The notes beneath the pieces were generated by a model. The model was not told where the DNA came from. It did not search any database and saw nothing but the letters and a program-made list of their open reading frames with translations. This document shows positions 1-64,000 of a DNA stretch of 64,000 nucleotides, piece after piece (the first letter of the stretch is position 1; each line of letters opens with the position of its first letter). The position numbers and the translations under genes are program-made. This DNA is from Leifsonia sp. CL147 (GTDB lineage: Bacteria; Actinomycetota; Actinomycetes; Actinomycetales; Microbacteriaceae): positions 310,678-374,677 of the forward strand of contig NZ_FOTM01000001.1 of assembly GCF_900114565.1 (NCBI RefSeq). Direction: 5' to 3'.

Positions 1-3000
1 TGCCGCACCGGCCGGGCAGGTGATCGCCGGCGGAGTACCGGTCCCGGTGAACGCGGTGTCCGTCACCGACACGTTCGACAGGGTCACATTTCCGGTGTTG
101 GTCACCTCGAACGAGTAGGTGACCGTCTGACCGGCCGCAGTGATGGTGGCCGGGCTCGCCGACTTCACCAGCGCGATCGACGGGTCCGCCGGCGCGGGGA
201 TCGTCACGGTGTCCGGAGGCGAGGTCACCGTGGTCCCGGAGGGATCGGTCCCGCGCGCGGTCGCCGTGTTCTGCACCGAGCCGCGGTCGACGTCCGCCTG
301 GGTGATCGTGTACGTGGCCGTGCAGGTCACCTGTGCGCCGGGCGCCAGCGAGGACGCGCCGGCCGGACAGGTCGCCGGGCTCATCGAGCCGGATCCGGTG
401 AAGGCGCCCTCATCGATCCCGACATTCGTCAGAGTGGTGTTTCCGGTGTTGGTCACCAGGAACGAGTACGTGACGACCTGGCCCACCGTGTAGTGGGCGG
501 CGTCCGACGGGGAGGCGGACTTCACGACGCTGATCGAGGGGTCCGGCGTCACGCCGACGATCGCCGTCGACGGCTGCGAGACCTCCGTGGAGCCGGACGG
601 GTCCGTGCCGGTCGCCGTGGCCGTGTTGGCCACCTGGCCCGCATCCACATCCGCCTGGGTCAGCGTGTAGGAGGCCGTGCAGATCACCGACACGCCAGGC
701 GCCAGCGACGCAGCACCTGCCGGGCACGTCACCGCGGACAGGGTCCCTGTGCCGGTGAACGCACCTTCGTTCACGGTCACACCCGTCAACGTGGTGTTGC
801 CCGTGTTGGTGACGCGGAACGAGTAGGCGACCGTGTCGCCGGCCTTCCCGACGGTGGCAGGGTTCGCGGTCTTCACGATCGCGATACCCGAAGCCGGCGG
901 AATCGGCACGATGAACGTGGACGGCGGCGACACGGGCGGCGGCCCGGACGGCGGGGTGCCCGTCGCGGTGGCCGTGTTGCTCACCTGGCCGGCATCCACA
1001 TCCGCCTGGGTCAGCGTGTACGTGGCGGTGCAGGTCACGCTCGCACCGGGCGCGAGCGATGCCGCAACTGCCGGGCAGGTCACAGCGGACAGGGTGCCCG
1101 TGCCGGAGAACGCGCCCTCGTCCACGGTCACGTTCGTCAGCGTCGTGTTCCCGGTGTTCCTGACCAGGAAGGAGTAGGTGAGCTTGTCACCCACCTTGCC
1201 TGCCGTGTTCGGTGTGGCCGTCTTGGTGACGGTGATGCCCGACGCCGGTGGGATGGGGACGATGAACGTGGACGGCGGCGACACCGGCGGCGGCCCGGAC
1301 GGCGGGGTGCCCGTCGCGGTGGCCGTGTTGCTGACCGTGCCGGCATCGACGTCCGCCTGCGTCAGCGTGTACGAGGCGGTGCACGTCACCGATGCCCCGG
1401 GCGCCAGGGATGCGGCCCCGGCGGGACAGGCGGCCGGCGAGAGCGTCCCCGTTCCGGTGAAGGCGCCTTCGCTGACCTTCACGTCGGTCAGGGTGGTGTT
1501 CCCGGTGTTGGTGACCAGGAACGAATAGGTGAGCTGATCGCCGACCTTCCCGGCCGTGGCCGGGGTGGCGGTCTTCACCAGGCTGATGCCGGGCGCAGGC
1601 GCCGCGGTCACCGTCGCGGTCGACGGAGTCGACGTCACGGGGGACCCGGTCGGCGGGGTGCCTGCGGCGGTGGCGGTGTTCGTGATCGAACCCGCATCCA
1701 CGTCGGCCTGCGTCGCCACGTAGGTGGTCGTGCAGGTCAGCCGGCCGCCGGGCAGGAGGGTCGCCGGCGGGCAGGTGACGGACGGTGCCGTGCCCGTTCC
1801 GGAGAACGCGGTCTCGGTCACGGCCGGGTTCGTCAGGGTGACGTTGCCGGTGTTGGTGACCAGGAACGAATAGGTGACCGTCTGCCCTGCGGCGGTGATC
1901 GTGGTCGGCGTGGCCGACTTGACCAGGCTGATCGCCGGAGTCGACGGCGCAGGGATCTTCACCGTCGAGGGCGGCGAGGTGACCGTGCCGCCCGACGGGG
2001 AGGTGCCGTCCGCGGTCGCCGTGTTCTGCAGCGAACCGCGATCCACGTCCGCCTGGGTGATCGTGTACGTCGCCGTGCAGACGACCTGCGCTCCCGGAGC
2101 GAGGGATGCGGCGCCCGCCGGGCAGACCGCCGGAGACATCGCCCCCGAACCGGTGAATGCGCCTTCGGCGATGCCGACCTCGGTCAGCGTGACATTGCCG
2201 GTGTTCGTCACCACGAAGGAGTAGGAGATGACCTGGCCGAGCGTGTAGTGGGCGGCGTCGTTCGGCGTCGCCGACTTCACCACGCTGATCGCCGGCGCAG
2301 GGGCGGCCGTGACGACCGCGGTCGACGGCGGCGACACCGGGGCCGGGCCGTTCGGCGGAGTACCGGTGGCGGTGGCGGTGTTCGTGACCTGGCCCGCATC
2401 CACGTCCGCCTGCGTCGCCACGTACGTGGCCGTGCAGGTCACGGTCGCGCCCGGAGCGAGGGATGCCGCAGCAGCCGGGCAGGTGATCGCCGGCGCAGGG
2501 CCGGTGCCGCTGAACGCGGTGTCGGTCACCGTCACGCCGGACAGCGCCACGTTGCCGGTGTTCGTCACCGCGAACGTGTAGGTGACCGGCTGCCCGGCGG
2601 CCGTGATGGTCGTCGGCGTCGCCGACTTCACCAGAGCGATGGCCGGGATCTGCACCGGGGTGCTGGTGGAGCAACCGGTGGCGGCGCACGAGCCGCCCGA
2701 GCCGGTGGGCACAGCGGTGTTGTTCAGGGTGAGATCCCCGGTGTCGGGGGAGTCGACCTTGACTTGATAGGTGATCGTGACCGTGGAGCCGGCGGCGGGG
2801 GCCACCGCCAGAGGTCCGGCCCACGAGATCGTCGTCCCGGACACCGACACGACGCCGGCGCTGGCCGTCGCCGATCCGGGGACGTAGGCCGCATCATCCG
2901 TGACGCCGCTCAAAGCATCGCGGAACGATGCCGCTCCGGCTCCGGTGGCCGCGTAGGCGGCCTGGCCGGTGTTGGCGACGGTGACCGTGTAGGTCACTAC

Positions 3001-6000
3001 GCCGCCCTGGATCGTCGCCGCCGGCGACGCCGACTTCGCGACCGTGTAGGTCTCCACCGGTGTGGTCACCGAGCAGGTGGGGTCGACGCTGCCGGGCGCG
3101 CAGTTGCTCACGCCGGCCGGTGTGACCACGGTGTTCTTCAGCAGCTTGTCGCCGGTGTCCGGGCTGTTCACGGTCACCGAGTAGGTGATCGTGATGGTCT
3201 GTCCCGGCATCAGGCTCGCTGCCGTCCAGGCGAGGGTGTTGCCGGTCACCGTCGGGATGCTGCCGGCCGAGGATGCCGCATCCCCGTTGTAGGTGGCGTC
3301 ATCGAGCACAGCGGAGAGGTCGTCGCTGATCGACGGGTTCACGGCGGGTGCCGCACTCGTCGCCGGCTCGGTCACCGTGACGGTGTAGTGGACGATGGAG
3401 CCAGGTGCGGCTGCCGCACCGGCATCGGAGGTCTTCTTCACCACGTACGGGGACGGGACCACGAACCCGGCCGGGTCGCTCACGTTCAGCGCGGGCCCGG
3501 ACGGCGGGGTCACCGACGCCGATGCGGTGTTCACGGTCGTGCCGACGCTCGCGGTCAGCTGGCAGGCGAACACCTGGGTCGCGCCGGGTGCCAGAGAGGC
3601 GATCGTACCTCCGCATCCCGGTGCCTGGGGGTCGGAGACGACCACGTTGGTGAGTGTTCCCGTGCCCTTGTTGGTGGCGATGACTTCGAACGGGACGCTG
3701 TCACCGACCGCGTACTGCGCGAAGCCGGCGACCGTGTTCGCGTCCATCCACGACGAGTTGGCGGACGGGTCGGCCGGAGTCGGAGTGCCGCCCTTGGCCA
3801 GTACGTACTTCTTCAGATCGAGGGCGTAGCAGTCCCCGATGGTCGTCGTCGCCGACGACAGCATCGGCAGACCAGTGTGTCCCGCGATCGAGTTCGCCGA
3901 GTTGACCATGACCTGGCCGGGCTTGTTGTCACTGGATGCCGGGGCCGCGCAGCTCGTGCCGGCCGGCGTCGTGAACGCGATGCGGATGTTCTGCGTGGCG
4001 CCGGGCGCGAGCGCCGGGCCGATCACGCGAACGGCTGTCGGCTTCGCCGGCTTCACCGTGGTCCAGCCGACCGTGTTCCCGGTGATGCTGCCCGGTGTCC
4101 CACCGTTGGAGGCCGCACGCGGGTCATTGCTCAGCGACGCGGGGGAGGCGGTCGAGTAGTACACCGTCGCTCCGGCGACGGCCGTCACTCCCGTCACCGT
4201 GTAGGTGCCGTCGATCGTGGTGCCGCGGCCGTCGGCCGTGCTCGGCAGGATGTCGATCGTGTCCGTATACGGGTTGTTCACCGGATCCTGGGAGCTCACC
4301 AGCAGGTCCCACGCGGACGAGTCGCCGTAGAAGGAGAGGGTGTTCGCCTCGACCGACTTGCCGAGAGTGGTCGCGCCGTTGTTCGGGACGGTCACGCTCG
4401 CCGTCGCCTGCCGTACGGCCGCCGGGCGATTGTCGCCAGGAACGTCGACCTCCGCAGTGTTGGTGAGCACGGTCCCCGGAGCGATGGCGCTGTTCGAGGC
4501 CGTCTGCGCCTGGTAGGTGATCGGCTGCGCGGTGTTCGCCGGAACGTTCGTGAACGTGTAGCTGAGCACCTGCTGTCCCGAACCGTTCGTCGTCACCGTG
4601 GGCGCCGGGGAGCCGGAACCCGCGACGTAGGTCATCCCCGCCGGGAGAGTGTCCGTGACGGTGAAGGACTGGTTCGGCGGGCTCTGCACCGCAAGATCGG
4701 CCTCGGCGCTGAGGTTGTAGGTGATCGGAACCCCGGGCTGCGCCGTCGTGCTGGCTGTCGTCTTGGTGATCGCACCGGTCGGGCCCTGGATCCGCATCGC
4801 GTCGCGGATCCCATTGGTGTTCGGGCCGTAGGTGCTGCCCGGGATGGTCGCGATGACGTTGGGATTGGTGCTGATGTTGATGTAGTTGTTCAGGTTCGGG
4901 TAGCCCGGGAACGTCGTTGCGGTGTTATAGGGCGCGTTGAACGCGCCGACCACCCACGACTCGGCACCGATCGGAGCCGTCGGCGGGACGTAGCCCCACA
5001 CCCGCAGGAAGTGGTGGAACTGCTTGTCCACGGCCGGGTTCCAGGTCATCTTCACGGCAGTGACGCCCGCCGGAACGCTCACGATGCACTTGTCGTCGGA
5101 GTACGCGGGCGAGATCGACGCTGTCTGAGTGGAGCAACCGGCCGGCAGCGGTGCCGAGATCCACGGGCTCCCCGCCACACCGACCGGCTCCCCGCACGTC
5201 TCGGTCTTCGTGTTCAAAGCATCGGTCCGGTACCAGAGATGCGCTGTCGTCATGTTGGAATACGACGCACCGTCGGCCGCCAGGAAGTCCACATATCGCG
5301 GAGTGAACGCGGCAGGGTTCTGGATCATCACACAGGACCCGGCCAGGTCCGCACCGCCAGCACCGCTGTAGGTGGACCAGGTCACGCTGTCGGCCTGGCC
5401 GCCGAGCGGCTGATCGGCGAGGGTATACGGCCCGGGGTTGGTCGAGGACCCTGCGGCCGGCCAGGGGAAGGTCTTGGTCTGCGCGGTCCCGGGTGCGGCC
5501 CACAGATTCGCGTCCCACGGGGAGCGACCGGCAGTGGGGCTGCCCATCCAGATCATCGAGAAGACACCGGGAGTCACAAGGGTCGTGCCGGAGACATCGT
5601 TGGAGGTGTTGGTCTCAGCCTGCGTGACACCGTCGGTGAAGGTGAACGGCGTGGGAGTCGCCCCGAAAGTCACTCCGGTGGTTGAGGTGATCGGGCTCGT
5701 GTAGCTGAAGTGAAGCTGACCGGAGGCGACGAAAGTGCTCGTCGACGGGATCGCATTGCCGAGACTGTCCGTCGTCGGAACCTGCTGGAGGCTGTAATCG
5801 AGCCCGCTCAACGTGACGGTGTAATGGGTGCCGCTCCCGCTGATCGTGCATGTCGGCGCGTTGGTCCGGTTGGGGAAGGTGGACGCCGAGTAGGGGATCC
5901 CTGTCGCTTGTGCCGAGTTGTCGACCGGCGCGCATCCCTCCCACTGCAGTCCGGGCAGCTGGCCGGCGACGGACACGGCGATGTCCACCGTGAACGAGTA

Positions 6001-6747
6001 CGTCGACGGCCCCGGAATGCTCCCGGTCGTCATCGCGACGCCGTAGTCGACGACGATGGACGGGCGGTTTCCGCCGCTTCGACTCGAGATCGTCGACTGC
6101 TGGTAGTTCTGGTTCGGCGCACTCAGCACCAGGTCCATGCCGTGCGTCCCGGTGATCGGCAGCCCCGGCGTCGCCGCGGGACCCGCCGTCGCGACGGCCG
6201 AGTCGGAGGTGACGGTGCCGGACACTGAGAGCTTTGATCCGATGCCTCCCGTCGCCCTCACGGGCGCCTGAATGACGGAGGCGGTGCCCTCGGTGATGGT
6301 GCCGAGGTTGCAGACCAACGTCGTCCCGTTCGCCGAGATCGACGAGACCGGCGTCACGCCTTTCGTCTTGCAGACCGCCGGGATGCTGCTGAAGACACCG
6401 TTGGTCGCAGTCAATGTGACCCGCACATTGTCGACAGGATTGTTCGCCTGCGGATTCGTGGCGTCGTTGGTGCTGATGTGCCATTCGGAGGTGACCGCCG
6501 CCCCGTAGGGCGCTGCCGCCGGGTTCCCCACCCAGTTCGTGGTGATCTCGTGCACCGCAGTCGTCGCCGCGGTGGCAGCTCCCGCCAGGCTGAACACGGA
6601 GATGGTCCCGACGCCGATCGCGACCAGCGCCGAGAGCACGCGGAACCCGCGCGTCGGCGAGTCCCCGTACCAGAACAGCGACCGGATTCCCCGCCCGGAG
6701 CGAGCGTGCGTGCCGCCCCCCGTGAGCACAGCGTTACGACGCGCCAC
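1..6747 (-). CDS. Giant secreted DUF11-repeat surface protein (3' end beyond window)
   Basis: Open from a GTG at 6747 to the left edge with no stop, so at least 2249 residues. The GTG is preceded by AAGGGA at good spacing, and an in-frame stop lies at 6799-6801 just upstream. A basic N-terminus and a hydrophobic stretch at about residues 36-62 ending in Ala-rich sequence form a signal peptide. About 600 residues of unique secreted sequence follow, then roughly a dozen DUF11 (CARDB/Ig-like) repeats with cores such as [16 protein letters not shown] and [13 protein letters not shown]. DUF11 proteins are extracellular stalk or adhesin-like proteins; the ligand is unknown. The C-terminus, where a sortase signal would sit, is not visible. 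Codons run on the minus strand; the long plus-strand reading frame over it is an antisense shadow. Confidence 0.9.
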   Translation of the reverse strand, partial: MARRNAVLTGGGTHARSGRGIRSLFWYGDSPTRGFRVLSALVAIGVGTISVFSLAGAATAATTAVHEITTNWVGNPAAAPYGAAVTSEWHISTNDATNPQANNPVDNVRVTLTATNGVFSSIPAVCKTKGVTPVSSISANGTTLVCNLGTITEGTASVIQAPVRATGGIGSKLSVSGTVTSDSAVATAGPAATPGLPITGTHGMDLVLSAPNQNYQQSTISSRSGGNRPSIVVDYGVAMTTGSIPGPSTYSFTVDIAVSVAGQLPGLQWEGCAPVDNSAQATGIPYSASTFPNRTNAPTCTISGSGTHYTVTLSGLDYSLQQVPTTDSLGNAIPSTSTFVASGQLHFSYTSPITSTTGVTFGATPTPFTFTDGVTQAETNTSNDVSGTTLVTPGVFSMIWMGSPTAGRSPWDANLWAAPGTAQTKTFPWPAAGSSTNPGPYTLADQPLGGQADSVTWSTYSGAGGADLAGSCVMIQNPAAFTPRYVDFLAADGASYSNMTTAHLWYRTDALNTKTETCGEPVGVAGSPWISAPLPAGCSTQTASISPAYSDDKCIVSVPAGVTAVKMTWNPAVDKQFHHFLRVWGYVPPTAPIGAESWVVGAFNAPYNTATTFPGYPNLNNYINISTNPNVIATIPGSTYGPNTNGIRDAMRIQGPTGAITKTTASTTAQPGVPITYNLSAEADLAVQSPPNQSFTVTDTLPAGMTYVAGSGSPAPTVTTNGSGQQVLSYTFTNVPANTAQPITYQAQTASNSAIAPGTVLTNTAEVDVPGDNRPAAVRQATASVTVPNNGATTLGKSVEANTLSFYGDSSAWDLLVSSQDPVNNPYTDTIDILPSTADGRGTTIDGTYTVTGVTAVAGATVYYSTASPASLSNDPRAASNGGTPGSITGNTVGWTTVKPAKPTAVRVIGPALAPGATQNIRIAFTTPAGTSCAAPASSDNKPGQVMVNSANSIAGHTGLPMLSSATTTIGDCYALDLKKYVLAKGGTPTPADPSANSSWMDANTVAGFAQYAVGDSVPFEVIATNKGTGTLTNVVVSDPQAPGCGGTIASLAPGATQVFACQLTASVGTTVNTASASVTPPSGPALNVSDPAGFVVPSPYVVKKTSDAGAAAAPGSIVHYTVTVTEPATSAAPAVNPSISDDLSAVLDDATYNGDAASSAGSIPTVTGNTLAWTAASLMPGQTITITYSVTVNSPDTGDKLLKNTVVTPAGVSNCAPGSVDPTCSVTTPVETYTVAKSASPAATIQGGVVTYTVTVANTGQAAYAATGAGAASFRDALSGVTDDAAYVPGSATASAGVVSVSGTTISWAGPLAVAPAAGSTVTITYQVKVDSPDTGDLTLNNTAVPTGSGGSCAATGCSTSTPVQIPAIALVKSATPTTITAAGQPVTYTFAVTNTGNVALSGVTVTDTAFSGTGPAPAITCPAAAASLAPGATVTCTATYVATQADVDAGQVTNTATATGTPPNGPAPVSPPSTAVVTAAPAPAISVVKSATPNDAAHYTLGQVISYSFVVTNTGNVTLTEVGIAEGAFTGSGAMSPAVCPAGAASLAPGAQVVCTATYTITQADVDRGSLQNTATADGTSPSGGTVTSPPSTVKIPAPSTPAISLVKSATPTTITAAGQTVTYSFLVTNTGNVTLTNPAVTETAFSGTGTAPSVTCPPATLLPGGRLTCTTTYVATQADVDAGSITNTATAAGTPPTGSPVTSTPSTATVTAAPAPGISLVKTATPATAGKVGDQLTYSFLVTNTGNTTLTDVKVSEGAFTGTGTLSPAACPAGAASLAPGASVTCTASYTLTQADVDAGTVSNTATATGTPPSGPPPVSPPSTFIVPIPPASGITVTKTATPNTAGKVGDKLTYSFLVRNTGNTTLTNVTVDEGAFSGTGTLSAVTCPAVAASLAPGASVTCTATYTLTQADVDAGQVSNTATATGTPPSGPPPVSPPSTFIVPIPPASGIAIVKTANPATVGKAGDTVAYSFRVTNTGNTTLTGVTVNEGAFTGTGTLSAVTCPAGAASLAPGVSVICTASYTLTQADVDAGQVANTATATGTDPSGSTEVSQPSTAIVGVTPDPSISVVKSASPSDAAHYTVGQVVTYSFLVTNTGNTTLTNVGIDEGAFTGSGSMSPATCPAGASSLAPGAQVTCTATYTITQADVDRGSVQNTATARGTDPSGTTVTSPPDTVTIPAPADPSIALVKSASPATITAAGQTVTYSFEVTNTGNVTLSNVSVTDTAFTGTGTPPAITCPAGAA

Positions 6748-6860
6748 AGCTATTCCCTTTCCCGCAGGACGACCGCCGGACGCCAGACAGGCACACGGTC
6801 AGATCACAGCTAAGTGGATAACGGCACCCCAGCGCCAACGGAATGCGAAGAGTTCACCCT

Positions 6861-7859
6861 CTAATCACCCTGGCCGGTCCTGCAGCCAGGGTCTGATACG
6901 CGGTAGAGCCCGCGGGTGGGCGCGGTCAGTTCCGAGGCGGTCGGTGGCTGTGCTCCCGATCGTGAGACCGTTATGGCGGCGGCGCGCGCCGCGAATTCGC
7001 CGACCTCGCGTAGCTGGCTGGGGGTGATGGCGTGGGGGTGGTGTCCGGCGGTGAGGAGCTGGTGGAGCATGGCTGCCATGTAGCTGTCGCCGGCTCCGAT
7101 GGTGTCCGCCACGATGGTGGGAATCGGTTCGATGTGCACGAGGTGGTTTCCGGCGGCTAGAAGCGATCCTGCGGCGCCCATGGTCAGCGCACCGATCCCT
7201 CCCTGCTCGGCCAGGGCGACGGCTACCGCGTCGGGGGCGGTGCCGGGGTAGAGATAGGCCGCGTCTTCATCGCTGAGCTTGACGATGTCGGCTCGGGCGG
7301 CGAGGCGGTGGAATCGCGTGCGGGCAGCCTCCGGGTCCCCGATGAGGTCCGGGCGCACGTTCGGGTCGAAGCTCACCGTGGCCTGCGCGGGCATGTCCTG
7401 CACCAGGTGTTCGATCTGGTCGGCTCCGGGGTCCAGGAAGGCTGAGATCGAACCGATGTGCAGGTGGTGCACCGCTGGAACGCGGACCGGAGAGGGGAGA
7501 CGCCAATCGATATCGAAGGCGTATTCCGCTGCTCCATCGCGGCCGATGGTGGCCTGGGCGATGGAGGTCTGGGTGAGGCTCCAGGACTCGGGGAGGATCT
7601 CCACCCCGGCCGCCCCGAGCCATGACGCGATCCGCGCGCCTCGCTGATCGCGGCCCAGCGCGGTGAGGAACCGGGTCGCGGTATCCAGTCGAGCAAGGCC
7701 GAGGGCGACATTGGCCGGCGACCCTCCCGGGTGCTCGGTCTCGTTCTGGCCTGCACGAATGACATCGGTGAGCGCTTCGCCGGCGACGAGCACTTTCGAT
7801 CCAGGGCCTGCGGCTCCGGCTCGTGCCTGGATCGGTTCTGACGAACACATCGGGATCAT
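6861..7859 (-). CDS. PfkB-family sugar kinase (fructokinase-like)
   Basis: 332 residues, the normal length for ribokinase/PfkB kinases, which phosphorylate a sugar with ATP in the cytoplasm. The N-terminal PfkB signature GGSPANVALGLARL and the C-terminal signature DTIGAGDSYMAAML are both present; the Asp in GAGD is the catalytic base of the family. The chosen ATG at 7859 has AGAGGA just upstream; an ATG at 7850 is an alternative. It lies 116 bp downstream of the GH30 gene on the same strand and may be co-transcribed with it. With the GH32-like enzyme nearby, fructose is a plausible substrate, but the sugar specificity is inferred. A GC-rich hairpin (8-bp stem, 6867-6874 with 6885-6892) overlaps its last codons. 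Confidence 0.9.
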   Translation of the reverse strand: MIPMCSSEPIQARAGAAGPGSKVLVAGEALTDVIRAGQNETEHPGGSPANVALGLARLDTATRFLTALGRDQRGARIASWLGAAGVEILPESWSLTQTSIAQATIGRDGAAEYAFDIDWRLPSPVRVPAVHHLHIGSISAFLDPGADQIEHLVQDMPAQATVSFDPNVRPDLIGDPEAARTRFHRLAARADIVKLSDEDAAYLYPGTAPDAVAVALAEQGGIGALTMGAAGSLLAAGNHLVHIEPIPTIVADTIGAGDSYMAAMLHQLLTAGHHPHAITPSQLREVGEFAARAAAITVSRSGAQPPTASELTAPTRGLYRVSDPGCRTGQGD

Positions 7860-7975
7860 CCATTCCTCTCTGTCGATGCACACTTCCCCCGGCTGATCAC
7901 CGCTTCGAGGGAGTGCGCGTGCGCATAGGGCGGCCCCGGTCGACCGAGTCGACCGGGGCCGCTGTCGGGTGACGC

Positions 7976-10900
7976 TTAGACGTAGACGTTCAGTTCCGCG
8001 ATCGACCACCAGCTGCCCGAGCTCCCCGTGTTCACGATCCTGAGGTAGCGAGCGGTGTGCGAGGGGAAGGAGACGGATTCGACCGGCTGACCGGTGGCGA
8101 TGGTCCCCACCGTGGTCCAGTTCGTGCCGTCGGTCGACACCTGGACGTCGGCACTGGGCGCGTAGTCGCTGGTGCTGCTGCCGGAGTCGACGACCACCTT
8201 GTCGAAGGTCTGCTCCTGGCCCATATCCACCTGCACCCACATCCCGTCGGTCAGGGATGCGCCGGAGCTGTACCGGGTGCTGATGTCCCCATCCAGGATG
8301 TGGGTGAGGGCATCGTTGGGCCATGGGCTGGTGTTCGACGCGGTCGGCGTCCAGCCCGTCCGGGACAGCGGCGTGCTGCCGATCGGAGCGGTGCCGTCAT
8401 GCGTGTACACGTTCAGTTCGGCGATCGACCACCAGCTCCCGGATTCTCCGGTGTCCACGACCCGGATGTAGCGGGCCGTCACCGCCGCGAAGGTCGCGAC
8501 CTCGACCGCCTTCCCGGAGGTGATGGATGCCACCGTCGTCCAGCCGGTGCCGTCGGTGGACACCTGCACGTCCGCGCTGGGGGCATAGTCGCTGGTGCTG
8601 CTGCCGGAGTCGACGACCACCGTGTCGAAGGTCTGCTGCTGTCCCGTGTCGACCTGCACCCACATCCCGTTCGTGAGGGATGCGCCGGAGCTGTACCGGG
8701 TGGTGAGGTCGTTGTCGAGGATGTGGTCGAGCGCGTCGTTCGGCCACGGGCTGGTGTTCGACGCCGAGGCGACCCAGCCCGTCTTGGGAAGGGCGGCCCC
8801 GTAGTCGACGGGGGCCGATCCGTCGGTGTAGACGTTGATCTCGGCGATAGACCACCAGTTGCCCGCACTCCCCGTGCTGACGATCTTGAGGTATCGCGCC
8901 GTCTGGGATTCGAAGGTCGCCACCTCGACGGGTTGCCCGTTCGTGATGGAGGTCACCTTCGTCCAGGTGGTGGCGTCCTGCGACACGTAGACGTCTGCGC
9001 TGGGTGCGTAGTCGCTCGTGCTGGTCCCGGAGTCGATGACCACGCGGTTGAAGGTGCGCACCTGCGCCATGTCCAGCTGGATGGCCATCCCGTTGGTGAG
9101 GGACGCGCCGGAGCTGTAGCGGGTGGTGAGGTCGCCATCCAGGACATGCGGGAGGGCGTCGGCAGGCCACGGGCTGTAGCTCGTCGCTGTAGCGGCCCAA
9201 CCGGCACGCGACAGCGGTGTTCCGTAGACCGGAGTCGCGGTGCCGCCGGTGTACACGTTGAACTCGCCGATGGACCACCAGTTCCCGGAGGTGCCGGTGG
9301 TCACCACCTTGATGTAGCGGGCCGTCTGCGGCGCAAACGTGACCGCCTGGATCTGCTGCCCGTCCGCCGTGATCGCCGCGACCTTCGTCCAGGTCTCACC
9401 GTCGGAGGAGACGAAGACGTCCGCGCCACGGGCGTAGTCGCCGGTGCTGGCGGTGGAGTCCAGCGCGATCGTGTCGAACGTCTGCGCCTGGCCCATGTCC
9501 ACTTGCAGCCACTGCCCGGGGGTCTGCCCCGTGCCGGAGCTGTACCGGGTACTGGGATCGCCGTCCAGGAGATTCGGCAGCACGTCCGTGGGGTATGGGC
9601 TCTGGTCCGACGCCTTCGCGCTCCATCCGCTGCGTGAGAGCGGGGTCCCCAGCCCGTTGACGGTGTAGGTGGCGCTTCCGGCGGTCTGGCCGCTGGCTGC
9701 GTTCACCGACACCGTGTACTTCCCCGACGGCAGACCGGCAGGCACGTACGCGGTGATGCTGGTGTCGGTCCACGCGGTGATGTCGGCCTGGTTGCCGCCG
9801 AAGTACACGGTTCCGAGTCCCTGGGTCGCACCGAAGTGGGTTCCGGTGATGGTGTACTGGGCTCCTGGAATCCCGGTGCTCGGGCTGAGACCGCTGAATG
9901 TCGGAGAAGGGGCGCTGGAGAGATCCCGCGTGGTGAACATCGCGGAGGTTCCAGCCGGCAGCGTGTACGTGTACGAGTCGTCGGTGGAGGCGGAGAACGT
10001 CTGCGGCTTCTCGCTGCCGTTGTACACGACAGTGACTTTCGCGCCGTCCGGGCTGGTCCAGTTCTGCAGTTGGAGTCCCTTGCCGACCGAGGCCGGGCTC
10101 TGGAGCGCACCCGTCTGCTTCTGACCTCCGACCACGGTGATGTCACCGATGGACCAATGGAAGAAGAACGACGGCGCGGTGCTCACGACGCGGAGGTAGC
10201 GGGCGGTCTGCGGCTGGAAGGTGATGGTGGTCTTGCCGAGGGCGCCGTTGCCGTCCGCGACCGCGGTGCCCCAGTTCTTGCCGTCGTCGGAGACGTAGAC
10301 CTGGTATTGGAATACCGAGTCGAATGCATTGTCCGCCGTGTTGTCGAGCACGATCTGGCTCACGCTGGTTCGAGATCCCAGATCGACCTGGTACCAGTCG
10401 CCGCTGGCCATTTTGTTCGCCGTCCGCCAGCGGGTGCTGAGATCGCCGTCGGTCGCGGCCGCCGCCGGGTCACCGGCCTCACTCGAGGATGCGCTCACCT
10501 TCCAGCCGCTGCGGTCGAGCGGCTTTCCGGGGGAGTGGATGCTCGCTCCCACCGGCAGCGAGTACGTGGTGAGAGTGCTGCCCGCGACCGCGGAGTTCTG
10601 CAACGGCAGCAACTCGGGGTCGTACGTGACGGTCTGTCGGCCCGTGACGCCGGACGGCGCCTTGAACTCGAACGTGTGCTGCGGGTCCTTCACACTGGCT
10701 GCGGGAGTCGTGCCGTGCTGCTTCGGGCCGGTGTAGGTGAAGGTCGCTGCCGCGCCGGCGTTCAGCGTGTAGTCGAAGGACTCGGTGCCGTCGGCCACGC
10801 TGAAGGTCTTGGTCTGGGTCGAGTCGTTGTAGGCCACGACGACCTTCGAGCCGTCGGGGTTCTGGAACGCGACGTCGTTGATGCTTCCGGCCCCGAAAGT

Positions 10901-12202
10901 GTTCGACGAGATCCGGTGGGCGCCGGGCTTCACGAACTTGCTGACCTGCGCGAGCGCGTAGTAGTCGGGGTTGTAGGTGACCGACTGGGTCTTCGGGTCG
11001 ATGGTCACCACTCCGCGGTTCTCGCCGATGCCGTTCGTGTCCGCGTTCAGCGGACCCATGTCGGGAGTGAGGGCGAGGTTCCACAGCATGGTTCCGTTGC
11101 CGTAGTTGCGGGTGGAGTCGATGATCCAGGTGTCCAGGGCGTCGTGGAAGAACGCCTGGGCGTTCGGCTGGTTGATCCCGCCGGTGGCCTCGGTCAGGTA
11201 GACCTGCTTGCCGGGGTAGTCGTTGTGGGCCTGGGTCTGGTAGATCGGAGCTCCGCTGTAGATGTGGAACCCGGCCCCGATCGCGTACGTGCTCGCGGTC
11301 GGGTCGTTGTAGATGGACTCGGGGTAGGACGGGACGTCCCAGTTGTGGTCCCAGCCGATGATCTGGGTCGCGAGATGGTTCTTCTCGAATGCCGCGCCCA
11401 TCAGGTTGATCAGCGTCGTCTCCTGGGCGGGAGTCATCGCGGATCCGGGCCAGCTCGGCGCATTGAGAGGCTCGTTCTGCGGCGTTACGTAGGTGACGGG
11501 CACACCCGCCTTCGCGTATGCCTGGACGTACTTCACGAAGTAGTCGGCCAGCACGGGGTAGTCCTCGGGAAGGAGGGTGCCGCCGATCATGGACCCGGAG
11601 GTCTTCATCCAGCCCGGCGGGCTCCAGGGCGTCGAGGTGACCTTGAGGTCCGGGTTCAGTGCGCGGGCCTGCTTGAGTTCCGGGATGATGTAGGCCTGGT
11701 CGTGCTGGATCGAGAACTTCGACAGGGTGGGGTCGGTCTCACCGGCCGGCAGGTCATCGTAGGAGTAGTTGCCGGTGGCGGTGAAGTCGGTCGCGCCCAT
11801 CGGGGAGCGGACCATGCTCAACCCGGCGCCGCCAGAGGGACTGAACAGGTTCTGCATCAGGGTGTCTCTGGTGCCGGCCGGCAGCCCGTTGATCAGGTAC
11901 GCCGCCGAATCGGTCAGCGCCGCCCCGTACCCGGTGATCTTCTGGTACTTGATGCTGTCGTCGACCCCGATGGTCAGCGGGTTCCCGGTCTGCCGGGTCT
12001 GGAAGGCGACCGGTGCCTGTTTGGCGAGCCACTGGTTGCCTCCGACGTCGGTCAGCCAGACCTGCACGGGGCTTCCGGTCGATGTGGGTTTGGCTGCGCC
12101 GAGAGCGGCGGCGTGCGCCGGAACCGATTGGGCGAGGGGTGCCGCTACGGCAAGGGCCGCGCTCAGCGTGATCCCGACCAGCAAGCGTCCGTGTTTCCTC
12201 AT
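7976..12202 (-). CDS. Secreted GH30 glycoside hydrolase with five F5/8-type C (CBM32) domains and an IPT/TIG domain
   Basis: 1408 residues with a signal peptide (about 1-32) and a clear RBS (GGAGG) before the ATG. The GH30 catalytic region spans about residues 45-500: the acid/base Glu is E244 in VTPQNEP and the nucleophile is E338 in VYLTEATGG, the retaining clan GH-A arrangement. The rest is accessory: a discoidin/CBM32 domain at about 554-690, an IPT/TIG fold at about 761-846, and four tandem CBM32 repeats of about 137 residues (starting near 851, 991, 1131 and 1273), each ending in WWSIxExNVYT. No anchor is seen, so it is probably secreted and sticks to an insoluble glycan through many weak galactose-type binding modules. 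The GH30 subfamily and substrate (glucan, galactan or xylan) cannot be fixed by eye. It has its own promoter and operator at 12333-12384. Confidence 0.93.
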   Translation of the reverse strand: MRKHGRLLVGITLSAALAVAAPLAQSVPAHAAALGAAKPTSTGSPVQVWLTDVGGNQWLAKQAPVAFQTRQTGNPLTIGVDDSIKYQKITGYGAALTDSAAYLINGLPAGTRDTLMQNLFSPSGGAGLSMVRSPMGATDFTATGNYSYDDLPAGETDPTLSKFSIQHDQAYIIPELKQARALNPDLKVTSTPWSPPGWMKTSGSMIGGTLLPEDYPVLADYFVKYVQAYAKAGVPVTYVTPQNEPLNAPSWPGSAMTPAQETTLINLMGAAFEKNHLATQIIGWDHNWDVPSYPESIYNDPTASTYAIGAGFHIYSGAPIYQTQAHNDYPGKQVYLTEATGGINQPNAQAFFHDALDTWIIDSTRNYGNGTMLWNLALTPDMGPLNADTNGIGENRGVVTIDPKTQSVTYNPDYYALAQVSKFVKPGAHRISSNTFGAGSINDVAFQNPDGSKVVVAYNDSTQTKTFSVADGTESFDYTLNAGAAATFTYTGPKQHGTTPAASVKDPQHTFEFKAPSGVTGRQTVTYDPELLPLQNSAVAGSTLTTYSLPVGASIHSPGKPLDRSGWKVSASSSEAGDPAAAATDGDLSTRWRTANKMASGDWYQVDLGSRTSVSQIVLDNTADNAFDSVFQYQVYVSDDGKNWGTAVADGNGALGKTTITFQPQTARYLRVVSTAPSFFFHWSIGDITVVGGQKQTGALQSPASVGKGLQLQNWTSPDGAKVTVVYNGSEKPQTFSASTDDSYTYTLPAGTSAMFTTRDLSSAPSPTFSGLSPSTGIPGAQYTITGTHFGATQGLGTVYFGGNQADITAWTDTSITAYVPAGLPSGKYTVSVNAASGQTAGSATYTVNGLGTPLSRSGWSAKASDQSPYPTDVLPNLLDGDPSTRYSSGTGQTPGQWLQVDMGQAQTFDTIALDSTASTGDYARGADVFVSSDGETWTKVAAITADGQQIQAVTFAPQTARYIKVVTTGTSGNWWSIGEFNVYTGGTATPVYGTPLSRAGWAATATSYSPWPADALPHVLDGDLTTRYSSGASLTNGMAIQLDMAQVRTFNRVVIDSGTSTSDYAPSADVYVSQDATTWTKVTSITNGQPVEVATFESQTARYLKIVSTGSAGNWWSIAEINVYTDGSAPVDYGAALPKTGWVASASNTSPWPNDALDHILDNDLTTRYSSGASLTNGMWVQVDTGQQQTFDTVVVDSGSSTSDYAPSADVQVSTDGTGWTTVASITSGKAVEVATFAAVTARYIRVVDTGESGSWWSIAELNVYTHDGTAPIGSTPLSRTGWTPTASNTSPWPNDALTHILDGDISTRYSSGASLTDGMWVQVDMGQEQTFDKVVVDSGSSTSDYAPSADVQVSTDGTNWTTVGTIATGQPVESVSFPSHTARYLRIVNTGSSGSWWSIAELNVYV

Positions 12203-12332
12203 GCGAGTCCTCCGGGGGGTGGGGGTGTTGGGGTGTGCTGCGGAGGTCGCTGAGCTGCCGGCGGTGGCCGGAGAAGTGATCGCCGCAGCACTGCGACGAT
12301 TCCGATCCGAGGAGCGGATTTGCCAAACTCGA

Positions 12333-12384
12333 ACTAACCCGAGTTAGTGACTGAACTATAGAGTCCGTCGATCCCTCCCGTCAA
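12333..12384 (-). promoter_or_regulatory. Promoter plus palindromic operator of the GH30 gene
   Basis: On the minus strand TTGACG (12379-12384) and TATAGT (12355-12360) are separated by 18 bp, a good housekeeping-type promoter. Directly downstream of the -10 lies ACTAAC-CCGA-GTTAGT (12333-12348), an inverted repeat placed where a LacI-type repressor would block initiation. A second overlapping inverted repeat, AACTCG...CGAGTT, spans 12326-12345. The lacI-like gene ending at 12392 is the obvious candidate to bind it. Promoter assignment is from sequence; the regulator is inferred. Confidence 0.7.
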
Positions 12385-12391
12385 GCGCTCT

Positions 12392-13435
12392 TCAGCCCCG
12401 GGTCGGGGGAGCAGTGGAGCCGCGGAGGAGGACCGGGCAGTGGACCAGGGTGCGGGCGCTGCCGGCCATGGCGGGCTCGACCAAGCGCTCAGCGGCGAGC
12501 TGACCCATCAGGTCGTAGGGCAGGCGTACGGTGCTGAGGGCGGGTCTGACCTCGGCCGCGAGCTGGAACTGGTCGTCGTATCCCATCACCGAAACGTCCT
12601 CCGGAACCCGGATCCCGGCCTCGAAGAGCGCGAGCAGCGTACCGACGGCCATCCGGTCGTTTCCGCACAGGATGGCCGTCGGCAGCGGGCCTCGGCGCAG
12701 TAGCTCCCGGGTCAGGTCGTATCCGGAATCGGCGTGGTAGTTGCCGGAGAGCACCACTTGATCGTCCGGGTCGAGGGCCGCCTCGCGAAGCGCGCCGCGG
12801 AATCCCCGGAGCCGGGCCTTGGTGGACCATTGGGCCGGCTTGCCGGTGAGGTACGCGAATCGCCGGTGCCCGAGTCCCAGCATGGCGCGGGTCGCCTCCC
12901 GGCCGCCGCGCTCCTCATCGGGAAGGATCGCCGGGGCGCGGTCGTCGGCTGTGTAGCAGTTCAGGAGGACGGTCGGTGCCTGCAGGGCCGCCTCGGGCAC
13001 AGTCACCGCACGCGTGCCGACCGCGGCGAAGATGAACGCGTCGGTGCGCCTGTCGAGAAGATCGGCGATCAAGTGCTCCGCCTGCCGGTTCGAACCTCCG
13101 GTATTCACCAGGAGCAGCAGATTGCCGTGACGGAGGGATGCTTCATGTGCTCCCTTGATCGCCGCCGCCGCGAACTCGCCGAAGTCGACGTCGTGGTTGA
13201 CGAAGCCGATCGTCGCGCTCGTTCCGCGGTGGAAGCCCTGGGCGGCGCGGTTCGGCCGGTAGCCCAATTCGGCGACGGCCTGCATGACCCGTTCCCGGGT
13301 CTCGGCGCTGATGGTCTGCCCCGCCGTCTGATTGAGCACGAACGAGACGGTGGCGGGCGAGACCCCGGCCAGCTGCGCCACATCGATTCGACGTGGGCGA
13401 TTCCCGGGCGGCCGCCCCCATCCGTTATCCGGCAC
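12392..13435 (-). CDS. LacI-family transcriptional regulator
   Basis: 347 residues, standard LacI/GalR length. An N-terminal HTH of the form IDVAQLAGVSPATVSFVLNQ is followed by the hinge region and a periplasmic-binding-like effector domain that ends with the usual GYDDQFQLA and LSTVRLPYDLMG signatures. It lies 46 bp downstream of a second lacI-type gene and immediately upstream of the GH30 promoter, so it is the most likely repressor of the GH30/kinase unit. The effector sugar is unknown. Confidence 0.93.
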   Translation of the reverse strand: MPDNGWGRPPGNRPRRIDVAQLAGVSPATVSFVLNQTAGQTISAETRERVMQAVAELGYRPNRAAQGFHRGTSATIGFVNHDVDFGEFAAAAIKGAHEASLRHGNLLLLVNTGGSNRQAEHLIADLLDRRTDAFIFAAVGTRAVTVPEAALQAPTVLLNCYTADDRAPAILPDEERGGREATRAMLGLGHRRFAYLTGKPAQWSTKARLRGFRGALREAALDPDDQVVLSGNYHADSGYDLTRELLRRGPLPTAILCGNDRMAVGTLLALFEAGIRVPEDVSVMGYDDQFQLAAEVRPALSTVRLPYDLMGQLAAERLVEPAMAGSARTLVHCPVLLRGSTAPPTRG

Positions 13436-13481
13436 GCGGCAACCGTATCAGCCGCTCAGCCGGTGCTCCGGCGGGACGGGT

Positions 13482-14543
13482 TCACCTCGTCTCGCGTCGC
13501 GCGGCCGGGTCGAGCTGGGCGACGGAGTCGCGCAGCCTGATCGGCATCGTGACCAGCTCGACCCCCGGCTCGCGCAGCCCGAGCACCTGCTCCACCCCGA
13601 TGGCGGCCATCTCGTCGTAGGGAAGACGAACCGTGGTGAGCCCGGGGCGGAGGTACCCGGCCAGTTCCTCGTCGTCGAACGAGATCACGGAGATATCGTC
13701 AGGGATGCGCAGGCCCGCCTGCCAGAGCGCCTGGTAGGCGCCGAACGCGACGTTGTCGTTCGCGGCGAGGATGGCCGTGAGCCCGGGATGCTCGCGCAGC
13801 AGCCGGGTCGTGACGTCGTAGCCGACGTACGGGCGCCACTCCGGGACGACCGTTCGGACCGGTTCGATGCCTGCGGCGTCGAACACCTCGTAGAGACCCT
13901 GGAACCGGCGCGCGATCGTGACGCTCCGACGGGGATCGCCGGCGACGTGGGGTACCTCGCCGATGACGCCGATCCGGCGGTGACCCGCGCGCACGAGCAC
14001 GTCCGCCACCATGCGGCCCGCCTCGTACTCGTCGGGCAGCACCGAGGGGAGGCCGTCCGGGGTCGCACCGTTCACCACGACCACCGGAAGCGACGACGGC
14101 ATCCGGATGTCGATCATCCGAGCGTAGGTCAGGCCGAAGACGATGCTGTCGACGTGCCGGTCCAGCATGCTGTCGATGGCGCGCTCGAGCCGTGACGGGT
14201 CGCCCTCGGTCTCGGCGATGAGAAGCGTGTGGTCGTTCGCCTCGGCGGCGCGGATGGCGCCGCCGATCATTCCCGAGGCATACCGTTCGATGGTGACCCG
14301 GTCGGAGATGAAGCCGATGGTGCGAGTGCGCTTGAGGCGCAGGCTCTGCGCCATCGGGTTGGCGACGTATCCGAGCTCAGCGGCCGCGGCGCGTACCCGT
14401 GCCGCCGCGTCGGCGGAGAGCCGCGATCCCGGGCGATCGTTCAGGATCTTGCTCGCGGCGCCTTTCGAGATCCCGGCGCGTTCGGCCACGTCCGCCAGAG
14501 TCGGCCGTCGGCCCTCCAGCGGGGTCGGATCTCCGTTGCGCAT
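13482..14543 (-). CDS. LacI-family transcriptional regulator
   Basis: 353 residues. The HTH (LADVAERAGISKGAASKILN) and the SFDDEELAGYLRPGLTTVRLP-like C-terminal region are typical of the family. It closely resembles the regulator at 19042-20058 over the whole effector domain (shared IERYASGMI/LTRYASAMI and LLIAETEG/VLIAETGH blocks), so the two are paralogues. It sits 84 bp downstream of the GH32-like gene at the end of the importer operon, which suggests autoregulation with that operon. The ATG at 14543 follows GGGGGA with almost no spacer, so initiation may be weak or leaderless. Confidence 0.92.
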   Translation of the reverse strand: MRNGDPTPLEGRRPTLADVAERAGISKGAASKILNDRPGSRLSADAAARVRAAAAELGYVANPMAQSLRLKRTRTIGFISDRVTIERYASGMIGGAIRAAEANDHTLLIAETEGDPSRLERAIDSMLDRHVDSIVFGLTYARMIDIRMPSSLPVVVVNGATPDGLPSVLPDEYEAGRMVADVLVRAGHRRIGVIGEVPHVAGDPRRSVTIARRFQGLYEVFDAAGIEPVRTVVPEWRPYVGYDVTTRLLREHPGLTAILAANDNVAFGAYQALWQAGLRIPDDISVISFDDEELAGYLRPGLTTVRLPYDEMAAIGVEQVLGLREPGVELVTMPIRLRDSVAQLDPAARRETR

Positions 14544-14627
14544 TCCCCCAGTATCCTCAGATTCGAGGAAGACGGCGCTCTCGCGACGGAGCCGGTCGAC
14601 GTATCCGAGCTGTCGGAGGGCAGCCCG

Positions 14628-15614
14628 TCACGACAGCAGGGCGTGTGGCTGGACGCCCTCCGCGATCGGTTCCCCGAGACGGATGCATCCGTCGTGGATG
14701 GCGATCGGTCGAGGATCGCTGACCCCGCTGACGAACTCCCCGTCCATGTTGGTGTTGTGGAAGGCGAGGAACAGGGGTCGCCCGCTGTCGCGTTGCTCGA
14801 CGACCCGGCCGACGTAGAGGTCGCTGCCGGTCACCTGTTGGGCTGTGCTCGGATCCCAGACACCAGCCGCGTCGGCCAGGACCGCCCACACGCCTCCTGT
14901 CGTGCCGGTGCTGCGGCGCTCTTCGGCGAGGTCGGCGGCCAGGCACGAGAAGAAGAGAACGTGTTCGCCGTCGATGTGGGCGGTGTTGAGCACCTCCAGC
15001 TGGCCGAAGCCGCTGCCGGGCTGGCTGAGCGGTGGCTGGAGTTCCCAGTGGTCCAGGTCACGCGACACCGCGGTTGCTATCACGCCGCGATCGTCCGGCC
15101 GGCCGTGGTTCGAGCGCGCCGTGATGAGCATCCGCCAGGCGTCGATGCGCTCGTCCCGGTACACCCACGGGTCCCGGAAGGCCTCGTCGTGCCAGTGACC
15201 ATCGGACAGCCGCTCGTACCAGCGGGTGTCCGCGGTGAGGATCGGGTTGCGGTCGCTCTTGGTCCACTCGTAGAGATCGGGCGAGGTCGCCATGCCGATG
15301 CTCTGCACGTTGCCCGCGTCGGTGAGGACGGTGCCGGTGTAGAACATCCGCCACAATCCGTTCTCGTCTCGGACCACGCTGCCCGTCCAGGTGGCGAGCT
15401 CGTCGAACGCCGGGGCGTCGCTTCGCACGAGAGCGTCCACGACGCGTGTCCAGGTCACCAAGTCGTCGGAGACGGCGTGGCCCACGGACGCCCGGTAGTG
15501 CCGCGTGTCCGGGTCTTTGAGCGCCTTCGAGGCGTACAGGAAGAACAGGTGGTACTGCTCTCCGTCGTCGGCGATCCAGAAGTCCCAGACCCAGCTTTCG
15601 GGGAGTGCGAACAT
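14628..15614 (-). CDS. GH32-like (five-bladed beta-propeller) glycoside hydrolase
   Basis: 328 residues, cytoplasmic (no signal peptide). The layout matches clan GH-J enzymes: an N-terminal Asp in WVWDFWIADDG (D11, nucleophile position), FRDPW with D148 (the transition-state Asp of the RDP motif), and E207 in QLEVLN where GH32 enzymes have the acid/base Glu. Between these are propeller-blade repeats of the DLVTWTRV/DLYEWTKS type. It is shorter than invertases and lacks the C-terminal beta-sandwich. It starts 3 bp after the permease stop with AAAGG 7 nt upstream, so it is the fourth gene of the importer operon and probably cleaves the imported oligosaccharide. A beta-fructoside is likely given the PfkB kinase nearby; GH43 or a related propeller family is the alternative. 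Confidence 0.8.
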   Translation of the reverse strand: MFALPESWVWDFWIADDGEQYHLFFLYASKALKDPDTRHYRASVGHAVSDDLVTWTRVVDALVRSDAPAFDELATWTGSVVRDENGLWRMFYTGTVLTDAGNVQSIGMATSPDLYEWTKSDRNPILTADTRWYERLSDGHWHDEAFRDPWVYRDERIDAWRMLITARSNHGRPDDRGVIATAVSRDLDHWELQPPLSQPGSGFGQLEVLNTAHIDGEHVLFFSCLAADLAEERRSTGTTGGVWAVLADAAGVWDPSTAQQVTGSDLYVGRVVEQRDSGRPLFLAFHNTNMDGEFVSGVSDPRPIAIHDGCIRLGEPIAEGVQPHALLS

Positions 15615-15617
15615 GCG

Positions 15618-16541
15618 TCAGCCTTTCAGCCCTTGTGAGGCGATGGAGTTCACGAACGACCGCTGGAAGGCGATGAACAGCGCCAGGACCGGGATCGTGA
15701 TGATGCTTGCGTAGGCCATGATCTGGCCCCATGAGGTATTCAGCTGCTTGAAGTAGTCGATTCCGACCATCGCCGGGCGCACCGCTTCGCTCTGGGTGAC
15801 CATGAGCGGCCAGAGGTACTGGTTCCAGGCGGGCAGGAAGGTGAGGATGGCCACGGTCGCGATCGCCGGACCGGCCAGCGGCATGATGATCGACCGGTAG
15901 ATGCGGAACCAGCCGGCGCCGTCGACGCGGGCGGCCTCGTCGAGCTCCTTCGGGATGGAGTCGAAGTACTGGTAGAAGAGGAAGATGGAGAACGCGTTGG
16001 CGATGAAGGGCACGATCTGCACGGTGTAGGTGTCCAGCCAGCCCTGCACGAGCTGGGACCCGTCGAAGTACGGGAGCTGATTCACCTCCCACAGCAGCGG
16101 CAACGCCATCACCTCGAAGGGCACGATCAACGTGGCGAGGATGACGCCGAGCGCGATCCTGCCGCCCGGGATCCGCATCCGCGAGAGCGTGAACGCAGCC
16201 AGGGAGTTCACGATGATGCCGAGCACCACGGTGCTCACGGAGATGATGATCGAGTTCAGCAGGAACTGGGCGAACGGCACCCGGTCGAACACCCCGAGGT
16301 AGTTGTCGAAGCTGAGCTTGCCGACCGGGAGGAAGGCCTGGATGCCGCCGAGGTCTCCGAAGATCTGGGTGTCCGGTTTGAAGCTGGAGACGATCATGAA
16401 CACCAGCGGCAGCCCGAACACGAGGGCCAGCAGGATCTTGAGTGCGAGGGTCAGGCCGGCGCGCCAGCCGGCACGGCGACGAGTCCTCTGTGCCGTGTGG
16501 GCGGTCTCGATGTCGGCGATATCGCGGATGGTGGCGGTCAT
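15618..16541 (-). CDS. Carbohydrate ABC importer permease (MalG type)
   Basis: 307 residues. Six hydrophobic segments, and the cytoplasmic EAA loop (KELDEAARVDGAG) that docks on the ATPase. The ATG at 16541 overlaps the upstream permease stop as ATGA and has AAGGAGG at 7 nt; longer upstream readings run into the neighbouring gene. It partners the permease at 16538-17497 and the binding protein at 17567-18859. Confidence 0.93.
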   Translation of the reverse strand: MTATIRDIADIETAHTAQRTRRRAGWRAGLTLALKILLALVFGLPLVFMIVSSFKPDTQIFGDLGGIQAFLPVGKLSFDNYLGVFDRVPFAQFLLNSIIISVSTVVLGIIVNSLAAFTLSRMRIPGGRIALGVILATLIVPFEVMALPLLWEVNQLPYFDGSQLVQGWLDTYTVQIVPFIANAFSIFLFYQYFDSIPKELDEAARVDGAGWFRIYRSIIMPLAGPAIATVAILTFLPAWNQYLWPLMVTQSEAVRPAMVGIDYFKQLNTSWGQIMAYASIITIPVLALFIAFQRSFVNSIASQGLKG

Positions 16542-17497
16542 CGTCGTGCCTCCTTGTCGCGGGTGAGGAAACGCTGGATGAGTGTCACGATCAGCACCAG
16601 GACGAAGAACACCAGCGAGATCGCTGACGCGTATCCGGTCTGCTGCTGCTGGAAGCCACTGCGCACGGCCTGGAACACCAGCGTCGAGGTGGACTTGATC
16701 GGGCCGCCCTGAGTCATGATGTTCACCTGCGAGAACAGTCCGAATGCGGCGATCGTGATGGTGATGAGGATGAAGGTGCGCGTTGCGCGCAGGCCGGGCC
16801 AGGTGACGTTGACGAACTGCTGCCACGGCGTCGCGCCGTCCAATGAGGCGGCTTCGTAGAGCTCAGCGGGGATTGTCTGCAGTCCAGCCAGCCAGATGAT
16901 CATGTGGAAGCCCATCGCCTGCCACGCCGACATCAGGATGATGGCCAGGAGCGCCCAGTGCGGGTCGCCGAGCCAGTCCGGGCCTTGGATGCCCACCCGG
17001 GAGAGCAGCACATTGATCAGACCGTTCTTCTGGTAGAGGAACAGCCACAGCATGGACACCACGACGATCGAGGTGACCACCGGAAGGAAGTACACGGTGC
17101 GGAAGAAGGTCGTCCCGCGCGTTCTGGTGTTGACCAGTAGGGCGAGGACGAGGGCGAGGCCGGACTGCAGAGGCACGATCACCGCGGTGAAGATGATCGT
17201 GTTGCGCAAGGACGCCCAGAAGGTGTCGTCGCTGAAGAGGGCAGTGAAGTTGTCCACGCCGACGAAGTGAGCGGGCTCGGGTGACACCAGCCGGGCGTTC
17301 GTGAATGCCAGACCGAAGGTCAGCCCGATGGGAATCAGCAGGAAGGTGATGATCAGCACTGCTGCAGGAGCGAGCATGACCCACCCCACGATCCCTTCCC
17401 TGCCGTGGCCCCGGGTGTGCCGTGCCTTGGCGCGAGGCGGGTGGTCGGCGTTGCGCTCGGCCTGAAGGCTCGATTCGGCCCTTGTGATGGTTGTCAT
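16538..17497 (-). CDS. Carbohydrate ABC importer permease (MalF type)
   Basis: 319 residues with a charged cytoplasmic N-terminus, about six membrane segments, and the EAA loop AELYEAASLDGATPWQQF. It overlaps the next permease by four bases (ATGA), indicating translational coupling. No ABC ATPase gene lies in the operon; actinobacterial importers of this class usually share a multi-use MsiK-type ATPase. Confidence 0.94.
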   Translation of the reverse strand: MTTITRAESSLQAERNADHPPRAKARHTRGHGREGIVGWVMLAPAAVLIITFLLIPIGLTFGLAFTNARLVSPEPAHFVGVDNFTALFSDDTFWASLRNTIIFTAVIVPLQSGLALVLALLVNTRTRGTTFFRTVYFLPVVTSIVVVSMLWLFLYQKNGLINVLLSRVGIQGPDWLGDPHWALLAIILMSAWQAMGFHMIIWLAGLQTIPAELYEAASLDGATPWQQFVNVTWPGLRATRTFILITITIAAFGLFSQVNIMTQGGPIKSTSTLVFQAVRSGFQQQQTGYASAISLVFFVLVLIVTLIQRFLTRDKEARR

Positions 17498-17566
17498 GGT
17501 GACGTCCTTGTCCGTCCGCCGGGAGGCCGGCCGCCCGCGCAGCGGACGACCGGCCTCCCATCGGGG

Positions 17567-18859
17567 CTACTTGAAGTAGTTGTTCGACTTCTGGTTGGCG
17601 TCGATGTCCTTGACGGCCTGGTCCAGAGTCGCCTTCGGGTCTGCGCCGTTGACGATATCCTGCGCCGCCGTGCCGAAGGCGGTTGCGATGAACGGGTAAC
17701 CCGGGGTGACGGGGCGGACTACCGCCGACTTCTTGGAGATCTCACGGAAGATCTCGTCGTCCCCACCCGGCTGGTAGGCCGGGATCTGTGCGGCGGCGGC
17801 ATCCGTCGCCGGAATGTTGCCGGTGGCCTTGGACACCAAGGCGACGTACTTGTCCGCGGAGGCGAACTTCAGGTACGCCTCGGCGCCGGCCTGGTCGTTG
17901 CAGGTCTTGGACATGCCCCACTGCCAGGAAGCACCGCCGACCTTCGCACCGTGGCCGAGGTCGACCGAGGGCAGGAAGACGGCGTCGTCCTTCAGCGAGG
18001 CCCGGATCCCGTCAGCCACCCAGTTGCCGTCGTAGAGGATGCCGGTCTTGCCGTTGATGAAGTCCGCTGTCGGGTCGGCTGCCGACTTCGCCGCGATGTC
18101 GCCGCTGCTGACCAGGCCGCGCATCCACTTGGCCCAATCGATGGCCGCGGAACCGTTCAGCACGCCGTCGGCGGTCTTGTAACCGTCTCGGTTGATGAGG
18201 TCCCCACCGAAGCTCTGCAGGAACGGCGAGTAGGCGTACGGCCACCATTCACCTGTCTGACCGGTTGAAAGGTCGGCCGGGTACTGGAACTTTCCGGTCG
18301 CCTTCAGCTTGTCCAGCGCGTCCTGGAACTCTGCCTTCGTCCACGGCTGGTCGACCGTGGGGATGCGGATCCCGGCGGCGGTCAGGGTGGACTTGCGCGA
18401 GATCATGGCGAGCGCCGCGTCGTAGAAGCCATACGAGTACGTCTGCCCGTTGTACTTCCCGACGGTTGAGGGAAGGAACGTCGACAGTGTCGCGTCCAGC
18501 CCGGTCAGCGGCGCGAGATAACCCGCCCACGCCCAGTTCGGCACGTTCGGCCCGTCGATGTCCAGGATGCACGGGAGCTTCTTCGAGGCCGCGGCCGCCG
18601 TCACCGACTGGTTGTAGGAGTCCTGCGGGAACGCCTGGACCTTGACCTTGTACTTCGACTGGGACTTGTTGAAGTCCGAGACGATCGTCTCGATCGCACC
18701 CAGTTCGCCCTTGTTTCCGGCGTTGTGGGTCCAGAGCACCAGCTGTCCGCCGCTCGAAGAATTGCTACCGCCGCCTTGAGCGCAGCCGGTGAGTGAGAGG
18801 GCCGCGGTGGCCGCGACGACGGCCGTGGCGACCAGTGCCCGGCGTTTGGTAATCCTCAC
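17567..18859 (-). CDS. Sugar-binding lipoprotein of ABC importer
   Basis: About 430 residues. The N-terminus is a lipoprotein signal with lipobox LTGC (C26), followed by a Gly/Ser linker and an extracellular solute-binding protein fold (family 1). I chose the GTG at 18859: a perfect GGAGGA lies 7 nt upstream, whereas the more upstream ATG at 18874 overlaps that RBS. It is the first gene of an operon continuing into two permeases and the GH32-like enzyme. Two LacI-type palindromes lie in the divergent control region before it, shared with the regulator at 19042. The ligand is probably an oligosaccharide. Confidence 0.94.
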   Translation of the reverse strand: MRITKRRALVATAVVAATAALSLTGCAQGGGSNSSSGGQLVLWTHNAGNKGELGAIETIVSDFNKSQSKYKVKVQAFPQDSYNQSVTAAAASKKLPCILDIDGPNVPNWAWAGYLAPLTGLDATLSTFLPSTVGKYNGQTYSYGFYDAALAMISRKSTLTAAGIRIPTVDQPWTKAEFQDALDKLKATGKFQYPADLSTGQTGEWWPYAYSPFLQSFGGDLINRDGYKTADGVLNGSAAIDWAKWMRGLVSSGDIAAKSAADPTADFINGKTGILYDGNWVADGIRASLKDDAVFLPSVDLGHGAKVGGASWQWGMSKTCNDQAGAEAYLKFASADKYVALVSKATGNIPATDAAAAQIPAYQPGGDDEIFREISKKSAVVRPVTPGYPFIATAFGTAAQDIVNGADPKATLDQAVKDIDANQKSNNYFK

Positions 18860-18916
18860 GATGTGATCCTCCATTGGATATGTGATTGCCGGACTCGACG
18901 GGATGCGGGTCCGTGG

Positions 18917-18950
18917 TAAACGCGTTTAGACGCTCCCTAAACCCGTTTAG
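18917..18950. promoter_or_regulatory. Two LacI-family operators in divergent control region
   Basis: TAAACGCGTTTA (18917-18928) is a perfect 12-bp palindrome with the central CG typical of LacI/GalR operators. CTAAACCCGTTTAG (18937-18950) is a second, near-perfect copy. Their centres are 21 bp apart, two helical turns, so dimers would bind the same face. They lie between the importer operon (minus) and the lacI gene at 19042 (plus), so that regulator probably controls both directions. Confidence 0.75.
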
Positions 18951-19041
18951 CTTGGGAGAAAGTAGCACTAGTATGGAAGCGAGCGCAAGTGGATCGTGAC
19001 TTCGGTCCGCCCGATGCGATCGGGACCACAGAGGGAGGGTA

Positions 19042-20058
19042 ATGGTCGAGCGGGTGACGATCGCCGATGTGGCAGCCAGAGCGGGGGTGTCGAAGGCCGC
19101 AGTGAGCCTTGTCCTCAACGACCGTCCCGGTACGTGGCTCTCCGCCGAAGCGGCCGATCGAGTCCGCCGCATCGCTGAGGAGCTCAACTACCGGCCCAAT
19201 CCCGCAGCTCGGACCCTCCGGTTCGGGAAGGCGCCGCTGATCGGCTTCGTCTCCGACGATGTGACGCTCACTCGTTACGCCTCCGCGATGATCCGGGGCT
19301 TGCTGGATATCGCAGAGAGCCAGCAGCATACCGTTCTGATCGCCGAGACCGGGCATCATCCGGAACGGCTCGAGGGCGTACTCGGCGCCATGTTGGACAG
19401 CCGCGCAGCGGGTCTCATCTTCGGATCGATGGCCGCGCGGCAGATGAGCCTGCCACCACTGCCCAAGGATGTCCGCGTCGTGATGCTCAACGCCACCACG
19501 ACGACCGCTCATCCGGTGGTCCTCCCGGATGAGCGCGCAGCGGGCGCGGCGATGGCCCGGCTGCTCGTGGAGGCAGGGCATACCCGGATCGCTCTCATCG
19601 GCCGCGTCGCGCCCGAGCTGCTCCCACCGGAGGAGTCGGTGACGATCCTCGACCGTTTCGCCGGCATCGACAGTGTGCTGGCCGCCAGCGGAATCCGGCT
19701 CGTCGCCGACCTGCACTCGAGAGTGTGGGAACCGCACCTCGGCTATCGACTGGCCACCGAGTTGATCAGGAGTGGCGCGGAGGTGACGGGACTCATCTGC
19801 CTGAACGACAATCTCGCCTTCGGTGTCTACCAGGCGTTCCAGGAGCAGGGTATTCGAATACCCGACGACATCTCGATCGTGTCCTTCGACGACGACGTCT
19901 TCGCTTCCATCCTGAGGCCGACGCTTTCGACGGCGAGGATCCCGTACGAACAGATGGGGAGACAGGCCATGGAGCTCGCGCTGGCAGGCGAAACCACTCC
20001 CGCCAGGCATCTCATCCCCATGCCCGTCATCCAGCGCGAATCGATCCGCCGGTTGTGA
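19042..20058 (+). CDS. LacI-family transcriptional regulator
   Basis: 338 residues with an N-terminal HTH (IADVAARAGVSKAAVSLVLN), the hinge LRFGKAPLIGFVSDD, and a full ligand-binding domain ending VSFDDDVFASILRP. GGGAGGG precedes the ATG. It is divergent from the sugar importer operon and separated from it by two TAAACG-type palindromes, so it is the likely local repressor. It is a close paralogue of the regulator at 13482-14543. Confidence 0.94.
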   Translation: MVERVTIADVAARAGVSKAAVSLVLNDRPGTWLSAEAADRVRRIAEELNYRPNPAARTLRFGKAPLIGFVSDDVTLTRYASAMIRGLLDIAESQQHTVLIAETGHHPERLEGVLGAMLDSRAAGLIFGSMAARQMSLPPLPKDVRVVMLNATTTTAHPVVLPDERAAGAAMARLLVEAGHTRIALIGRVAPELLPPEESVTILDRFAGIDSVLAASGIRLVADLHSRVWEPHLGYRLATELIRSGAEVTGLICLNDNLAFGVYQAFQEQGIRIPDDISIVSFDDDVFASILRPTLSTARIPYEQMGRQAMELALAGETTPARHLIPMPVIQRESIRRL

Positions 20059-20069
20059 GCAGCGATCGA

Positions 20070-21140
20070 CTATCGGCCGTTGTCTGACCTGGCTGCGCCG
20101 AGCATCCCGGTCGTGGGGTGGCAGTTGTGGTATTCGAAGTGCTGTTCTTCGCGCCTGAGGACGTAGACCTCGTGGCTGAGGCGGAGGCGGGCGCCGGCGT
20201 TCGCCTGGAGGAACCTCATGGCGGAACCGAAGATGGCCAGGTGGGTGGGATGCGAGCTCGCCCAGCGCTCCAGGTCCTCCAGGCTGCGCCAGAAGCTGAG
20301 GCCGAAGGTCTGAGGGAGCAGTCCGCCGTCGGCGCCGGTGCTGGTCAGGTATCTGTTCGCGTAGCAGCCGATCGAGGAGCCGCCGGCGGTCAGGAAGTCC
20401 ATGCCTGCACGCAAGTGGGGCTCGACATCGCCGAAGTAGGAGTCGCGTTCGGGCTGCTCGCAGCCGCTCCAGTCCTGACCTGAGCGGATGATCGCGAGAT
20501 TCTCGTGGGGCTCGACGTGAATGATGCCGGAACCGCCCGGCACGGAGGGTGCGCCTTCCGGATCGAGCGTCTCGGTCTGCGAACGGGGGAGACGATCGCG
20601 CATGCTTCCCCAGTACCCGTGCTCGCGGATGTCCGCGCTGAAGCCATCGGCGGCCACCTGTGCGACCCCCTCCGGGAAGGTGTTCGACGAGTACAAAGTC
20701 TCCAAGCCTGTCGCGGCCGGGGTGACGGCTTCGATCCACCGGCCGTGGTCCGCAAGCTCCGCGTTCGAGCCGATCACGGAATCGCGGTTGCCGGTGAACC
20801 AGCGTCGATAGGCCTCGACGTCGTCCCAGTAGGCGATGATGACCAGGTTGTCGAACCCCTGCTCATCGGTATGGGTCGCCCGCTCGCGCGATGACGGCCC
20901 GTTCTCTCCGGAGCAGAGCTCCCAGATCTCGGCCGAGGCCGCCCTCGCCGCGGTCGACAACGGTCGAGCGCTTTGAACGCCGAGGAACGCGCACGCGACA
21001 GCACGGACGGTTTCGGGGAAGCGTGCGGAGTAGGACGGGTACGGCGGCGTCCGGCCATCGTCCCCGCGTGGTGACCGGCTTCCCTCGACCCTGAGGTGCG
21101 CCGGGATGGCTGATTCAAGCCCTGTCTCGTTCGAGTCCAT
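20070..21140 (-). CDS. oxd: Heme-dependent aldoxime dehydratase (phenylacetaldoxime dehydratase family)
   Basis: 356 residues, matching the roughly 350-residue Oxd family that dehydrates aldoximes to nitriles using ferrous heme b. Family hallmarks seen: the N-terminal YPSYSARFP/FLGVQ region, YWDDVEAYRRWF, GYWGSMRDRLPRSQ, and the C-terminal HPTHLAIFG segment (H297 and H300, where the proximal heme His is expected) followed by LRLSHEVYVL (H323, position of the distal catalytic His). Which His does what is inferred by analogy with characterised OxdA/OxdRE enzymes. It converges on the lacI gene with only 11 bp between stops. No nitrilase, nitrile hydratase or amidase lies nearby, and no partner is evident. 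Confidence 0.88.
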   Translation of the reverse strand: MDSNETGLESAIPAHLRVEGSRSPRGDDGRTPPYPSYSARFPETVRAVACAFLGVQSARPLSTAARAASAEIWELCSGENGPSSRERATHTDEQGFDNLVIIAYWDDVEAYRRWFTGNRDSVIGSNAELADHGRWIEAVTPAATGLETLYSSNTFPEGVAQVAADGFSADIREHGYWGSMRDRLPRSQTETLDPEGAPSVPGGSGIIHVEPHENLAIIRSGQDWSGCEQPERDSYFGDVEPHLRAGMDFLTAGGSSIGCYANRYLTSTGADGGLLPQTFGLSFWRSLEDLERWASSHPTHLAIFGSAMRFLQANAGARLRLSHEVYVLRREEQHFEYHNCHPTTGMLGAARSDNGR

Positions 21141-21324
21141 GCTCTTCCCTCTCGCAATCGGCTGCCGGCCGGCAGCTCTTTATGGCAGACCGCTCCGTAC
21201 ACCGTCAAGGTCCCGGACTCGCTCTCCCAGTGATCTCAACGGACTCACCCCCGGATGGGGGTGATGCGGATGGTCACGCCTCGTGGGTGCTCATGCGGCG
21301 CCAGGCCGCGGCGGCCGGCCGGGA

Positions 21325-21891
21325 TCAGGGTCGGGTGAACGGGAGCTGGTCGCCGTGCCAGAGGGTGCGGAACCGGTTGCGTGCCCGCATCGCGAGGATG
21401 GTGGTGGCGTTGTAGCTGATGCCGAGCTGTGACGCGGCGGCGCGCACGTCGTACCCATGGACGAGCATGAGAACGAGGATCTGCCGGTACTGCGGAGGCA
21501 GTTTTGCAAGAGTCTCGCGGACAGCGAGGCGGTCGAGCGAGGGCAGGGCATCGGGATCGTCGAGGCTGTGCTCGTCGAGCGTGACGGCAAGGCTGAGCGA
21601 CGCGCGAGCGCGAGCGTGCCGGATCGCTGAGCGGTGGACGGCGGTGGCCAGGTAGGGCCGGAATGCGGTCGTGGGGCCGCCGCCGGCCCGCAGGACCACG
21701 TAGACACTGGTGAAGGCTTCGGAGACCGGGTCTTCTGGGTCCCCGTGCGGATCGGTGTGCCGGGCGACGCTCAATGCCAGAGGTCGATGGCGGATCCAGA
21801 GTTCGGCGTAAGCGCTGGTCTGCCCTTGCCGAACCCGGGAGATCAGCTCCGCGTCGGCGTCACGAAACGTGTCGTCCATCACGACCCGCAC
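21325..21891 (-). CDS. Small sigma-70 family (ECF-like) sigma factor
   Basis: 188 residues from a GTG at 21891 (an ATG at 21879 is equally possible; neither has a strong RBS). Region 2 is at about residues 14-85 (AELISRVRQGQTSAYAELW ... SEAFTSVYVVLRAG ... FRPYLATAVHRSAI) and region 4 at about 120-180 (LAKLPPQYRQILVLMLVHGYD, then an HTH ASQLGISYNATTILAMRAR). It shares the GxGP...FRxYL signature with the fused sigma factor at 30574 but stops right after region 4, with no anti-sigma or membrane part. It lies 100 bp downstream of two small genes on the same strand that do not look like a classic anti-sigma factor. Confidence 0.82.
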   Translation of the reverse strand: MRVVMDDTFRDADAELISRVRQGQTSAYAELWIRHRPLALSVARHTDPHGDPEDPVSEAFTSVYVVLRAGGGPTTAFRPYLATAVHRSAIRHARARASLSLAVTLDEHSLDDPDALPSLDRLAVRETLAKLPPQYRQILVLMLVHGYDVRAAASQLGISYNATTILAMRARNRFRTLWHGDQLPFTRP

Positions 21892-21955
21892 TCAATGGGC
21901 TGCGCATCTGAGATCTCCTTCGCCGGTGACCGCATGTGGTCGGCCCACGCTATCA

Positions 21956-21971
21956 GCTCAATCGGTTGAGC
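21956..21971. promoter_or_regulatory. Short perfect inverted repeat between small gene and sigma gene
   Basis: GCTCAA-TCGG-TTGAGC, a 6-bp stem with a 4-base loop, 20 bp downstream of the small gene ending at 21992 and upstream of the sigma factor. There is no T-tract, so it could be an operator or a weak attenuator. Function unproven. Confidence 0.35.
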
Positions 21972-21991
21972 ACCATGAGATCGTGCGGTGA

Positions 21992-22198
21992 CTAGCCGGG
22001 AGCCACGGAAAGACGCTGCTTGAGGCTCTCGAACGTGTGGTCCTTACCGATGCCGCAGGTGCACGCCATGGCGATGGGGGCGCCATCTCTGCTGCTGAGG
22101 TAGATCTCGAGGTGAGCGCTCTCGTCACGGTCTCCGCCGGCGCCCGCGGCGAAGTGTTCGGGTTCTGCGCCTGGATCGGCGGGATCCGCGAAGGTCAT
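21992..22198 (-). CDS. Small acidic protein of unknown function
   Basis: 68 residues, acidic, with no membrane segment. The C-terminal half has a CTCGIGKDHTFESLKQRL stretch with a closely spaced Cys pair (CxC). It overlaps the upstream RHH-like gene by ATGA (22195-22198), which supports real translation by coupling. I do not recognise the family. Confidence 0.55.
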   Translation of the reverse strand: MTFADPADPGAEPEHFAAGAGGDRDESAHLEIYLSSRDGAPIAMACTCGIGKDHTFESLKQRLSVAPG

Positions 22199-22656
22199 CG
22201 CTGACGCTCCGGGTCTCGGTTGTCACGTCGAAGTGCGCCGGAGAGGATGCCGGCGGCGATGTCCTCACGGGGCATGCCGCTTTCGGCGCTGCGGATGGCA
22301 AGGTTGTCTGCGATCTCCCGGGGGACGTGGATGGTCAAGGTGACGGTGGCCCCTTCGAGGAACGGCCGGCCTCCCTGAGGCAGGGGGAGGCGGATGGAGG
22401 TCTCATTGGCGAGGAACCCTTTGCTGCGGAGCGTGTCCATGTAGCGGATCGCGCCCCGGCGGCGGACGGTGAGCGACCCGTCACGGATCGCCAAGGCCAC
22501 CCGGAGGGTCGGCACGTGCAGGGTGCTCGTCAGGCTGACGAGGGGCACGAATCGGGGCAGCTTCTCGATCAGGTCCTCGGCGATCGCCGCGCGCAGCAGG
22601 ACCCACGGCGGGTCATCGCCCGGGGGCGTATCTGCGGTCTTGGTCATCACGTCCAT
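22195..22656 (-). CDS. Hypothetical protein with ribbon-helix-helix-like C-terminus
   Basis: 153 residues. About residues 105-145 read as a beta strand (VTLTIHVPREIADNLAIRSA) followed by a helix with MPREDIAAGILSGALRR, the pattern of MetJ/Arc/CopG-type DNA-binding proteins. The N-terminal part is unassigned. GAGG sits upstream of the ATG. It is the first gene of a short minus-strand cluster with the 68-residue protein (overlapping) and the small sigma factor. It could be a local transcriptional regulator; the evidence is only the pattern. Confidence 0.6.
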   Translation of the reverse strand: MDVMTKTADTPPGDDPPWVLLRAAIAEDLIEKLPRFVPLVSLTSTLHVPTLRVALAIRDGSLTVRRRGAIRYMDTLRSKGFLANETSIRLPLPQGGRPFLEGATVTLTIHVPREIADNLAIRSAESGMPREDIAAGILSGALRRDNRDPERQR

Positions 22657-22745
22657 CTGGAACCTCGCTCTCGCCTTAACAGATGAGATTCCCGCTGTTC
22701 TATTTCACTCACGTGCACCGTCGTTTCCGGGAAGGGTTCCACCTG

Positions 22746-24074
22746 CTAGGCGGAGACCGCCGCGAACTCTTCTCCGAAGGCCTCCGCGTCGGACTCGGCC
22801 GGCCGGCTGGTGACCTGCTCGACCGCCTCGCGCGCCTGGGCTACGGCGACGCAGAGCGCGCTGGAGGTGAGCCGGGCGATGCCCGCCGTGGGTCCGATCG
22901 CCCAGATCCGTTCCGGCTGCTGTCGCCCGGGAAGGACCACCCGCAGGGTGTCGTCGAGCTGGGTGATGGGCCGCGTCCCCGCAGTCGGCGGGCCGAGCCG
23001 CAGCCCCGTCGAGCTCCCGTGGAGGGGGTAGGCGTCGGTGCCGATCGCCGACACGACGAGCGGGAACGCCTCCACGTCCACGTCGTCCAGCCGGGCAGGG
23101 GTGACCGCACCGGTTTCGATGTGGCGGTTCAGCATGGTGGCGGTGGTGGCCATCACCGAGGTCAGGTGGCGCCAGACGAACGCAGGCGGGTCGCTGAGTT
23201 GCAGCGATCTCGAGCCCAGCAGGTAGACCACATCTGCCAGTGCATCCTGCCACGGTGTGTCCTCGGGAGAGGCGGCGTCCAGGTCGCGCCGAAGCTGATC
23301 CGCGGGGTGACCGGCGGGTTCAGGGAAACCGGCGAACGAGCCCTGCCGGTCGATCGAGAACCGCTCGAGCACCGTGCGCAGGTGCAGTTGCTCGCGCCCT
23401 GGCTCGACCATCACCGTGCCCGTGCGCAGAGTGCGGGTCCGGACCGCCGGGAAGTATCCGGATCGCGAGACGATGGTCACCTCCACCCCGGCGTTGGCGA
23501 GCACGAGCGCCGCATCGATTCCGCCCGATCCCATCCCCACCACCACCGCGCGCTCGGGAGTCCGGTCGAGCAGCGGGGTGGTCGGGTACGGTGACACACT
23601 CGGCGGGCCGGGCACCAGGCGTGCCGGCCCCGGCCCCATCGCGAGGATCACGTCCGTCGCGGTGAGCGGGGCCCCCGCGGCGAGGCGCACGAGGTAGCCA
23701 TCCGGAGCCCGGGTGATGCTCGTCACCGTCCCGCGGACAGTGACCGTCTCCACTCCCCGCGATGCCGCCACCCGCCGGTAGTGCTGGAAACGCGAGGCCG
23801 CGTACCGCCCGACCAGATACCGGGGCACCCCGTTCGGATCCACGCTCGGCGGCAGGTACGACAGGAAGTCATCCGGAACCTCGGGAAGCAGTGACCCGAT
23901 GTGCGCCGACGTGTTGCACAGCAGATGCGGTGCGGGATCCCCGAACACCGCGGGATAGTCCTCCAGGGCCGGGTCCACGATCGTCACCCGCGACCCGGGG
24001 CTCAACTGCGTCGCCAGTTGGATGAATGCTGCCGTTCCCGTCAATCGGCCGCCCACAACCATCACATTCTGCAT
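22746..24074 (-). CDS. FAD/NAD(P)-binding oxidoreductase
   Basis: 442 residues. The N-terminal dinucleotide motif (VMVVGGRLTGTAAFIQLA, a slightly unusual GxGxxG) is followed by a second nucleotide-binding motif near residue 175 (AVVVGMGSGGIDAALVLANAG) and a conserved SAIGTDAYPLH block near the C-terminus, as in the FAD-NAD(P)-binding (PF13454-like) family. I chose the ATG at 24074 because GGGAGG lies 8 nt upstream; the reading frame extends 16 codons further without an RBS. The gene is divergent from the DUF11 cassette. Substrate unknown; related proteins act as N-hydroxylases or aromatic oxidoreductases. Confidence 0.82.
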   Translation of the reverse strand: MQNVMVVGGRLTGTAAFIQLATQLSPGSRVTIVDPALEDYPAVFGDPAPHLLCNTSAHIGSLLPEVPDDFLSYLPPSVDPNGVPRYLVGRYAASRFQHYRRVAASRGVETVTVRGTVTSITRAPDGYLVRLAAGAPLTATDVILAMGPGPARLVPGPPSVSPYPTTPLLDRTPERAVVVGMGSGGIDAALVLANAGVEVTIVSRSGYFPAVRTRTLRTGTVMVEPGREQLHLRTVLERFSIDRQGSFAGFPEPAGHPADQLRRDLDAASPEDTPWQDALADVVYLLGSRSLQLSDPPAFVWRHLTSVMATTATMLNRHIETGAVTPARLDDVDVEAFPLVVSAIGTDAYPLHGSSTGLRLGPPTAGTRPITQLDDTLRVVLPGRQQPERIWAIGPTAGIARLTSSALCVAVAQAREAVEQVTSRPAESDAEAFGEEFAAVSA

Positions 24075-24507
24075 TTTCGAGACCTCCCGATCGTCACCGC
24101 ACAGCGCCTGCCGAAGTGGCATGCGACCCGACCCCGCTACGGCGGATCGAACGCAGCGCTAACAGTGGCGACCCTCCCGACCCGACCGAAAGTCCTCACT
24201 TACACGGACAGTGCAGTGCACTCGTTGCCGGGACGACGTGTCTGCGCCGACCGGCCGGCCGGACCAGCATCGCCTGTTGTCCACAGGCTGAGACGGGGAT
24301 CGCGCGACGTCGTCGGCATGCCGTCGGGCCGGTGCCGACCGTCCCGATCGGGCATGGCCCATACCCCCCGAACTGGGGCCGACAAAGCTGGGATCCAGGT
24401 GTAATCCATGGCTGCAATTCGGCTCTTAACCTGTGAGGCGGCTTATACGACCCTTCGGGGCGGTCGTCTCGCACTTCTCTGGAAGACCGCAAGGTGAGGG
24501 GCCGAGA
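24075..24507. other. Intergenic control region before the DUF11/sigma cassette
   Basis: 433 bp without a convincing gene. It holds a perfect odd palindrome AGTGCA-G-TGCACT (24210-24222), a plausible operator for the divergent flavoprotein gene. Closer to the cassette, a hairpin ACGACC...GGTCGT (24447-24452 with 24462-24467) lies in the leader of the DUF11 gene. No consensus housekeeping promoter facing right was found, which would fit an alternative sigma factor. Confidence 0.5.
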
Positions 24508-27500
24508 ATGAGTTCGAACACAGCAGCCGTACTGGAGCTGACCGGGGGGTCACGCGGGCCGCGTCACCGCGCTCGCCTACGCGATCGTCGCTGGCAGCCC
24601 AGCCGACTCGTCGCGTTCGTGCTCGCGATCACGACGGCACTCATCGGCATCACCATCGGCACCAGCCCTGCGTCCGCGGCTGCGGGTTCCCCATGGAGTA
24701 CGACGACCCCTCAGGTATTTATCTCGACGAACACTGCCGGCGGGACGACCCTTTACCAGGCGGTAACGGACGGAACGGGAACTACCACGTTCTCGGCACA
24801 GGGCGTAGCGAGCAACTTCGTGTACAACTCGATCGGGTTCTGGACGGTAGACGGGTACATCTACGGCGTCGCGTCGACTACTGGTACGACGAGCAGTGGG
24901 CAAACCGTCAACGCCGGCGACCTGATCCGCATCGGGCAGGGCGCATACACCACGCTAGTGAAGACGGGACTGACCCCAGGGACGACAGGCACTGGGACAG
25001 TGTGCGGCAACACGTATTACGTGATCGGCGGGGCCGGCGCCAGCACGACGCTTTACTCGTACAACCTCAGCACAGGCGTGGTGTCGACCACCACAATGTC
25101 GTCGGCAGCGCCTTCGAATTCCGCCGACTTCACCTGTATCGGTGGATTCCTGTGGGGTGCAGATAACGCCAACCACATCTACCGGCTGAACCCCACCACG
25201 GGTGCGCTGACGGTGTACACCGTCTCGTTCCTGGAGACCGGCAACCTCGGCTTCGGGGCGGCCTGGACCTACGGCAACGGCAACCTCGGCATCGATAACA
25301 ACTCCACCGGAGACATCTACCAGATTAAGATCACCAACCCCGGAGGCGCCACACCGACCTTCACCCTGGTGGCCATGTCCAACGGCCCCTCGGCTGGCGG
25401 CATCGACGGAACCTCAGTGCCGGGCAACCCAACGGATCTGTCGATCTCCAAGACCGGACCAGCAGCCTTCTTGCCCGGAAACACGATCAGTTACACCCTG
25501 ACGGTAACCAACAACGGAACAGGAACATCGTCCGGATTCGTTGTCTCGGACACCGTTCCTTCGCCGCTGACGAATGTCGCCGCCAGCAGCAGCGGCTGCT
25601 CGATCAGCGGGAACGCCGTCACCTGCGTCAGCGGCACTCTGGCGGTGGGGGCGTCGCAGTCGTTCACGATTACCGCCTCGACGCCTGCCGGTATGACGGC
25701 GTGCGTGACCAACACGGCCAGCGTCACGGCTAATGAGACGGATCCGACCAGTGGGAACAACACCTCGAGCGCGACAAGCTGCCCGGCGGCGGTGTCGTTG
25801 GTGAAGACGGCGAGTGTGCCCAGCTACAGTGCGGCGGGTCAGTCGGTGACGTACACGTTCACGGGGAAGAACACCGGTGCGGTGGCGTTGCACAATGTGC
25901 AGATCGCGGAGGGCACCTTCACCGGGTCGGGGACCCTGTCGGGGTTGACGTGCAACCCGGCGTTGGGTGGCACGCTCGCGGCGGGGGCGTCGATGGTGTG
26001 CACGGCGACGTACACGACGACGCAGACGGATGTGAACGCGGGCTCGTTGGCGAACACGGCCACGATCACCGGCCTGGACCCGTTGAACGAGACGGTGACC
26101 GCGAACAGCGGGGTGACGGTTCCTGCGACGCAGTCCCCGGCGATCGCGTTGCTGAAGACGGCGACGCCGACGACGGTGACTGCGGCAGGTCAGGCGGTGG
26201 CGTATTCGTTCCAGGTGACCAACACCGGGAATGTGACGTTGACCTCCGTGGGGCTGACGGAGAGCGCGTTCTCGGGCACCGGTTCTCTGTCAGCGATCTC
26301 CTGCCCGACGACCACGTTGGCGCCGGGCGCGTCGACGACCTGCACGGCCACCTACACGGTGACGCAGGCGGATGTGGATGCGGGGAAGGTCGACAACACG
26401 GCGACCGCGCACGGCACTCCGCCTGCCGGGGCTGCGGTGGTGTCCACACCGTCGACCGCGACGGTGACCGCGACTGCGGCGCCGGGTGTCGCACTGGCGA
26501 AGTCCGTGTCGCCGTCGACGGTGACCGCGGCGGACCAGTCGGTGACGTATTCGTTCAAGGTCACCAACACCGGGAACGTGACTCTCACCGGTGCGGGGAT
26601 CACCGAGACCGCGTTCACCGGGACGGGAACCCTGTCGGCGATCACCTGCCCGACGACGACGTTGGCGCCGGGCGCGTCGACGACCTGCACGGCCACCTAC
26701 ACGGTGACGCAGGCGGATGTGGATGCGGGGAAGGTCGACAATACGGCGACCGCGCACGGTACCCCGCCCACCGGGGCGGCGGTGGTGTCCACCCCCTCGT
26801 CGGCGGAGGTGCTGGCTCCGGCTGCGCCCACGTTGACGCTGGTGAAGACCGCGAGCCCGAACACGCCGGCCAGCTACACCGTGGGCCAGCTGGTGACGTA
26901 CTCGTTCCTGGTGACCAACACCGGCAACGTGACCCTGTCGAACCTGTCGGTGAACGAGACGGTGTTCACCGGATCCGGCACCATGTCGGCGACCACCTGC
27001 CCGGTCACCACGCTGACGCCGGGCGCATCGACCACCTGCACGGCCACGTACACGCTGACGCAGGCGGATATCGACGCGACCAAGGTGAACAACACGGCGA
27101 CCGCGCAGGGCACCCCGCCCGGCTCGAGCACCCCGGTGCTGAGCAACCCGTCGAGCACGCAGGTGCCGATCACCGGGAACCAGGCGATCAGCCTGCTGAA
27201 ATCGGTGTCCCCGTCGTCGGTGACCGCGGCCGGTCAGACGGTGACCTACTCGTTCCAGCTCACCAACACCGGCAACGTCACCCTCACCGGTGCGGGGGTG
27301 ACCGAGACCGCGTTCTCCGGGACCGGAACGATGTCGGCGATCTCCTGCCCGACAACGACGTTGGCGCCGGGGGCGTCGACGACCTGCACCGCGACATATG
27401 CGGTGACGCAGGCCGATATCGACGCCGGAACCGTGACCAACACGGCTCTCGCGCACGGCACCCCGCCCACCGGCCCCGACGCGGTCAGCACACCGTCGTC

Positions 27501-30114
27501 GGCGACCGTCACGGCGACCTCCCTCCCGGCGATCGGGCTGGTGAAGACCGGCGCGATCACGACCGGGACGGGGAACGCGGGGGACACGATCACCTACACC
27601 TTCACCGCGACCAACACCGGCAACGTCACCCTCACCGGAGTGGCCATCACCGACCCGCTTCCGGGACTGTCCGCCCTCACTTATGGCACCTGGCCGTCGG
27701 GCACCGCGGGAACGCTGGCTCCGGCGGAGTCGGTCACGGCGACCGCGACCTACACGATCACCCAAGCCGACGTGGATGCGGGCGCTGTGACCAACCTGGC
27801 CTCCGCGACCGGAACCCCGCCCTCGGGCCCGCCGGTGACCGGGACGGACGGGGTCACCATCCCCCTCACCCAAGCTGCGGGAATCACCCTGGTGAAATCC
27901 GCCACCCCGACGACGGTCACCGCGGCTGGTGACACCGTGACGTACTCGTTCGTGGTGACGAACACCGGGAATGTGACTTTGACCTCGGTCGGGGTCACGG
28001 AGACGGCGTTCTCCGGGACGGGGACGGTGTCGGCGATCACCTGCCCGGCCACGTCGTTGGCGCCGGGCGCGTCCACGACCTGCACGGCGACGTATGCCGT
28101 GACGCAGGCGGATGTGGATGCGGGTTCGGTGACGAACACGGCGACCGCGACCGGCACCCCGCCGGTGGGTGCTGCGGTGGTCAGTGCGCCGTCGACCGCG
28201 GTGGTGACCGCGACGTCGGCTCCGGCGATGTCGATTGTGAAGTCGGGGACGATCAGCTCGGGCACGGGGAACGCGGGTGACACGATCACCTACACGTTCA
28301 CGGCGACCAATAGCGGGAACGTGACGATGACCGGGGTCACGATCAGTGATCCGCTGCCGGGCTTGTCGGCGCTGACCTACGGCACCTGGTCGTCCGGGAC
28401 CGCAGGGACGCTGGCTCCGGGGCAGTCGGTGACGGCGACCGCGACCTACACGATCACCCAAGCGGATGTGGATGCGGGCGGTGTGACGAACGTTGCCACG
28501 ACGACGGGGAACCCGCCGTCGGGTCCGCCGGTCACCTCCCCGCCGGGTGGGACCACGATCCCGCTGCCGGCGACCCCGGCGATCACCCTGACCAAGACCG
28601 CCACCCCCACGGTGGTGACCGCGGCTGGTCAGAGCGTCGACTACTCGTTCGTGGTGACGAACACCGGGAATGTGACGTTGAGCTCGGTCGGTGTCACGGA
28701 GACGGCGTTCACCGGCACCGGGACCCTGTCCGCGATCTCCTGCCCGGCCACCACGTTGGCGCCGGGTGCGTCGACGACCTGCACCGCCACTTACACGGTG
28801 ACGCAGGCGGATGTGGATGCGGGGATGGTGACGAACACGGCGACTGCGACAGGGACCCCGCCGGTGGGTGCTGCGGTGGTCAGTGCGCCGTCGACGGCGG
28901 TGGTGACCGCGACGCAGGCGCCGGCGGTCACGGTGGTGAAGTCGGCGTCGCCGAACGCGCCGGCAAGCTACGTGGTCGGTCAGCTGGTGACGTATTCGTT
29001 CGTGGTCACCAACACCGGGAATGTAACGCTGTCGAACGTGTCGGTCACCGAGACAGCGTTCACCGGTTCGGGGACGATGTCGGCGATCACCTGTCCGGCG
29101 ACGACGTTGGCGCCGGGGGCGTCCACGACGTGCACGGCGACGTATACGTTGACGCAGGCGGATATCGATGCCGGTCAGGTGGATAACACTGCGACTGCGC
29201 AGGGCACGCCGCCGGGGTCGGGCACTCCGACGGTGAGTGGCCCGTCGAGTGCTCGGGTGCCGGCGTTGCCGGATCCGGCTGTCAGCCTGCTGAAGTCGGG
29301 GAGGGTCACCTCGGGCACGGGGAAGGCGGGTGACACCATCACTTACTCGTTCACGGCGACCAACACCGGGAACGTGACTCTGACCGGGGTGAGCATCACC
29401 GATCCGCTGCCGGGGCTGTCGGCCCTCACCTATGGTGCGTGGCCGGCGGGGGCGGGGACGTTGGAGCCGGGGCAGTCGGTGACGGCGACCGCGACCTACA
29501 CGATCGCCCAGGCCGATGTGGATGCGGGGGCTGTGACCAACCTGGCGACTGCGACCGGGAACCCGCCGTCCGGGCCGCCGGTGCAGGGGCCGGGCGGGAG
29601 CACGGTTCCGTTGCCGCACGCGCCGGGGGTGAGTGTGGTGAAGTCGGTGTCCGCGCAGGGTGTGGTGCAGGCCGGGCAGGCCCTGACCTACACGTTCGTT
29701 GTGACGAACACTGGTGACACCACTCTCACCGGGGTCACGGTCAGCGACCCGCTCCCGGGGCTGTCGGCGCTCACCTACGGGGTGTGGCCGTCCGGGACCA
29801 CCGGCACCCTGTTGCCGGGTGAGGAGGTCACTGCGACTGCGACCTACACGGTCACCGCGACCGACGCGGCCGCCGGGAAGGTGGTCAATACCGCCACCGC
29901 CACCGGGAACACCCCGGGCGGTGGGACGGTGCACACGCCCAGCAACACGGTCACCGTGACCGTGCAGCCACCGGCGCTGCTCACCACCGTCGGCGGGGTC
30001 CTCGCCCACACCGGTGCGGACATCTGGCCCTACCTGGGTGCCGGGGCGCTGTCGCTGCTCGCCGGGGCCGTGCTGCTGGGCACCGCGATCATCCGCCGGA
30101 GGAAGAGCGCATGA
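24508..30114 (+). CDS. LAXTG-anchored DUF11-repeat surface protein
   Basis: 1868 residues from the ATG at 24508, which has GAGGGG 6 nt upstream; a GTG at 24433 is in frame but lacks an RBS. The signal peptide is at about 31-56. Residues 57-310 form a non-repeat head that looks like a DUF6923/propeller-type domain. Thirteen DUF11 domains follow in two flavours: a Cys-pair type (SAISCPTT...TTCTATYT) and a Cys-free type ([16 protein letters not shown]). The C-terminus has sorting signal LAHTG (1832-1836), a hydrophobic segment and an RRRK tail, the LAXTG form used by class E sortases. The stop overlaps the next gene's start (ATGA). Repeats share long identical DNA, for example 83 bp at 26314-26396 and 26659-26741. 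Confidence 0.93.
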
Positions 30115-30569
30115 CCCGCGTCGCACGCGCACCCATCATCGGTGCCCTGGTCCTCGCGGCCGTCGGGGCAGGGCTGGCCGGGTGCACCCCGGCCAGCCCC
30201 CACCCCGCCCCGACCGGTGCGGCCAGCACGGCCACCCGCACCCCCAGCACCGGGCTGGTCCAGGACCTGACCCACCAGCCGGGGTCGCAGAAGGACTACG
30301 TGGGCGCGCTCAAAGACGTCACCGTCACCAGTTGCGACACCGGCAGTTCACCCGCCGCGTTCAAAGGGAAGGTGACCAACCCGACCACGAGTGAGCAGTC
30401 GTATCGCATCTACGTGTCCATCCTCGCCGGCGGGAACACCCTCGGCATCAGCGAAGTCGATATCGCCCATGTCCCCGCGAACACCACCAAAACCTGGACC
30501 GGAAGCCTGAAGCTGTCGAGCCCCGGAGCCCGCTGCGTCCTCCGCGTCGAACGCACCGACAACAACTGA
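30111..30569 (+). CDS. Small lipoprotein, FxLYD-like domain
   Basis: 152 residues. The signal peptide ends in lipobox LAGC (C25), followed by a Pro/Thr/Ser linker to about residue 60 and a small beta-sandwich ([12 protein letters not shown] ... [19 protein letters not shown] ... CVLRVERT) of the FxLYD/extracellular beta type, with two Cys that may pair. It overlaps the stop of the DUF11 stalk gene by four bases and is followed after 4 bp by the fused sigma factor, so all three are probably one transcript. A membrane-anchored outer-face partner of the sigma factor's external domains is an attractive role, but this is inference. Confidence 0.85.
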
Positions 30570-30573
30570 CCCG

Positions 30574-32256
30574 GTGACCGAGAAACAAGACACCGGCCGG
30601 CCCGCGTCCACCTCCAGCCGGTCACGCGCCCACGCCGGCAGGGCCTCGGATGCGGAGCTCATCCAGGCAGCGCGGGGTGGGGACAAGAACGCGTTCGGTG
30701 TGCTCTGGCAGCGGCACTGGACCGCCGGACGTGCGTTCTCCGCGGCGATCACCACACAGGATGCCGATGACGTGGTGTCGGAGTCCTTCGCCCGGATCTT
30801 CAAGGCCATGCAGTCCGGGAGCGGACCACGCGGCGCGGGATTCCGCTCCTATCTATATGCAGTGATCCGCAACACCTCGGCCGAGTGGGGGAGGCAGAGC
30901 AAGGAAGTCGCGGTCGAACCAGGAACACTGGACCTGATCGAGGACGACACCTTCGGCGAGAATGCGGTGATCGCAGCCCTGGATCGCACCCTCACCGCGA
31001 AAGCCTTCAGCACCCTGAACCCGCGGTATCAGGAAGTGCTCTGGTACAGCGAAGTCGAGCAACTGCCGCCTGCCGAGCTCGCACCCATCCTCGGGATCAA
31101 ACCCGGAACGGTCGCCGTGCTCGCCTTCCGTGCGAAGGAACGCCTCCGCCAGGCATGGATCCAGGCTCACGTATCCTCGGCCGAGCCCGGAACCGAGCAC
31201 CACTGGGTGGTCAGCCACGCCGGCGCCTACGCCCGCAACAAGATCGAGCCGGAACTCGCCTCCCGTGTCGAGGACCACACCGGCGAGTGCACAGCATGCG
31301 CTCTCGTCATCGGCGAAGCCACCGACGTCGCCGGCCGGCTGCGGGCCGTCCTGCCCCTGATGCTCCTGGGCGGCGGGGCCGCCTCCGCATACTTCCTCAA
31401 CGGGCCGGCACCGTCGGCTCAGGCGGCCACGCTCGAGCATGCTCACCAGGTCACAAGCTCCAGCCGCGCAGCACCCGTGAAGCACGCAGCTCTCCTCATC
31501 GGGCTCGTGGCCGGCCTGGGAGCAGTGCTCCTCGCCAGCTGGAATTGGCGGGGAGACCCCCGGCCCACCACCTACGAGGTCGCAGCCCCGACCGCCGCGG
31601 CCTCAGCCACCCCGGCGCCGACCCCGCCGGTTACGGCCCAGCCTGTGCCGACGCCCAACCCCGCACCCACGCCGTCACACCCCGTACCACCGCCTTCAGC
31701 CGCGCAGTCTGACTCCCCGCCGCCCCCGGTGGTCATAGTCGTGCCGATCGTGCCCGGGCCACCGGTGACCGTGACGGTCATCGACCAGGGAAGAACCGGG
31801 CTCTTGCTTCCTCTGCTGCAGGGAACCGCCGCGCCCGGCGCCCGCGTCGTCCTCAGCGACCAGGGCGGCGTCATGGCCTTTACCACAGCCGACGCCTCGG
31901 GAGCCTGGTCCGCTCCACCGCTGACCGGGCTCGCCGCCGGCGAATACACCCTCACCGCGGCGACCCCGACGGGCAGCACCACCGCCTCCCTCGTCGTAGC
32001 CACACCCCCCGCCCTCGGCTATACGGCCGCGGCGGGTGGACTCACCCTCACCCTGAACGGCGTGCCAGGCGCGACCGTCACCCTCCGCGGTGACGGGAAG
32101 GCCGGGACCTGGTCCGATCAGACCATCGGCAGCAGCGGGACCACTCAGGTATGGCTTCCCTGGACACCGGGAACGCACACCCTCACCGCCCTGTACGGCA
32201 CCGGCGACCGCACCGGAGCAGCAGTGAACGCAACGGTCACCATCCCCGCCTCCTGA
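30574..32256 (+). CDS. Membrane-tethered ECF sigma factor fused to zinc-finger anti-sigma-like segment and extracellular Ig-like domains
   Basis: 560 residues from a GTG 4 bp after the previous stop, with no strong RBS, so coupled translation is likely. Domains in order: sigma region 2 (about 27-110), region 4 (about 134-200), then a zinc-finger anti-sigma (ZAS)-like motif H210-x24-H235-x3-C239-x2-C242, a hydrophobic stretch (252-272), a stronger transmembrane helix (305-324), a Pro/Thr/Ala linker (340-395), and two Ig-like (Big/bacterial Ig) domains (about 400-475 and 480-560). The layout resembles actinobacterial ECF groups with long C-terminal extensions (ECF53-like). The predicted topology puts the sigma part inside and the Ig domains outside. 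It is the third gene of the cassette with the DUF11 stalk and lipoprotein. Confidence 0.9.
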   Translation: MTEKQDTGRPASTSSRSRAHAGRASDAELIQAARGGDKNAFGVLWQRHWTAGRAFSAAITTQDADDVVSESFARIFKAMQSGSGPRGAGFRSYLYAVIRNTSAEWGRQSKEVAVEPGTLDLIEDDTFGENAVIAALDRTLTAKAFSTLNPRYQEVLWYSEVEQLPPAELAPILGIKPGTVAVLAFRAKERLRQAWIQAHVSSAEPGTEHHWVVSHAGAYARNKIEPELASRVEDHTGECTACALVIGEATDVAGRLRAVLPLMLLGGGAASAYFLNGPAPSAQAATLEHAHQVTSSSRAAPVKHAALLIGLVAGLGAVLLASWNWRGDPRPTTYEVAAPTAAASATPAPTPPVTAQPVPTPNPAPTPSHPVPPPSAAQSDSPPPPVVIVVPIVPGPPVTVTVIDQGRTGLLLPLLQGTAAPGARVVLSDQGGVMAFTTADASGAWSAPPLTGLAAGEYTLTAATPTGSTTASLVVATPPALGYTAAAGGLTLTLNGVPGATVTLRGDGKAGTWSDQTIGSSGTTQVWLPWTPGTHTLTALYGTGDRTGAAVNATVTIPAS

Positions 32257-32346
32257 TAACCACGACCATCTCGCGGTGGGCGGACTGTAAGAATTCGGCG
32301 CATGTGACATCTGTAATAGTGACGGCGAGACCGGGTCTTCGCCGCA

Positions 32347-32389
32347 GGAGGGGATCGGGATGCTTCGGGCGCAGGATCCGGTCCCCTCC
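32347..32389. terminator. GC-rich hairpin between convergent genes
   Basis: GGAGGGGATCGG (32347-32358) pairs with CCGGTCCCCTCC (32378-32389) with one mismatch. It lies between the stop of the fused sigma gene (32256) and the convergent RES gene (32464) and could terminate both. There is no T-tract, which is common in high-GC actinobacteria. Confidence 0.5.
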
Positions 32390-32463
32390 CTCCCGGGTTG
32401 GTGAACCTCGGCGTCGCCGACCTGGTCTGGGGTGGACTCGAGTAGCGCAGCGCAGGGCTGCCG

Positions 32464-33081
32464 TCAGCGGACGAGGACTTCTACGCCGAGCACATTGCAG
32501 AAGGTGATGAGCTGTGCACGCCCATCGAGTGGGTCGCCAAAGTTCCAGCTATAGGTGGGGTCCCGGTCGAACGCATCGTCGGTCCGGTCCCCGAAGAACA
32601 CGTAAGCCCGGTCGGAGTTGCACTGTCTGCTCATGTAGACAAGTCCGTCGAAGCCGGCCGTGTGGGCTGCCTCGGCCCACAGAACCGTTCGGTCGTAGTG
32701 CGCGGCCGGCGTGGTCGTGACCTGGTCGGCGGCAACACCGAGCCTGCGCAAACCGAGTCCCATGAATGACGCGAGACGCACGTCTCGATTGGTCTTCAGC
32801 TGAGACATGCGGCGGTCTTGGTAAGCCGACTGGGTGAGCTGGCCTCCGGTGAGGGGAATGTCGTGGAGGAGGCTCTCGGCAATCGCTGCCCGCTCGGTCT
32901 CCGCCGCATACAGCACCGGCACGACAGGATCCCCGAAGAAGGCGAATCGGGTCCCCTTGCCCGCACCAGGATTAAACTCCTGTCCGCCCCGGTTCTTGTT
33001 GTGCACACGGAACAGTTCCTGACCCGCTTGCAGCTCGAAGGGTTCTGGATCGAACGGCTGGGGCGGATCAGGAACTACCAC
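32464..33081 (-). CDS. RES-domain toxin
   Basis: 205 residues from a GTG at 33081 that overlaps the antitoxin stop by 7 bases; the open frame continues upstream inside the antitoxin gene but those starts would be shadow. RES-domain features: ELFRVHNKN near the N-terminus, GKGTRFAFFGDPVVPVLYAAETERAA with the conserved Arg/Tyr/Glu region, and SESLLHD-like AESLLHDIP. Characterised members (MbcT, Res) deplete NAD+. It pairs with the upstream MbcA/Xre-type antitoxin. Confidence 0.87.
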   Translation of the reverse strand: MVVPDPPQPFDPEPFELQAGQELFRVHNKNRGGQEFNPGAGKGTRFAFFGDPVVPVLYAAETERAAIAESLLHDIPLTGGQLTQSAYQDRRMSQLKTNRDVRLASFMGLGLRRLGVAADQVTTTPAAHYDRTVLWAEAAHTAGFDGLVYMSRQCNSDRAYVFFGDRTDDAFDRDPTYSWNFGDPLDGRAQLITFCNVLGVEVLVR

Positions 33082-33683
33082 TCCACGCCCCAGGCGCGCT
33101 GGGCCACTTCGAGCACCTGCTCCGGTTCGGCGTCCAAGTGATCGACTGGTCGAGACTCGTCCTCGAAGTACGTGGTCGGGGAGCACAGCCAGAGAACCGC
33201 GTCCTCCAGGTCCCAACCGCTGGCCTGGGCCAGTTCCACAAGACGCTTCACGCTCGGGCGGACGCGACCGAGCGAGCGGTCGAACTGAAACCCTGGGTAG
33301 AGGAATTTGTTGAGACGACGGACGTACAGCAGCTCACCGCGACCGCGCATATCGTTGGCCAGCGATCGCATCGCCGTCGGCATCGACGCCGAGCCGAGCA
33401 GCTGTGCGACCTGGGAACTCGTGAGTAGTCCGAATTCGTCCTCGATCGACTTCACGGCGTTCTCTGTCGCCTGCGCCGCTCGCGCAGTCGCCGGAGGCAG
33501 CCTGTCGAATCGAGCCATCGCGTCAGTCAGTTCGTCCAAAGCGCTCCGCTCACGTGCGAGCTCGACCACGCGGCCGACTTCGTCCGGGGTGAGATCGACG
33601 CCGGCTTCCTCCAGGAGCGCTTCGCGGACACGCGCGTAGGTGCGTCCTCGCTCGCGCGACGGGCGCCGTTCGAGTGTCGCCAT
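33075..33683 (-). CDS. MbcA/ParS/Xre-type antitoxin
   Basis: 202 residues from the ATG at 33683 with GGAGG 7 nt upstream. A helical N-terminal region is followed by a middle HTH-like part (SSQVAQLLGSASMPTAMRSL) and a C-terminal segment (RPSVKRLVELAQASGWDLEDAVLWLCSP) like the toxin-binding domain of DUF2384/MbcA antitoxins. It overlaps the RES toxin gene by 7 bases with the antitoxin first, the usual order, and probably autoregulates the pair. Confidence 0.82.
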   Translation of the reverse strand: MATLERRPSRERGRTYARVREALLEEAGVDLTPDEVGRVVELARERSALDELTDAMARFDRLPPATARAAQATENAVKSIEDEFGLLTSSQVAQLLGSASMPTAMRSLANDMRGRGELLYVRRLNKFLYPGFQFDRSLGRVRPSVKRLVELAQASGWDLEDAVLWLCSPTTYFEDESRPVDHLDAEPEQVLEVAQRAWGVEW

Positions 33684-33939
33684 GGTGTACCTCCGATTCC
33701 TACGCTTCAGTGTAACGAAGGATTCGTTGGAATCATAGGCCTGCGCGCTGATTGGGATGAGCCAGGCGTGCTGCGCGTTCCTGCCCAGCCGCCTTGGCGG
33801 CGTGGTACCGCGCGACGACGGCCTCAGCGATGCACGCAATCGCCCGATGCGGGTGTAATGCTGCGCGATTCGCGGCCTCTTAACAAATAGGGGAACGGGT
33901 CAGTGCTTCCCAGGTGAGGTGAGGGAGGTTCATTCAGAA

Positions 33940-34050
33940 ATGAGCACGCTGTCCGAGATGGGCGCTGAAGCGCCGGGAGGGGACGTGGGCGGATGCGACG
34001 CGATCCTGACCGCGGAGCTCTCACCGATTCACGACAACGGGCGCCGATGA
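33940..34050 (+). CDS. Possible 36-residue peptide overlapping a small HTH gene
   Basis: A short frame starting MSTLSEMGAEAP and ending HDNGRR, whose TGA overlaps the next ATG as ATGA. A strong GGGAGG lies about 11 nt upstream of its ATG, whereas the downstream gene has no RBS of its own. This fits a leader peptide that couples translation to the HTH protein. No family recognised; it may be only a regulatory leader. Confidence 0.4.
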   Translation: MSTLSEMGAEAPGGDVGGCDAILTAELSPIHDNGRR

Positions 34051-34508
34051 TCGAGACGGACAGCCCCGCGGGCGCCTCCGATGCGCGAACGCACACAGCG
34101 TCGCCTTCGTACCCATGGGAGGGCAGCAGTGGCCGGTTCGCCCCGACACTGCCACGCCACGTGAAGGCGGTCCTTGTCCTTGCGCACACTGCAGAGCTCA
34201 CGGCAACGGGTCCTGAACGCCGCCGGGCCTTTCAAACGATGCGGATCCTGCTCGGCGGCGCGCTCGATGCCGGTTACAGCCTCGCCGCGATCAGTGAGTG
34301 TCTGGGTGTCAGCCCTTCATCGTTGCGCGGTCGCGCCGAGACGGGTCGAGAACTCTCCCTCGACGCCATGCAAGCGCTCGGTCTTGACCCCGGCGCCCTG
34401 CAGGAGATGGGTCACCCGAGGATATTCGGCTCTCCGCGGAAACACCACGATGGGCAGCGCTACTACTCCGCCGCTGCCATCCTCCGCGGCTTGGGCATCC
34501 TCCCGTGA
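34047..34508 (+). CDS. Small HTH-containing hypothetical protein
   Basis: 153 residues from the ATG at 34047 (an in-frame ATG at 33993 is an alternative). A disordered N-terminus is followed by helices and a helix-turn-helix pattern AGYSLAAISECLGVSPSSLRGRA at about residues 74-96. The C-terminus has a YYSAAAILRGLGILP tail. It is probably DNA-binding but belongs to no family I recognise. It lies alone between the toxin-antitoxin pair and the importer operon. Confidence 0.6.
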   Translation: MIETDSPAGASDARTHTASPSYPWEGSSGRFAPTLPRHVKAVLVLAHTAELTATGPERRRAFQTMRILLGGALDAGYSLAAISECLGVSPSSLRGRAETGRELSLDAMQALGLDPGALQEMGHPRIFGSPRKHHDGQRYYSAAAILRGLGILP

Positions 34509-34558
34509 GCGTTCAGCTTCCGCGCGTGGTCTTCACGGTGTGTCGGCCGTCTGTTTGA

Positions 34559-35518
34559 TCACTTCACCCCGGAGCTGACCACGCTTGCCACGAAGTAGCG
34601 CTGCAGCAGGAGGAACAGAATGATCATGGGCACCACGACCAGCACTGCTCCCGCCAGGAGGAGGCTGTAGTTCGTGGAGTCCTGTCCCTTCGAGAACAGC
34701 GACAGCGCGATCGGGAGGGTGTAGGTGTTCTCGCTCTGCGATGCGACGAGTGGCCAGAGGAAGTTGTTCCACGATCCGAGGAAGGTCAGGATCGAGAGCG
34801 TGGCGATCGGCGCACCGCACAGCGGAAGGACGATGCGCCAGAAGATGCCGAACTCGCTAGCCCCGTCGATTCGGGCTGCCTCGATAAGCGCATCCGGGAT
34901 GCCCATCATGAACTGGCGCATGAGGAACACTCCGAGCGGTCCGACGAGGAAGGGCAGGAACAGTCCCGCGTAGCTGCCGAGGAGGCCGAGTTTGCTGACG
35001 AGCACGAACAGCGGGACGAAGGTCACCGTTCCCGGTGTCATGAGCGTGATCATGACCAGGATGAACAGGACTTTCTTGCCGGGGAAGTCGAGTTTTGCCA
35101 GGGCGTATCCGACCATCGAACAGAAGATGACGTTGCCGAGGACGGTGCAGACGGCGACGATCAGGCTGTTGGCGAAGAACTGCTGGATGTCGTTCTTCTG
35201 GAACCATTCCATGTAGTTGCCGAGGGTGAAGGCCTTGGGAATGAGGGATGTCGGGTTGGCGAGGATGTCGCCCTGGGTCTTGAGCGAGCCGGACAGCATG
35301 ATGATGAACGGTGCCAGGAAAGCAATGAGCCCGACCGAGAGGGCTGCATAAGTCACGATTCTGAGCCAGCGCGGGGTTCCGAGCGGGTTCCCGGTGCGGC
35401 GCCGCTCCGGCCCTCTTCGCCGCTCCGGCCCTCTTCCCGCTCGAGTGACGTGTCCCTCGCCGACCGTCCTGGTCGCCGTCAGAACTCCGGTCGTGCCGTT
35501 GTCCGTCTGCGACGTCAT
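34559..35518 (-). CDS. Carbohydrate ABC importer permease (MalG type)
   Basis: 319 residues from the ATG at 35518, which overlaps the upstream permease stop as ATGA and has AGGAGG nearby. The cytoplasmic N-terminus holds a duplicated GPERRR motif. Six membrane segments and the EAA loop (DALIEAARIDGASEFGIF) are present. It ends the second importer operon; no ATPase gene follows. Confidence 0.94.
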   Translation of the reverse strand: MTSQTDNGTTGVLTATRTVGEGHVTRAGRGPERRRGPERRRTGNPLGTPRWLRIVTYAALSVGLIAFLAPFIIMLSGSLKTQGDILANPTSLIPKAFTLGNYMEWFQKNDIQQFFANSLIVAVCTVLGNVIFCSMVGYALAKLDFPGKKVLFILVMITLMTPGTVTFVPLFVLVSKLGLLGSYAGLFLPFLVGPLGVFLMRQFMMGIPDALIEAARIDGASEFGIFWRIVLPLCGAPIATLSILTFLGSWNNFLWPLVASQSENTYTLPIALSLFSKGQDSTNYSLLLAGAVLVVVPMIILFLLLQRYFVASVVSSGVK

Positions 35519-36447
35519 GATTGTCCTCCTGAATCGTTGGAGCGCAGAGCGCGGAACTGCACAAGCGATATCAGCGCGATGATGATGAACAGCACATAGC
35601 TGGCGGCCGATGCTGTTCCGTACTTTCCGAAACTGAACTGGTTGAAGATGTAATACGCGGCGGAGGTCGTCGAACCGAGGGGCCCGCCGTTGGTCATCAC
35701 GAACGGCTCTTCGAAGAACTGCAAGTAGCCCACCGACGTGAGCACGGCGCCGAGCAGCAGCGTCGGACGCATCAGCGGAAGGGTGATGTGGATGAACCGC
35801 TGCCAGATTCCCGCCCCATCCAGCGCAGACGCCTCCTTCATCTCCGGCGAGATTCCTTGCAGTCCGGCCAGGAAGATGATCATCAAGGTTCCGGTGTTGC
35901 GCCACACGGCCATCAGGATCATGGCGGGCATCGCCCACGTCGTCGAGTTCAGCCAGTTGGGTCCCTGGATGCCGAACCAACTCAGCATCGCGTTCATGAA
36001 GCCGTCGTTCTGGAGGATGAACCTCCAGATCACCGCGATGGCGACGATGGAGCAGACCACCGGGAGGTAGAACCCGACCCGGAAGAAAGCGCGGAATCGG
36101 TTGATTCCGCTGTTGAGCGCCAGAGCCAGCACGAGAGCCAGGCCGATGGTCAAGGGCAGCCCGACGACCACGAAGTACGCGGTGACGCCGAGCGAACTCA
36201 AGAACTGGCCGTCGCTGAACACCGAGACGTATTGGCTCAACCCGACGAAGTCGACAGCCAACGGGTTCTGGACGTTCACCGCCGTGAAATCCGTGAACGA
36301 CATCGCCAGCGACGACAGGATCGGGATCAGCATGAAAACGCTGAAGAACAGCGCGAACGGGAGAGAGAAGCCCCAAGCGACCAACGCCCGGCGGGCACCG
36401 CGAGATGCCCGCCGGGAGGTGGCGGCCGGGCGAAGGCCGATCGTCAT
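35515..36447 (-). CDS. Carbohydrate ABC importer permease (MalF type)
   Basis: 310 residues with about six membrane helices and the EAA loop (PEMKEASALDGAGIWQRF). It begins 5 bp after the binding-protein stop and overlaps the next permease by four bases, so binding protein, MalF-type and MalG-type genes form one operon. Confidence 0.94.
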   Translation of the reverse strand: MTIGLRPAATSRRASRGARRALVAWGFSLPFALFFSVFMLIPILSSLAMSFTDFTAVNVQNPLAVDFVGLSQYVSVFSDGQFLSSLGVTAYFVVVGLPLTIGLALVLALALNSGINRFRAFFRVGFYLPVVCSIVAIAVIWRFILQNDGFMNAMLSWFGIQGPNWLNSTTWAMPAMILMAVWRNTGTLMIIFLAGLQGISPEMKEASALDGAGIWQRFIHITLPLMRPTLLLGAVLTSVGYLQFFEEPFVMTNGGPLGSTTSAAYYIFNQFSFGKYGTASAASYVLFIIIALISLVQFRALRSNDSGGQS

Positions 36448-36452
36448 CGCTC

Positions 36453-37721
36453 CTACTTCGCCCCGATGGACTCTGCTTGGGACTGCAGGCTCTTCGCAAC
36501 CGCGGCAGGACTCTCGCCGCCGCGGACGAGCTGCTCGATCGCCTTATCACCGGCAGCGCTGACCTCGGTCCAGGACGTAAGCGAAGGCGGCGAATCCGTG
36601 CTCTTCAACTGCTCGCCGAAGACCTTCAGCAGCGGGTCGTCCTTGAGCGTGGGGTCGTCCCATGCAGCCTTGACGGTCGGCAGATCGCCGACAGCCTGCT
36701 GCCACTTGACCTGGACGGCGGGCGTGCTCAGCCAGCGGATGAACTTCCACGCGGCGTCGGGGTTCTTGGAGTTCTTGAACACGGCGAGGTCGCTGCCGCC
36801 CAAGAAACTGGTCGAGCTCGTGTCCGCGGGCACCAGACCCACACCGATCTTGTCTTTGTACGAGGCGCCGCCGCCGGCTGCAGCGATGGTGCTGATCTCC
36901 TGGCCTCCACCGATGAGGACCGGGATGGACCCGTCGACGAACGCCGCCTCCGAAGAAACCGCCCCGTCCGGGTTCGGGTTCGCGATGCCGTCGGTGAAGA
37001 ACGACTTGTAATACGTCAACGCCTTCACCATCTCAGGCGAATCGAGGGTCCACTTCGTCTGGGCTGCGTTGGTGAGGTGAGCGCCGGCCGAATACGGGAA
37101 CACCAGCATGTCCTGCAGCGACTTGACGGTGAGGAACACCCCCCACTTGGCTCCGGCCTTGGTTTGCAGTGCCTTGGCGAACGTCTTGAATTCGGCCCAG
37201 GTCTTCGGGAACTCCGTGTACCCGGCCTTCTTCGCCAGATCCTTGCGGTAGAAGAACGCGCGCAGATCTGCGGTCCACGGGACCGCGAGGGTCTTCCCCT
37301 TCACCTGCACGACCTTCAACGCCCCGTCGAAGAAGCCCGACGTGCTGACGCCCGTGGGAACAGGAGCAAACGAGTCAGCGAAATTCGGCATCCATGTCGT
37401 GCCCATCTGGGCCATGTCAGGAGTCGTCCCGGAGGCGATCGCGGTCTGGTACTTGCTGTAGGCGGCATCCCACGGCAGCGGGGTGACATTGATCTTCAGG
37501 CCGGGGTTGAGCTTCTCGAACTCGGCGGCGAACTTCGGCAGCGCCTCCGCTTCAGCGGCCTGCGCCCAGATATTGAGCTCGCCCGTAGCCGGCTTGTCGT
37601 CGACTGCCGACGAACCCGCTGCTTGGCCGCTCTGCGTTGTGCCGCAACCGGCGAGAAGGAGGGCGGTCAGCGCCACCCCGCCCAGTATCGAGAGGCGGCG
37701 AGTGTTTCTCCACGTGAACAT
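36453..37721 (-). CDS. Sugar-binding lipoprotein of ABC importer
   Basis: 422 residues. Lipoprotein signal peptide with lipobox LAGC (C26), then a family-1 extracellular solute-binding fold (GELNIWAQAAEAEALPKF, GTTPDMAQMGTTWMP, DLAVFKNSKNPDAAWKFIRWL). TTGGAGA precedes the ATG. It is the first gene of the importer operon and is divergent from a LacI regulator across a 445-bp region rich in CCGGTTCCGGAACCGG-type palindromes. Confidence 0.94.
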   Translation of the reverse strand: MFTWRNTRRLSILGGVALTALLLAGCGTTQSGQAAGSSAVDDKPATGELNIWAQAAEAEALPKFAAEFEKLNPGLKINVTPLPWDAAYSKYQTAIASGTTPDMAQMGTTWMPNFADSFAPVPTGVSTSGFFDGALKVVQVKGKTLAVPWTADLRAFFYRKDLAKKAGYTEFPKTWAEFKTFAKALQTKAGAKWGVFLTVKSLQDMLVFPYSAGAHLTNAAQTKWTLDSPEMVKALTYYKSFFTDGIANPNPDGAVSSEAAFVDGSIPVLIGGGQEISTIAAAGGGASYKDKIGVGLVPADTSSTSFLGGSDLAVFKNSKNPDAAWKFIRWLSTPAVQVKWQQAVGDLPTVKAAWDDPTLKDDPLLKVFGEQLKSTDSPPSLTSWTEVSAAGDKAIEQLVRGGESPAAVAKSLQSQAESIGAK

Positions 37722-38029
37722 CTTGGTTCTCCAATTACTTCGTTGGGCCTGTCATCCGAAGCCGGTCGACGGTGCGGATCCACGAATCGGTGACGGGACA
37801 GGTCGTCGTGTGCGGTTCTGCCAGGGGATCTCGTGCCGGCGCAGCCGGCGGCGGGCGTGAATCGGGGATACGTGCCGACGCCCCGGAACCGACGATTCGA
37901 CGTGATGAGCGAGGGACTCCACCCGACTGTGCGCACAATGCGGAGGACACCAGTGTCTTCATCAGCGGTCTGTTTCCTGTCTCGTCGGTGAGGAGGGTGC
38001 GGCAGGTCGGTGATCTCGATTCGAGATGC
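37722..38029 (-). other. Long untranslated leader of the importer operon
   Basis: If the promoter at 38067-38095 is used, the importer transcript has a leader of about 340 nt, unusually long. Frames cross the stretch, but none has an RBS or recognisable protein and their composition is unlike neighbouring genes. I see no known riboswitch class in it. Confidence 0.45.
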
Positions 38030-38153
38030 ACCGGTTCCGGAACCGGTTGCGGTATCGGTTCCGGAAACCATAGCAACGCCTCCGGAGAAGGTCAAACGGT
38101 TTAACAACCGGTTACGGAACCGGTTACGGCTATGCTGAGGGCGTTTCCGGAAA
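38030..38153. promoter_or_regulatory. LacI operator cluster and importer promoter
   Basis: On the minus strand TTGACC (38090-38095) and TATGGT (38067-38072) are 17 bp apart, a good promoter for the importer. Four related palindromes surround it: ACCGGTTCCGGAACCGGT (38030-38047, perfect 18 bp), TTCCGGAA (38059-38066, abutting the -10), CCGGTTACGGAACCGG (38108-38123, within two tandem copies of AACCGGTTACGG), and TTTCCGGAAA (38144-38153, next to the RBS of lacI). The arrangement would let the LacI protein repress the importer and itself. Confidence 0.75.
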
Positions 38154-38166
38154 GGAGGGGCTTTCG

Positions 38167-39159
38167 ATGGGTGTCACGATTTCTGATGTCGCCTCGCGAG
38201 CCGGCGTGAGCAAGACCACGGTTTCTCGGGTGCTGAACGGTAAAGGCGAGCTCGCACAGAGCACCGTCCGGCGGGTTCAGGAGGCGATCTCCGAGTTGGG
38301 TTTCGTTCCGAGCGCCGGCGGGGTCGGATTGGCGCGCGGTCGCACCCGGATGGTGGGCCTGTTCGTCCCGTCGCTCTCCGAGAACTGGGTCGCGCGCCTC
38401 GCGGAGGGGGCGGTCGACGCGCTGGAGAGCAAGGGGTTCGGTTTGCGCCTCTTCACCTTCCGTCGCGGAGCGGAGTCGCTCCGAGGACTGGGAGTGCATG
38501 CCGCCGCGAAATCCATCGACGGGCTGATTGTGATCGACCCGCTCGGAACCGAACCCTTCTTCTCGGAGCTTTATCGGGCCGGATTGCCGGTGGTCATGGT
38601 GGATGACCGCGGTCACCTTCCCGAGCTGCCGCACGTGACCTGCACGAACAGTGCCGGGGGTGCAGCTGCGGCCGATCACCTGCTGGCGATCGGACGCATC
38701 CACCCTCTCGTCGTGAGGGGGCCGTTGGAGTATGGATGCACCCACGACAGGCTTGCTGGGTTCTCCGATGCCTATTCCGCAGCCGGCCATCCAATCGATC
38801 AGCGCTTCATCGTGGATGGAGCACTGAGCTATGAGGGAGGCCAGTCGGCTGTTGCCCGAGCCCTTGCCGAGGGACTGCACTTCGATTCGCTGTTCGCACA
38901 TAACGACTTGTCCGCGGCCGGTGCTATCAGGGCCCTCCGTGACGCGGGCCTCCAGGTTCCGGAGGACGTCGCGGTTGTCGGTTTCGATGACGTCGAGATG
39001 GCATCGCGCACCGACCTGGCACTGACAACAGTGCATCAGCCATTCGCCGAGATGGGAGCCGCCGCTGCCGAACTCCTCCTCGACCATCTTCAGGACCCGC
39101 ACAACGCCGCACCCTCGCGCACCCTCGCAACCAGCTTCGTCGTCCGCGGATCGGCCTAG
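38167..39159 (+). CDS. LacI-family transcriptional regulator
   Basis: 330 residues with an N-terminal HTH (ISDVASRAGVSKTTVSRVLNGKG) and ligand-binding domain (VAVVGFDDVEMASRTDLALTTVHQP). AAAGGAGG precedes the ATG. It is divergent from the second importer operon and separated by the GGTTCCGGAACC operator cluster, so it is the likely repressor of that operon and of itself. Confidence 0.94.
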   Translation: MGVTISDVASRAGVSKTTVSRVLNGKGELAQSTVRRVQEAISELGFVPSAGGVGLARGRTRMVGLFVPSLSENWVARLAEGAVDALESKGFGLRLFTFRRGAESLRGLGVHAAAKSIDGLIVIDPLGTEPFFSELYRAGLPVVMVDDRGHLPELPHVTCTNSAGGAAAADHLLAIGRIHPLVVRGPLEYGCTHDRLAGFSDAYSAAGHPIDQRFIVDGALSYEGGQSAVARALAEGLHFDSLFAHNDLSAAGAIRALRDAGLQVPEDVAVVGFDDVEMASRTDLALTTVHQPFAEMGAAAAELLLDHLQDPHNAAPSRTLATSFVVRGSA

Positions 39160-39178
39160 CGACCGGGAGATCCATTCA

Positions 39179-39481
39179 TTGCGCATTGAGGGTCTAGTGA
39201 GCGTTTCAGCCGTCCTTTGGGCGACCCTTGGTCCTGTCGGGCTGTTCCTCGTTGTGACTGGGATCGCCAATTACATGTCCATCCCATGGAACAATCAGCG
39301 GAAGGCTGCCCTTAGAGTCACGCAGGCAGATTCGCTTATCCTCACTGGCCTCTTCGGGTTCGAGTCACACCGCGTTATCCGCGCGCTGGCCGCAGTCCAA
39401 GGGCTCAAGCCGAAAATGTCGTTCGGGCGGTTCTCACGCGCTCATTGTCGTTCGGGCTCTCATCCGCGAGGCCTGGTATAG
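39179..39481 (+). CDS. Doubtful small membrane protein or gene remnant
   Basis: 100 codons from a TTG, with one hydrophobic segment (LWATLGPVGLFLVVTGIANYM). It follows the LacI gene by 19 bp, lacks an RBS, and its end (FSRAHCRSGSHPRG) looks like random frame. Base use is less GC-rich than the flanking genes. It may be a decayed fragment of an acquired segment together with the toxin downstream. Confidence 0.25.
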   Translation: MRIEGLVSVSAVLWATLGPVGLFLVVTGIANYMSIPWNNQRKAALRVTQADSLILTGLFGFESHRVIRALAAVQGLKPKMSFGRFSRAHCRSGSHPRGLV

Positions 39482-39788
39482 CCAGCGCTGGGACGAACGG
39501 CCTTCCCGCAACCCTTTCCCGAAAGGTCGCGCCACCGAACGGAAGCACCGTCGAATCTGGCAGATGGCCCATGACAGGTGCGTTAGCCCGACCCTATGAG
39601 ATAACAAGTCAGGCTGGGTTCTGCGGCTTCCCACGGGCACCGCCGCATGTTGCGCTCAACGTCTCGTCCCGGCCGTGTAGTGGCCGCAATCACATCGTCT
39701 CGCGAGCGTGCGTTCCTGCGGCTGGTAGGTTGACGGACCAGCGGGTACGCACATCTTTGCCGTGCCCGATGTGGTGGCCAGGGGATAG
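39482..39788. other. Non-coding stretch upstream of the toxin gene
   Basis: 307 bp without a believable gene. It contains a large imperfect hairpin (GTGCGT at 39708 pairing with ACGCAC ending at 39752) and, inside it, TTGACG (39730-39735), a candidate -35 for the toxin gene. Composition is less GC-rich than the flanks, suggesting an acquired or degraded segment. Confidence 0.4.
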
Positions 39789-40460
39789 ATGTCAGCGGGA
39801 AGAATCGTTTCGAGCACTGCCGGTGCCGACGCGGCGGTCAATGAGTTGGTCGGTGTCGACACCTCAGGGTACGCCGACCAGCAGGTGACGTTCGGGTTCG
39901 CCGCCGGCATCTCGGGAATGGACGCGGGCCGGGATGTCACGAACGAGATGTTCCAGACCGACAGCCAGTTCTGTGCTGCGGTCTTGGGTCAGGCGAACAA
40001 GTTCCGGAGCTCGGAGCATGATCCCTGGGGCCTCTTCGGCGTTCTCATGAACATCGGCGGACCAACCTTCGAGAATCTGGTCGCTGCGCAGGGAGTCGCT
40101 GCATTCCTGAAGAAGTTCCCCACCAATGGGGAATGGGATATGAAGGTCTACCTCGCCAAAGACTACGGCTATGAAAGCGGCTTCTTCTACCTGCATGACG
40201 ACCAGGGACGCGTTGTCCGGTCAGACGTGTTCGGCAACGTGATGTACGGGTCGATGCTGGCCCACTGGGACGTCCACCCCGACACGGCCCTTGGCGGCGC
40301 CAATTTGGGTACCCAAGCTGGCATTGACGCGGGGAAGGGCGACGATCCACTGGATGATCGGGCCGTGCAATTCGGCTACGACCTGTATAAGAGGTATCCG
40401 AACGGGCTGTCTGAGAAGCAGTTCTACGAGGAAGTCGCGAATGCGCGCCTTACGGACTAG
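39789..40460 (+). CDS. Polymorphic toxin type 44 domain protein (orphan)
   Basis: 223 residues. The C-terminal half (about 110-223) matches the Ntox44 toxin fold by its SGFFYLHDDQGRVVRSDVFG, GSMLAHWDVHPD and GANLGTQAG...DDRAVQFGYDLYKRYPNGLS blocks. Ntox44 is predicted to be a nuclease-type toxin in polymorphic toxin systems. No signal peptide, WXG100, LXG, RHS or repeat delivery region precedes it, so this is either a detached toxin cassette or the remnant of a larger protein. GGGGA lies close to the ATG. It overlaps the lipoprotein gene by 20 bp. Confidence 0.75.
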   Translation: MSAGRIVSSTAGADAAVNELVGVDTSGYADQQVTFGFAAGISGMDAGRDVTNEMFQTDSQFCAAVLGQANKFRSSEHDPWGLFGVLMNIGGPTFENLVAAQGVAAFLKKFPTNGEWDMKVYLAKDYGYESGFFYLHDDQGRVVRSDVFGNVMYGSMLAHWDVHPDTALGGANLGTQAGIDAGKGDDPLDDRAVQFGYDLYKRYPNGLSEKQFYEEVANARLTD

Positions 40461-40932
40461 GGCATGGCTGCTTCTCGCGGCGACGTTAGGTGTCCTTTCG
40501 CTAACAGGGTGCACTGGCCTCTTTACGGACACAGTCACGTGGAAGGGCGGCACGTTCTACACCAGGGAAACGGGCATTAACCAAGAGGCACGCGGACCCA
40601 TGTCTCTAACGCTGCGGGCTGACGGAACCGGTTACGCGGTCGGTATCCCGCGTGGGAATCCGAAGGCGCCCGGCAGCTTGTGTACTCAGGTGCTTACTGA
40701 GATGACTTATAGCGGGAACGTTTCTTGGCGTAAGGTCACCAACTTCCAGTTCGAAATACAATTCCCGGATTCTCACTATCAACTCTCCGCTCGACCCGAG
40801 AAATTCGGCAGCGGAGATTGGGCTGAGGTGCGCATCCATGCCTGCGACGGAAAGCGTGGATTTTGGGCCATGGGTCTCAGCTGTGCGCAGCCAGGTCTCG
40901 TCAACAAGGAGATTCCACCCTGTCGTGATTAG
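40441..40932 (+). CDS. Lipoprotein downstream of the toxin, candidate immunity protein
   Basis: 163 residues. Lipoprotein signal with lipobox LTGC (C24) and a soluble remainder with four Cys. The ATG at 40441 lies inside the toxin's 3' end (20-bp overlap), the classic toxin-immunity arrangement. A surface lipoprotein would not protect the cytoplasm from a self-made nuclease, so it may instead neutralise incoming toxin at the surface. No family recognised; the immunity role is inferred from position only. Confidence 0.6.
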   Translation: MRALRTRAWLLLAATLGVLSLTGCTGLFTDTVTWKGGTFYTRETGINQEARGPMSLTLRADGTGYAVGIPRGNPKAPGSLCTQVLTEMTYSGNVSWRKVTNFQFEIQFPDSHYQLSARPEKFGSGDWAEVRIHACDGKRGFWAMGLSCAQPGLVNKEIPPCRD

Positions 40933-40943
40933 CGGCGCTCGGG

Positions 40944-41027
40944 TCTGCTGCACGGATCGAGCAGATCGCTAACGACTTCGGGGTCCATCCGATGACGTTG
41001 CAGAAGTGGTTGCCGAATTTGTCGGAG
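40944..41027 (+). pseudogene. Transposase N-terminal fragment (IS3-type OrfA-like)
   Basis: Read in the plus frame from 40944, the stretch gives ARIEQIANDFGVHPMTLQKW, the typical start of IS3-family OrfA transposases (helix-turn-helix). Only this short piece is present and no start, stop or terminal inverted repeats were found. It marks an old insertion beside the toxin pair. Confidence 0.6.
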
Positions 41028-41184
41028 GCACCAGCTACCCCTATGACGGTTTGGGTCGCTCGGTGGGGGAGACAAGGCGCTCGGCGGAGGTTTGACATCT
41101 GGGAAGAAGTTTCCAGACCTCTCTCCGGGTCATACAAGCGCACGTGCCCGCCTCATCGCGAGGCCCGGCCCACGCGCACGCATC

Positions 41185-42174
41185 TCAGCCGATCTCTCTC
41201 CCCTGGTCGTTCGCCGCACTGGCGTCGACCGCGCGTTGATAACGGCCCAGGATCTTGCTGAGTGACTCCACCAGCTCGGGCGAGTCCACGACTTCGAAGT
41301 CGGCGTCGATCATGCCGAGGTAGAGCGCAAGCATCTCCGGATAGTCCGAGCCGGGCTCGAAGGCACAGCGATCGCCCGCCAAGGGCTCCACGTCGACCGG
41401 GATGGGCAAGCGATCGCGGACATAGGCAGCGGACGCGTGCACGATCACGCGTGCACGGTACTTCCAGTGGACCTGGTCAACCGCACTCGTTACCCGCCGC
41501 GCGATCTCGTCGTCTGGAGGCAACTCGCGCCGGGTGAACCGCGCTCCATTCGGTGAGCGCAGGCTCATTCTGTCCACCCTGAACGTGCGCCAATCGTCTC
41601 GTTCCAGGTCCCAAGCGAAGAGATACCAGCGTCGTTGGTCATGAACCAACCGATACGGCTCGACCGAACGCCGGGTCGAAGCCCCGGAGTGCGCTGTGTA
41701 GTCGAACCGCAACCCTTCCAGGTCCCGGCACGCGGATGCGATCACGGTCAGCACATCGGCGTCCACCTGCGGTCCACGTGCCGACATCGGCACGGCGTAC
41801 GACTGGAAGGTGCCGATTCTGCGGCGCAGACGCGACGGCAGCATCGGCTGCAGTTTGGCCAGAGCGCTCACCGAAGCCTCGCCGATCCCGGCGATGGATC
41901 CGCTCGCGGCCAAGCGCAGTCCCAGAGCGACGGCAACGGCTTCGTCGTCGTCGAGCAGAAGAGGCGGCAGGCTTCCGCCTGCGCCGAGCCGATATCCACC
42001 GGCCACACCGGGGCGGGCCTCGATCGGGTAATCGAGTTCGCGCAATCGCCTCACGTCATTGCGGACGGTGCGCGGGGTGACACCGAGTCGGTCGGCCAGC
42101 TGGGCGCTGGTCCAGTGACGCCGTGACTGGAACAGCGCAAGCAGCCGCAGCAACCGGCTCGAGGTTTCCCGCAT
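41185..42174 (-). CDS. WYL-domain transcriptional regulator
   Basis: About 329 residues from the ATG at 42174 (MRETSSRLL, the usual start for this family); a GTG at 42192 is the alternative, and neither has a clear RBS. An N-terminal winged helix (TSAQLADRLGVTPRTVRNDVRRL) is followed by a WYL ligand-sensing domain (VEPYRLVHDQRRWYLFAWDLERDDWRTFRVDRM) and its C-terminal extension. It is divergent from the epoxide hydrolase gene and is its likely regulator. Confidence 0.9.
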   Translation of the reverse strand: MRETSSRLLRLLALFQSRRHWTSAQLADRLGVTPRTVRNDVRRLRELDYPIEARPGVAGGYRLGAGGSLPPLLLDDDEAVAVALGLRLAASGSIAGIGEASVSALAKLQPMLPSRLRRRIGTFQSYAVPMSARGPQVDADVLTVIASACRDLEGLRFDYTAHSGASTRRSVEPYRLVHDQRRWYLFAWDLERDDWRTFRVDRMSLRSPNGARFTRRELPPDDEIARRVTSAVDQVHWKYRARVIVHASAAYVRDRLPIPVDVEPLAGDRCAFEPGSDYPEMLALYLGMIDADFEVVDSPELVESLSKILGRYQRAVDASAANDQGREIG

Positions 42175-42196
42175 TGGTCGATCTTTATCCACTCTA

Positions 42197-42211
42197 GGAA
42201 CGTGTGGTTCC
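42197..42211. promoter_or_regulatory. Inverted repeat between WYL regulator and epoxide hydrolase
   Basis: GGAAC-GTGTG-GTTCC, a perfect 5-bp-arm inverted repeat, lies in the 91-bp divergent intergenic region. It is a candidate binding site for the WYL regulator. Confidence 0.45.
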
Positions 42212-42265
42212 GCATTTGATTCTACATTTGTGGGACTGGAAAACCGCTAACAAGGAGGGACAACA

Positions 42266-43390
42266 ATGAGCGAGGAGATCATCCCGTTCCGCATCGAGAT
42301 CGATCAGGACTCGGTGGAGAACCTGCACTTGCGGCTCGACGCGGCTCGCTGGCCCACGGAGCTGGCCGGCCAAGGCTGGACTCGCGGCATCCCGCTGACC
42401 GAGATGAAAGAACTGGCCGAGTACTGGCGTGAGGGATATGACTGGCGCGCGGCCGAGGAACATCTCAACGAATACCCTCAATTCACAACCGAAATCGATG
42501 GTCAGCGCATCCACTTTCTGCACGTCCGATCGGATCAGCCCGATGCCAAGCCGCTTCTGATCACCCACGGCTACCCGAGCTCCGTCGTCGAGTTCCAGCG
42601 CCTCATCGATCTGCTCGTGAACCCAGACGACGGGCCGGCATTTCACGTCGTCGCGCCATCGCTGCCCGGCTATGCGTTCTCCTCGCCCCTGAGCTCCGCG
42701 GGATGGGCTATGGGGCGCACTGCTCATGCCTGGGTCGAACTGATGCGTCGTCTGGGCTACGAGCGGTACGGCACGCATGGCGGTGACGTGGGAGCGGCGA
42801 TCTCCGGGATGATCGCAGGTTTCGACGAGGAACACGTCATCGGCGTGCACGTGGTCACCGATCCGTTCACCGCGGCCAACGTCGCCAGCTTCATGCCTGG
42901 AATGTCGGACAGGCTCGACAAGGACGATCCCGTCGACAAAGTCCTCCTCGACAGGATGAACGAGTTTCGATCCGAAGGCTCCGGCTACCTCGCGATCCAG
43001 AACAGCAGGCCGCAGACGATCGCATACGGGCTGGTCGACTCGCCAGTGATGCAGCTCGCGTGGATCGCGGAGAAGTTCGAGGAGTGGACCGATCTGCCGA
43101 TCGACCGCGATCAGCTCCTCACCAACGTAAGCCTGTACTGGTTCACGGGATCCGGCGCGGGCGCTGCACACACCCTGTATGAGCAGGCACACGCCAGTGA
43201 CTGGGGCGCCCCGACCAGCGTTCCGCGTGGCTTCGCGATCTTCGGGGCTGACGCGACCGTGCGTCGAGTGGTGCCGGCGCCGCCGGACGCGCATTGGACC
43301 GAGTTCGAGCGGGGCAGGCACTTCCCGGCGATGGAGGCGCCCACCCAGCTTGCCGCAGACCTCAAGCTGTTCTTCGGCTCCCTGACCTGA
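42266..43390 (+). CDS. Epoxide hydrolase (EHN / alpha-beta hydrolase fold)
   Basis: 374 residues. An N-terminal EHN domain (FRIEIDQDSVENLHLRLDAARWP ... WREGYDWRAAEEHLNEYPQF) precedes an alpha/beta hydrolase core with HGYPSS (oxyanion hole region), nucleophile D174 in HGGDVGAA, and C-terminal catalytic H352 in GRHFPAMEAP. These enzymes hydrolyse epoxides to diols in the cytoplasm. AAGGAGGG precedes the ATG. The next gene starts 8 bp downstream, so they are likely co-transcribed. Confidence 0.92.
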   Translation: MSEEIIPFRIEIDQDSVENLHLRLDAARWPTELAGQGWTRGIPLTEMKELAEYWREGYDWRAAEEHLNEYPQFTTEIDGQRIHFLHVRSDQPDAKPLLITHGYPSSVVEFQRLIDLLVNPDDGPAFHVVAPSLPGYAFSSPLSSAGWAMGRTAHAWVELMRRLGYERYGTHGGDVGAAISGMIAGFDEEHVIGVHVVTDPFTAANVASFMPGMSDRLDKDDPVDKVLLDRMNEFRSEGSGYLAIQNSRPQTIAYGLVDSPVMQLAWIAEKFEEWTDLPIDRDQLLTNVSLYWFTGSGAGAAHTLYEQAHASDWGAPTSVPRGFAIFGADATVRRVVPAPPDAHWTEFERGRHFPAMEAPTQLAADLKLFFGSLT

Positions 43391-43398
43391 CTGAAACC

Positions 43399-44472
43399 GT
43401 GAGCGAAACGCTGGGTGCGCGTGAACTCAATCGCGCCACACTATCTCGCCAGCACCTCCTCGCCCGAGTCGCCGTCCCCGCGCTCGACGCGATCGAGCAC
43501 CTGGGCGGCATGCAATCCCAGGCCCCGCTGGCTCCATACGTCGGGCTCTGGACCCGGCTGGAGGCGTTCGACCCGTCGGAGCTGTCCCAGCTGACCGAGA
43601 GTCGTCAGGTTGTCCGGTTGAACATGATGCGCAACACGATGCACCTCGTGAGTGCGCGCGACTGCCTCGCTTGGCGCGGCCTGTTCTCGCAACTGCACAG
43701 GGCCGACTTCCGTGCGCACTTCTCGAAATCGTTCGAGCAGGTCGACCTGGAAGCTCTTCTCGACGTCGCCGTGCCCTTGCTCGGCGCGGGGCCCGTCACG
43801 CGCGCGAAGCTTGGCATGATCCTCGCCGAGCACTGGCCAGGGGTCGATCCGCGTGCGCTCGCCTACGCCGCAACGCATCACCTCGCACTGTGTCAGGTGC
43901 CACCGCGCGGCGTGTGGGGGAGCGTCAACGGCACCGCAGAGTGGGTATCCGTCGAGACGTGGTTGGGCCGTCCACTGCGCAGTGAACCAGTGGACGAACT
44001 GGTGCAGCGCTACCTCGGCGCCTTCGGCCCGGCAACCGTGGCGGACATCCAGCAATGGTCCGGGTTGACGCGACTGCGCGAAGTGGTCGAGCGCTTGCCG
44101 TTGAGGAAGTTCCTCGGCGAGGACGGACAGGACATCTATGACCTGGCTGACGCAGCACGGCCTCCTGGTGACACTCCCGCTCCACCGCGATTCTTGCCGG
44201 CCTATGACAACGTGTTGCTGTCCCACAAAGACCGTTCCCGGGTGATCTCGGGCAAACGTCGTGTACCGCTTCCCGCCGGCAACGGCACCAGCGAGGGAAC
44301 CTTCCTCATCGACGGGATGTGGCACGGAACATGGAAGATCGTCGGCCGCGCGATGCACGTCTTGCCGTTCGCCCCCCTGTCCCTCGCGGATCGGGATGCG
44401 CTCACGAGCGAGGCCGAGCGCTTGCTGTCATTTCTGGGACGAGACGATGGATGGGAGCTGATCGTCCAGTGA
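43399..44472 (+). CDS. Winged-helix DNA-binding protein, AlkZ-like DNA glycosylase family
   Basis: About 357 residues from a GTG 8 bp after the epoxide hydrolase stop. The body matches the HTH_42/AlkZ family (HLGGMQSQAPLAPYVGLWTRLEAF, MMRNTMHLVSARD, FLPAYDNVLLSHKDRSRV, FLIDGMWHGTWKI). Members excise alkylated or cross-linked bases, or occur in genotoxin clusters. The IQWSGL-like block (ADIQQWSGL) sits where the catalytic Gln-x-Gln region is expected in some subfamilies. A DNA-repair role beside an epoxide hydrolase would make sense, since epoxides alkylate DNA. Confidence 0.8.
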   Translation: MSETLGARELNRATLSRQHLLARVAVPALDAIEHLGGMQSQAPLAPYVGLWTRLEAFDPSELSQLTESRQVVRLNMMRNTMHLVSARDCLAWRGLFSQLHRADFRAHFSKSFEQVDLEALLDVAVPLLGAGPVTRAKLGMILAEHWPGVDPRALAYAATHHLALCQVPPRGVWGSVNGTAEWVSVETWLGRPLRSEPVDELVQRYLGAFGPATVADIQQWSGLTRLREVVERLPLRKFLGEDGQDIYDLADAARPPGDTPAPPRFLPAYDNVLLSHKDRSRVISGKRRVPLPAGNGTSEGTFLIDGMWHGTWKIVGRAMHVLPFAPLSLADRDALTSEAERLLSFLGRDDGWELIVQ

Positions 44473-44533
44473 GTCGGCATCGACGAGGGCGTCAAGCCAA
44501 GATCGATCTTCCTCTGGCCCGGGTTCGGCTTGC

Positions 44534-45526
44534 CTAGACGATCCTGTGGAGGGCCGCGTCGGTGTCCGCGATGGCGAGGGCCTTGTTGATCTCGATGCCG
44601 GCCAGGGCGCCGGCGGCAGCGGAGGCGCCGACCTGTGCTGCCGCATCGGCGACGTTGCCGGCGACCCACACACCGGGCACATCGGTGGCGCCGGCCACCC
44701 CGGAGGCGAGGCCGCGGCTCGCGTTCGGCAGGTCCTGAACCGGCAGGCCCAGGCCCTCCAGTGCCTGGATGCGGGCCAGCATCCTCGGGGCGACGCCGAG
44801 GACGCGGCGCGCCACGACCTGACCGTCGGCCAGGCGCACCCCGGCGAGGGTACCGTCCTTGGCGTTGACGACCTCGGTGACCGGGGTGTCGATGACGCGG
44901 ATGCCGCGGGCCGCGAAGCGGGCGCGGGTGTCATCGTCGAGGTCCGTGCCGTGGGTGAAGTAGGTCAGGTCCTCGGTCAGCTGACGGAACAGAAGCGCGT
45001 GGCCGATCGAGGCCGTGCCGGTGGCGAGGATACCGATGGGCTCATCGCGCACTTCCCAGCCGTGGCAGTACGGGCAGTGCACGACGCTGTGCCCCCAGTG
45101 CTCGGCGAGCCCGGGCACGTCCGGCAGCACATCCGTGACGCCGGTGGCCACCAGGATCCGGCGGGCGGTGATGCTGCGGCCGTCGGCCAGGGTGACGGCG
45201 AACCGCAGGTCCCCGTCCCCCGAGGGGGCTGCGGGCTCGGCCGAGACCACCTCGCCGAACGCAACGTGTCCGCCGTACTGGCGCACCTGTTCCCGACCCC
45301 GTCGAAGGATCTCGGTCGGCGGGGTGCCGTCCAGCGCGAGGAGACCGTGCACCGCCTCCGCGGGCGCGTTGCGCGGGGAGCCGCTGTCGATCACGACGAC
45401 CGAGCGGCGGGAGCGGGCGAGGATCAGCGCACCGTTCAGCCCTGCGGCCCCTCCGCCGATCACCACCGCGTCGATGGTCCCCTCGGCCAGTTCGTCGCTC
45501 GCATACGGACGAGTCGTTTCAGCCAT
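44534..45526 (-). CDS. Thioredoxin-reductase-like FAD-dependent oxidoreductase
   Basis: About 330 residues from the ATG at 45526 (AAAGG 9 nt upstream); the ATG at 45553 is an alternative. N-terminal FAD motif AVVIGGGAAGLNGALILARS, redox-active-type pair C151-P-Y-C154 in HCPYCHGWEV, second nucleotide-binding region (IGILATGTASIGHAL), and C-terminal GVWVAGNVADAAAQVG. Homologues reduce small disulfides or act as stand-alone NAD(P)H oxidoreductases. It is the last gene of a minus-strand cluster with DUF302 and hydrolase genes under the TetR regulator. Confidence 0.9.
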   Translation of the reverse strand: MAETTRPYASDELAEGTIDAVVIGGGAAGLNGALILARSRRSVVVIDSGSPRNAPAEAVHGLLALDGTPPTEILRRGREQVRQYGGHVAFGEVVSAEPAAPSGDGDLRFAVTLADGRSITARRILVATGVTDVLPDVPGLAEHWGHSVVHCPYCHGWEVRDEPIGILATGTASIGHALLFRQLTEDLTYFTHGTDLDDDTRARFAARGIRVIDTPVTEVVNAKDGTLAGVRLADGQVVARRVLGVAPRMLARIQALEGLGLPVQDLPNASRGLASGVAGATDVPGVWVAGNVADAAAQVGASAAAGALAGIEINKALAIADTDAALHRIV

Positions 45527-45608
45527 GGTGCCCTGCCTTTCGTTATCAGTCATAGTTCGGTCAGCCTTTCGAGTTCTGAGCGGTTGCAGCGGGCCGGATC
45601 GCGATGGG

Positions 45609-46124
45609 TCAGGCTGTGATCAGTTCCGGTGGTACCGGCAGTGTCATCAGACGAAGGAGTTCAGCGACTTTGGTGTCGAGTTGTGCTCCGACCTCGGCGA
45701 TGTGGGAATCGCCGAAGCTGGCGAATTTGCTCGAGGGCTGGTCGATGCTGAGCTGTACGTGGCCGGAGGCAGTCTCGTAGATCGCTGTGCGCAGCGGGGC
45801 GTACAGGATGATGCCGGGGTCGTGCCGGAACATGGTTTCCGCGATGACGTTGTTTCCCATCATGTAGGTGACGGCGCGGTTTTGATGTCCCGATAGCCGC
45901 ATCACCGGCGTTGGGTCCATTGTCCAGAAGATGGCGAACGAGTGGGGTGTGTGGTCGGCGGTGTAGGCCTGCAATCGTGCGAGATCGCCGGTTGCGACCA
46001 CTTCGGTGAGTTCGGCGAAGTCGATGGCGGGAACCAGTGATTCGTAGCGCCGGCGGACGTCGTCGAAGGAGTCCTCGGTGTCGATGACAAAGCGGTTGAC
46101 AAGATGGGCGACGGTTTGAGTCAT
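45609..46124 (-). CDS. DUF302-domain protein
   Basis: 171 residues. The DUF302 pattern is visible (FDDVRRRYESLVP ... MMGNNVIAETMFRHDPGIILYAPLRTAIYE), a small alpha/beta fold of unknown biochemical role. No signal peptide. AAGGAAG precedes the ATG. It lies 52 bp after the alpha/beta hydrolase stop and 82 bp before the flavoprotein, consistent with an operon. DUF302 proteins often accompany redox or stress genes. Confidence 0.87.
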   Translation of the reverse strand: MTQTVAHLVNRFVIDTEDSFDDVRRRYESLVPAIDFAELTEVVATGDLARLQAYTADHTPHSFAIFWTMDPTPVMRLSGHQNRAVTYMMGNNVIAETMFRHDPGIILYAPLRTAIYETASGHVQLSIDQPSSKFASFGDSHIAEVGAQLDTKVAELLRLMTLPVPPELITA

Positions 46125-46176
46125 GGTGCTTCCTTTATTTCTTGACGGGGATGGGCGCGGTGTCGGTCGATCAGGG

Positions 46177-47055
46177 TCAGGCGGCGTCGAGCAGGATGCG
46201 TGCCATCTCGTCGGGGCGCTCCAGGGCAGAAAAGTGGCCGGTGCGGGGCACGGTGATGCGCTGGACGTCCGGGAGCACGTTGGCCACCCGGTCTCGTTCC
46301 GCGGGCCGGGACCAGTCGTTTTCGCTGTAGACGAGGGTGACGGGTACCGACACGCGCGGGTAGCGCTCGCGGGCCTGGTCGAACCCCTTGAGGCTGCGGA
46401 AAATCCCTCGTGACACCTTGTCGTAGTCCGTGCGGTGCCCGCTCCTCAGCAGTTCGGTGATGAAGTCCTCGGGCAGCCGGGTCTTGTCGACGTAGCCGCC
46501 CTGCAGAATTGCCCGAAAGATGGGGCGTGGCTCGAGGTGGGCGAAGACGCGGCCCAACACGGGCATCCGTACGCTGGAGATCATGAGGCGGGAGATCCAG
46601 TTTCCGCGTTCGCCTCCTTGGGGGTAGTCATAGCTGTTGAAGGCGACGACTCGGCTGGCTCGATCCTTCAGGTCGATCGATGCCGACAGGGCCAGGGCAC
46701 CCCCGAGGGATTCCCCCGAGAGCGTGACGTTGTGAAGGTCCAGTCCGCGGACGAATTCGACGACCGCCGCGCGCAGCTGCGGTTCCTCGTACTGCGCGTC
46801 AGGGACGATGTCGGACCATCCCATCCCGGGCAAGTCCAGCGCGTAGACCGTGTAGTGGTCCCACAACTTCGGAATCACCCGCTGGAAGTAGTCGAGCTGG
46901 CCGCGGACGGTGTGCATCAGTACGAGGGCGGGGCCGGTGCCCACTGTGTAGTAGCGCAGCCGCGAGCCATCGGCCCGGGTGAAGAACTGCACCTCGCCGC
47001 GGCCGTTGGTCCAGGCGTTCGTGTAGGACGCGTCGGGAGAGTCGTTGCGTTGCAT
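46177..47055 (-). CDS. Alpha/beta-fold hydrolase
   Basis: 292 residues from the ATG at 47055 with AAGGA upstream. Catalytic elements: the GESLG elbow with S116 as nucleophile, a YSENDW acid-loop Asp, and C-terminal TGHFSALERPDE with the His. HT(V)RGQ replaces the usual HG oxyanion motif. Cytoplasmic. First gene of a cluster with a DUF302 protein and flavoprotein, divergent from a TetR regulator. Substrate unknown; haloperoxidase-, esterase- or epoxide-hydrolase-type chemistry are all possible. Confidence 0.9.
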   Translation of the reverse strand: MQRNDSPDASYTNAWTNGRGEVQFFTRADGSRLRYYTVGTGPALVLMHTVRGQLDYFQRVIPKLWDHYTVYALDLPGMGWSDIVPDAQYEEPQLRAAVVEFVRGLDLHNVTLSGESLGGALALSASIDLKDRASRVVAFNSYDYPQGGERGNWISRLMISSVRMPVLGRVFAHLEPRPIFRAILQGGYVDKTRLPEDFITELLRSGHRTDYDKVSRGIFRSLKGFDQARERYPRVSVPVTLVYSENDWSRPAERDRVANVLPDVQRITVPRTGHFSALERPDEMARILLDAA

Positions 47056-47128
47056 TGTTGTCCTTAAGTGCGAGGCGATCACGGGACTCGCCCTCGGGCG
47101 GCTTTCCGGGGGGACCCCAGGAAGGTTG

Positions 47129-47177
47129 TGTACTGAACAGTCAGGAACCTAACGGGTTCTGTACTAATTTGTCAAAT
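47129..47177. promoter_or_regulatory. TetR operators over the alpha/beta-hydrolase promoter
   Basis: A perfect -35, TTGACA, is read on the minus strand at 47170-47175, with TTAGGT 17 bp away (47147-47152) as a weak -10. Two direct copies of TGTACTxxxxxGTC start at 47129 and 47160, 31 bp (three turns) apart. Palindromes ACTGAACAGT (47132-47141) and ATTTG-T-CAAAT (47167-47177, over the -35) are also present. These are the natural targets of the divergent TetR protein. Confidence 0.65.
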
Positions 47178-47204
47178 ACGCCAGATCCGCTCTACCTTTG
47201 GTGT

Positions 47205-47828
47205 ATGGCCAGACCTCGAAGCTTCGACCGCAACCACGTCCTGCATGCCGCCGAGCGGCAGTTCCGCAGCGCGGGCTACAACGGCACGAGCGTCGACGAC
47301 ATCAGCGCCGCCACGGGCCTTGGCCGCGGCAGCCTCTATGCCGCGTTCGACGGCAAGCACGGCGTACTGCTGGAGGCGATGTCCGGGTACTTCGACCGGC
47401 TGGGACAGCTTGCCCCGACGGCACTCGCCGGACCGGACGAGGACGCCATGGAACGACTGCACGCGTACTTGCTCAGCGCGGTTAACGGGGTGCCACTCGC
47501 TAACGACGTACCCGCCGCCCCTGACCGGGCGGCTGCGGCCTGCTTCGCCACCAAGATGGTCTTGGAGCTCGGCGCCTCCGACCCCGAAGTGCAACACATG
47601 GCCAACCACAGCTTGTCCATACTCGCGACGGTGGTCGCCGAGTGCGTACGAGCGGCGCAGCGCAACGGCGACATCGACCCCGAGGCGGATCCTGAGGACC
47701 TTGCGTACCTACTACTGACCATCATCCGCGGGATGGATGTCGTCGGCGCGCATGGCAACAGTCCTGCCCGCCTGACCTCCATCGCGGAGAGCGCCTTCGC
47801 ATTGCTGCCTCGCCGACACGACAGCTGA
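47205..47828 (+). CDS. TetR-family transcriptional regulator
   Basis: 207 residues. N-terminal HTH (VLHAAERQFRSAGYNGTSVDDISAATGLGRGSLYAAFDGKH) and a helical ligand-binding C-terminal part. No clear RBS before the ATG, so translation may be leaderless. It is divergent from the hydrolase/DUF302/flavoprotein cluster and almost certainly controls it. Confidence 0.92.
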   Translation: MARPRSFDRNHVLHAAERQFRSAGYNGTSVDDISAATGLGRGSLYAAFDGKHGVLLEAMSGYFDRLGQLAPTALAGPDEDAMERLHAYLLSAVNGVPLANDVPAAPDRAAAACFATKMVLELGASDPEVQHMANHSLSILATVVAECVRAAQRNGDIDPEADPEDLAYLLLTIIRGMDVVGAHGNSPARLTSIAESAFALLPRRHDS

Positions 47829-47881
47829 CAAGGACACCACCTGCCTCGTCGAGCAGGCGCGGCCGGCTTGATTCGGCTGGT

Positions 47882-47974
47882 CTATCGCCTGCGACGGGCG
47901 ATGACGACTACCACGATCGCGACTACGAAGAGCGTGGCGAACACGGCGACCACGCTTCCGATACTGGTTCCCAT
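47882..47974 (-). CDS. 30-residue single-pass membrane peptide
   Basis: A short frame starting MGTSIGSVVAV and ending VVVVIARRRR: one continuous hydrophobic helix of about 22 residues followed by four Arg, a clean N-out/C-in membrane peptide. GAGAGGCGGAA lies just upstream. It sits 100 bp downstream of a DUF11 gene's stop on the same strand. The all-hydrophobic composition is unlikely by chance, but no family is recognised. Confidence 0.5.
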   Translation of the reverse strand: MGTSIGSVVAVFATLFVVAIVVVVIARRRR

Positions 47975-48078
47975 GCTTCCGCCTCTCGGTTGCTAGCGGT
48001 GGGAGATTATCAGTCTCGGCGTGCACTGCTTTCCGAGGTGTCCGCAGAACTCGGCATGACTGCCCGTGGGCGTTGCAC

Positions 48079-50826
48079 TCATGCGGATCGACGGCGTCGC
48101 ACCGTGATGGCGAGAATGATCACACCACTGACCAGCAAGGCGAGGGCAGCTGCAATGCCCGGGATGCTGTCACTTCCTGTAGAGGCCAGGTGGCCGTTCT
48201 GGCCGGAACCGGTCGCCGCCGGGTCCGACGGCTGGCCGGCGCCAGACGGGTCGGACGGGCCGCCCCCGGGAGGTGTGGGCCCGCCTGGTGCAGTGGCGGT
48301 GACGACCTGGGCGGTGGACGCGTTGGAGGTCGGAGCGGTCACACCCTCCGGCGCGGAGGCCGTGGCCGTCGCGGTGTTCGAGATCGAGCCCTGCGCCACA
48401 TCGGCGGCGGTGATCGTGTAGCCGGCGGTGCAGGTGACGCTCTGTCCCGGCGCGATGCTGGTGCTCGCCGGGCAGGTGACGGCGGAGAGGGTGCCGGACC
48501 CGCTGAAGCTGCCCTCGTCGATGACCGGGTCGGTCACGGTGACGTTGCCGGTGTTGGTGACCTGGAAGTCGTAGGTGAGCGCCTGTCCGGCCGTGTACGA
48601 GGCCGCCTTCGCGGTCTTCACGAGGGTGAGTGCGGAGGCACGCGGAACGGTCAGCGTCGCAGTCGAGTCCTTGGAGGTGACGGTGGCGTTCTGCGGCGAC
48701 AGGCCGGTCGCGGCGGCGGTGTTCGTGAGCTGTCCGGCATCCACATCCTGCTGGGTCACCGTGTAGTCGGCGGTGCAGGTCTCGACCTGGCCGGGCACGA
48801 GCGCGCCGGTCGGGCAGACGATCGCCGAGATGGTTCCGGTGCCGGTGAAGGAGCCTTCGTTCACCTGAACCGCGCTGATCGTGACATTGCCTGTGTTCTC
48901 GACACGGAAGCTGTAGACGACCTTCTGGCCGGCCTTCGTCACGGTCGCCGGGTTCGCCGTCTTGTCGAGCGTGAGCTCGGGGGCGGCGGGTGCGCTGGTG
49001 TCCACCTCCGAGACGGCGGAGACGACCGGGGTTGTGCTTCCGGTCGGCGTTCCGGACGCGGTCGCCGAGTTCGTCAGCCCGCCCGCGTCGACGTCGGACT
49101 GCTGCACCGCGTACGTCGCCGTGCAGTCCATCTGCCCGCCGACCGCAAGGGTCGTGTCCGGGCAGGTCACGGCCGACAGCGAGCCCGCGGGGGCAGTGCC
49201 GTCGAGCCGCGTGAACGGGCCGTCAGCGATCGCGATGCCGTTCAGCGCGACGTTGCCCTTGTTCTCCACGTCGAAGTGGTAGGTGAGCGTCTGACCAGCG
49301 ACGAGCTTCCCGGAAGCACCCAGGTCAGCGGACTTGACCAAGCCGATCCCGGGCGCGGGCGCCTGGGTGGGGGTGGTCGCAGTGTCCGTGTTCGACGTGA
49401 CCTGCTCGGAGTTGCCGACCGCAGTGCCGGTCGCGCTCGCGGTGTTGACCACGGAACCGGCTGAGACGTCGGCCGCGGTGATCGTGTACGACTGGTCGGC
49501 CGAGCAGGTCTCGCTCTGCCCGACGGCGAGCACGGTCAGCTGGCACGTCGCCGGACCGGCCTTCGGGTCATCGACCACGATGTTCGTCATCGGCACCTGA
49601 CCGCTGTTCGTCACCGTGAACGTGTAGGGGATGGTGTCCCCGGCGTCAACAAGCCCGTCGCCGTTCACATCGACCGGCGTGCCCGCGTGCTTCTGAAGAG
49701 TGAGCCCGCGCTGCAGACCGGTGTTCGTGATGGTGCAGTCGACCACGTCGCCGATGCCGACCTGCACATCCGCACTGGCACCGGCGGCGCCGCTGGGGAG
49801 GCTGGCATCCGCGGCGCCGTTGCGGGTGCAGGCCCATGCGTGGTCGTAATTGCTCAGCGAGCCGGCGGAGGCGGACTCGGCCAGCTGCAGCGTCGTGGCA
49901 CCGGTGTCGGCCACGAGCGGGATGTACCCGGTCGACGCGCTCGTGCCGCCGTTCGTGTCCGAACTGCCGAGCACGGTGCTGCCGTTGGCAACCGAGATGC
50001 CGAACGAATCGCCTGCGTACCCGCTGGTGACGGTCTTGTTCAGCTGCACGCTCGAGATCAGGACGCCGAATGCGACACCCTGCCGACCCGAGGTCGCGTC
50101 GCCCATCGACTGCGCGAAGGTCGCCGGGTGCGTGGAGGAGAGGATCGGCGTGCCGGTCTTCGTCCCCGTGCTCTGCCCCGTGCAGGTGACGGAGGTCGTG
50201 CCCACGCCGGTGAACCCGCCCGCACACGCATTGCCCAGGCCGTTGCCGCCGGCGTTCGCGGTGAGCGAGTCGATCGGCGCCGACGACGTCCAGGTGATCG
50301 ACTCGCCGTTGTCCGACGACTCGGCGTCCGCGCCCACGAGCGCGTATGCCGTGACCACGGCGCCGTTCCGGTCGGTCATCGTGATGTTGCTGAGCGTCAT
50401 CGTCGTCGTGCCGCTGCCGTTCGCCGTGTGATACAGAGCGGGCTTGCCAGCCACACCCGTGTAGTGCGAGTTGTTGCCCAGGTACGCGCCCGACCAGGTC
50501 GGCAGGGCGGTGGCCGCGATCGCGCGTCCTGAGACGGTCATCGTGTACGACAGCGTGTAGCCGCCAGGCACCGCGGCCGTGAACGACTGGCCTCCAGCGG
50601 TGGTCGCGACCGTCGGATCGTACGCGGACATGTCGAACCAGCACAGGCTCTTCGCGTACGTGCCGGTTCCCACCGTGGCGAAACTGCAGCTCGCGGGTGA
50701 AGCAGCACTCGCAGCACCGACCGGTGCCAGCGCGAGAAGGCCGGCGGTCGCCAGCGCGACAGCGGCGACGGCGGAAAGCAACCGGGAGACGGGTCGAGGC
50801 AGGCGGAAGCCAATCGAGGCGTTCAT
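48079..50826 (-). CDS. LAXTG-anchored DUF11-repeat surface protein
   Basis: 915 residues from the ATG at 50826 (AAGGA 5 nt upstream); the open frame continues upstream without an RBS. The signal peptide is at about 17-43. A unique head of about 330 residues (choice-of-anchor type) precedes four DUF11 domains (starting LTLQKHAG, IGLVKSAD, LTLDKTAN, LTLVKTAK). A Pro/Gly/Ser linker leads to sorting signal LASTG (880-884), a hydrophobic helix and RRRRSA tail, the class E sortase pattern. It is divergent from the DUF11 protein at 51221. Confidence 0.93.
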   Translation of the reverse strand: MNASIGFRLPRPVSRLLSAVAAVALATAGLLALAPVGAASAASPASCSFATVGTGTYAKSLCWFDMSAYDPTVATTAGGQSFTAAVPGGYTLSYTMTVSGRAIAATALPTWSGAYLGNNSHYTGVAGKPALYHTANGSGTTTMTLSNITMTDRNGAVVTAYALVGADAESSDNGESITWTSSAPIDSLTANAGGNGLGNACAGGFTGVGTTSVTCTGQSTGTKTGTPILSSTHPATFAQSMGDATSGRQGVAFGVLISSVQLNKTVTSGYAGDSFGISVANGSTVLGSSDTNGGTSASTGYIPLVADTGATTLQLAESASAGSLSNYDHAWACTRNGAADASLPSGAAGASADVQVGIGDVVDCTITNTGLQRGLTLQKHAGTPVDVNGDGLVDAGDTIPYTFTVTNSGQVPMTNIVVDDPKAGPATCQLTVLAVGQSETCSADQSYTITAADVSAGSVVNTASATGTAVGNSEQVTSNTDTATTPTQAPAPGIGLVKSADLGASGKLVAGQTLTYHFDVENKGNVALNGIAIADGPFTRLDGTAPAGSLSAVTCPDTTLAVGGQMDCTATYAVQQSDVDAGGLTNSATASGTPTGSTTPVVSAVSEVDTSAPAAPELTLDKTANPATVTKAGQKVVYSFRVENTGNVTISAVQVNEGSFTGTGTISAIVCPTGALVPGQVETCTADYTVTQQDVDAGQLTNTAAATGLSPQNATVTSKDSTATLTVPRASALTLVKTAKAASYTAGQALTYDFQVTNTGNVTVTDPVIDEGSFSGSGTLSAVTCPASTSIAPGQSVTCTAGYTITAADVAQGSISNTATATASAPEGVTAPTSNASTAQVVTATAPGGPTPPGGGPSDPSGAGQPSDPAATGSGQNGHLASTGSDSIPGIAAALALLVSGVIILAITVRRRRSA

Positions 50827-51220
50827 AACATCCTTGCAGCAGCATCGACCGCGGGCGGCGACCGATGGAGTCGGGTAATCGGGTAGCTCGGCTGTTGCAT
50901 GCAGCACGTATCAGCGCCTACCGGCGAGAAAGATACGCATGTATTTGTTGCGGACGGGAGCATAACACACTCGTGCAACGACGGCGGGACGGAGACTCCT
51001 GGCGAACGCTTCGGGGTGTTGTCCGCGGTGGGACACATCACGAGGCCGCAGCCGCGGATACCCTGGTCGCGACGTTCCCAGGGAGGGTGAAGGCGGGGTG
51101 AAAGACGAGGTGAACGGTCGTTCTACCCGCTAGTCTGCAGCTTTATAACCACATTGACAGGTGGTTTGGAGCTTTCAAGCATTCACGTCGCGCCGACCTG
51201 CGACAGCTAGGGGAACGTCT
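50827..51220. other. Divergent control region between two DUF11 surface-protein genes
   Basis: 394 bp without a gene. It contains a near-perfect palindrome TGTTGCATGCAGCA (50893-50906) near the minus-strand gene and GAACG-GT-CGTTC (51112-51123) near the plus-strand gene, followed by a TATAAC-like -10 around 51143. No conventional -35 pairs with it. Confidence 0.4.
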
Positions 51221-54200
51221 GTGTCGAAAACTGCCCGTGGCTTTTGGCCCGCATCCGCCCGTCACGTCGAATCCGTGCGGCGACCCTCGCGGTGGCTGTC
51301 CGGGTTGCTGAGCGCCGCGCTCGTCGCAGCGAGCCTCGCGCTCGTGGGGACGGTAGCTGCAGTACCGGCGCCGGCTTCGGCCGCCCCGGTCAGTGAGTGC
51401 AGTATCGCCTCGAACGGCTCCTTCGAGGAGCCGAACATCCAGGGCGACCCGGCCAACCCGCAGCCGGGGGATGCGTACATCAACGGGTACAACCAGTTCC
51501 GTACCAGTAATGCCACGATCAGCGGTTGGCAGGTTGTTGCGGGAACGATCGATCTGCTGCGTTACTACAACAACGCGAGCGATGGAGCCCAGAGCATTGA
51601 CATGTGGGGTACTGCCCCGGCGACAATTCAACAGACCTTCACGGGACTGGTTCCTGGTGCCCAGTACAGCTTCTCGGTTGACTACAGCGGTCTGTCGAAG
51701 ACCCAGTCGATTGCGACCGTGCAGTTGAGTCAGGGTGGTGCCTTCACGACGCTGGCGACGTTGTCGCCGGTCGCGGATGGCGTTCTGACCAACCCGACGG
51801 GTGGCACCCCGACGACGCCCTTCGAGACGGTCACGTGGTCCACCTACTCGAACACGTTCACAGCAACCGGAACCTCGGCGACCGTTCGCCTCCAGAACAC
51901 CGCGGCGCCCGCCGTCAATAACACGGGATTGTTCGTCGACAACTTCACGTTCGCCAGCGACGGTCCGTGTCAAGACTTCGGAGACGCGCCCGACAGCTAC
52001 GGCACGAGCCTTGCTGCCAACGGCGCTCGCCACATCGTCACCGGGTATGACGCGACGAACCACACCGCTCCGGTGATGCTCGGGTCAGCTATCGACACTG
52101 AGGCGGACGGTCAGCCCACCGCGTCAGCGAACGGCGATGACGTCGCCGGCATCGACGATGAAGACGGAGTTGCCGCTCCCATCACCATCACGCAAGGTCA
52201 GCCGTCGAGCGTGACGGTCTCGGCGACCAACAACTCGGCCGTCGACGTCACACTGGCCGGATGGATCGACCTGAACGGGGACGGACAGTTCCAAACCGCG
52301 GAGCGCGCCACCGTCACGGTCCCGGCGAACTCCGGAACCTCTGACTACGTGCTGAGCTTTCCCGCCGGCACGCTGACGGCCGACAGCTACGCACGGTTCC
52401 GTGTCTACGGGGCGGTCGAGGCCGACCCGCAGCCGATCGGCAATGTGACCGGCGGCGAGGTCGAGGACTACCCGGTCATCGTGCAGATTCCCGGCCTGTC
52501 GGTCGTCAAGTCGGCGTCGCCCTCCGATGCGGCCTCGTACACGCTGGGCCGTGTCATCACCTACACGTTCGTCGTCACAAACACCGGCAACGTCCCGCTG
52601 ACCGGCGTGGTCGTCAACGACTCGGGCTTCACCGGAACGGGCACGCTTGGTCCGATCACCTGCCCGCCGGGCGCTGACACGCTGGCGGCAGGCGCACAGG
52701 TGTCCTGCACGGCCACCTACACGCTGACCCAGGCCGACGTGGATGCCGGCAAGCTGACGAACTCCGCCACCAGCACAGGCACCCCACCGGGAAGTCCGGA
52801 CATCACGACGCCGCCGTCCCAGATCCAGATCCCGGTCAACCCTGCACCCTCGATCGACCTCGCCAAGAGCGCGACGCCTGCCACAGCGAACCGGGCCGAC
52901 GACACCATCGCCTACTCGTTCCGGGTCACGAACACCGGAAACGTCACCTTGAGCGACCCGACGATCAGCGAGACGGCCTTCTCGGGAACGGGAACGGCAC
53001 CCGCCGTGACCTGCCCGACCGGATCGATGTTGCCGGGGCAGGTCCTCACCTGCACTGCCGGCTACACCTTGACGCAGGCTGACGTCGACGCCGGTACGGT
53101 GGTGAACACCGCCACTGCGTCGGCCACCCCGCCGACTGGTGCGGCTCCGGTCTCGGCCCCGTCGACAGCGGCGGTGTCCATCCCCGCGGCCGCCGGGCTC
53201 ACCGTAGCCAAGACGGCCGCGGTCACCGGAGCCGGCGTCGCCGGTGACGTGGTCACCTACTCGTTCCTGATCACGAACACCGGGAATGTGACCATTGCCG
53301 ACGCAGGTGTCACCGAGGGGGCCTTCACCGGCACCGGAACGCTCGGCCCGGTCACCTGTCCCGCCGGAGCCGCCTCGATGGCCCCCGGGGATGCCGTGAC
53401 CTGCACGGCCGCCTACACGCTGACCCAGGCCGACGTGGATGCCGGCTCGATCAGCAACACCGCCACGGCGACCGGCACGCCGCCAGGCGGGGGCGTCCCG
53501 CCCGTGTCGCCTCCGTCGACGAGCACCACACCGCTGACCCGGACCGCGGACCTGACGGTCGCGAAGACGGCAACGCCCACGACCATCACCACGGCCGGCG
53601 CGCTCATCGACTACAGCTTCCTGGTGACGAACACCGGAACAGTCACTCTCACGGACCCGGTCGTCAATGAGACGGCGTTCTCCGGTACCGGGCCTGTCCC
53701 GACCGTGGTGTGCCCGCCCGGTACCACCCTCGCTCCGGCTGCGACAGTGACGTGCGACGCGTCGTACACGGTCACCCAGGCAGACGTCGACGCCGGCACG
53801 ATCAGCAACACCGCCACCGCGACTGCGACCCCGCCGACCGGTGTGACTGTCCCCGTCTCCGACCCGTCCAGCGCGAGCGTCGCCGCGACCGCCGCACCGG
53901 CGCTGACAATGGTCAAGTCGTCGGATGTGAGCACCATCACCCACGCCGGCCAGAAGGTGACCTACACGTTCCTGGTGACGAATACGGGCAACGTGACCCT
54001 GTCGGGCGTCGCCATCGACGAGGGCGCGTTCTCCGGCACCGGGACCCTCCCGGCGGCCGTGTGCCCGCAGCCGAACCTCGCACCCGGCTCGAACGAGACG
54101 TGCACTGCCGTGTACACGGTGACTCAGGCTGACGTCGACGCGGGCACCCTCACCAACACCGCCACGGCAACAGCGACCCCGCCAGGGTCCTCCACTGTCG

Positions 54201-55087
54201 TGGTCTCGCCTCCGTCGCCCCACACGGTGACGGTGGATCAGAACCCGGGTCTTTCGGTCGTCAAGTCGGCCGCCCCGGCCGCCCCGGCGGACTTCCACGC
54301 GGGCGAAGTGATCACCTACTCGTTCGTGGTGACCAACACCGGCAATGTGACCATGTCCGGCGTCGCGATCGCGGAGGGGGCGTTCACCGGTTCGGGCACT
54401 CTCCCCGCCCCGACCTGCCCCGCAGGTGCCGCATCACTGGCACCGGGCGCGCAGGTCATCTGCACCACCGACTACACGGTGACGCAGGCTGACGTCGACG
54501 CGGGCACGATCGCTAATACCGCGACCGCGACCGCGACACCGCCAGGGTCGGAGTCCCCGGTTCCCTCGGACCCGTCGTCGGTGACCGTGCCGGAGCCGGC
54601 CAGGCCCGCGGCGACGGTCTTGAAGACCGCTGACACGCAGAAGATCACGCAGGCCGGCCAGGTCATCCACTACTCGTTCACCGTTACGAACACCGGAAAC
54701 ACGAGTCTGAGCGACCCGAAGATCAACGAAGGCGCGTTCACCGGTCACAGCACCGTCACCACACCGGTGTGCCCGGCCGACCCTGCCGGCCTCCTCCCTG
54801 GTCAGATCATCGTGTGCACCGCCACTTACACGGTGGTCCCGGCGGACCTCACGGGCGAGGCGCTGGCGAACACGGCCACCGTCACGGTGACGCCACCCGG
54901 CGGTGACCCGATCACCTCGGATCAGTCGACTGCGCGCATCAGCGATGTGGCCGCACCAGTCAAGCCTGCCGACCCGCTCGCGTCGACCGGATCCACGATC
55001 GCTTGGGGTATCGGAGCTGCGGCACTCGCCCTGTTGATAGCGGGTGGGGCTCTGCTGCTGATTCGCCGCCGCCGCGCGACCGACTGA
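51221..55087 (+). CDS. LAXTG-anchored surface protein: DUF642-like and GEVED heads plus seven DUF11 repeats
   Basis: 1288 residues from the GTG at 51221, which has AGGGGA 6 nt upstream (the frame extends 20 codons further without RBS). The signal peptide is at about 22-55. Head domains: a DUF642/choice-of-anchor type jelly roll (about 60-245, with NGSFEEP ... ISGWQVVAGTIDLL) and a GEVED domain (about 246-415, DFGDAPDSYGT ... GGEVEDYP). Seven DUF11 domains follow, each with a Cys pair, then LASTG (1253-1257), a membrane helix and RRRR tail. The head suggests glycan or wall binding; the stalk lifts it off the surface. Confidence 0.93.
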   Translation: MSKTARGFWPASARHVESVRRPSRWLSGLLSAALVAASLALVGTVAAVPAPASAAPVSECSIASNGSFEEPNIQGDPANPQPGDAYINGYNQFRTSNATISGWQVVAGTIDLLRYYNNASDGAQSIDMWGTAPATIQQTFTGLVPGAQYSFSVDYSGLSKTQSIATVQLSQGGAFTTLATLSPVADGVLTNPTGGTPTTPFETVTWSTYSNTFTATGTSATVRLQNTAAPAVNNTGLFVDNFTFASDGPCQDFGDAPDSYGTSLAANGARHIVTGYDATNHTAPVMLGSAIDTEADGQPTASANGDDVAGIDDEDGVAAPITITQGQPSSVTVSATNNSAVDVTLAGWIDLNGDGQFQTAERATVTVPANSGTSDYVLSFPAGTLTADSYARFRVYGAVEADPQPIGNVTGGEVEDYPVIVQIPGLSVVKSASPSDAASYTLGRVITYTFVVTNTGNVPLTGVVVNDSGFTGTGTLGPITCPPGADTLAAGAQVSCTATYTLTQADVDAGKLTNSATSTGTPPGSPDITTPPSQIQIPVNPAPSIDLAKSATPATANRADDTIAYSFRVTNTGNVTLSDPTISETAFSGTGTAPAVTCPTGSMLPGQVLTCTAGYTLTQADVDAGTVVNTATASATPPTGAAPVSAPSTAAVSIPAAAGLTVAKTAAVTGAGVAGDVVTYSFLITNTGNVTIADAGVTEGAFTGTGTLGPVTCPAGAASMAPGDAVTCTAAYTLTQADVDAGSISNTATATGTPPGGGVPPVSPPSTSTTPLTRTADLTVAKTATPTTITTAGALIDYSFLVTNTGTVTLTDPVVNETAFSGTGPVPTVVCPPGTTLAPAATVTCDASYTVTQADVDAGTISNTATATATPPTGVTVPVSDPSSASVAATAAPALTMVKSSDVSTITHAGQKVTYTFLVTNTGNVTLSGVAIDEGAFSGTGTLPAAVCPQPNLAPGSNETCTAVYTVTQADVDAGTLTNTATATATPPGSSTVVVSPPSPHTVTVDQNPGLSVVKSAAPAAPADFHAGEVITYSFVVTNTGNVTMSGVAIAEGAFTGSGTLPAPTCPAGAASLAPGAQVICTTDYTVTQADVDAGTIANTATATATPPGSESPVPSDPSSVTVPEPARPAATVLKTADTQKITQAGQVIHYSFTVTNTGNTSLSDPKINEGAFTGHSTVTTPVCPADPAGLLPGQIIVCTATYTVVPADLTGEALANTATVTVTPPGGDPITSDQSTARISDVAAPVKPADPLASTGSTIAWGIGAAALALLIAGGALLLIRRRRATD

Positions 55088-55096
55088 ACCGGCCAC

Positions 55097-55135
55097 GATG
55101 TGGTGGTTCAGCCGACACGGCTGAACCACCACATC
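55097..55135. terminator. Perfect 18-bp hairpin after the DUF11 gene
   Basis: GATGTGGTGGTTCAGCCG (55097-55114), loop ACA, then its exact complement (55118-55135). It starts 10 bp after the stop at 55087. No T-tract, but stem strength and position make it a terminator or 3' stabiliser. Confidence 0.75.
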
Positions 55136-55215
55136 CACAGAGATCGATGTACGCCGGCCGGCTCTGGACGTGCCGGCTCGTCGTCCCGAGCTGCGGCCTC
55201 CCCGTCCGCAGGATG

Positions 55216-55650
55216 GTGTGGCCGCACGGTCGGACGTGCGGCCGCACCGCCCTTCGCGACCATATAACGGCCCCTCTCGAGCCCGTCTCGAACCGACCAC
55301 GAGCACCAAGGCCCGACGGTGCGGCTACCACTACGCCGATTGTCGCGATCCCGACGAGCTGACCCTGCCAGCGGGAGTGTGTGCGGCCGTTGGGAACGAA
55401 TGCGGTTGCGCGCGCGACCGCATACGTTCCGAAAGGGCGCATTCGCCGCGCGCCCGGGCACGGGCGGTCGCCGGACCGCATACGTTCCGAAAGGGCGCAT
55501 TCGCCGCGCGCCCGGGCACGGCCGTTCGCCCATGGGCGCCGGTCGGTGCTTCAGCCGGTGCCCGCGCCGGCGGGCGCGGAGCGAGTGCGGCCGTTTGGAA
55601 CGAATGCTGTAGCTCGCCCCGCCGCAGGTGTTACGAAAGGGCGCACACGC
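55216..55650. repeat. Cluster of inverted-repeat elements in a non-coding region
   Basis: Non-coding from the hairpin to the lacI stop at 55690. A 13-bp hairpin (55216-55228 with 55235-55247, GGCCGCACG core) comes first. Then about 24-bp elements of one consensus (TGCGnCCnTTnGGAACGnATG) occur five times in alternating orientation: plus near 55383, minus near 55418 and 55476, plus near 55586, minus (diverged) near 55627. The two minus copies lie in a perfect 48-bp direct repeat (55416-55463 and 55474-55521). Adjacent plus/minus copies would fold into long stems. Confidence 0.65.
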
Positions 55651-55689
55651 CGCTGCCGCCCGCCGACAGCGATCGAGCGCGCGACGGCC

Positions 55690-56793
55690 TCAGCGGGGGG
55701 CTCCGCGGCCTCCCACCGGGCCGGTGGAGTCGCGCATCACGAGTGTGGGCGGCGGCAGGAAGCTCGGGCGGTCGGCGCCCTCGCCGATCTCGTTCAGCAG
55801 CGAGACGAGAGCGTTCTTACCCTGCACCCGGAAGTCGAGGCGGACCGTCGTCAGCGCCGGAGTGAAGTACGCGGATTCGGGCGTATCGTCCACTCCGGTC
55901 ACGCTGACGTCGCCGGGGACGTGGAGGCCGCGCTCCGCGAGCGCGTGGATGGCTCCGAGGGCCATCTGGTCGTTGCCGGCGACGATCGCGGTGGGAAGCG
56001 ACTCCAGGGGGAGGGCCATGACCGCTTCGTAGCCGGACCGCGCCGACCAGTCGCCCTGTGCCGTTCCGGCGGCCTCCAGCCCGAAACGGCTCAGCGCCGC
56101 TTCGAACGCGCGGCGACGGTTCCTGGCCGCTGAATACACTTCGGGTCCTGCGATATGCAGCAGCCGCTTGTGGCCCAGCCCGACGAGGTGCGAGACCAGC
56201 TGGCCTACTCCGGGCCGGTCGAAGGACGACTCCACCTGGAAGTCCTCCTCTTCGGCCGCGATCAGGGCGGGGACGCCGAAGTCCATCTGCTCGAACACGG
56301 CCTTCACGCTGTCCGTCGACGCGAACGCCAGGATGCCGTCGAGGTCGTACTGCAGGAGCTGGCCGAGGGCCTGGTCGAGCTCGTCCGGGTCCGCCATGTC
56401 GAGCGCGATCACATCCAGCAGGTAGCCGGCCTCGCGCGCAGCGGTGGTGGCGCCCTGGATGATCAGGCCGGGCCCGTACTGGTTGACCTCGTGGGTGAGG
56501 GCGCCGATGCGGTGGGAGCGGCCGGTGATGAGCGCCCGGGCGGAGAGGTTGGGACGGTAACTGAGGGTCTCCAGCGCCTTCTCGATCTTCGCTTTAGTGG
56601 ATGCTCGCATATCGAGTCCGCGCATGTAGCGGCTGACCGACTGGTGCGAGACATCCGCCGCCCGGGCGATGTCGTAGATCGTCGTGCTCCGCCGTGCCGT
56701 AGCCGAGTCGGCTCGCCCGGCGTCGCGCGGACCGGGCGTCGGTGCCGTTTCCGCGAGTTGCTCCTCCACGTCGTGCCCCCCGTCGGTGTCCAT
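55690..56793 (-). CDS. LacI-family transcriptional regulator of the beta-galactoside locus
   Basis: 367 residues, with a roughly 35-residue polar N-terminal extension before the HTH (IYDIARAADVSHQSVSRYMRGL). The ligand domain ends VTGVDDTPESAYFTPALTTVRLDF. No strong RBS at the ATG; a shorter start is possible. It is divergent from the GH42/importer operon with two TTATCGGwAACA sites between, so it is the likely repressor. Confidence 0.9.
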   Translation of the reverse strand: MDTDGGHDVEEQLAETAPTPGPRDAGRADSATARRSTTIYDIARAADVSHQSVSRYMRGLDMRASTKAKIEKALETLSYRPNLSARALITGRSHRIGALTHEVNQYGPGLIIQGATTAAREAGYLLDVIALDMADPDELDQALGQLLQYDLDGILAFASTDSVKAVFEQMDFGVPALIAAEEEDFQVESSFDRPGVGQLVSHLVGLGHKRLLHIAGPEVYSAARNRRRAFEAALSRFGLEAAGTAQGDWSARSGYEAVMALPLESLPTAIVAGNDQMALGAIHALAERGLHVPGDVSVTGVDDTPESAYFTPALTTVRLDFRVQGKNALVSLLNEIGEGADRPSFLPPPTLVMRDSTGPVGGRGAPR

Positions 56794-56842
56794 TCGGTCA
56801 ATTCTCGTGCCTGACCATCATGGCATTTGCATTTGCTTACTT

Positions 56843-56891
56843 TTATCGGTAACAATGTACGGCATCCAGAAACTGTTATCGGAAACAGTTT
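56843..56891. promoter_or_regulatory. Paired LacI operators upstream of the beta-galactosidase operon
   Basis: TTATCGGTAACA (56843-56854) and TTATCGGAAACA (56876-56887), direct copies 33 bp (three turns) apart. The second is embedded in AAACTGTT...AACAGTTT, a perfect inverted repeat (56870-56877 with 56884-56891). They lie in the short region between lacI (minus) and the GH42 gene (plus). Confidence 0.7.
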
Positions 56892-56923
56892 GGAATCCAC
56901 ACACGACGGAGTACCCGAAACCG

Positions 56924-59029
56924 ATGCCTGCAACGACGCCCGCCCTCCCCCCGGAGATCCTCTTCGGGGTGGCCTACTACCCCGAGTACCACCAGTCCGA
57001 TCGGCTGACGCAGGATCTGGACCTCATGGTCGCCGCGGGGATCACGGTGATCCGTGTGGGCGAGTCGGTGTGGTCGACGTGGGAGCCGCGTGACGGTCAC
57101 TTCGAGCTCGAATGGATGGCGACCGTCCTCGACGAGGCGCACGCCCGCGGCATCCGGGTCATCCTCGGGACCCCGACGTATGCGGTGCCGCCGTGGCTGC
57201 AGACGGCCTACCCCGAGATCGCGGGAGAGCGCGCGACAGGCGAACGCATCGCCTGGGGCGCCCGGCAGGAGATCGACTACTCGCACCCGGCTTTCCGGTT
57301 CCACGCCGAACGCGTCATCCGGCGGATCGTCGGCCGGTACGCCGTCCACCCGGCCGTGATCGGCTATCAGGTCGACAACGAGCCCGGTCTCGAGCTGCTC
57401 CACAACCACGGTGTGTTCACCGGATTCGTGCGATCGCTCCGCGAGAAGTACGGCGACGTCCAGACGCTGAACCGCGAGTGGGGGCTGACCTACTGGTCGC
57501 ACCGCATCGACGACTGGAGCGAGCTCTGGCGGCCCGATGGGAACACGTTCCCGCAGTACGACCTCGCGTGGCGCCGCTACCAGGCCGAGGTCACCGCCGA
57601 CTTCATCTCGTGGCAGGCGGGGATCGTCCGGGAGTACGCCCGCGACGACCAGTTCGTCACCACCTGCCTGCAGTACCCGCGCCGCGGAGTCGACGACCGC
57701 ACGGTGTTCCGCGCGCTCGACGTCACCTCGGGCAATCCCTACTACGGGATGCAGGACCGGCTCGACGCCTCCAGGGAACTGGGCAGGCTCAACGACTGGA
57801 CCACGACCGGCGTCGCCGGGCTGTTCCGCCAGGCCGACCGGCTGTACTCCTCGAAGCAGGCGCGCTATCTGATCACCGAGACCAATGCGCAGTCCATCGA
57901 CGGGCCGAGCTGCAACTTTCCGCCGTACCCCGGCCAGTTGCGCCAGGCGGCCTTCGCCTTCATCTCCCGCGGCGCCGCGATGATCGAGTACTGGCACTGG
58001 CACACGCTGCCGTTCGGCGCCGAGACCTACTGGGGCGGGGTGCTCCCGCACAGTCTCGTGCCCGGCCGGATCTACGGGGAAGTCAGCGAGCTCGGCGCAC
58101 AGCTCAAGGCGCTGGGATCCTCGCTCGACGGGTTCGTCCCCGACGCTGAGGTCGCCGTCCTGTGGTCGAACCCGAGCCGGTACGCGCTGCAGTTCATGCC
58201 GCCCTTCGGCCTGAGCGCGGACGACGACGCGTACGAGCACCTGGTGGATGCGTTCTACCGCGGAGCGCTCGACGCCGGCCGGCAGGTCCGCATCCTCCAC
58301 ATCGAGCAGGCGCGGGTGGCCGGAGTCCGTGAGCTCGTCCGCCGGTTCCCGGTGCTCATCGCCGCGGGGCTGTACATCAGCACCGACGAGGACGTGGCCC
58401 TGCTCCGCGACTACGTGGCTGCGGGCGGCCACCTCGTCCTCGGCCCGCGGACGGCGTACGCCGACGACGAGGCCCGCGCCCGGGTGGAGGTCGCGCCCGC
58501 GGGGCTCGCCGAGGCCGCCGGGGTGATGTACGAGGAGTTCTCCAACCTGGAAGCCCCGGTCGGCATCGAGTCAGATCCCGGGTCCGGGATCCCCGCCGGT
58601 GCCAGCGGCACGCTGTGGGTCGACGGGCTCCTCCCGACGGGCGCCGAGTCGCTCGCGCGGTACGCGCATCCACGGTTCGCCGGCTTCGCAGCCGTCACGA
58701 GCGCCGTCCACGGAGAAGGGCGCATCACCGTCGTCGGAACCGTGCCCGACGCCGCGCTCGCCGCAAGCGTCGTCGCCGGTGCGGTGACCGCGACGCTGCG
58801 GACGCCGTTCCGGGAGACCCACCCGGCGGTGACGGTGTCGTCCGGGACGGCGCAGGGAGCCCGCGTCTGGTTCGTCTTCAACTGGGGCTGGGAGCGGCGA
58901 TCGCTCGTCGTCTCGTCGCCGGTCACCGACGCGGTGAGCGGAGTGGAGATCGCCGGCGGGACCGAACTGGTGTTGAACGCGTGGGACGTCCGTGTCCTTC
59001 GCGAGGAGTCGGAGGATGCACGCGCATGA
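56924..59029 (+). CDS. GH42 beta-galactosidase
   Basis: 701 residues from the ATG at 56924 (GGAG somewhat far upstream); upstream in-frame starts lie within operator DNA. GH42 core: FGVAYYPEYHQSD, acid/base E153 in VDNEPG, nucleophile E319 in LITETNAQ, then the trimerisation and beta-sandwich domains. No signal peptide, so it cleaves imported beta-galactosides in the cytoplasm. It overlaps the next permease gene by ATGA. The sequence is diverged from the second GH42 at 62363, implying different substrates. Confidence 0.93.
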   Translation: MPATTPALPPEILFGVAYYPEYHQSDRLTQDLDLMVAAGITVIRVGESVWSTWEPRDGHFELEWMATVLDEAHARGIRVILGTPTYAVPPWLQTAYPEIAGERATGERIAWGARQEIDYSHPAFRFHAERVIRRIVGRYAVHPAVIGYQVDNEPGLELLHNHGVFTGFVRSLREKYGDVQTLNREWGLTYWSHRIDDWSELWRPDGNTFPQYDLAWRRYQAEVTADFISWQAGIVREYARDDQFVTTCLQYPRRGVDDRTVFRALDVTSGNPYYGMQDRLDASRELGRLNDWTTTGVAGLFRQADRLYSSKQARYLITETNAQSIDGPSCNFPPYPGQLRQAAFAFISRGAAMIEYWHWHTLPFGAETYWGGVLPHSLVPGRIYGEVSELGAQLKALGSSLDGFVPDAEVAVLWSNPSRYALQFMPPFGLSADDDAYEHLVDAFYRGALDAGRQVRILHIEQARVAGVRELVRRFPVLIAAGLYISTDEDVALLRDYVAAGGHLVLGPRTAYADDEARARVEVAPAGLAEAAGVMYEEFSNLEAPVGIESDPGSGIPAGASGTLWVDGLLPTGAESLARYAHPRFAGFAAVTSAVHGEGRITVVGTVPDAALAASVVAGAVTATLRTPFRETHPAVTVSSGTAQGARVWFVFNWGWERRSLVVSSPVTDAVSGVEIAGGTELVLNAWDVRVLREESEDARA

Positions 59030-59958
59030 CGGCCATTCAGGAACAACGACGCAGTGAGGTCGCAGCCCCTGCCCGGACGACACCGAGGAAGGCGAAACGG
59101 GAGTGGGCCGGCTGGCAGTTCACGGCGCCGTTCGCGGCGGTCTTCGTCCTCGTCTTCATCGCCCCGCTCGGATACGCACTGTATCTGAGCCTGTTCCAGA
59201 ACAAGCTCATCGGCGGGAACGCGTTCGTCGGCCTCGACAACTATGTCCACGCACTGAGCGACCCGCAGTTCTGGGACGGCTTCGGCCGCGTCCTGCTGTT
59301 CCTCCTCGTCCAGGTGCCGATCATGCTGATCCTGGCGCTGGTGGCTGCGCTCGCGATCGACGGCGCGCGGCTGTACGCGAGCGGCCTGTTCCGGATGGTC
59401 ATCTTCCTTCCGTATGCGGTCCCGGCCGTCGTGGCCGTCCTGCTGTGGGGCTTCATGTACGGCAACAACTTCGGCCTGACCGCGAACATCAACCACTTCC
59501 TGGGCAGCGAGGTGCTGCAACCGCTCAGCGGGCAGTGGATTCTCGCCTCGATCGGCAACATCGTCACCTGGGAGTACGTGGGCTACAACATGCTCATCTT
59601 CTACTCGGCGCTGAAGACCATCCCGGCCGAGCTCTACGAAGCCGCCGAGATCGACGGCGCCGGACGCTTCCAGGTCATCCGGGCGATCAAGCTGCCGGCG
59701 GCGCGGGGCGCGATCGTGATCGCGACCATCTTCTCCATCATCGGCAGCTTCCAGCTGTTCAACGAACCGAACGTGCTGAAACCGCTGGCCAACAACGCCA
59801 TCTCGTCGTACTTCACCCCGAACCTGTACGCCTACAACCTCTCGTTCGCCGGGCAGCAGTTCAACTACGCGGCGACCGTCGCCATCGTGATGGGCGTCAT
59901 CACCGCGGTGATCGCCTACGTCGTCCAGCTGCGCGGCACCCGGAAGGAAGACCGATGA
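59026..59958 (+). CDS. Carbohydrate ABC importer permease (MalF type)
   Basis: 310 residues, six membrane helices and the EAA loop (AELYEAAEIDGAGRFQVI). It starts as ATGA overlapping the GH42 stop and overlaps the following permease in the same way, so it lies in a tightly coupled operon. Confidence 0.94.
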   Translation: MTAIQEQRRSEVAAPARTTPRKAKREWAGWQFTAPFAAVFVLVFIAPLGYALYLSLFQNKLIGGNAFVGLDNYVHALSDPQFWDGFGRVLLFLLVQVPIMLILALVAALAIDGARLYASGLFRMVIFLPYAVPAVVAVLLWGFMYGNNFGLTANINHFLGSEVLQPLSGQWILASIGNIVTWEYVGYNMLIFYSALKTIPAELYEAAEIDGAGRFQVIRAIKLPAARGAIVIATIFSIIGSFQLFNEPNVLKPLANNAISSYFTPNLYAYNLSFAGQQFNYAATVAIVMGVITAVIAYVVQLRGTRKEDR

Positions 59959-60854
59959 CCACCACGCTTCGCACCATCTCCCCGAAGGCCCGGAAGGCGT
60001 ACTCGTTCGCGCGCCCCCGGAAGTCGATCGCGCTGACGATCGTCATGCTGGTGTTCCTCGTCTACGCCCTGGTCCCGCTGGCCTGGCTGGTGATCAACGC
60101 GGGCAAGACCCAGTCCGACCTGTTCGGCACGTTCGGTCTCAGCTTCGGCAGCAGGTTCGCGCTCTGGGACAACATCGTCGAGACCTTCACGTACAAGGAC
60201 GGCATCTTCGTCCGCTGGCTGGGCAACACGCTGCTCTACGTCGCGGCGGGGGCCGGGGGAGCGACCCTGCTGGCGACGCTGGCCGGGTACGGGCTGGCGA
60301 AGTTCAAGTTCCCCGGCAAGAAGGCCTACTTCGCTGTCGTGCTCGGCGCGGTCGCCGTCCCCGGCACGGCGCTCGCGGTGCCGACCTTCCTGCTCTTCAG
60401 CCAGCTGGGCCTGACCAACACGCCATGGTCGATCATCATCCCGTCACTGATCACGCCGTTCGGGCTCTACCTGATCTGGGTCTACACGATCGACTCGGTG
60501 CCGACGGAGCTGCTGGAGGCAGCGCGTCTCGACGGCGCGAGCGAGCTGCGCACGTTCTTCACGATCTCCCTCAAGCTCCTCACCCCGGGCGTTGTCACGG
60601 TCGCCCTGTTCTCCATCGTCGCGACGTGGAACAACTACTTCCTCCCGTTGATCATGCTCAGCGACCCCACCTGGTACCCGCTCACCGTGGGCCTCAACCA
60701 GTGGAGCGCGCAGGCCGGCGGGGTCGGCGCCCAGCCGATCTACAACCTGGTCATCACCGGATCCCTGATCACGATCATCCCGATCGTCCTGGTCTTCCTC
60801 TTCTTGCAGCGCTTCTGGCAGTCCGGCCTGAGCGCTGGAAGCGTCAAGCAGTGA
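59955..60854 (+). CDS. Carbohydrate ABC importer permease (MalG type)
   Basis: 299 residues with six membrane helices and the EAA loop (TELLEAARLDGASELRTFF). It overlaps the MalF-type permease by four bases. The binding protein follows after 84 bp. Confidence 0.94.
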   Translation: MTTTLRTISPKARKAYSFARPRKSIALTIVMLVFLVYALVPLAWLVINAGKTQSDLFGTFGLSFGSRFALWDNIVETFTYKDGIFVRWLGNTLLYVAAGAGGATLLATLAGYGLAKFKFPGKKAYFAVVLGAVAVPGTALAVPTFLLFSQLGLTNTPWSIIIPSLITPFGLYLIWVYTIDSVPTELLEAARLDGASELRTFFTISLKLLTPGVVTVALFSIVATWNNYFLPLIMLSDPTWYPLTVGLNQWSAQAGGVGAQPIYNLVITGSLITIIPIVLVFLFLQRFWQSGLSAGSVKQ

Positions 60855-60938
60855 CCCGAGAACACTGCACGATGCCGCACTGATCCCTTCTCGAACAGCG
60901 AGGGACCTGCCCCTCCACAACGAAGTGAAAGGAAACAC

Positions 60939-62282
60939 ATGTTCACCAGCAAGAAAGGCACGCGCCGCAGCCGTGCCGTCGCAGCACTCGCGGTCGCTGC
61001 GCTGTCGGCGGTCGCCCTGTCCGCCTGCAGCTCGGGTTCCACCGGCACCGGCGGGTCCGCATCCGACCTGGACTCGGCCCTCAAGAAGGGCGGCGACCTG
61101 ACGTACTGGACCTGGACGCCCTCCGGACAGGCCCAGGCCGACGCGTTCATGAAGGAGTACCCGAAGGCCAAAGTGAAGGTGGTCAACGCCGGAACGGCGA
61201 CCGCCGAGTACACCAAGCTCCAGAACGCCATCAAGGCGGGCAGCGGTGCGCCCGACGTGGCGCAGATCGAGTACTACGCCCTCCAGCAGTTCGCCCTCTC
61301 CGACGGGCTCCGCGACCTCAACTCGTACGGGCTCGGAGACCTGCAGAGCAAGTACACCGCCTCCACCTGGAGCGCCGTCAACATCGACAAGGGGCTCTTC
61401 GGCCTCCCGCAGGACTCCGGGCCCATGGTGCTGCTCTACAACAAGGCGGTCTTCGACCAGTACGGTCTGACGGTCCCGAAGACGTGGGATGAGTACATCG
61501 CCGATGCGGCCAAGCTCCACCAGGCCGACCCGTCGAAGTTCATCACGAACGACGCGGGCGATCCCGGCTACGCGCAGCCGCTGATCTGGCAGGCCGGCGG
61601 GCACCCGTACACGACCAACGGCTCGAATGTCACCATCAACCTGCAGGATGCGGGCACCAAGAAGTGGGCGGACACCTGGAACAAGCTGGTCGAGCCCGGA
61701 CTCGTCTCGCCGATCCCCACCTGGAGCGATGACTGGTTCAAGGGCCTGAACAACGGCACGCTCGCAACCATCGTCACCGGAGCCTGGATGCCCGGCATCA
61801 TGGAGAGCTCCGTCAAGGACGGCGCCGGCAAGTGGCGCGTGGCCCCGCTGCCCAGCTACGACGGCTCGCCGATCACCTCGGAGAACGGCGGAAGCGCCCA
61901 GTCCGTCACCAAGCAGTCGAAGAACCCCGCGCTCGCGGCCGCCTTCCTCCGCTGGCTGAACAGCTCGGACTCCAGCATCGGCGTGTTCCTGAAGAGCGGC
62001 GGCTTCCCGTCGACCACGGCGCAGCTGAACGCAGACAGCTTCCTCAACGAGGCGCCCGCGTACTTCGGCGGACAGCAGATCAACAAGGTCCTCGTGGACG
62101 CATCCAAGAACGTCGCGAAGGGATGGCAGTACCTGCCGTTCCAGGTCTACGCCAACAGCGTCTTCGCGGACACGGTCGGCAAGTCCTACGCGGCGAAGGG
62201 CGACCTCAACGCCGGGCTGAAGGCCTGGCAGGACAACCTCAGCTCCTACGGCAACAGCCAGGGGTTCACGGTCGACAAGTAG
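60939..62282 (+). CDS. Sugar-binding lipoprotein of ABC importer
   Basis: 447 residues with lipobox LSAC (C30), a Ser/Gly linker, and a family-1 solute-binding fold (LTYWTWTPSGQAQADAF, APDVAQIEYYALQQFAL, WMPGIMESSVKDGAGKWRVAPLP). AAAGGAAA precedes the ATG. It is placed after the permeases, unlike the other two operons, and ends in a strong hairpin. By context it binds galacto-oligosaccharides or similar beta-galactosides. Confidence 0.94.
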   Translation: MFTSKKGTRRSRAVAALAVAALSAVALSACSSGSTGTGGSASDLDSALKKGGDLTYWTWTPSGQAQADAFMKEYPKAKVKVVNAGTATAEYTKLQNAIKAGSGAPDVAQIEYYALQQFALSDGLRDLNSYGLGDLQSKYTASTWSAVNIDKGLFGLPQDSGPMVLLYNKAVFDQYGLTVPKTWDEYIADAAKLHQADPSKFITNDAGDPGYAQPLIWQAGGHPYTTNGSNVTINLQDAGTKKWADTWNKLVEPGLVSPIPTWSDDWFKGLNNGTLATIVTGAWMPGIMESSVKDGAGKWRVAPLPSYDGSPITSENGGSAQSVTKQSKNPALAAAFLRWLNSSDSSIGVFLKSGGFPSTTAQLNADSFLNEAPAYFGGQQINKVLVDASKNVAKGWQYLPFQVYANSVFADTVGKSYAAKGDLNAGLKAWQDNLSSYGNSQGFTVDK

Positions 62283-62287
62283 CCCGC

Positions 62288-62320
62288 CTGTGGGCGCCGG
62301 GCCGGACCCGGCGCCCACAG
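62288..62320. terminator. Strong hairpin between binding protein and second GH42 gene
   Basis: CTGTGGGCGCCGGG (62288-62301), 5-base loop, exact complement (62307-62320). With a same-strand gene 43 bp downstream it may be a partial terminator or an mRNA stabiliser that raises binding-protein levels. Confidence 0.65.
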
Positions 62321-62362
62321 CGGCGCGCCTCCCTTTCCGCTTCATCGACAGAAGGAACATCC

Positions 62363-64000
62363 ATGGCCGAGAGCCGACACGCGTCACGCTGGATCACCTC
62401 CCCGACGGGCCGGCCCCGGCTGCTCTTCGGTGCGGACTACAACCCCGACCAGTGGGAACGCGACGTCTGGCTCGAGGATGTCCGGCTGATGCGGAAGGCG
62501 AAGGTCACCATCGTCTCCGTCGCGATCTTCTCGTGGTCCCAGCTCCAGCCGTCCGCCGAGGAGTGGACGTTCGAGTGGCTCGACGAGGTGCTCGACCTTC
62601 TGCATGAGAACGGCATCTCCGTGGACCTGGCGACGGCGACGGCCTCACCGCCGCCGTGGCTGACCACCCGTCACCCGGAGATCCTTCCCGTCAACGAGCG
62701 GGGCGAGGTCCTCGCGCCGGGAGGCCGCCAGCATTGGCGGCCGACCTCCCCGGTCTTCCGGGAGTACGCGCTCGCGCTGGTGACCCGGCTCGCCCAGCGG
62801 TACGCCTCCCATCCCGCAGTCGTCGCCTGGCACGTCAACAACGAGATCGGCTGCCACAACGCCTGGGACCATTCGGCGGACGCGACCGCGGCGTTCCGGA
62901 ACTGGCTCGCCGAACGCTACGGCGACATCCAGAGTCTCAATCAGGCCTGGGGGACCGCCTTCTGGTCGCAGCGCTATTCGAGCTTCGACGAGATCCTCAC
63001 CCCCCGGCTGGCGGCGGCGCATCCCAATCCGAGCCAGCAGCTCGACTTCAAGCGGTTCTCGTCGGACGCCTTGAGGGCGCATCTCCGGGCGGAGCGCGCT
63101 GTCCTGCGGCAGTGGAGCCCGGACATCCCCGTGACCACCAACTTCATGGTCATGGAGGACATCACGGCCATGAACTACGCCGACTGGGCGGCCGACGTCG
63201 ACTTCGTCTCGAACGACCACTACGTCACGACGAAGCCCACCGCACGCGACGAGCTCTCCTTCTCGGCCAACCTGACCAGCGGCCTGGCCGGAGGGAGCCC
63301 GTGGTTCCTGATGGAGCACTCCACGGGCGCCGTGAACTGGCAGCCGGTCAACCTCGCGAAGGCGCGCGGCGCGCTGGCCGCCGACGCCCTCACGCACGTC
63401 GCCCACGGCGCGGACGCGGTCTGCTACTTCCAATGGAGGCAGTCCCGCGCGGGTGCCGAGAAGTTCCACTCCGCGATGCTTCCGCACGCGGGAGAGGACA
63501 CCGAGATCTTCCGGGATGTCGCGCAGCTCGGCGACACCTTGGCCGCGCTGGACAGCGTCGCAGGAACCCACCGGAAGCCCGCCGCCATTGCCATCCTGTT
63601 CGACTGGGAGTCGTGGTGGGCGAGCGAGCAGGACTCCCACCACACGAACCGCTTCCGGTACCGGGACGAGGTGCTCGCCTGGCACCGCGCGGTGCTGGAC
63701 GCCGGGCATCGCGTCGACCTGCTCCCCGCCGCAGGCGCGTTCGCCGACTACCGGGTGGTCGTCACCCCCGCGCTGCACGTGCTGCCCTCCGCCCTCGCGC
63801 AGCGTCTGATCGAGTTCGCCACCAACGGCGGCCACCTGCTCGTCACGTTCAACTCCGGCATCGTCGACGAGAACGACCACGTCCGGCTCGGCGGGTACCC
63901 CGGGCTGCTGCGGGAGCTGCTCGGGATCCTGGTGCAGGAGATCCACCCGCTGCTCGACGGTCAGCGCACCCTCCTGGACGACGGCGCCCAGGCGACGCTG
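62363..64000 (+). CDS. GH42 beta-galactosidase (3' end beyond window)
   Basis: At least 546 residues, open to the right edge. GAAGGAA precedes the ATG. Typical GH42: LLFGADYNPDQW at the N-terminus, acid/base E161 in HVNNEIG, nucleophile E318 in WFLMEHSTGAVNWQPVN. Cytoplasmic. It is the last visible gene of the importer operon and closer to classical bacterial GH42 (LacZ/GanB-like) than the enzyme at 56924. Confidence 0.94.
   Translation, partial: MAESRHASRWITSPTGRPRLLFGADYNPDQWERDVWLEDVRLMRKAKVTIVSVAIFSWSQLQPSAEEWTFEWLDEVLDLLHENGISVDLATATASPPPWLTTRHPEILPVNERGEVLAPGGRQHWRPTSPVFREYALALVTRLAQRYASHPAVVAWHVNNEIGCHNAWDHSADATAAFRNWLAERYGDIQSLNQAWGTAFWSQRYSSFDEILTPRLAAAHPNPSQQLDFKRFSSDALRAHLRAERAVLRQWSPDIPVTTNFMVMEDITAMNYADWAADVDFVSNDHYVTTKPTARDELSFSANLTSGLAGGSPWFLMEHSTGAVNWQPVNLAKARGALAADALTHVAHGADAVCYFQWRQSRAGAEKFHSAMLPHAGEDTEIFRDVAQLGDTLAALDSVAGTHRKPAAIAILFDWESWWASEQDSHHTNRFRYRDEVLAWHRAVLDAGHRVDLLPAAGAFADYRVVVTPALHVLPSALAQRLIEFATNGGHLLVTFNSGIVDENDHVRLGGYPGLLRELLGILVQEIHPLLDGQRTLLDDGAQATL

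Follow-up and report, generated by a model that had tools for sequence, protein, structure and literature searches.

The window analysed here, a 64,000-nucleotide stretch of Leifsonia sp. CL147, carries three abutting genes on the + strand, to which all coordinates below refer, coding for a wall-anchored stalk (P0001), a lipoprotein (P0002) and a fused ECF sigma/anti-sigma/exported Ig protein (P0003). The genome from which it comes (G000) comprises 3.78 Mb on 38 contigs. The stalk gene (24508..30114; 1868 aa) starts with an ATG preceded by the SD-like AGGTGAGG and shares an ATGA overlap, at 30111-30114, with the lipoprotein gene (30111..30569; 152 aa). A gap of 4 bp (30570-30573) separates the latter from the P0003 gene (30574..32256; 560 aa), whose GTG at 30574 is the sole start codon ahead of the conserved domain. 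A first-pass annotation of the same DNA had described three genes joined in this way, the first for an LAXTG stalk with 13 DUF11 repeats and the second for a lipoprotein, and the open reading frames and domain matches bore out each of these points.

The stalk opens with a DUF6923 head domain (24718..25425, residues 71-306), continues with 13 matched DUF7507/DUF11 stretches (25435..29960, approximate limits) and ends in an LAHTG sorting motif (30001..30015), a transmembrane helix and an RRRKSA tail. With this motif, helix and basic tail, and with three sortases in the genome, P0001 is a predicted LAXTG (class E) sortase substrate, its tail scoring 26.1 bits against the Microco_LAVTG model, i.e., slightly below the cut-off of 27. 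A proposed homology between the stalk head and the beta-propeller surface protein beside the sigma gene of locus L039 was dropped for want of a BLASTP match.

The lipoprotein has an LAGC lipobox at C25, and its family is characterized by this Cys25 together with invariant Cys75 and Cys142 and by the C-terminal end CVLRVER. No corresponding family was found in Pfam or NCBIfam, and a single-sequence model gave a beta-sandwich/Ig-like fold with weak structural matches. Homologs were detected in 8 of the 28 genus genomes and in 22 of 300 family genomes, from 12 genera, and the stalk and lipoprotein pair is spread over at least 12 Microbacteriaceae genera. At 23 of the 29 lipoprotein loci, the window counted, the gene directly 5' ends in a sortase signal, and the exact 4-bp overlap between stalk and lipoprotein genes recurs at 20 of the 29. 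The window pair, in which the lipoprotein gene immediately follows that of a DUF11-type sortase substrate, is one such couplet, and the lipoprotein is a conserved partner of sortase-anchored stalks of this kind.

The third gene was said to encode, in one chain, sigma regions 2 and 4, a ZAS-like zinc site, one transmembrane helix, a Pro-rich linker and two Ig-like domains. Sigma70_r2 (30751..30888, residues 60-105) and r4_2 (31000..31146, residues 143-191) both matched above cut-off, the region 4 recognition helix having diverged from that of the family. The zinc site was confirmed by an alignment of relatives with one correction: the conserved first ligand is H209 and not H210, so that the site reads [C/H]209-x25-H235-x3-C239-x2-C242 (31198..31299). 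Among the 45 relatives with the domain, position 209 is Cys in 28 and His in 17, and H235, C239 and C242 are invariant in all 45. Together these residues form the predicted four-ligand site of a class I (ZAS) anti-sigma domain, a type of domain that inserts between sigma2 and sigma4 to prevent core binding. The zf-HC2 match to residues 211-243 is weak in P0003 and above cut-off in relatives.

An AlphaFold2 model of P0003, built with 40 relatives, folded the sigma and zinc domains with pLDDT above 90 and residues 401-557 into two beta-sandwich (Ig-like) domains with pLDDT of approximately 95, whereas the pTM of the whole model was 0.39 despite these confident single domains. Residues 240-274 form one long helix and residues 275-400 are disordered, a span that takes in the Pro-rich linker (31591..31767, residues 340-398). 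By Foldseek, the N-terminus matched sigmaE/RseA and SigW/RsiW, and the Ig pair (31774..32244), for which Big_13/Big_6 domain matches were weak, matched the C region of biofilm-associated protein and the SiiE adhesin. The fusion of sigma, zinc anti-sigma and membrane parts is thus supported, as are the linker and the two Ig-like domains of the same chain.

A first scan of genome contigs with one protein as query returned no matches. At E <= 1e-3, the sigma search gave matches in 49 of 60 relatives, a count that takes in plain sigmas; at E <= 1e-40, a fused sigma is present in 23 of the 28 genus genomes. Around the Leifsonia fused sigmas, 15 of 86 immediate neighbours carry sortase signals, as against 0 of 373 control genes from 20 arbitrarily chosen regions (Fisher 4e-12, with the qualification that orthologous loci are not independent). 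The pairing arises in approximately seven Leifsonia sigma lineages, that of the window included, with varied orientations and varied surface proteins (Big_8+SdrD_B, DUF5979, Ig/propeller, a 2,500-aa LASTG protein), and at one locus there is a full pilus operon, in the order sigma, DUF11 protein, SpaA pilin, sortase. The gene caller, trained on high-GC loci, missed genes in lower-GC genomes, and we therefore re-examined G030, a genome of another genus in the same family, with plain open reading frames. It holds 23 fused-sigma copies, some 15-16 of which adjoin giant LAXTG/LSXTG proteins of 1,600-2,300 aa (one frame has 861 aa). At least 11 of these stalks lie directly upstream of the sigma gene on the same strand, five pairs having a 4-bp overlap, which is the window arrangement without the lipoprotein; the two stalks tested consist of bacterial Ig domains (Big_9/cadherin-like and Big_6). 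The association of the fused-sigma family with wall-anchored surface genes is strong.

The order of all three genes is another matter. As a conserved unit it is not supported, since we saw it in the window genome alone: it was absent elsewhere among 29 lipoprotein loci and approximately 120 fused-sigma loci, and no couplet apart from that of the window was followed by a fused sigma. The window operon is a junction of two recurrent modules, i.e., a stalk with its lipoprotein, and a fused sigma beside a surface gene.

Upstream regions of the Leifsonia fused sigmas carry GCGTCATG-N17-TCTC, which resembles an ECF -35/-10 pair. It was present in sense orientation in 14 of 43 such regions as compared with 1 of 347 control genes, and in antisense in 10 of 43 as compared with 2 of 347; genome-wide, across seven genomes, a version of the motif occurred 30 times and its reversed pattern once. 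One half of the motif, GCGTCATGACGC, had been considered as a palindromic operator, an idea that was dropped because it is better read as one of the two blocks of an ECF-like promoter, held apart by a constant 17-bp spacer. In one genome (G015), two outward-facing copies point toward the sigma gene and toward a divergent LAHTG gene. Away from sigma loci, the motif lies 52-54 bp before LARTG and LAHTG adhesins in two genomes and, in the window genome (contig C37), 111 bp before an operon of an LPFTG surface protein and a sortase. Its presence at both sigma and surface genes speaks for autoregulation within the family and for a regulon of surface-protein genes; the suggestion of self-control thus gains support, family-wide, from shared autoregulation-like promoters.

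For the window operon itself the same suggestion was not supported. Its upstream region (24123..24507) lacks the family promoter, the best score of 3.0 being equal to the background median. The apparent lack of a housekeeping promoter, which had been taken to fit self-control, is uninformative, since a sigma-70 scan upstream of the operon found 0 sites where 0.6 were expected in shuffles. A terminator scan was likewise at chance level. The region does contain a weak candidate -10, CGTCTC, approximately 44 bp before the ATG; paired with TATACGACCC at the distance expected of a -35, it is not strong enough to be claimed as the operon promoter. The region 4.2 recognition helices are altered both in P0003 and in the sigma closest to it, that of L039, and L039 also lacks GCGTCATG-N17-TCTC, which makes it plausible that P0003 has switched promoter preference.

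On balance we think it likely that P0003 is a one-chain, membrane-tethered ECF sigma factor, that it belongs to a family of dedicated regulators of sortase-anchored proteins, and that it has joined the operon of a conserved stalk-lipoprotein pair with translational coupling. Domain composition, operon layout, the recurrence of both pairings and the ECF-like promoter of the family give this reading its computational support. Counting against it are the restriction of the three-gene order to the window genome, the missing family promoter of the operon, the lack of an adjacent surface gene at most fused sigmas beyond Leifsonia and G030, a large Leifsonia sigma clade that adjoins nagA instead, and the presence of two hydrophobic segments, which makes the topology formally ambiguous. 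The same facts could be explained if P0003 were an ordinary ECF52-type envelope sigma, similar to SCO4117, that landed behind the couplet by chance, with unrelated targets and an operon driven by housekeeping transcription. The uniqueness of the three-gene order, the operon upstream without a family promoter, the nagA-linked and LamG clades without a surface neighbour and the pleiotropy of SCO4117 (PMC5826349) would all agree with such a landing. Chance does not, however, readily account for a surface-gene pairing that recurs in several Leifsonia lineages and in G030, or for a family promoter at adhesins and at a pilin-sortase operon, and we regard this explanation as rather unlikely.

Regulation by a surface sensor further depends on which side of the membrane the Ig domains lie. 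The single transmembrane helix that had been annotated corresponds to residues 305-323 (31486..31542); a second, weakly hydrophobic conserved segment at 258-276 (31345..31401), which runs on from the anti-sigma helix 240-274, had been missed. If both were to span the membrane, the Ig domains would return to the cytoplasm and there would be no surface sensor. Both segments are kept in nearly all relatives, and AlphaFold2 makes 240-274 one long helix, as such a topology might lead one to expect. When membrane insertion was roughly estimated on the biological scale for 106 relatives, however, 258-276 came out as a weak segment, with a dG of 5.0 for P0003 and a median of 2.7 for the family, and 305-323 as a good one, with corresponding values of -0.6 and 0.3. 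In the same relatives, positive residues precede 305-323 and acidic residues follow it, a pattern of the N-in/C-out type. The C-terminal part of P0003 is K-poor, Cys-free and Pro/Thr-rich, and its counterparts in relatives are of exported type: the paralog in the window genome (G000:C28:188 kb) ends in Laminin_G_3, the sigma of L100 carries DUF11, and that of L330 ends in LTLTG, a transmembrane segment and RRRR, a predicted cell-wall sorting signal above the LPXTG_anchor cut-off that supports an outside C-terminus. We consider two crossings improbable. The simplest topology would place the sigma and zinc domains inside, a single crossing at 305-323 and, as had been proposed, the Ig domains outside; segment 258-276 would perhaps belong to the anti-sigma domain as one of its helices, or be re-entrant. 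Finally, that P0003 no longer serves its original function and is a copy heading to decay, as its long branch in the tree, altered region 4.2 and missing family promoter might suggest, is very improbable given that its reading frame is intact, all four zinc ligands are retained, both sigma regions score over cut-off and the model is well folded.

As to its class, P0003 is best read from its domain features as a putative ECF52/53-like fused sigma. The only characterized member of ECF52 is SCO4117 of Streptomyces coelicolor (PMC5826349), and this actinobacterial group likewise combines, in one chain, an ECF sigma, a zinc finger, a transmembrane region, a Pro-rich linker and an external domain (PMC5826349). 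P0003 has sigma regions 2 and 4 with the actinobacterial C-terminal extension, a zinc-finger anti-sigma domain after region 4, and a transmembrane region followed by a Pro-rich linker, i.e., all tested features bar the carbohydrate-binding module. The latter, the external part of ECF52 (PMC5826349), is absent from the C-terminus of P0003, where two Ig domains stand in its place, a lectin-like LamG being found on the own-genome paralog only. P0003 further differs from ECF52 in its two hydrophobic segments, its operon with a stalk and a lipoprotein, the multiple copies of its family that are paired with sortase substrates, and the promoter of its relatives, which is GCGTCATG-N17-TCTC as compared with CSGY-17-SRHA for ECF52 (PMC5826349). 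ECF53 and ECF48 share the C-terminal zinc-finger anti-sigma fusion, one or two transmembrane helices and a long extension, and the available part of the source makes no mention of sortase-substrate pairing for them (PMC8999054). In SigI/RsgI of Clostridium thermocellum, present in several copies, the sigma is controlled by a membrane protein that senses through an extracellular part; here, however, sigma and anti-sigma are separate proteins and the regulon consists of cellulosomal genes (PMC10766802, PMC12203970). In IutY (ECF243) of Pseudomonas putida, too, one chain combines a sigma with a membrane anti-sigma part; it serves a Gram-negative iron-uptake system and has neither Ig domains nor sortase partners (PMC8999054). 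While the fused-sigma architecture is already known, we found no description of the systematic sortase-substrate pairing, the promoter or the stalk-lipoprotein couplet in the open-access literature searched.

Beyond the domain anatomy, we infer the following steps. The zinc domain of P0003 would hold the sigma part at the membrane in an inactive state, and the Ig domains outside would keep watch on the stalk, the lipoprotein or the envelope. In response to a signal, the tether would be cut by proteolysis, probably involving an M50 site-2 protease; a single M50 protease was found in the window genome. Such a release has been proposed for SCO4117 (PMC5826349) and predicted for ECF48, ECF52 and ECF53 (PMC8999054), and for IutY release by Prc/RseP has experimental proof (PMC8999054); RsgI is cleaved by RseP with release of its inside part (PMC12203970). 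P0003, too, is probably released by proteolysis. The freed sigma part would direct transcription of surface genes and probably drive its own operon too, from a promoter unlike the family consensus.

The targets and signals of fused ECF sigmas are almost unknown in the field, and the gene neighbours described here supply concrete candidate targets, namely sortase-anchored fibres and pili, together with a directly testable candidate promoter and a conserved lipoprotein partner. If the reading of P0003 as a tethered regulator of surface proteins is right, a Gram-positive cell could use a single polypeptide to watch each of its surface fibres on the outside, which would be simpler than employing a sigma, an anti-sigma and a receptor. 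The repeated pairing of switch and fibre in these soil actinobacteria suggests that surface proteins are monitored and controlled individually by the cell that bears them. Tentatively, and with more doubt than confidence, this could be extended to a general actinobacterial system in which each adhesin has one dedicated tethered sigma that reaches outward and feeds back on the gene of that fibre. Were this so, the attachment, tension or proper anchoring of a fibre would be read directly by a transcription factor within one polypeptide, the sigma would sometimes itself be sortase-anchored to the wall, as at L330, and the approximately 23 copies in G030 would constitute a genome-wide array of sensor-adhesin pairs.

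Fused ECF sigma factors, which join sigma regions 2 and 4, a zinc anti-sigma domain, a transmembrane helix and a C-terminal extension in one chain, number about 23 in one Microbacteriaceae genome of a genus other than Leifsonia (G030; loci L056, L097-L101 and L318-L333), where giant LAXTG/LSXTG proteins adjoin most of them. This set is a large paralogous array. The fused sigma factor at L330 (8788-10431; G030:C1, about 1,969,800) has its own predicted cell-wall sorting signal at the C-terminus, i.e., LTLTG, a transmembrane helix and RRRR, with an LPXTG_anchor match exceeding the cut-off. It is possibly linked covalently to the wall.

The ECF-like two-block promoter of the Leifsonia fused sigma and adhesin genes was also found at several other places. 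In the nagA-linked clade (L046, L048, L052, L055, L068, L093), a copy upstream of the sigma gene faces away from it, toward the nagA 3' end; a small gene or antisense RNA may be its target. Where sigma and 2,500-aa LASTG genes converge, the intergenic gap holds a copy directed at the sigma 3' end (L045 7694, G018:4,124,693; L054 about 10900, G025:2,458,900). The promoter also lies about 45 bp ahead of a small conserved protein of 55-57 aa that carries the motif CxC...IGRTHTYEEAV (L303, L312; G002:C11:166 kb, G011:3,975 kb).

Similar to the latter is a 68-aa protein in the window (C-terminal end CTCGIGKDHTFE...), which, with a 153-aa protein, precedes a stand-alone 188-aa ECF sigma factor (21325-22656, minus strand). 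Two more LASTG stalk genes with DUF7507 repeats, divergently oriented (48079-50907, minus; 51161-55087, plus), encode the extra domains SpaA_3 and GEVED/DUF642, respectively, and both lack a sigma or lipoprotein partner. Directly past the operon (24508-32256), a RES-domain protein and an unnamed 254-aa ORF overlapping it upstream (32464-33839, minus) form a possible toxin-antitoxin pair.
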